Source: a virus. From it: a DNA stretch of 21,382 bases. Under the pieces are notes generated by a model. That model had not been told where the DNA came from. It did no database searches and worked only from the letters and a program-made list of their open reading frames with translations. A program made the translations under genes and the position numbers. The stretch covers positions 1-21,382 of the IMG/VR virus record IMGVR_UViG_3300032309_003238; one strand, given 5' to 3'. Positions 1 through 21,382 of the stretch are shown one piece after another (position 1 is the stretch's first letter; every line of letters begins with the position of its first letter).

Positions 1-135
1 CACGACCATGATGACCAAGCTGATTGCGTATTTGATATGATTGATATATTCTTTAGCAACCCAAGGGAAGAGTTTGCGTCGCGAGAGCGTTCACAAACAG
101 GGGTTACAAAAACTTTAAAACCTAAATATATCTAA
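1..135 (+). CDS. Terminase large subunit, C-terminal fragment (partial)
   Basis: Only the last 44 residues are in the window; the frame is open from base 1 to the TAA. The terminase large subunit is the ATP-driven motor and nuclease that cuts concatemeric phage DNA and packs it through the portal. The fragment contains HDHDDQADCVFD near its start. This matches the HDDQ(V/A)D motif found near the C-terminus of the RNase H-like nuclease domain, where the acidic residues bind catalytic metal. The remaining residues (NPREEFASRERSQ, then a basic tail) fit the variable end of the protein. Its place just ahead of the portal gene block is the usual one. Identification rests on this one motif plus context, because the ATPase domain is outside the window. 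Confidence 0.75.
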   Translation, partial: HDHDDQADCVFDMIDIFFSNPREEFASRERSQTGVTKTLKPKYI

Positions 136-152
136 CAGGAGGTTAGAATAAA

Positions 153-263
153 ATGCAAAAAAAAACCATGAAAAAAAGTTATAAATCAGAAGATATCAAG
201 GAAGAAATGAAAGAAATGAAAGATGCAAAAAAACAAATTGCAAAAATTAAAAAACGCAAATAA
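153..263 (+). CDS. Small lysine-rich protein, 36 aa, function unknown
   Basis: A 36-residue frame begins at an ATG eleven bases after a perfect AGGAGG Shine-Dalgarno (137-142). It is very rich in Lys, Glu and Met, with the helical, charged pattern EDIKEEMKEMKDAKKQIAKIKKRK. It probably forms one amphipathic or coiled-coil helix. Its TAA overlaps the next start (TAATG, 261-265), so the two are probably translated together. No family is recognised. The strong ribosome site and the coupled downstream gene are the main reasons to call it real. Confidence 0.6.
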   Translation: MQKKTMKKSYKSEDIKEEMKEMKDAKKQIAKIKKRK

Positions 264-418
264 TGCCAAAAGCGCATCCAGGTTTTAAAGCCGTCCAAAA
301 CAAAATCAAAAATGAAGGCTACTCAAAGGAAGAGGCTGGCGCAATTGCGGCAAATGCGGCGCGTAAAGCTTCGGCAAAAGCTAAAAAATCAAATCCAAGG
401 CTTAAAAAAGTTAAATAA
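263..418 (+). CDS. Conserved small basic phage protein, 51 aa
   Basis: The protein begins MPKAHPGFKAVQNKI and continues with a GYSKEEAGAIAANAARKAS segment and a basic NPRLKKVK end. I recognise this as a small protein type seen in many tailed phages, with the same MP.AHPGF..V start, an A-G-A-I helix and an NPRL..V end. I know of no demonstrated function. Basic composition and small size suggest nucleic-acid contact or an accessory role in packaging, but that is inference. The start codon overlaps the stop of the preceding 36-aa gene (TAATG). The next gene has its own Shine-Dalgarno site 17 bases before its ATG. Confidence 0.75.
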   Translation: MPKAHPGFKAVQNKIKNEGYSKEEAGAIAANAARKASAKAKKSNPRLKKVK

Positions 419-434
419 AAAAGGAGAAGACATC

Positions 435-698
435 ATGGAAGAAAACGAAGTTAAAGAAAGTGGAGAAGTAAAATCATTTAAAGTTAAACAAAAAGAATTA
501 ATGGATGATGTTGTTTTTGCAGTAGATACTATTCTTTATCCGGCCATTCGAAATGTTATTGGCATGACTATTCATTCTTATTTTTTAAAAAAAGCTGGCG
601 TTGAAGTGCCTCCTATTACTAATTTATTCGCTTCTAAAGAATGCGATGCGAAAGAATGCGAAGTAAAAGAAAAACAAACATTAAGAGAGGCTAACTAA
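435..698 (+). CDS. Hypothetical phage protein, 87 aa
   Basis: I start this at the ATG at 435, preceded by an AAGGAGA ribosome site (421-427). A longer in-frame ATG at 312 would overlap most of the 51-aa gene and has no ribosome site. The N-terminus is acidic (MEENEVKESGEVK). The middle has a mixed hydrophobic stretch (DDVVFAVDTILYPAIRNVIGMTIHSYFL, about residues 24-51) that could be a buried helix or, less likely, a membrane segment. The C-terminus carries two CxAKEC/ECEVKE-like charged repeats. The stop overlaps the next start as TAATG. No family is recognised. The position between terminase and portal suggests a packaging or virion accessory role. Confidence 0.65.
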   Translation: MEENEVKESGEVKSFKVKQKELMDDVVFAVDTILYPAIRNVIGMTIHSYFLKKAGVEVPPITNLFASKECDAKECEVKEKQTLREAN

Positions 699-1273
699 TG
701 GGACGACCAAAAAAAAGCAATGTGGCGGAAGATTATATTGACGATATTAAAGAAGAAAAAACAAGTCAATTAAATTTTGATAAAAAATCAGAATTAAAAA
801 ATGAAAGTCATGATGTTGCAAAAATTTCAATTATAGAATCTTTAGACTTGCTTCAAATACCGTATGACAAAGATGACTCCTTAGAAAAGTTAAGTTTAGC
901 TCTTAAAAACGGAACAGTGTCTATGATACAAGATGGTTCAGCCAATAAAGCTGATTCCGATTTTGAAATAAAAAAATGGGGCGGTAATACTGAAATTACC
1001 GACTTAGATTTTTTAAGACGTTTGCGTAAAATGGGTATTGATGTAAGATTTGTTCGTAAAATTATAAATTCACGCGACCCTTACGCACCTGCTCGCGTCA
1101 TTTTAACTGATGAACATCGCAATTTTACCGACAGACAAATACATGCAATTATTAGGACGCAAGGGCAGGGCGTAATTAATTATGATTTTAAAAAAGTTTG
1201 CCGAGAAGTTGGCAATCAACCGCCAACTAAAATAAATCACTCTTGTAACATGGACAGACATCTTATTAAGTAA
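698..1273 (+). CDS. Hypothetical protein upstream of portal, 191 aa
   Basis: The protein opens with MGRPKKSN, a basic GRPKK motif like the AT-hook-type starts of some DNA-binding phage proteins. A charged, poorly conserved-looking half of about 100 residues follows. The C-terminal half is more compact and basic (LRRLRKMGIDVRFVRKIINSRDPYAPARVILTDEHRNF in the central part). It ends with a Cys/His-containing tail (NHSCNMDRHLIK), but no complete zinc motif is present. Both ends overlap neighbours as TAATG, so it is coupled to the portal gene. I do not recognise the family. A small-terminase-like or portal-accessory role is possible but unproven. Confidence 0.6.
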   Translation: MGRPKKSNVAEDYIDDIKEEKTSQLNFDKKSELKNESHDVAKISIIESLDLLQIPYDKDDSLEKLSLALKNGTVSMIQDGSANKADSDFEIKKWGGNTEITDLDFLRRLRKMGIDVRFVRKIINSRDPYAPARVILTDEHRNFTDRQIHAIIRTQGQGVINYDFKKVCREVGNQPPTKINHSCNMDRHLIK

Positions 1274-3492
1274 TGAATAAAGCTAAAGGGCAAGGACGCT
1301 CTAAAAAAGCTTACAATAAAAATTCAATTTCTTTTAATCCAGAAGTTAAAGAAATTGAAGAAATGGCAGATTCTTGGGCGTCCGATTTTGCATCAAACAA
1401 TCTTCGTGGTCATGATGCCATTGATTTTGCAATTCATTTTAAACAATGGGACAGCCAAGTATCTTCTAATAGAAAAGTTAATGACAAAGAATGCCTGACA
1501 ATTAATTATCTTATAGCTTTACTTGATAAACTTATTAGTGCTTATCTTAAATATGACTTTAATTTAGATTTATCTCCAATTAACGAACAATTTACAGACG
1601 AATCAGAATTAAATTCTGCTCGTATGTTAATGCGTCATTTTTTTAATGAACAATCTAAAGCCGCTTTAATGGCTTGGATTAAATGCGCTCAATTTGGTTA
1701 TGCTTTTGTAGAATATGGAATAAATTACGAAGATAATAAAACTCTTAATAAAATACCTACGCTTACGTTTTATGAAGACCCTACAATCGCTTTTTGGGAT
1801 AAAACAGCTAAAAACCCAAACAAAGAAGATGGTCTTTATTGCGGTATAAAAATAAAATCATCTTATGATGAACTTGTGAATGCATACCCAGATATTAATC
1901 CTATTAAATTTGACTTAAAAGAAAATAACGAAATAATTCGATGCTGGTTTAGAAAAAAAGAATTAATTGATTACGTTATGATAGAAGGTGGTTCTTATAA
2001 GCGTTTAGATTGCTTATCTGATGATGACAAAATTTATTATGAAAATTATGCAGACGCAAAAACAAAAAGTAGTACAAAAGATTGTATTTATTACTCTTTA
2101 ATTATTAACAAACACAAATATATTGATTGTGTAAAAACACCTTTTGAAGATTTGCCCTTGCTCTACCATAACATGCAAACAAGATGGAGCAAAACCGGGG
2201 AAATAACTTATCCATTTACTTATCGTTTTGAAGACGCTCAAAAGTTTTTAAATTTAGGTGTGGCTCAACTTGGCACAATGCTTAAAAAGTCTTCTGCCAC
2301 TAAATTTTTATTAACTCCTTCACACTTATCAACAGACGAACAAATTGAAACGGCTAATGAAATTAGCACACGTGATGGAGCTATTTTGCTCGGAGAAAAC
2401 AGAGATGGTACAGGCTCTGGACGCGACCCCATTATTATACCAGCACCAGAAATACCCATTTCTATGCTGGAATCTGTAAAGCTTGGTAAAGTTCAAATTG
2501 AAGATTTAGGCGGTTCTTTTATAGATACGCAACAAGGGGGTAGGGTGATTGTATCTGGAAAAGCAATGGAAACTTTTTCAGAAAATACTTCGTTAAGTGA
2601 AAATTCAGTTTATATGCTGTCTGCTCAATTAACATTTTTAGAAACAATTTGTAAATTTAATCAAACTGTAATTCCTAAAATTATTACAGAAACACGTTTA
2701 ATACCAATTAAACAGCAAGACGGTTCAACCATTCATATTGGTGTAAATAAAGAGCTTGAAAGCGGAAAAATTTTAAATGATATGCGTTTTATTTCTAATT
2801 GCTTCCTTTACGAAGTTTCAGTAGGGCCTTCTGGCGAACAACAAAAACGTATTACGCTACAAAACTTAATGGCGTATTACTCCGCGCCCAGAACGCCAGA
2901 CTTTGAAAAAACAAAAGACATCTTCTCTAAAAATCTTAATATCTCAAATGCTAAAGAGTTTGAAATGCGTTTATCTGCTGATATGGACCAAGATTTAATA
3001 GATTATTCAAACGGAAAAATAAGCCTAGAAACTTATTTAAATAAAAAATCTCAACAACAACAAGCAGCAATGCAAAGTCAAATGCAAATGGCTCAAGCTC
3101 AAGCGCAAATGCAAGCTCAAACTGACCCCGAAGCAAAAGCTAATCAAGTATTGGCAGATGCTGAGACAGCCAAAGCGGCCGTTGATGGTTATCGAGCAGA
3201 AACAGATCGATACGAAGCTATTGCAAAAGCACAAGAAGCAACATTAAAAGCTTCAGTTGATTTAACAAAAGCCACTAATCAACAAATGTTAGGACAAGCT
3301 CAACATGAATTAAATGTAACAAATTCAATTATTGATTCAACAATTAAAGCGGCTGCTGATTCTATTCAAAACCCAGTTGCTGCGGCAGCTCAAAGACAAC
3401 AAATAAATCAAATGGCTCAAAATAATCAACAAGGTCAACCTCCAGAACCGCCTCAACCTGAGCAAGCACAACAACAACCATTAAGCCAATAA
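1273..3492 (+). CDS. Portal protein, P22 type
   Basis: The portal is the dodecameric ring at one capsid vertex. It serves as packaging channel, nucleation site for assembly and platform for tail attachment. At 739 aa it is close to the P22 portal (725 aa). It shows the family pattern of an N-terminal helical region followed by a wing/stem core, with FYEDPTIAFWDKTAK at about residues 166-180 marking the usual 'D(P)..FFDP.AK..D.SDA.YC' type segment. From about residue 591 the chain becomes extremely Gln/Ala-rich (QQQQAAMQSQMQMAQAQAQM), then heptad-like, then Gln/Pro-rich to the end. This matches the long helical 'barrel' at the C-terminus of P22-like portals. The gene starts inside the previous stop (TAATG). 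It is followed after 7 bases by the gp10-like gene instead of the scaffold. Confidence 0.85.
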   Translation: MNKAKGQGRSKKAYNKNSISFNPEVKEIEEMADSWASDFASNNLRGHDAIDFAIHFKQWDSQVSSNRKVNDKECLTINYLIALLDKLISAYLKYDFNLDLSPINEQFTDESELNSARMLMRHFFNEQSKAALMAWIKCAQFGYAFVEYGINYEDNKTLNKIPTLTFYEDPTIAFWDKTAKNPNKEDGLYCGIKIKSSYDELVNAYPDINPIKFDLKENNEIIRCWFRKKELIDYVMIEGGSYKRLDCLSDDDKIYYENYADAKTKSSTKDCIYYSLIINKHKYIDCVKTPFEDLPLLYHNMQTRWSKTGEITYPFTYRFEDAQKFLNLGVAQLGTMLKKSSATKFLLTPSHLSTDEQIETANEISTRDGAILLGENRDGTGSGRDPIIIPAPEIPISMLESVKLGKVQIEDLGGSFIDTQQGGRVIVSGKAMETFSENTSLSENSVYMLSAQLTFLETICKFNQTVIPKIITETRLIPIKQQDGSTIHIGVNKELESGKILNDMRFISNCFLYEVSVGPSGEQQKRITLQNLMAYYSAPRTPDFEKTKDIFSKNLNISNAKEFEMRLSADMDQDLIDYSNGKISLETYLNKKSQQQQAAMQSQMQMAQAQAQMQAQTDPEAKANQVLADAETAKAAVDGYRAETDRYEAIAKAQEATLKASVDLTKATNQQMLGQAQHELNVTNSIIDSTIKAAADSIQNPVAAAAQRQQINQMAQNNQQGQPPEPPQPEQAQQQPLSQ

Positions 3493-3499
3493 TTTAAAA

Positions 3500-4873
3500 A
3501 TGCCTTTTGCCCCTATACCTATTAACACAGGCACTGTTCCCGATTGGAATACCAGGTTTGGGTTTCCATCAATTAGAAACATGTTTGTAGGCTCTAGCGG
3601 CAATCTATACAGCACAGCAGGGTTAGATTCAATTGCCAATTTGTCAGGTGTTAGAGGTTTTTATGAAACAAAATACAATGGCGGCTCTTATTTTGCAGTT
3701 ACTAAAAATCAAATTTTAAATATTACTTACGGCGGTGCAATATTTTTAATTAAAAACATTTTAGACAGTAATTTGCCTGTTCAAATTGATGAAAATTTAA
3801 GAAATCAAATTGTTATTTCAGATTGCACAAATGGTTATGTTTATGACCAGCAAACTTCTGTTTTTACACAGTTATCTGCTGCCAATAATTTTGAAATAAC
3901 AAATCCCGTTTCTGTGATTGTTGTTAATAGTTTTGCAATATGGCTAGATGGCAAAACAGGGGTTTGGATATGGTCAAATCCTAATAATGCTATTGCTTAT
4001 AACCCATTAAATCAAAATCAAATTGACAACAATCTTTCCATTGGCATGGGACTTGAAAAACTAGAAAGTAATTTTTATATTTTTGGTTCAACGGGCATTG
4101 AAAGATGGCAGCCTACTTTAAGCAGTAATATATATATCTCTCCATTTCAAAAAGATACAAATTTTATGGTGGATTTTGGTGCTATTTCTACGGATTCAAT
4201 CATAAATTCAGTTAATAAAATTTATTTTCTTTCATCTCGTTATTTACCAATGGAAATAACAGCCTCTGGCTGGAATTATTTACCAAATTTATCACCAGAT
4301 AGCCCTATTTGTGTAGGTATTTCAAAAATAATTAGTGAATATCCTGATGTTAAACGCTGTTATGGTTCTTTTTACTCGTTTAGAGGCAATTTTTTTTATC
4401 ATCTTTCGTTTTTGCAAAGTGGTATTGCGTGGGTGTGGTGTGAATCATCACAAAAATGGGCACTAAGCGATGATTTAATAGTAGGCGCATCTCGCACAAG
4501 CGAATCAATTGCTTTGCAAGATGGAATTTATACTTTAACTTTGGCTCCAGCAAACATAAAAAGAGAATTAGTTTTAAAAAGACTGTGTGAAAATAAAAAA
4601 ATAGGAACGTTTAGAAATTTATTAAAAGGAGTTAGCCTTGATATTGTTCAAGGAAGTTCTCAATTTAATTTAAATCATGTGCAATTAGCAATTTCAAAAG
4701 ATTCACGGCAATGGCAAAACACAGTAAGTAGACCCATAGGAAAAACAGGTCAAACACAATGTCCGTTGCAATGGATGTGCGTTGTTTCGTTTAGGCATGA
4801 AATAACACTTAAATTTACTTTTTATGGAGAGTTAGATTTTGCCATAGAAGGTTGTAACGCTAATATAAATTAA
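3500..4873 (+). CDS. Packaged-DNA stabilisation protein (P22 gp10-like tail accessory factor)
   Basis: In P22, gp10 forms a ring below gp4 in the portal-tail complex and keeps packaged DNA in the head. This 457-aa protein is near gp10's 472 aa. It has the beta-propeller-like run of short strands seen in that family: RGFYETKYNGGSYFAVT, then DCTNGYVYD, then SIGMGLEKLESNFYIFGSTGIERW, then PFQKDTNFMVDFGAISTDSI. These match the family features 'RG.Y...G..Y.V', 'NG..GYVYD', 'E.WLFG..TTEVW' and 'PF....G....G..A..S'. No strong Shine-Dalgarno precedes the ATG, so translation may depend on coupling with the portal gene seven bases upstream. In P22 this gene lies after coat and gp4, whereas here it lies between portal and scaffold. 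Family assignment is from recall of motifs. Confidence 0.78.
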   Translation: MPFAPIPINTGTVPDWNTRFGFPSIRNMFVGSSGNLYSTAGLDSIANLSGVRGFYETKYNGGSYFAVTKNQILNITYGGAIFLIKNILDSNLPVQIDENLRNQIVISDCTNGYVYDQQTSVFTQLSAANNFEITNPVSVIVVNSFAIWLDGKTGVWIWSNPNNAIAYNPLNQNQIDNNLSIGMGLEKLESNFYIFGSTGIERWQPTLSSNIYISPFQKDTNFMVDFGAISTDSIINSVNKIYFLSSRYLPMEITASGWNYLPNLSPDSPICVGISKIISEYPDVKRCYGSFYSFRGNFFYHLSFLQSGIAWVWCESSQKWALSDDLIVGASRTSESIALQDGIYTLTLAPANIKRELVLKRLCENKKIGTFRNLLKGVSLDIVQGSSQFNLNHVQLAISKDSRQWQNTVSRPIGKTGQTQCPLQWMCVVSFRHEITLKFTFYGELDFAIEGCNANIN

Positions 4874-4887
4874 CAAGAGGAAATATT

Positions 4888-5625
4888 ATGTATCAACAAG
4901 ACGAACAGCAAATGCCAGAAGAACAAAATAACAATCAAATGCAAGAGCAAGAACAAATTCCAGAACAAGAAAATACAGGAAACGAAAACAATGAAGCCAG
5001 TAATGAAAAAAAATTTCATTCAATCGAGGAAGTAAAGGCTATCGTACAAAGGCGCGTTAATAAAGAAAGAAAAGACAAAGAAGCTTTAGTTGCTGAAAAT
5101 GCCGCACTTAAAGAACTTTCTTTGCAAAAAGATGAATTGCTGAAAAAAGCACAGGCAAATCAGATTAGTCCAGAAGATTTTCAGCAAGCAATGCATTATG
5201 TTAACAAAGCTGCCGATCAAAAAGCAGCAGAACAATACAACATGATGACACAAAAACAAAATAATGAAGCATTGGGCGCAAAACTTGAAAACGCATGCAA
5301 AGAAGACCCTGAATTTGCTCAATTAATTCAAGATGCGGAAAAGACGCCAGAAGACCATCGAGTTTTTAATGCTTTAGCTCAAATGAATTACATTCCAAAT
5401 ATTGCGGCAGTAGCTAAGCAACTCTTATCAGATCAATCAGATTTAGATATTGCCAGAGCCGCATCTTCTTTTGAGCTTAGAAAATATATCAAGGAAATAA
5501 GTGATAAGTTAGCTGTTAAAAAACCAGGCCCTAATCAATACAATGTTGAGCCAATTATCAAAGGCTCTAATCAAACGTATGGTTTTGACAATAAATCCTA
5601 TTTAAAAGAAAAAGGACTTATTTAA
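4888..5625 (+). CDS. Scaffolding protein
   Basis: Scaffold proteins line the procapsid interior, direct coat assembly and leave before DNA packing. This 245-aa protein fits in place (immediately before coat) and in composition. It has a Gln/Glu/Asn-rich disordered N-terminus (about residues 1-40). A charged helical region with coiled-coil character follows (VKAIVQRRVNKERKDKEALV, then ALKELSLQKDELLKKAQ), with more helices to about residue 210. The short basic C-terminal segment (YLKEKGLI) could contact coat, as the basic helix-turn-helix tail does in P22 scaffold. It is somewhat shorter than P22 gp8 (303 aa). The AGAGGA site before the ATG is adequate. Function is called from position and composition, not from a diagnostic motif. 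Confidence 0.75.
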   Translation: MYQQDEQQMPEEQNNNQMQEQEQIPEQENTGNENNEASNEKKFHSIEEVKAIVQRRVNKERKDKEALVAENAALKELSLQKDELLKKAQANQISPEDFQQAMHYVNKAADQKAAEQYNMMTQKQNNEALGAKLENACKEDPEFAQLIQDAEKTPEDHRVFNALAQMNYIPNIAAVAKQLLSDQSDLDIARAASSFELRKYIKEISDKLAVKKPGPNQYNVEPIIKGSNQTYGFDNKSYLKEKGLI

Positions 5626-5629
5626 ATAC

Positions 5630-5658
5630 TTGACATTTTTGCTAATAATTGAAATAAT
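5630..5658 (+). promoter_or_regulatory. Sigma70-type promoter for the coat leader
   Basis: TTGACA (5630-5635) is a perfect -35 box. Seventeen bases later comes AATAAT (5653-5658), five of six matches to the -10 consensus. It begins just after the scaffold stop and 226-254 bases before the coat ATG, so transcription would start near 5665 and give a leader of about 220 nt. It is the best promoter match I see in the window and would let the coat gene be expressed above the rest of the operon. Confidence 0.7.
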
Positions 5659-5698
5659 GTTTTTGACCACAAAGTCTATAAACTTGAGTATTGATTTT

Positions 5699-5757
5699 AA
5701 AGTTTAAGAAAACTATAAATTCTCAAGCCTTTACCGGCTCGTCTCCTCGACGCTAAA
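5699..5757 (+). repeat. Coat-leader tandem repeat, copy 1
   Basis: This 59-base unit starts AAAGTTTAAG and ends CGTCTCCTCGACGCTAAA. It can fold as three small hairpins: AGTTT/AAACT around AAGA (5701-5714), AGCC/GGCT around TTTACC (5726-5739), and CGTC/GACG around TCCTC (5740-5752). TCCTCGA (5744-5750) is the perfect complement of TCGAGGA in the coat Shine-Dalgarno region (5873-5879). The two ends are nearly identical to copy 2, while the middle differs. Confidence 0.8.
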
Positions 5758-5761
5758 TTGG

Positions 5762-5822
5762 AAAGTTTAAGGAAACTATAAACCCTCACGGCTTACATCG
5801 GCCCCGTCTCCTCGACGCTAAA
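5762..5822 (+). repeat. Coat-leader tandem repeat, copy 2
   Basis: This 61-base unit has the same order of elements as copy 1: AGTTT/AAACT around AAGG (5764-5777), a variable GC-rich centre that can pair ACGG with CCGT or GGC with GCC, and CGTC/GACG around TCCTC (5805-5817). The final 18 bases are identical to copy 1. The hairpin stems are kept while the first loop and the centre vary, as expected if RNA shape matters. TCCTCGA recurs at 5809-5815. Confidence 0.8.
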
Positions 5823-5824
5823 AG

Positions 5825-5868
5825 GTAAATGATGAAACGTTGCATTAATAGCAATTATTTACTTTTTT
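5825..5868 (+). terminator. Terminator-like or attenuator hairpin before coat
   Basis: GTAAATGA (5825-5832) pairs with TTATTTAC (5855-5862), including one G-U pair. Inside it, TTGC (5840-5843) pairs with GCAA (5851-5854). Six T residues follow directly (5863-5868). This is the form of an intrinsic terminator, though AT-rich and with an internal bulge. It lies between the leader promoter and the coat ribosome site (GAGGAA, 5875-5880). If active, it would cut off coat transcription unless relieved. It may instead be an RNA-stability or translation-control hairpin. Confidence 0.45.
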
Positions 5869-5883
5869 AACTTCGAGGAAATT

Positions 5884-7191
5884 ATGACAGTCACATTAAA
5901 TCAATCTGTAGTAACCAATTTTGTAGCTCGCCAAATGGGTGAGTTTCACGAAAATGCTTTTTCAATTCTTCGCACAGCAAATCGCAAATACGAAGAAATT
6001 TTTAACGATTCACAATCAAAAGGATTTGCTCCAGGTAGTACCGTTAACATTAAAATTCCAGGTTATCCAGGAGTGTCAACAGGTCTTACTGTAACAACCC
6101 CAACAGCAATTAACGATGTTGTTATTCCGTTTGTTATTACTGAGCAAGATATTTACAACGTAACTTATCAATGGAATTTATATCAATACAAACTAAACTT
6201 GGTTGGCGGTAAAGATGCTTTAACAGGCGACATGGAACGTGCTTTAGTTGATAACTATGCATTTCCAGCTCATCAAGCCATGGCAACAGCGCAAGAACAA
6301 GTTGCTGCGTATCGATTAGAAACGTCTGCTTTTTATTGTCATATTAATAAACCTTCAGAAATGTCTAGTTTGACTAGCTGGTCAACCATTCAGCAAATTA
6401 ACAAGAAAATGACTCGTTACGAGTTTCAATTTCAAGACAGATTTATGCTAATGAATCTTGATGATGCGGCCAGCGTTGCTAGCTCACTTCAAAACATGTT
6501 TAACCAACAAATCAATGAAAAAATTACTAAAACTGCGTATGTTGGCGGAGAAAAGAACGGTACATTATTGGCAGGATTAAATTTATTTCAATCTAACCAA
6601 ATCAATGTTCATACTTCTGGCGCATTATCAAACGCAACTCAATACCCAACTATTACAGTCGGTAGTGTTTCTTCTGATGGAATGGAAATTACATTATCAG
6701 TAGGTGGCACTTCATCTGCTAAACTTGTTAATGCTGGTGATTTGTTTGCAATTCCTAGTGTTTACTTGTTAAAACCAATTGAATTTGCTCCAACAAATGA
6801 CACGCTTGTAGTGACAGCACAACAAGATGCTTTTGGTGACGGCGCAGGAAACGTAACAATTAAATTGCCTTATCCGCTAATGATTATGGGGATGAATGCA
6901 AACGTTGAATCATTGCCAGCTCCTGGCGCAGCCGTTGAAGCTTTTCCAGCTACCTTTAATAACAACTATTGCTATGTTCCTTCTGGTCTTAGCATGGTGC
7001 CTGTTCCAATGGGCGAAGTGTACGGTGCTGATAATTCTAAAACAATTGGTCGCGGTAACCCCAACATTCCCGTTAGTGTTTACGCACAAGGTTTTATTCT
7101 TGAGCTTTCTAACATTTTCCGTATTTCACAAATGCTCGGAATCTGTGCGTTTGCGCCTTACGTAATGCGTGTTCCAACCTTAATAGTGTAA
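5884..7191 (+). CDS. Major capsid (coat) protein, P22 gp5 type
   Basis: This forms the icosahedral shell. The 435-aa length matches P22 coat (430 aa), and its place after scaffold is as expected. Visible features include an N-terminal helix (NFVARQMGEFHENAFSILRTANRKYEEIF) and a beta-rich stretch with SKGFAPGSTVNIKIPGYPGV. The central region is helix-rich (residues about 115-150 and 190-225). A strand-rich segment at about residues 240-330 may be the inserted domain of P22-like coats. The C-terminus (FILELSNIFRISQMLGICAFAPYVMRVPTLIV) parallels the P22 end with its IALWYG..ATRPEAI pattern. The start has a good GAGGAA site. The gene has its own promoter and leader upstream and a hairpin terminator downstream, so it appears to be a separately controlled unit. 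Confidence 0.82.
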   Translation: MTVTLNQSVVTNFVARQMGEFHENAFSILRTANRKYEEIFNDSQSKGFAPGSTVNIKIPGYPGVSTGLTVTTPTAINDVVIPFVITEQDIYNVTYQWNLYQYKLNLVGGKDALTGDMERALVDNYAFPAHQAMATAQEQVAAYRLETSAFYCHINKPSEMSSLTSWSTIQQINKKMTRYEFQFQDRFMLMNLDDAASVASSLQNMFNQQINEKITKTAYVGGEKNGTLLAGLNLFQSNQINVHTSGALSNATQYPTITVGSVSSDGMEITLSVGGTSSAKLVNAGDLFAIPSVYLLKPIEFAPTNDTLVVTAQQDAFGDGAGNVTIKLPYPLMIMGMNANVESLPAPGAAVEAFPATFNNNYCYVPSGLSMVPVPMGEVYGADNSKTIGRGNPNIPVSVYAQGFILELSNIFRISQMLGICAFAPYVMRVPTLIV

Positions 7192-7197
7192 TCAAAA

Positions 7198-7236
7198 ATC
7201 CCTAGAAAGAAATCTTTTTAGGGATAAAAAATTTTT
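7198..7236 (+). terminator. Terminator-like hairpin after coat
   Basis: ATCCCTAGAAAG and its partner CTTTTTAGGGAT form a 12-base-pair stem (7198-7225) with one G-U pair and a four-base loop. It is followed by six A and five T residues (7226-7236). On the + strand the T-run is offset from the stem by the As; on the - strand the stem is followed at once by TTTT. It starts six bases after the coat stop and would limit read-through into the tail genes. Confidence 0.6.
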
Positions 7237-7253
7237 AATAATAGGTGCTAATA

Positions 7254-8153
7254 ATGAGCTATCAAAATATAAATATTGCTTCTCCAAGGTCTGGTATTTA
7301 CGCAAGTTATCAAGACATTTATAACCAAATGACACAAAATAATGTTTTTGAATTTATTCCTGGTTCATCTTCTGTTGCTATTCCAAAAGTTGGATCTGAA
7401 CCAAAAATTACTTTAACTGGTTTTGGTACTTGTAGCTTAAGAGGCGCAATGACAATAACTGGAACAACAACTGCTAAAAATTCTGTATTAGGTAAGTTGC
7501 CAAAAGGATTATTTGCTATTCAAAATTTTTTCTTTCCTGTTTCTTGTTATGACGTTATTAACAATGATTTTTACCAAAATACTTTATTAATTTCGGGTGT
7601 AGATGTTTCAGTAACTGGCGCAACAATTTTAAGCGCAACAATAGTAAATGCGGGATCGTTTGTAACTATTCCTACTATTACTGTACAAGGAAACGGTACT
7701 GGCGCAGTTGTTTCAATTGATGCAATGCAACTTAAAACCGCAACTTTACAAAATTCTGGCACGGGATACGCTGTAAATGATGTTTGGCGAGATTTAGACG
7801 GCGGTCAAATAAGAGTTAATAGTATTGGCGCGGGAGGTTCTATTGCTACTTATAGTATTTTAGCACCTGGCGTTTATATGAATTTGCCATCAAACCCAGT
7901 CCCCCAGACTTCTACAACTGGATCGGGTACTGGAGCAACGTTCAATATGACGTGGGAATTGGCTGCCGTTAGGGTTTCTCCTAACATGGGATATGACCCT
8001 GCAAAAACAACTATTGTGGCTAATGGTGGTGTTCAACTTAATCCTGTTTTTTCTAATCCTTCAATAAATTCTATTGTTTTATGTAACGCAAGTAAGAATG
8101 TTGGAGACATTATTTACATAGATACACCCCCTATTTTATTAAAGCCATATTAA
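7254..8153 (+). CDS. Minor structural protein with Gly-rich beta repeats, 299 aa
   Basis: I take the ATG at 7254, which follows an AGGTG site at 7243-7247. A GTG at 7245 is in frame but overlaps that site. Three imperfect repeats are visible at about residues 127-155, 161-190 and 197-233. Each has a strand, an N-[SA]-G-[ST]-G-Y or similar turn, another strand and a G-x-G-[TS]-G-A segment (TVQGNGTGAVVSI, LQNSGTGYAVND, TTGSGTGATFNM). This 'GSGYt.PtV...G.G.Ga' pattern is common in phage fibre and capsid-decoration proteins. Position straight after coat suggests a head decoration or head-completion protein. No specific family is recognised. Confidence 0.65.
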   Translation: MSYQNINIASPRSGIYASYQDIYNQMTQNNVFEFIPGSSSVAIPKVGSEPKITLTGFGTCSLRGAMTITGTTTAKNSVLGKLPKGLFAIQNFFFPVSCYDVINNDFYQNTLLISGVDVSVTGATILSATIVNAGSFVTIPTITVQGNGTGAVVSIDAMQLKTATLQNSGTGYAVNDVWRDLDGGQIRVNSIGAGGSIATYSILAPGVYMNLPSNPVPQTSTTGSGTGATFNMTWELAAVRVSPNMGYDPAKTTIVANGGVQLNPVFSNPSINSIVLCNASKNVGDIIYIDTPPILLKPY

Positions 8154-8162
8154 TGAGGGTTT

Positions 8163-8849
8163 ATGTTAGTTGATTCTTTGGTTTCGTCATGTATTTCAAA
8201 TGCGGGCTTGCAAGATAAACAACTTGAGCCTGCAATTGACGGCGGTGTACAACAAGAAACGCTAGACGAGTTAAATTTATTGTTTGACTCTTGGCGTTCT
8301 TATATACCGTATGCCTCAGTATTTAACTTTACAAATTACGAACAATTAAAAAACACGCAATTTGTTAGCGTTGACATGGTGTCGTTTGTTTTTTCTGGCA
8401 AAACTGTTCAACAACCATTGCGTCCTGTGGATTTAACAAAATGGGTTGAATTAACCTCAATAATAAATTTATCGGGCATACCGCAAATTTATTATTTTGA
8501 CCCTCAATATCAAACCATTTTGGTTTATCCCGTTCCTTCCGTTCCAAATTATGAATTTATTGTATGGGGGAGGCCTGCTATTGGTCCGCTAAAACTTGGC
8601 CAAGAATTACCACCTCAAGTGCCTAACTTTATGATTGACGCTTTGCAATACGAAGGCGGCTTTAGGATGGCATCTAAATATCGCGTTGAATGGAGCCCAG
8701 AGCTAGAAAAGCTCAGAGATGAAAGTTATAACACGCTTAAATCACAACGCGTTATTGCGCTTTCGCCGCGTATAAATACAATTTTTAAATCAAGAAATTC
8801 TAGCGGCTCTTTTCCATTTCTTTATTTTGCCTCTGGAGGGAGGTCTTAA
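8163..8849 (+). CDS. Head-tail connector, P22 gp4-like tail accessory factor
   Basis: P22 gp4 binds below the portal as a ring and starts tail assembly. This 228-aa protein begins with a helical region (LVSSCISNAGLQDKQLEPAI, then DELNLLFDSWRSY) typical of gp4-like and gp6-like connectors, where the text runs 'L.....LG......P..........AL..LN.ML..W'. A strand-rich middle has IPQIYYFDPQYQTILVYPVP, similar to the 'P..yyy.p......l.l.P.P' core of these proteins. A C-terminal helix includes the typical R-x-A-x-K-Y-x-V segment (FRMASKYRVEWSPELEKL). P22 gp4 is 166 aa, so this version is longer. The ribosome site is GAGGG at 8155-8159. The downstream gene overlaps its stop as TAATG. Confidence 0.72.
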   Translation: MLVDSLVSSCISNAGLQDKQLEPAIDGGVQQETLDELNLLFDSWRSYIPYASVFNFTNYEQLKNTQFVSVDMVSFVFSGKTVQQPLRPVDLTKWVELTSIINLSGIPQIYYFDPQYQTILVYPVPSVPNYEFIVWGRPAIGPLKLGQELPPQVPNFMIDALQYEGGFRMASKYRVEWSPELEKLRDESYNTLKSQRVIALSPRINTIFKSRNSSGSFPFLYFASGGRS

Positions 8850-9169
8850 TGAGTTACAACACAAATCAGCCTACCGCATTAGTTGCACCCAATGGGTCAG
8901 ACCCACAAGAAATAAAAGCGTGGATGTCTACGTTGTGCACTTTTATTAATAATCAAATGGCTTCTGGCACACAAGCTACCTTTATGACCACTGCAAAGCT
9001 TGCGGAAATGGTTTCTAATAATGACCATTCACAGGCAGGAAAACATTTTTTTAATCAAGAAACAAATAAACCAATGGTTTCCTATATTTCAAGTGGAAAC
9101 CTTGTAATTGCACCTATTACGACATCTTTTGAAGAAAGAATTATGCCACAAGAGGTGAAAAATGTTTAG
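8849..9169 (+). CDS. Hypothetical virion-region protein, 106 aa
   Basis: The ATG overlaps the previous stop (TAATG) and is served by a strong purine-rich site, GGAGGGAGG (8835-8843). The protein is polar and probably soluble. It has a helical segment (DPQEIKAWMSTLCTFINNQM, residues 19-38) and an aromatic/charged middle. It holds the position that gp14, a 172-aa head-assembly protein, has before gp7 in P22, but I see no similarity that proves equivalence. It overlaps the next gene's start by eight bases. Confidence 0.6.
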   Translation: MSYNTNQPTALVAPNGSDPQEIKAWMSTLCTFINNQMASGTQATFMTTAKLAEMVSNNDHSQAGKHFFNQETNKPMVSYISSGNLVIAPITTSFEERIMPQEVKNV

Positions 9170-9857
9170 TGGAATTGGTAATGCGGTAATGGGGCTTTTT
9201 GGCGATCAAAGTGGTGGATTTAATAATTACGCTGATCAAATGCGGCAACAATCACAAGCCTATAATCCTTATATCAACAGAGGTAATGCGGCAGGAGATA
9301 GGCAAGCTTTTCTTTCTGACTGGCTTACAAAAAACCCAAATGCTTTACAAGACCAAATAGCCAGCGGTTATCAAATGTCACCGTATCAAAATAATCTGCT
9401 AGACACCGTCACAAATCGAATGAATATGAACGCGGCTAATACTGGAATGCTTCGCAGTCCTTTAGCTCAAAAAGCTTTAAACGATCAAGCAAACACCATG
9501 ACGGGTCAATTTATGAATGACTACGTAAACAGAGGCGAAAACAATTTTGGCCTTGGCATGCAAAATTACGGAATGATGAACACCCTTGGCATGCAAGGCT
9601 TAACAGGACAATCAGATTTATTGCAACAAGCAGCAGGTGCAAACTTAAAAGCCGATCAATCAAGACAAAACGCAATTAGCAGTATGCTTGGATTAGGCGC
9701 AGGCATAGGCTTAAATATGTTAATACCAGGTGCTGGCGCAGCAATGGGTGTTGCAAACAGTTCGGGTGGATTTCAAGGAGCAGGCAGTTTAAACCCTAAT
9801 GTGGGTGGATGGACGGGAACGCCAAGCTCATCAAGCATTATGAGGATGTTCGGATGA
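9162..9857 (+). CDS. DNA-ejection protein, gp7-like (internal virion protein)
   Basis: Ejection proteins are packed in the head and enter the host envelope with the DNA, making a channel across it. The protein is 231 aa against 229 aa for P22 gp7 and is first in a gp7-gp20-gp16-like trio. It is rich in Asn, Gln, Gly and Met, with repeated N/G/M motifs (NTGMLRSPLAQKALNDQ, then NFGLGMQNYGMMNTLGMQG). A hydrophobic Gly/Ala stretch near residues 173-196 (SMLGLGAGIGLNMLIPGAGA) could insert into membrane. The ribosome site is AGAGGTG. Size, order and composition support the call; I did not find a diagnostic motif. Confidence 0.65.
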   Translation: MFSGIGNAVMGLFGDQSGGFNNYADQMRQQSQAYNPYINRGNAAGDRQAFLSDWLTKNPNALQDQIASGYQMSPYQNNLLDTVTNRMNMNAANTGMLRSPLAQKALNDQANTMTGQFMNDYVNRGENNFGLGMQNYGMMNTLGMQGLTGQSDLLQQAAGANLKADQSRQNAISSMLGLGAGIGLNMLIPGAGAAMGVANSSGGFQGAGSLNPNVGGWTGTPSSSSIMRMFG

Positions 9858-11281
9858 TGAATTCATACGCAAGGTACGGAATATGGGGTGAAAACCCAAA
9901 CGGAACTTCTATTGTTGATACCGCTTTTAATACAAATAAAGCTATTAATGACCTGTTTACTCAAAAAAACAATTTGGCTATGGGGCAAATGCTTAACCAG
10001 CAAATGCAGCAAAATTTAAATCTTGGCAATTTAGGGTATCAACAAAAACAAATGGAAGTAAACAACCTTCCTTTTCAACAGGATATTGCGAATAAAATGT
10101 CGCAAATTGGACTTGATTCCGCGCAATCAAATTTTAACTATACGCCACAGCAAAGAGCGATAGCAGAGCAGGCCGCTCGAGATAAAAGCAATCTTGAAAA
10201 CTCTCAAGCCGGATATTACAAAGCTCAATCTGGCGTCGATGCAATGAAAGACCCAGCGGCTTATTTCCAAAGCCTTTTAGATCAATACAATTCGGCACTT
10301 CAAGGCTCTTCTAAAAAATTATTTCTTGGCCACATGCTTGCAAATATGAGCGGAGATGATGGCGGCGTTATGTCTATGGCAATGCCAGGCGGTACAAAAG
10401 GCGCAGCAGGTGTCAATATGGCTATGGGTGGCGCAGGCGGCTCAACTGGCGCGGGCGGAGCGTTGAATGTGCCTCGAATTGGGCCAGATGGAATGATAAT
10501 CAATCCGGGAACCGTTAGCTCTAAATCAAACAGAGGGATGCAATATGCCGGCATAGATTCTAATGGAAATCCTGCTACGTATTCATCGCCAACAATGGCA
10601 AACACCACAGCAAACAATAATAGAATAGCATCTGAACAAGAAGCGCGAGTTTTTGCAGAGCCTGTTTTATCAGGCGTTCAGCCTTATCAAGGAGCTTATT
10701 TTGGCCCAAATTCACAAATAATAAAAGATGATGTTTTATCATATTTTGGAAATCAAAATGCTAAAACAAGACTAGACAATTTAGCTTTTGCTTTAAAATC
10801 AGCACCCGAAGCTGCAGGCATGATTGGGAGAATGACAAAAGGAGGGGAGGTTGGCGAAGGTGTTTTAAATCAACTTCAAGATTCTTTAAAGCAGGGCACA
10901 CCTTCAGAATTTTTTCTTAAACATGGCATACCACAATCTTCTTTAAAATACGCCTCAGACAAATATTTAGATTTACAAAACAAAGCTGTTGAAGCAGCTG
11001 TTAATGCAGAAAGAAATAATTACAAAATAAATTCCTTAGGATTACCAGATTATGCACAAACGCAACCCAAAAAATTAAGTTCTTTTGTAAGAAATGCAAT
11101 GACACCAGAGCAAATTGCTCAATATGAAGCGCAACAAGCTCAAAATAATCCTAAACAACCACCAACACAAAATTCAAATATTCCTGATGACGACACTCTT
11201 AAATCTATTGCTGCAAACAATAATATGGCAATTGAAGATGTATTAAAAAGGGCTAAAGCTCTTTTTGGAAATAATAAATAA
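9854..11281 (+). CDS. DNA-ejection protein, gp20-like (internal virion protein)
   Basis: I start at the ATG at 9854, which overlaps the previous TGA and has a GAGG site at 9842-9845. A second ATG follows at once (9857), and the longer frame from 9809 would overlap the previous gene by 49 bases. The 475-aa product matches P22 gp20 in length (471 aa) and order. The first half is Gln/Asn-rich and helical. A Gly-rich stretch follows (about residues 170-210: MSMAMPGGTKGAAGVNMAMG, then GGAGGSTGAGGALN). The second half is more mixed, with a Gln/Pro/Asn-rich linker and a helical end. Called from order, length and composition. Confidence 0.62.
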   Translation: MMNSYARYGIWGENPNGTSIVDTAFNTNKAINDLFTQKNNLAMGQMLNQQMQQNLNLGNLGYQQKQMEVNNLPFQQDIANKMSQIGLDSAQSNFNYTPQQRAIAEQAARDKSNLENSQAGYYKAQSGVDAMKDPAAYFQSLLDQYNSALQGSSKKLFLGHMLANMSGDDGGVMSMAMPGGTKGAAGVNMAMGGAGGSTGAGGALNVPRIGPDGMIINPGTVSSKSNRGMQYAGIDSNGNPATYSSPTMANTTANNNRIASEQEARVFAEPVLSGVQPYQGAYFGPNSQIIKDDVLSYFGNQNAKTRLDNLAFALKSAPEAAGMIGRMTKGGEVGEGVLNQLQDSLKQGTPSEFFLKHGIPQSSLKYASDKYLDLQNKAVEAAVNAERNNYKINSLGLPDYAQTQPKKLSSFVRNAMTPEQIAQYEAQQAQNNPKQPPTQNSNIPDDDTLKSIAANNNMAIEDVLKRAKALFGNNK

Positions 11282-13275
11282 TGGCTAATTCTGTTGATAA
11301 TGATTTAATGCAATGGTACTTACAAAACCATCCTGCCCAGATGCCTCAATCTGTTCTTAATTCTGTTCAAAATCAGCTTCAAGATAGGCAGCAAAAGGTG
11401 CCCCCATCTCTTACAAATAGTCCTTTTTTGGGTCATTTAATGGGAATATTGGGCACAACGGGCGAACGAGCTTATAACAGCATCGCTTCGCTTTCAGGTC
11501 TTCCAAAAGACAGCACTGATTATTACCAGCGTTGGGGTAACGTTCAACCAGGCGCGTTAGACAATATTGGAGAGTCCGCGCTTGAAATGATTCCCGCATT
11601 TAAAGCAGCAAGAGCATTAGGAGCTGCTAAATTAGCCGCATCGCCTTTCTTGGGTGGTGTTGCAGAAAATACCGCCGCTGGCGCAATTCATGGCGGATTG
11701 TTTGGAAACGAGCAGGGCGATGACAAGCTGGCGCAGGGCGCAATAGAAGGCCTTCAAGGCGCAGGTATTGGTGCTTTATTTGGAGCTTTAGGCGCAGCAG
11801 GCAAGCCAATAGGAACTTATTTACAAAAAAAACTAGTTAATCCTTTACTTCAAAAGGCCGCTCCAACTATCCAAGAAATATCAGAAAATTTTCCTTGGAG
11901 CAAAACGGAATCGACGCTTAGAGAAAACTACAAGACAGTAGCGGACGCAACAACGCAAGCATATAAAGATTCAAAAACGGCTAATAATGCAGCAGACAAC
12001 GCTTATCAACAAGGTTTAAAAGAATGGGGGGCTACGCCAAATCAGCAAGAAAATCTAGCATCTCAGTTAGATGCATCAAGACCGATTTTATATTCTGGCG
12101 GATTAAAAAATAGTGGAATTAATTCTTATATTAGTGATTTACAATCTGGTATTGCGCCTGATACCAGCGACGTTGCAAATAAGTTTACAGCTAAAAATTT
12201 TTATAACGCTGCTCGCTCTTCTATTCCTGATTTAGTTAAAGAAATGGACGGAAACCCTAATTTACAAAAAGCCTATGAGCCTGCTATAGGTGTCCTTCAA
12301 AATGCAATAGAAAATACTCCTCAAACATTTTCAGAAGCGGCCGCTCGAGTAAAAGACATTAATGCTGCCATGAAATTGGCCAAAGTTGCCACGGGAACAA
12401 AAGATGAACTTCTTAATGGAATTAGCGGCAACCTAAAAACCGCATTAAATGAAGACATTCGCTCTTCCAGCGTTAATACATTAGCCTCCAACCCATACGA
12501 AGCCCTTCAAAAAGCTAATGCTGCTAATGCGGTCAAAAAATCTTTTACTTCAACGCCACAGCCCACAGGAAAAGAAGAGCTTAACATTCCTTTGTTAGAA
12601 TTTTTTAAGAATAAAAACTCATCAAACCAAGCAGTATTAAAGAATTACATGCCAACGGAAGGCGATACAAGCGCAGCAAGTTTTGAAAAGTTAAAAACCT
12701 CTTTAGGGGGCGATAAAGACGCCGCCGCAGGTGCTTTGCAAGGTCATATCTTCCAAAACTCTCTTGCAAATGGAGAGCCTGATTTAAGCAAAATACTTTC
12801 TCAGTATAAAAAATTCTCTCCAGAACAAAGAGACTGGATTTTTAACCCAGACCAACAATTTTACCTTAAAAATGCTTCTGAAATAAGCACAAAATTAAAA
12901 AACAAAAACATTGGTCAAACAAACCCAGATTTAATGTCTCACGGCATAGGTGCACTTCTTGCACATTCAATTTTTGGAATGCCTGGCTTAGTAGGCGTTG
13001 GCGCGTTATACGGGGCAAAGCATGGCGCAAATTTAATTGCAAAAAAAATGGCAACCCCAGAAGGACTTAATACCCTTAAAAGCTTACAACAAAACGGTTT
13101 TCAATTTGCAAGACCTTTAGGTCGTGCGGTAACGGCTGCAAGCTTAGTGGGCAGCAACCCCGCAATGAATATTCAATCTGCTCAAAATAATACACAACCT
13201 AATAATAGTACAGGCATCTCAGGTGTTGATGCGGATTTGCTTGCATGGGACAGAAAAAGAAGGAGTGCACAATGA
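11281..13275 (+). CDS. DNA-ejection protein, gp16-like (internal virion protein)
   Basis: In P22, gp16 is the largest ejection protein and helps carry DNA across the inner membrane. This 664-aa protein (P22 gp16 is 609) is third in the trio. It has a long Gly/Ala-rich, weakly hydrophobic region at about residues 100-170 (SALEMIPAFKAARALGAAKL, GAIHGGLFG, GAGIGALFGALGAAGKPIG) and another near residues 553-580 (SHGIGALLAHSIFGMPGLVG), both able to form membrane-active helices. Long charged helical stretches lie between them. The start is coupled to the previous stop (TAATG) and has no separate ribosome site. No lysozyme or transglycosylase motif was seen, although some ejection proteins carry one. 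Confidence 0.65.
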   Translation: MANSVDNDLMQWYLQNHPAQMPQSVLNSVQNQLQDRQQKVPPSLTNSPFLGHLMGILGTTGERAYNSIASLSGLPKDSTDYYQRWGNVQPGALDNIGESALEMIPAFKAARALGAAKLAASPFLGGVAENTAAGAIHGGLFGNEQGDDKLAQGAIEGLQGAGIGALFGALGAAGKPIGTYLQKKLVNPLLQKAAPTIQEISENFPWSKTESTLRENYKTVADATTQAYKDSKTANNAADNAYQQGLKEWGATPNQQENLASQLDASRPILYSGGLKNSGINSYISDLQSGIAPDTSDVANKFTAKNFYNAARSSIPDLVKEMDGNPNLQKAYEPAIGVLQNAIENTPQTFSEAAARVKDINAAMKLAKVATGTKDELLNGISGNLKTALNEDIRSSSVNTLASNPYEALQKANAANAVKKSFTSTPQPTGKEELNIPLLEFFKNKNSSNQAVLKNYMPTEGDTSAASFEKLKTSLGGDKDAAAGALQGHIFQNSLANGEPDLSKILSQYKKFSPEQRDWIFNPDQQFYLKNASEISTKLKNKNIGQTNPDLMSHGIGALLAHSIFGMPGLVGVGALYGAKHGANLIAKKMATPEGLNTLKSLQQNGFQFARPLGRAVTAASLVGSNPAMNIQSAQNNTQPNNSTGISGVDADLLAWDRKRRSAQ

Positions 13276-15542
13276 TAGATAAAAAAAACGTAAGAGTTAC
13301 TCAGCAAGGCGATACAACACCATTGCTTCCTTATACAATTAACACTCCCCTTAATAACTATTTTTTCTATAAAATTGGACCTAAAATTGGGCAGCCATTA
13401 GTAGGCGGAACTGTTGAATTTTTTGACAATTTTGCTCAAGAAGAACGTCTTGATACTTACTCGGATGTTTCAAATCCAGCAGCTCCCGTAGTTAACACCA
13501 ATCCTATTATTTTAGGCTCCGACGGTTCAACGGCTTCAAGCCCTTACCCATCCCCCGTAATTTACCTTCAAAGCGCATCTTATTTTATTGTTGTAAAAAG
13601 CGCAGAAGGGCAGGTGCAATGGACTATTCCTAATTACACAGGAGCAACTTTTGGCACGGGCGGAAACCCAAGCCCCGCTGGCGGCGTTTTAAATCTTTTG
13701 GCCGATGGCCAATTTAACTGGCCAATTAATTTTAGCTTGCCAGGCACAACGCCAGTGGGATTAATTACGAACGCTTTCACGTCGGTATCGCTTGGTTGCT
13801 ATTTTCTTCAAGACACTGGCACTAAAACAAACGTCGTAACGTTTAATAACATTGCTAATCAAACAATTGAAGGGAACCCACAGCAAGAAATTGTTTTGTC
13901 TTCAACAGCAAGTTTGCCAGAAACACTAAAAGACTTTGTTTGGGTTTATGGCGGCGTTTCTGCTTTTCAAGGAGAAAATTCAACGTTCTCACTTCAAATT
14001 GAAAACAAACAAATAGGCACAACGCCAATCACAATAATCCTTGAACAAAATTTTGGAGGAGGGGGATCGGCTACAGTTTTTACAACGTTAGGAACATTTC
14101 AGGTAACAAATACTCGAGATAAATTTATTTTAAATTTTATTATTCCCTTAATTACAGGAAAAACGGTAGGCACAGGAAATTATGCCGCCATTCATCTTCG
14201 TGGAGCGCTTGGTGAATTTTCAAATTTTGGTTTTACAAACGCTTTGATGCAAATTGGCTCTATTCAAAATCCTATCTATGTGGGGCAGTCAAACTCAGAT
14301 GAAAAAGCTCAAATCGTAGGAGAGATAACGGATTTATCTCAAGCAGGCTGGCAAACCGATTGGTTTAATATGATTATTCAGGGAGGATATATTTATCCTC
14401 TTACAAACACAGGGCAAATCATAACCGCCTCTACTTTAAATCCACCGCCAAACGGAATAAAACTTACGGCATCACCTCAAAACTTTCCTGTAACTGGCAA
14501 TATAAATGGAATAGCCAATGTTAGGCTTTATAATGCTATTGGAAATGCTGGCTCAAACGAAATTATAGCTACAGCGGCCGCCAATGTTGTAACAGTAACT
14601 TCAATTTATGGGTTTACTGAATTTTCTGCTTATGCCGCTGGAACAGCACCTGTTGTTGTTACAAAAACAAAAACAGCTTTATTGGCTGGCGTGCAATGTG
14701 TATTGACTGCTCCAAATCAAATAACAGTAACATTTCAAAATAATTTTGCACCAAATCCAACGCCAGCGCCTTCTAATACCAGCTCTGTTGGAAACATTCC
14801 TTCTGGAGCAATAGGGGCTTCATATAATAGAGCGTTTGGAACATCCGGCTTTCCTGCTGGAAATCAAGCAATAATTCCAACTGTCATAAACACTGGCTCT
14901 CCTTCATCTCAGTGTGTTGTTAATTTATCTTTTAATGCTACTATTATTTCAAATTATGCTACTTATTCAAATGGAGTTGAAAATCCAGGAGTAAGAATAG
15001 ATTTTGCTCAATACAATACATTAGAATTTTCTTCTTTTACAAATCAAGTTGCGCGCGGAAATTACACAGGAAATAACGATGGGGGAACCACAATTTCTCC
15101 TAGAGCAATTTTAATATCCGTAGACGGAAGAATGCCTATATATGGCAATTGGTCTGGAAGTAGAATTTATACTGCTTCTGAATATAGTGTTACCGTCCCG
15201 TTCTTATCTTCAAATACACTACCTCAAAACATTCAAACTTTTATTAAAACTGTTGCAAACCCTTTCATCTATACAATCTTATTTTCTTCCGCTCCAACCG
15301 CAAGCCAATATTTTTTATTTTCGGACGCTACTGTAAATTATTACCTCTGGTACACCGTCGATGGTGTTGGAACAGACCCCGCAGTGGCGGGGCGCACAGG
15401 TGTGGTTTGCGCCATTTTATCAACCGATACGATACCCGCAATTGCCACAAAAACAGCTACAGCAATGGACTCATTAGTAGTTACATTGCCAGTAACAGCA
15501 TGCCCCTATAGTGCGCCATTTGCAGATTACATTTTACAATAA
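13272..15542 (+). CDS. Tail fibre/tailspike, receptor-binding protein, 756 aa
   Basis: I start at the ATG at 13272, seven bases after an AGGAG site (13261-13265) and overlapping the previous TGA as ATGA. An upstream in-frame ATG at 13245 lacks a site. Residues about 42-121 are the common fibre/spike N-terminal virion-binding module: PLVGGTVEFFDN, then LDTYSDVSNPAAPVVNTNPI, GSDG, then SYFIVVKSAEGQVQWTIP. This is the known 'PL.GG...fy..gt....TYsD......NPi.Ld..G......Y.vvl....G...W' pattern. The remaining 630 residues are strand-rich, Gly/Thr/Asn-rich and without enzyme motifs I can name. The protein should bind the host surface. The specific receptor and any depolymerase activity cannot be told from the sequence. 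Confidence 0.75.
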   Translation: MIDKKNVRVTQQGDTTPLLPYTINTPLNNYFFYKIGPKIGQPLVGGTVEFFDNFAQEERLDTYSDVSNPAAPVVNTNPIILGSDGSTASSPYPSPVIYLQSASYFIVVKSAEGQVQWTIPNYTGATFGTGGNPSPAGGVLNLLADGQFNWPINFSLPGTTPVGLITNAFTSVSLGCYFLQDTGTKTNVVTFNNIANQTIEGNPQQEIVLSSTASLPETLKDFVWVYGGVSAFQGENSTFSLQIENKQIGTTPITIILEQNFGGGGSATVFTTLGTFQVTNTRDKFILNFIIPLITGKTVGTGNYAAIHLRGALGEFSNFGFTNALMQIGSIQNPIYVGQSNSDEKAQIVGEITDLSQAGWQTDWFNMIIQGGYIYPLTNTGQIITASTLNPPPNGIKLTASPQNFPVTGNINGIANVRLYNAIGNAGSNEIIATAAANVVTVTSIYGFTEFSAYAAGTAPVVVTKTKTALLAGVQCVLTAPNQITVTFQNNFAPNPTPAPSNTSSVGNIPSGAIGASYNRAFGTSGFPAGNQAIIPTVINTGSPSSQCVVNLSFNATIISNYATYSNGVENPGVRIDFAQYNTLEFSSFTNQVARGNYTGNNDGGTTISPRAILISVDGRMPIYGNWSGSRIYTASEYSVTVPFLSSNTLPQNIQTFIKTVANPFIYTILFSSAPTASQYFLFSDATVNYYLWYTVDGVGTDPAVAGRTGVVCAILSTDTIPAIATKTATAMDSLVVTLPVTACPYSAPFADYILQ

Positions 15543-15554
15543 ACGGAGAACCCT

Positions 15555-16004
15555 ATGAGCTTATTAGAAGACATTAAATCAAGAGAAAGAACTTTAACAG
15601 GCGGTGCGCCAAGTACTACGGCAGGAGATATTGACCCATTATCGCTTAATGAAGACAACCCCTTACAAACAAGCATGCAATGGCAATACACCGCTGATTT
15701 AATTGATTCAAAAGATCAAAATAAACTTTTTCCATTTTCATGGATTAAGGTTTACTACAATTCAACTTTGTTTGTTGGAACTCCTAAACTTGTAGTTGAA
15801 TACCCTAATAATAATAATTTTGATAGTTTAATTGCATTCGGATGGAATGGTGATAAAGATTTTCATAAAGGTGTAAGAATTTTAAGCACAGGAGTTGATA
15901 GGCTTGGAAGAACAATTAACAGCACACCAATATGGGATGGAGAAAGTACTTTTGACCCCGCTACTCAAATAGCATACGTTTTTGTTGGTGGCGGAGTTAG
16001 ATAA
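15555..16004 (+). CDS. Hypothetical tail-region protein, 149 aa
   Basis: The gene has an ACGGAG site before its ATG and starts 12 bases after the fibre stop. The protein begins with a charged helix (MSLLEDIKSRERTLTGG), then a polar linker, then a strand-rich domain with many aromatic residues (PFSWIKVYYNSTLFVGTPKL) to the end (YVFVGGGVR). No membrane or signal segment is present. Position between two fibre genes suggests a tail or fibre accessory protein, but the family is not recognised. The stop overlaps the next start as TAATG. Confidence 0.6.
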   Translation: MSLLEDIKSRERTLTGGAPSTTAGDIDPLSLNEDNPLQTSMQWQYTADLIDSKDQNKLFPFSWIKVYYNSTLFVGTPKLVVEYPNNNNFDSLIAFGWNGDKDFHKGVRILSTGVDRLGRTINSTPIWDGESTFDPATQIAYVFVGGGVR

Positions 16005-16225
16005 TGAAAAGAAAATTTATATTTTCTGTTAATCCATCGGCATTTAATTTGCCAACGCCGCCGCCTACAGAAGATTGTTTATTATCTCTTGGAAATGGAA
16101 ATTTATTAAACCTTGGGAATAATACATTTTTAAAAGTTACTTGCGTAACAAACAATAATAACCTTTTTTCTGTAGGAGACAATGAATTACTTAGCGTTGG
16201 AACAGAAGAATACATGACCGTTTAA
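16004..16225 (+). CDS. Small repeat protein in tail region, 73 aa
   Basis: The start overlaps the previous stop (TAATG). After a short Pro-rich N-terminus (LPTPPPTEDC), the chain contains an eight-residue repeat of the form [LF][LF][SN][LV]G[ND]x[NE]: LLSLGNGN, LLNLGNNT, then LFSVGDNE, LLSVGTEE. This spacing suggests a small beta-roll-like or stacked-turn fold. No family is recognised. Its place in the fibre block, with similar codon usage to its neighbours, supports a real gene. Confidence 0.55.
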   Translation: MKRKFIFSVNPSAFNLPTPPPTEDCLLSLGNGNLLNLGNNTFLKVTCVTNNNNLFSVGDNELLSVGTEEYMTV

Positions 16226-16244
16226 TAAAAAAGAGGAAAAACAA

Positions 16245-16343
16245 ATGAGCAATCCAGATTTAAAACAAATTTATGACGGGAATCCTTCAACAACGTTACC
16301 AGATACAGCGTTAATGTATTCTTTTCTTCCGCCTTACGGCAAC
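16245..16343 (+). repeat. Duplicated N-terminal module, copy 1
   Basis: The first 99 bases of this gene match bases 16846-16944 with 11 differences by my count (about 89 percent identical). Most differences are silent or conservative in the protein. The similarity begins just before the ATG (AAACAAATGAGC in both) and fades after codon 33. Confidence 0.85.
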
Positions 16344-16808
16344 ACAGATTCAACAGGAATTTCAATTAGTGATTTAAAAAAGCAATTTTCAAATGAAACA
16401 GATATAACGGTATCATGTCCATTTAATGTTGGCTCGCCAGTTGGAACAACTGATTTTACAGCTGTTTTTACATTTAGAAAAGTAGGAAATTTAGTTACTG
16501 TTTTAATTCCCGCAGTTGGTTTTAATATTGTAAATTTTGCTGCTTTTAGAACGGTTCGCTCTGCAAATCCTAATTTTCTTCCAGCGGCACTTACACCATC
16601 AAAAACTTCGTATGGTTTTATTACAACAAACAGCAACGGATTAGTGCCTGAAGGTTCTCCAGGTTCATTTGAAGTAACCTTTGACAGAAATATAAATATT
16701 TATTTTCAAAACACTAACGGAGGTTTTCCAGTCGGATTTTGGGGTGGGACTGGTTTTTCTCAAATTGGAGATAACCGTATTCAATTAATGACTTATTCGC
16801 TTAATTAA
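16245..16808 (+). CDS. Short fibre-type protein with shared N-terminal module, 187 aa
   Basis: A ribosome site AGAGGAA precedes the ATG. The first 48 residues (MSNPDLKQIYDGNPSTTLPD, then TALMYSFLPPYGNTDSTGIS) are nearly the same as the start of the larger fibre gene that follows. The rest is different: a compact strand-rich domain (residues about 50-187) with aromatic- and Gly-rich turns (GGFPVGFWGGTGFSQIG). The shared part is probably the attachment module, and the C-terminal domain probably the exposed, binding part. It could be an alternative receptor-binding protein or a cap that shares the same socket. Gene function is inferred. Confidence 0.65.
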   Translation: MSNPDLKQIYDGNPSTTLPDTALMYSFLPPYGNTDSTGISISDLKKQFSNETDITVSCPFNVGSPVGTTDFTAVFTFRKVGNLVTVLIPAVGFNIVNFAAFRTVRSANPNFLPAALTPSKTSYGFITTNSNGLVPEGSPGSFEVTFDRNINIYFQNTNGGFPVGFWGGTGFSQIGDNRIQLMTYSLN

Positions 16809-16845
16809 TAAATAAAATTATTAAAAACATAAAGAGAGCAAACAA

Positions 16846-16944
16846 ATGAGCAATCCAAATTTAAAACAAATATACGACAGAAATCCTTCAACAACTTTAC
16901 CAGATACAGCATTAATGTATTCTTTTCTTTCGCCTTACGAAAAT
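16846..16944 (+). repeat. Duplicated N-terminal module, copy 2
   Basis: Partner of the 99-base unit at 16245-16343, with about 89 percent identity by direct comparison. Copy and original are 601 bases apart and in the same orientation, with unrelated sequence after each. Confidence 0.85.
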
Positions 16945-18834
16945 GGTAATAGTACTGCTATTTTTTATTCAGAATTAAAAGCTGAAATTTTATCGGCTTA
17001 TTTACAAGCTTTTGAAGTTCCTGCGGTAAACACTATTACAGATGGGCCATATATTGTAGTTGACGCTGAAAGTAATATGACTTTTAAAACAGGAAAAAGT
17101 TTATTTTTTTTGGATCCTACAAACACATATTCTGGATCTATTTCAAATTCACAAAATGGAATAAAATTAATTGCAAATGAAAATGTTGAAATTGATGCTA
17201 GTTTAATTTTAAAAAACAAAGATACGGGCGTTGTAGTTGGATCTTGGAACAAAAATAACGGAGCTTTAGGAATAATAGATTCTGAAACTGGATTAGCTTC
17301 TGCATATTTGTCCATAACAACTGTTAATGGTCAAACGTGGTTAACAATTGGCAATGGTAATACTACACAACCTATTGCTTTTAATCACAACACAAATCAA
17401 AACGGCGTTGTTTATCTTGATGATAATTATAGAATGGTCACACCTGTTTTGTTGTCAGGTCAAGCTTTGGTGGGTAATACTTCAAATGCTCCAACCCCAC
17501 AAAGCGTGTTGCTTGCTTCAACTCCTTTAAATTCTATTGCAGCACCAAATTCGGATGTTTCTTTAAATTCTAAAAAAATAACAAATCTAGCTAAAGGAAT
17601 TAGTAGCGGAGACGCAGCTACAGTAGAGCAATTAGCGGGATACCTGCCAGTAGAAACCCCTTTAAATTCTATTGAAGCACCAAACGCAGATGTATCGTTA
17701 AATAATTATAAGATTAATAATTTAAAACCAGGCACGTTAAGCACAGACGCAGCAACAGTAGGGCAAGCAACTACTGCTTTAGCGCAAGTATATTACGTTT
17801 CAATAACCGGTAATGATACCGTTGGAACAGGATCTCAATCTGCTCCTTTTTCTACTGTTAACAAAGCTTTGTCTTTAATTTCAGTTAACAATACAACACA
17901 TGTAACAATTTACGTTGCCCCGGGGTCGTACACTGAAAATATTGTTGTAAATAAACAACGAGTAGATATTGTTGGAATGGAAGCCGCATCCTCTCAACCA
18001 AAAGCGATTAAATTTCCAAGCATTTCAATTACAACGGTTGGCAGCAATGTTGGAAATTATGTTGACAATGGCGTATCAATTTCTAATTTAACTTTTGCGG
18101 CAAGAACGGGAATAGATGCTTATGGCATTTCGTATTCTGGCTCTAATCTTTTTGTAAGTTTAAATGATGTTTTAATTGGAAATGACGCAAATATTGACGG
18201 AATTTTAATGAACGTTACTGATAGTAGTAGACTTTATATAAATAATTCATCAATTAACGTTTCAGGCACGGCGGTTGCAATGAAATTTTCAAGAGGAGAA
18301 CTTTGGGATTTTAGAAACAGCGCTTGCACAAGTGGAAACTCTGATTGTCTTGTTACTAATAGTAATAATGTTGCAATTTATTCCGCCATTAATAGTTCTT
18401 TTTCTGCTAATTTTCACGTTTTTAATTTTACGGGATCAAACAATAAAGGCGTTATTGCAACTTTTAGTCAGTGTTTTATTCAAGGTGTTCCAACAGGCAA
18501 TTTAAATACAGACGCAATTATACAATTAGGCACATCATTTACTATTAGTTTTAATAATTGTAGTCTTGTAAATGCTGGTGGTAATTCGCAAGTTGGTAAT
18601 GCAATTGTATATTTAGGATCGTCGTCTGTTTTATTATTAACTTATTCTGCTGTCAGCACAACCGCAACTAATAGTGTTGTTTTTGTGCCGTTCAAAAGCC
18701 AAGCAACAAATAATAGTATTTTTCAGTATTATGGAAATGTATTTTTATCTTCAGGTGGAGCAAATGTTTATTCAAAACCTGTTTCGGGTGTTGGCGGATT
18801 TTTATTAGTGTCAAAAATGGCAACAGATAGTTAA
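16846..18834 (+). CDS. Tail fibre/tailspike with beta-helix domain, 662 aa
   Basis: The product has four visible parts. Residues 1-48 are the attachment-type module shared with the preceding 187-aa gene. Residues about 50-220 are a strand-rich region. Residues 226-307 hold two 37-residue copies, 45 residues apart, of 'TPLNSI.APN.DVSLN..KI.NL..G....DAATV.Q', the 'KI.NL....s.DAAT..q' motif common in fibre shafts. From about residue 316 (VYYVSITGNDTVGTGSQSAP) comes a right-handed beta-helix of the pectate-lyase type (FSTVNKAL, TIYVAPGSYTENIVV, VDIVGM, then many short strands with polar turns to the end). Such helices often bind or cleave surface polysaccharide. I cannot locate an active site. 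A weaker AGAGAG site precedes the ATG. Confidence 0.78.
   Translation: MSNPNLKQIYDRNPSTTLPDTALMYSFLSPYENGNSTAIFYSELKAEILSAYLQAFEVPAVNTITDGPYIVVDAESNMTFKTGKSLFFLDPTNTYSGSISNSQNGIKLIANENVEIDASLILKNKDTGVVVGSWNKNNGALGIIDSETGLASAYLSITTVNGQTWLTIGNGNTTQPIAFNHNTNQNGVVYLDDNYRMVTPVLLSGQALVGNTSNAPTPQSVLLASTPLNSIAAPNSDVSLNSKKITNLAKGISSGDAATVEQLAGYLPVETPLNSIEAPNADVSLNNYKINNLKPGTLSTDAATVGQATTALAQVYYVSITGNDTVGTGSQSAPFSTVNKALSLISVNNTTHVTIYVAPGSYTENIVVNKQRVDIVGMEAASSQPKAIKFPSISITTVGSNVGNYVDNGVSISNLTFAARTGIDAYGISYSGSNLFVSLNDVLIGNDANIDGILMNVTDSSRLYINNSSINVSGTAVAMKFSRGELWDFRNSACTSGNSDCLVTNSNNVAIYSAINSSFSANFHVFNFTGSNNKGVIATFSQCFIQGVPTGNLNTDAIIQLGTSFTISFNNCSLVNAGGNSQVGNAIVYLGSSSVLLLTYSAVSTTATNSVVFVPFKSQATNNSIFQYYGNVFLSSGGANVYSKPVSGVGGFLLVSKMATDS
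17521..17766 (+). repeat. Two 37-codon direct repeats in fibre shaft
   Basis: Units lie at 17521-17631 and 17656-17766, with a period of 135 bases. Both open with ACYCCTTTAAATTCTATTG and encode TPLNSI.APN.DVSLN, then KI.NL, then DAATV.Q. They are intact in frame. Confidence 0.8.
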
Positions 18835-18837
18835 AAG

Positions 18838-19086
18838 ATGAATCTTTTAAAAAAAGCAATTGTACGTTATCAATTAAGTACGCCTACGGAATGGAAAGTA
18901 ATCGGATATGTTTTTTTAATTGTTTCACAAATAATGAGCGGATTTTCATATTGCACAAAACATGAAATTTTAGCGGGAATAATTCTTGGGCTTGGATATT
19001 TAGCAAAAGAATGTACAAAATTAGGAGTCTATAAAGAAAATTTAGAAAACAACAAGGAGAGTTTAAGTAATGATAAAAAAAATTAG
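18838..19086 (+). CDS. Holin-like small membrane protein, 82 aa
   Basis: Holins open the inner membrane at the end of infection. This protein has a short basic N-terminus, the motif STPTEWKVIG (residues 14-23), and two likely membrane helices: residues about 20-37 (KVIGYVFLIVSQIMSGFS) and about 43-57 (EILAGIILGLGYLAK). A charged tail follows (KENLENNKESLSNDKKN). The layout 'TP..W..iG....iS.....' plus a second helix with 'lG..gK' matches a group of short phage proteins usually called putative holins. It begins three bases after the fibre stop. No ribosome site stands out, but the position near the end of the late operon fits. It could also be another small membrane protein. Confidence 0.55.
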   Translation: MNLLKKAIVRYQLSTPTEWKVIGYVFLIVSQIMSGFSYCTKHEILAGIILGLGYLAKECTKLGVYKENLENNKESLSNDKKN

Positions 19087-19192
19087 TTTGCACGTTATTA
19101 TTTTAACGTTATTTTTTTCAACCGGTATTGATATAGCAATAGCAACAAATCACTCTACATTAAAAGATTCAAACATAGAAAGCACAAAATGA
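19070..19192 (+). CDS. Small exported peptide, 40 aa (lysis region)
   Basis: An AAGGAG site (19054-19059) precedes the ATG, which lies inside the end of the holin-like gene in another frame. The first 25 residues look like a signal peptide or membrane anchor (MIKKISLHVIILTLFFSTG, then IDIAIA), followed by only about 15 polar residues. The final TGA overlaps the next ATG (ATGA, 19189-19192). It is too short for a typical inner-membrane spanin, so it may be a reduced one or a toxin-like or lysis-timing peptide. The overlap on both sides argues for coupled translation. Confidence 0.45.
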   Translation: MIKKISLHVIILTLFFSTGIDIAIATNHSTLKDSNIESTK

Positions 19193-19320
19193 AATTTTTA
19201 ATTTTTATTATAGCTACAATTTTGTGTCTTCAAACAAGTTGTGGAATATTATTATCACCGCCTGTAACTTGTGCAATTGGCAATTTAGCTGCTGAATGTT
19301 TAAAAGAAGCAAGACGGTAA
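19189..19320 (+). CDS. Small lipoprotein-like peptide, 43 aa (possible o-spanin)
   Basis: The start overlaps the previous stop as ATGA. The first 17 residues are hydrophobic (MKFLIFIIATILCLQTS) and run into Cys18 (LQTSC), close to but not a textbook lipobox because Gln is at -3. The mature part is 26 residues with SPPVTC and a charged helix (NLAAECLKEARR). A tiny Pro-containing lipoprotein at the end of a lysis block resembles the outer-membrane spanin (Rz1 type), which usually overlaps its partner's gene. It has two further Cys residues, which is unusual for that type. Function is inferred. Confidence 0.5.
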   Translation: MKFLIFIIATILCLQTSCGILLSPPVTCAIGNLAAECLKEARR

Positions 19321-19464
19321 ATAAAATAAAACTTTAAATATTTCCTGCTTACTTATACAGGGACTGAAATTTCACCAGCCAGCCTAGCTTTTTGTTTCCT
19401 ATTATAGTAGCCGCTATATTAAGAAACATTGTAGCAGTTTACATTTTTTTAAAGTTTTTTATTT

Positions 19465-19488
19465 ATCCGATAATAGAATTTATCGGAT
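19465..19488. promoter_or_regulatory. Inverted repeat ATCCGATAA/TTATCGGAT
   Basis: A perfect 9-base inverted repeat with a 6-base centre. No T-run follows on either strand, so it looks more like a protein-binding site than a terminator. Confidence 0.5.
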
Positions 19489-19538
19489 GTAATTCTTTAT
19501 ATACCTTTAATCCCTCTTTTATATTTACCCTTCCCTTC

Positions 19539-19575
19539 CCCGATCATCCGCTATAAAATCCCGATCATCCCGATC
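19539..19575 (+). repeat. CCCGATCATCC direct repeats
   Basis: Two exact 11-base copies (19539-19549 and 19560-19570) start 21 bases apart, two helical turns, with a partial third copy CCCGATC at 19569-19575. Each holds a GATC site. The arrangement is iteron-like, but there are only two full copies. Confidence 0.55.
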
Positions 19576-19721
19576 TTGAACATCCCAAATTCAAACCACT
19601 ATTCTTCCCGTATTAGGCAAACATTTAAATGAAAATATCAGTTTTTCGCCTAAAAATCAAAGAAGTTTAATAAAAAAAGAGCCTAATCGGCCGCAATTAT
19701 GTATTCAAGCACTGAACTATC

Positions 19722-19734
19722 TTGGGTCACCCAA
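19722..19734. promoter_or_regulatory. Palindrome TTGGGTCACCCAA
   Basis: A perfect 6+1+6 palindrome in the gene-free region. Its size fits a small dimeric repressor site, but there is no flanking promoter that I can identify. Confidence 0.35.
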
Positions 19735-19766
19735 TAACTTTTAGCTTCTTTTATTAAAATCTCGCA

Positions 19767-19787
19767 AAGCAAGTCATTTACTTGCTT
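19767..19787. repeat. Inverted repeat AAGCAAGT/ACTTGCTT
   Basis: A perfect 8-base stem with a CATTT loop. No T-run follows closely on either strand. Confidence 0.45.
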
Positions 19788-19803
19788 CTCTTCGCATAAG
19801 TCT

Positions 19804-19836
19804 TGTGGAAAATCTGTAGAAAACCTGTAGAAAATT
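19804..19836 (+). repeat. Three tandem 11-base repeats
   Basis: TGTGGAAAATC, TGTAGAAAACC and TGTAGAAAATT follow one another without gaps, at one helical turn each. The first unit is one base from a DnaA-box core (TGTGGATAA). They end 63 bases before the next gene's ATG. Confidence 0.6.
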
Positions 19837-19850
19837 TGTCGCTCCTTTAG

Positions 19851-19884
19851 TTATGAAACACAGCAATCACGCTGAGTTTCATAA
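19851..19884. promoter_or_regulatory. Interrupted palindrome before the helix-turn-helix gene
   Basis: TTATGAAAC (19851-19859) and GTTTCATAA (19876-19884) are perfect complements. Inside them, CAGC pairs with GCTG, with an A-A mismatch between and a six-base centre. It ends just before the GGAG ribosome site of the gene at 19900. It could be an operator for that gene's product or an RNA hairpin at its start. Confidence 0.55.
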
Positions 19885-19899
19885 TTACTGGAGAAGCAA

Positions 19900-20118
19900 A
19901 TGACAATAAATAACACGTTACTGAACCCCACAAAATATATCCCCATCCCCCAATGGAACAACCACCATGAATGGCCGCCCCAAGGTGGTTTACGCCATCT
20001 AGTTTTCAATGCTGATAAAAACGGCTTTAAGAAAGTAATTCGCCGTGTAGGTCGCCGTGTACTGATTGACGAAGCAGCTTTTTTTCAATGGGTTGCTGAG
20101 AATGGAGGGCAGACTTAA
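19900..20118 (+). CDS. Small helix-turn-helix DNA-binding protein, excisionase/MerR-like, 72 aa
   Basis: A CTGGAGAAGC ribosome site precedes the ATG. The N-terminal 25 residues are polar and Pro/Asn-rich (PIPQWNNHHEWPPQGG). Residues about 29-68 form a winged helix-turn-helix of the small excisionase/MerR-like type: GLRHLVFNADKNGFKKVIRR, then VGRRVLIDEAAFFQWV, with a basic recognition part and the 'GRR.LIDE..F..W' wing typical of AlpA/Xis relatives. Such proteins control phage lysogeny or excision, or regulate small gene sets in mobile elements. The large palindrome just upstream may be its own target. The stop overlaps a very short frame (TAATG). No integrase is in the window. Confidence 0.72.
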   Translation: MTINNTLLNPTKYIPIPQWNNHHEWPPQGGLRHLVFNADKNGFKKVIRRVGRRVLIDEAAFFQWVAENGGQT

Positions 20119-20165
20119 TGAACAACAAAAATCTGTACCCTAACGCTGCGATAGGCAGCACATGA
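20118..20165 (+). CDS. Very short frame coupled to the HTH gene, possible remnant
   Basis: The ATG overlaps the previous TAA (TAATG), and a GGAGGG site (20104-20109) lies at a good distance. The frame gives only MNNKNLYPNAAIGST before a TGA. GCTGC/GCAGC (20145-20159) can pair within it. It is either the truncated start of a lost downstream gene or a chance frame. I cannot choose between these on sequence alone. Confidence 0.25.
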   Translation: MNNKNLYPNAAIGST

Positions 20166-20201
20166 CATATTTCTTGTTGTAAACACGCAAGATAGTTATT
20201 C

Positions 20202-20438
20202 TTAAATTTTATTTTGAATTCTATTATTCTCGCATGACTTGCATTCATAATTATTGTTGTTTTTCTCTTGAAAAAGCTTTGCTGCAATTAATTGTTGATA
20301 ATTTTCTCTAAACAAATCATGCATTCTTGCGCTTTTTTGAAAAAATCGCTTAGCTTCAATAAGACAAGCAAATACCAAACCAATAAAAAAACCAAACAAT
20401 ATTAAAAATATTACGTTAATAATTTCATAATTTTCCAT
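20202..20438 (-). CDS. One-helix membrane protein, 78 aa
   Basis: On the minus strand an AAAAGGAG site precedes the ATG by about seven bases, which makes the start convincing. Residues about 9-27 form one strong membrane helix (VIFLILFGFFIGLVFACLI). A basic/aromatic segment follows (EAKRFFQKSARMHDLF), then a helical stretch and a polar tail with CKSC. The arrangement suggests an inner-membrane protein with a cytoplasmic C-terminal part. It lies 32 bases downstream of the zinc-ribbon gene, probably in the same minus-strand operon. No family is recognised. Early phage membrane proteins with exclusion roles can look like this, but nothing here shows that. Confidence 0.6.
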   Translation of the reverse strand: MENYEIINVIFLILFGFFIGLVFACLIEAKRFFQKSARMHDLFRENYQQLIAAKLFQEKNNNNYECKSCENNRIQNKI

Positions 20439-20470
20439 TTATGCGCTCCTTTTATATGCTCTTTATTATT

Positions 20471-20662
20471 TTATGCTGCTGTTTCTAAAAAAACTTCTGA
20501 AGTTGATGGGTTCGGCGAGTTATTAACAAGCGCATCCAAAAGATCTGCTGGAGCGCATTTACATGTCCAATAACAAGAATTTTCTTCTTTTTTTAACCTA
20601 AACAATACCAACATTTTAAAATTACAAACTGGACAAACTGGATTTTCTATTTCCTTATTCAT
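20471..20662 (-). CDS. Small zinc-ribbon-like protein, 63 aa
   Basis: The ATG at 20662 has a textbook AAGGAGG site a few bases upstream on the minus strand. A longer frame from 20704 would put that site inside the gene, so I reject it. Cysteines sit at residues 10 and 13 (CPVC) and at 30, 34 and 36 (CYWTCKC), a spacing that could hold one zinc ion in a ribbon fold. The C-terminus is polar. Zinc ribbons of this kind usually bind nucleic acid or protein. It is the first gene of a two-gene minus-strand set. No named family is recognised. Confidence 0.65.
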   Translation of the reverse strand: MNKEIENPVCPVCNFKMLVLFRLKKEENSCYWTCKCAPADLLDALVNNSPNPSTSEVFLETAA

Positions 20663-20724
20663 GTTTCCCTCCTTGGGTTGTTTTAGTATTAATATCTTGC
20701 ACAATTAGTGATTTGATGCCGTAG

Positions 20725-20752
20725 TTTATTATCAAAAATAATAACGAGTCAA
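20725..20752 (-). promoter_or_regulatory. Possible minus-strand promoter
   Basis: Reading leftward, TTGACT (20752-20747) is a good -35 box. An AT-rich -10 region follows (AATAAA at 20730-20725 with 16-base spacing, or TAATAA with 15). It would serve the zinc-ribbon and membrane-protein genes. The -10 is poor, so this is tentative. Confidence 0.3.
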
Positions 20753-20846
20753 ACATATTTTTTATTGATTATTATTTTTTTCCTGTTTGTTTTTCAAAAT
20801 CTAGGTCACTCCTTATCACGGGTAAGCATTCTCCCTGTTTTCCAGA

Positions 20847-20897
20847 CAGAAATCCCCTATAAAAACTCATATGAAATTCCATGGGGATTTCTGCCCC
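20847..20897 (+). promoter_or_regulatory. Leader with alternative hairpins before AlpA gene
   Basis: CAGAAATCCCC (20847-20857) and GGGGATTTCTG (20883-20893) are perfect 11-base complements with a 25-base loop. The same GGGG (20883-20886) can instead pair with CCCC at 20894-20897 around ATTTCTG. The two pairings exclude each other. The region lies 72-122 bases before the AlpA-type ATG. Confidence 0.5.
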
Positions 20898-20968
20898 AGT
20901 ATTGCTTAATTTTTCCTGTCTTTCCTGATAGCCTTCTGCATACCCAAAAACTAATATGGAGATTAATA

Positions 20969-21175
20969 ATGACCAGTAATAAGTTTCACAGACTACAGAA
21001 TGTAATTGAGATTGCAGGTGTTAGCCCCAGCACTCTATGGAGAATGGAACAAAGCGGACAATTTCCTAAGAGAATAAAAATAGGTCAACGGGCAGTAGGT
21101 TGGCTTAGCTCGGAAATTGAGAATTGGCTAAAAGGTAAGCATGTGGATGGAGGTAATCAAAATGGAGCAAATTAA
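20969..21175 (+). CDS. AlpA-family transcriptional regulator, 68 aa
   Basis: I start at the ATG at 20969, with an ATGGAGATT site (about 20956-20964). The longer frame from 20765 runs through the structured leader and has no site. The product is a classic AlpA-type winged helix-turn-helix: FHRLQNVIEIAGVSPSTLWR, then MEQSGQFPKRIKIGQRAVGW, then EIENWL. The family pattern is 'R...V....G.S.STlyR....G.FPk..kiG.R.vgW...Ei..Wl'. AlpA-type proteins act as regulators in prophages and their satellites, often activating excision or integrase genes. It lies head-on to the SSB-like gene on the other strand, with a hairpin between. No integrase is in view. Confidence 0.82.
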   Translation: MTSNKFHRLQNVIEIAGVSPSTLWRMEQSGQFPKRIKIGQRAVGWLSSEIENWLKGKHVDGGNQNGAN

Positions 21176-21212
21176 AAGAAAAGGGTTAGACGCTGCGAAC
21201 GTACTAACCCTT
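21171..21212 (-). terminator. Terminator hairpin between convergent genes
   Basis: AAGGGTTAG (21181-21189) and CTAACCCTT (21204-21212) are perfect complements. Inside, ACG and CGT can also pair. On the minus strand the stem is followed directly by TTCTTTTAAT, so it should end transcription of the gene at the right edge. On the + strand no T-run follows. Confidence 0.6.
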
Positions 21213-21237
21213 CCTAATTGTTCATTTAAACACCTTT

Positions 21238-21382
21238 TTAAAATGGTATGTCATCCATATCAGCAATTTCTGCATCTTGTCTATCCTTTGTAGAAAATTG
21301 TGATTCATTTTCTTTAGAAAAAGGAAGATATTCTTTTATTTGAAAATATTTTGAATCTTCCTTTTCTTCTATTATGCACTTA
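21238..21382 (-). CDS. Single-stranded DNA-binding-like protein, C-terminal fragment (partial)
   Basis: The open minus-strand frame enters from the right edge and ends at 21238. It gives 47 residues that start KCIIEEKEDSKYFQIKEYLP, continue through a polar linker (SKENESQFSTKDRQDAEIA) and end DMDDIPF. An acidic tail ending in DDIPF is the hallmark of bacterial and phage SSB proteins, through which they contact replication and repair partners. The globular domain is outside the window, so a different replication protein carrying the same tail is possible. A terminator hairpin lies just beyond its stop. Confidence 0.6.
   Translation of the reverse strand, partial: KCIIEEKEDSKYFQIKEYLPFSKENESQFSTKDRQDAEIADMDDIPF

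Follow-up and report, generated by a model that had tools for sequence, protein, structure and literature searches.

A candidate default-OFF translation switch in the leader of a phage major capsid gene, predicted from hairpins that carry an anti-Shine-Dalgarno sequence

The DNA analyzed here, referred to as the window, is a complete virus record from IMG/VR, 21,382 bases long. Its block of structural genes includes portal, head closure and major capsid (coat) genes, as well as an open reading frame (ORF) without match in the position of the scaffold gene (Table 1). The gap between scaffold and coat measures 258 bases in the window and approximately 193 in two relatives, L003 and L004. A sigma-70-type promoter begins four bases 3' of the scaffold stop codon, with hexamers that are unchanged in both relatives, although the spacer is altered in L004. 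This was the sole strong promoter in a sigma-70 scan, and it sits upstream of the entire leader. Given its position, the coat leader RNA would span about 5665–5883, so that a transcript made as drawn would carry a leader of about 220 nt in the window and about 155 nt in the relatives.

Table 1. Genes and predicted leader elements in the window (OFF and ON, proposed closed and open states; SD, Shine-Dalgarno).
Feature	Position	Strand	Remarks
Portal	1273–3492		phrog_156
Head closure Hc3	3500–4873		phrog_578
ORF in scaffold position	4888–5625		No match
Sigma-70-type promoter, TTGACA-17-AATAAT	5630–5658	+	11/12 consensus matches
5' hairpin, GAC-CACAAA-GUC	5665–5676	+	Near inferred transcript start; predicted fold; kept as GACCCCAAAGTC in L003/L004
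Unit 1 (upstream copy)	5696–5757	+	Tandem repeat; helix 1, helix 2, hairpin 3; no second copy in L003/L004
Unit 1 helix 1	AGAA 5707–5710 / UUCU 5720–5723	+	
Unit 1 helix 2	AGCC 5726–5729 / GGCU 5736–5739	+	
Unit 1 hairpin 3, CGUC-UCCUC-GACG	5740–5752	+	Holds reserve anti-SD UCCUCGA, 5744–5750
Unit 2 (SD-proximal copy)	5758–5822	+	Helix 1, helix 2, hairpin 3; counterpart of single unit in L003/L004
Unit 2 helix 1	AGG 5770–5772 / CCU 5784–5786	+	
Unit 2 helix 2	GGCU 5790–5793 / GGCC 5800–5803	+	
Unit 2 hairpin 3, CGUC-UCCUC-GACG	5805–5817	+	Proposed ON form; predicted P 0.7–0.94 before SD is transcribed
Anti-SD UCCUCGA	5809–5815	+	5' arm of OFF helix; same in L003 and L004
AU-rich stem, AAAAGGUAAAU...AUUUACUUUUUU	5820–5868	+	Would juxtapose anti-SD and SD; nearly invariant
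SD region UCGAGGA	5873–5879	+	3' arm of OFF helix; invariant in three phages
GAC at/after AUG	5886–5888	+	Predicted pairing with GUC 5806–5808 extends OFF helix round start codon
Major capsid (coat) gene	5884–7191	+	phrog_283 major head protein, E = 2e-23; gene presumed controlled

The leader of the window contains a 63–65 nt tandem repeat (units 1 and 2), followed by an AU-rich stem and the coat Shine-Dalgarno (SD) region. The first-pass annotation had reported TCCTCGA in both repeats, each time within CGTC-TCCTC-GACG, and its exact complement TCGAGGA as the coat SD region, and the sequence confirms all of these at the positions in Table 1, with the coat ATG at 5884. The AU stem also contains AAAAGG-UAA-AUGAUG (region 5829–5870 in the window; 1526 in L003; 2947 in L004). 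In the window, this opens a 13-codon ORF that ends just before the SD, whereas in L003 and L004 the AUG is in frame with coat, giving 18 extra residues, MMKFALIAIIYFFNFE[ED]I; the shift in frame is due to a 1-nt indel. The ORF is possibly a uORF or a means of coupling, with a frame that is not conserved.

Close coat genes occurred in only two IMG/VR contigs, L003 (100% amino acid identity) and L004 (96%), and a terminase scan for intermediate relatives retrieved none between 96% and about 35–44% identity. Both contigs retain the promoter, leader, hairpin, AU stem and SD, with a single unit each. A loss of loop-SD complementarity in related phages had been named beforehand as evidence against regulation, and L003 and L004 both keep the match; the description of the complement as present twice in conserved loops holds for the window, while each relative has it in one unit. 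Because both relatives carry one unit, the tandem arrangement is particular to the lineage of the window. CTCA and GACGC, common to units 1 and 2, stand where the relatives have CTAACA and GACGT, a pattern that fits duplication within that lineage.

Along positions 4240–10188 of the window, identity to L003 changes abruptly from 94% to 98.6% where the two units meet (5756/5757), and about 540 bases (19607–20150) are without match in the genome G001; judged from these two features, the window and its relatives appear to be mosaic genomes. Repeated 5' ends of adjacent, tail-fibre-like genes sharing MSNPxLKQIY...NPSTTLP were observed at 16230–16338 and 16831–16943 and at the equivalent places in G001 and G002, and the MSNPxLKQIY repeats cross-match between genomes, as if recombining. 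At about 23660–24385 of G001 (reverse complement), a single stretch of G002 (26335–26602) is matched several times with overlaps, which suggests an internal repeat array in G001. An AlpA-type regulator, a RecT/Bet recombinase and a DUF3799 PD-(D/E)XK nuclease lie at 20765–21175 of the window and 9275–10886 (minus strand) of L129. For Bet, the nearest relatives come from phages of Gammaproteobacteria and from a Salmonella sequence, which gives a hint of the host group.

In 74 distant coat relatives, the gap 5' of coat was 27 nt in the median and at most 150 nt, and the 69 with a scorable SD had a mean opening energy of 2.9 kcal/mol (maximum 7.8). These short gaps and low opening energies indicate that the leader is specific to a small group of three phages. 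Rfam 15 gave no match at gathering score in the whole window and chance-level matches only in the leader at a relaxed threshold. The exact hairpin pattern, searched in viral and genome contigs, was real only in L003 and L004, the other occurrences being without the unit and mostly in GC-rich unrelated sequence, and a helix 1 pattern scan of viral contigs likewise retrieved L003 and L004 only. Searches with blastn against phages and plasmids returned chance AT-rich matches, and the phage collection otherwise gave no sequence match to the leader. The model search proposed by the first-pass annotation recovered the unit in L003 and L004 and nothing convincing elsewhere among 146 sequence sources, distant coat and terminase relatives included; the best further match, L146 (E 0.28), was rejected since the hairpin is missing. 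Scanning 369 genomes from a single bacterial class with the unit model likewise gave no convincing match, and when the coat gene was searched for within one class of genomes, only a 26% relative was found. Consistent with the earlier remark that no leader of this form had been described, our literature search, mainly of open-access literature, found none before a capsid gene. A similar SD context was observed in L106, L108 and L109 (TTCGAGGAAAT), and in part in L117 and L121, all without the leader, so the SD may be older than the anti-SD.

The caution that a seven-base match can arise by chance was borne out. When the leader was shuffled with its dinucleotides preserved, a 7-nt complement spanning GAGGA arose in 4.8% of cases for the window, 2.4% for L003 and 2.3% for L004, and counting any 7-mer within 16 nt 5' of the ATG gave chance values of 9–15%. 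The plus strand of the window has only one other TCGAGGA, at 5024 within the scaffold gene, and TCCTCGA and TCGAGGA each occur once per genome on the coat strand of L003 and L004, in the leader. By itself, the 7-mer match is weak and mildly surprising.

Predicted folding was far more distinctive. Energies were computed with ViennaRNA using 37 °C parameters for protein-free and pseudoknot-free RNA, whereas real conditions in the host may differ, and alternative states were examined via folding constraints on the native sequence only. The SD was predicted to pair with the SD-proximal UCCUCGA at a probability of 0.94–0.99 in the window, L003 and L004, and opening GAGGA would cost 8.2, 11.2 and 11.2 kcal/mol, respectively. 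With shuffled upstream sequence, the mean opening cost was 3.4–3.8 kcal/mol (sd about 1.5), and values as high were reached in 1/300, 0/300 and 0/300 shuffles; other window genes with a recognizable SD had costs of 0.7–4.4 kcal/mol, and each of the 69 scorable distant coat relatives likewise fell below the three leaders. Unlike the bare 7-mer match, the joint SD closure is extreme in these predictions. The AU-rich stem alone contributes about −10 kcal/mol in all three phages, and the GUC/GAC extension of the SD helix is part of each minimum free energy (MFE) fold. In L003 and L004, the resulting duplex runs on into the AU stem with hardly a break (local MFE −26.5 kcal/mol), while in the window a change from GUUAAAA to GCUAAAA interrupts the stem and leaves an internal loop, which accounts for the weaker predicted lock there.

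Given that UCCUCGA is common to hairpin 3 and the SD helix, the two predicted structures are mutually exclusive. In simulated growing transcripts, hairpin 3 dominates (P 0.5–0.94) before the SD emerges, and the SD helix, which we call the OFF helix, is predicted at P of at least 0.93 once the SD has been transcribed; in local folds, this OFF form is 9–12 kcal/mol more stable than the hairpin (ON) form, a gap that would be large for a ligand and counts against a switch. When the unit 2 hairpin was forced in the window, the UCCUCGA of unit 1 took the SD at P 0.97, and when both hairpins were forced, neither copy paired with the SD. Even with hairpins forced, the SD was predicted to be partly paired elsewhere (0.60–0.78; 0.78 in the window with both held). 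We rejected an RNA thermometer, given that the SD helix is predicted not to melt (GAGGA unpaired <2.1% across 10–50 °C), and an intrinsic terminator or attenuator, of which the leader scan found none (d'Aubenton-type score about −15 to −16).

The first-pass idea of an RNA switch in which loops act on the SD is partly supported by computation, in altered form. The pairing is kept in both relatives and closes the SD in three predicted folds, and the hairpin and SD are strongly conserved. The SD is predicted to pair not through a loop-loop kiss but with an opened hairpin, whose strand exchange gives a 7-bp helix that stacks on the AU stem. Two competing loops are dispensable in L003 and L004, where one unit suffices, and in constrained folds the two window copies act as redundant locks. 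A role of the loops as decoys mimicking the 16S anti-SD is not supported: the loop has only CUCCU in common with it, and the partner in cis accounts for the complementarity.

Between L003 and L004, 1 of 81 sites differs from hairpin 3 to the AUG, compared to 149 of 1308 in the coat gene (p = 0.0014) and 123 of 435 coat third codon positions (p = 1e-9), and conservation joins the AU stem, anti-SD and SD into a single block. When the four units are compared, no block but hairpin 3 is free of change (0/13 variable positions versus 20/53 elsewhere, p = 0.006). The CGUC arm is invariant too, though the OFF helix uses only part of it, and hairpin 3 of unit 1 is preserved although it is not the predicted primary partner of the SD. 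Helix 1 has an A-U pair in two units, unit 1 and that of L004, where unit 2 and the L003 unit have G-C, and helix 2 has A-U in three units and G-C in unit 2. These two pairs with two-sided compensatory changes come from four unit sequences in three phages, two of them close, and the covariation score, which 20 of 500 shuffles matched, refers to a structure picked by RNAalifold on the same alignment; structures slid by 1–3 columns scored below the observed value. Hairpin 3 and the SD helix are invariant, and what they offer is conservation without covariation support.

We lean toward the interpretation, with modest confidence, that the coat leader is a cis-acting, default-OFF translation switch in which mutually exclusive structures sequester or release the SD. 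The promoter right after the scaffold gene would yield a leader with one or two units of ~63 nt, each consisting of two small helices and then the invariant CGUC-UCCUC-GACG hairpin, with the AU stem and coat SD downstream. In the ON state, UCCUCGA would occupy the loop and 3' side of the unit hairpin and leave the SD largely free; in the OFF state, it would pair with the SD as the 7-bp UCCUCGA-UCGAGGA helix, which would stack on the AU stem and close round the AUG. The hairpin would form first during transcription, and as the SD emerges the more stable OFF helix would invade it, such that coat would be translated in a brief window before folding or while the unit or units are held as hairpins, with a protein, a small molecule or cleavage of the duplex as candidate releasers. 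In the window, unit 1 would be a second lock that closes the SD if unit 2 is held open and, given that either copy alone can close the SD, both would have to be held. Such switching may occur in cells and would then gate the timing or dose of coat. With a strong promoter of host type driving a late structural gene, a gate of this kind would be plausible. Against the interpretation, tight SD closure on the most abundant virion protein would be odd unless something opens the SD. A more specific proposal, which we regard as unlikely but worth stating, is that the ~63-nt unit represents a new class of phage RNA sensor for a late-infection signal, such as free coat or scaffold protein, that would release the coat SD and, where duplicated, form a two-lock AND gate.

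The strongest rival, which we consider unlikely, is that RNase III binds or cuts the duplex of anti-SD, SD and AU stem and thereby frees the coat SD, the units being structural flanks and not sensors. There are precedents for RNase III in lambda N and cIII and in T7. The nearly continuous OFF helix of L003 and L004, at −26.5 kcal/mol, is long enough in principle, but the window stem is broken by its internal loop, and the invariance of hairpin 3 and the CGUC arm in unit 1 would be left unexplained. The opening of a closed ribosome binding site (RBS) by processing is standard in type I toxin mRNAs (PMC11228461). It is less probable again that repression is static, with the helix fixing low coat translation against a strong promoter and hairpin 3 being a folding intermediate only. 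The far greater stability of OFF over ON, its insensitivity to temperature between 10 and 50 °C and the lack of a match to any known aptamer agree with this, yet static repression has no need for ~60-nt units with compensatory changes or for a retained second unit, and a virion requires hundreds of coat copies.

We consider it very improbable that the complementarity is a coincidence in a leader conserved for other reasons, such as binding of coat, scaffold or a host protein to hairpin 3 or mRNA stabilization. The chance probability of the 7-mer (2–5%), the sharing of the match by three phages through descent and the presence of CGAGGA at the SD of the leaderless distant relatives L106, L108, L109 and L117 are what such a reading would draw on, but the joint SD closure is extreme and conservation spans the AU stem, anti-SD and SD together. 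Least probable of all is a scheme like that of T4 gene e, in which long transcripts would be closed and a short open one would start from a late promoter within the leader, for which there is precedent in T4 e, soc, 49 and I-TevI (PMC3014915) and an extremely conserved anti-SD-to-SD spacer, but the spacer has no sigma-70 site, its motifs are not repeated beyond shuffles in the three genomes, and the only strong promoter is upstream of the whole leader. Within the AU stem, too, the sigma-70 scan and the repeated-motif search in three genomes found no late promoter, while another promoter type is possible.

Promoters, gene order and protein feedback are the usual explanations for how tailed DNA phages control their capsid protein. 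If the switch interpretation is true, this conserved leader would lock the coat ribosome site once in two phages and twice in a third, a naturally occurring example of RNA locks placed in series on the virion protein that is produced in the largest amount. The unit model can be used to find the same element in other metagenomes, and the predicted leader states are directly testable with short reporter constructs.

Phage mRNAs are known to be controlled through sequestration of the SD, as in T4 genes e, soc, 49 and I-TevI, late or lytic genes in which, as proposed here, an SD or AUG in a cis helix blocks 30S binding (PMC3014915). As in gene e, the SD is predicted to be closed in the long coat transcript (P of at least 0.94). 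In the T4 leaders, however, a late promoter inside the 5' strand yields lock-free transcripts, whereas no such promoter was found in the 5' strand of the coat lock, and the coat promoter is upstream of everything; also unlike the T4 leaders, the coat anti-SD resides in a separate invariant hairpin that is duplicated in the window. Access to the ribosome site also depends on RNA structure in the leaders of lambda cIII and lambda N, through two alternative folds or a stem bound by RNase III, although the genes and sequences are different and these leaders have no repeated unit. The MS2 maturation-gene leader has a folded upstream complement that closes the SD, allowing translation only briefly after synthesis; MS2 is, however, an RNA phage, and its leader is without an alternative local hairpin unit carrying compensatory changes. 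Translational riboswitches have a 5'-leader domain in which an anti-SD is either masked or paired with the SD, and can occur as tandem copies before one expression platform. The coat leader shares with them, by computation, a mutually exclusive anti-SD hairpin and SD helix, but it matches no Rfam family, was found in three phages only and precedes a capsid gene rather than one of metabolism. Riboswitches are rare in phages, an example being the glutamine motif in Melnitz (PMC9004378). The timP type I toxin mRNA similarly adopts either a fold that sequesters the RBS or one that permits translation (PMC11228461), the two being mutually exclusive as proposed for the coat leader, but it is a toxin-antitoxin mRNA under antisense RNA control, unrelated in sequence and context. 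By analogy, the coat leader would work like known phage leaders such as those of T4 gene e and lambda cIII, to which it is unrelated in sequence.
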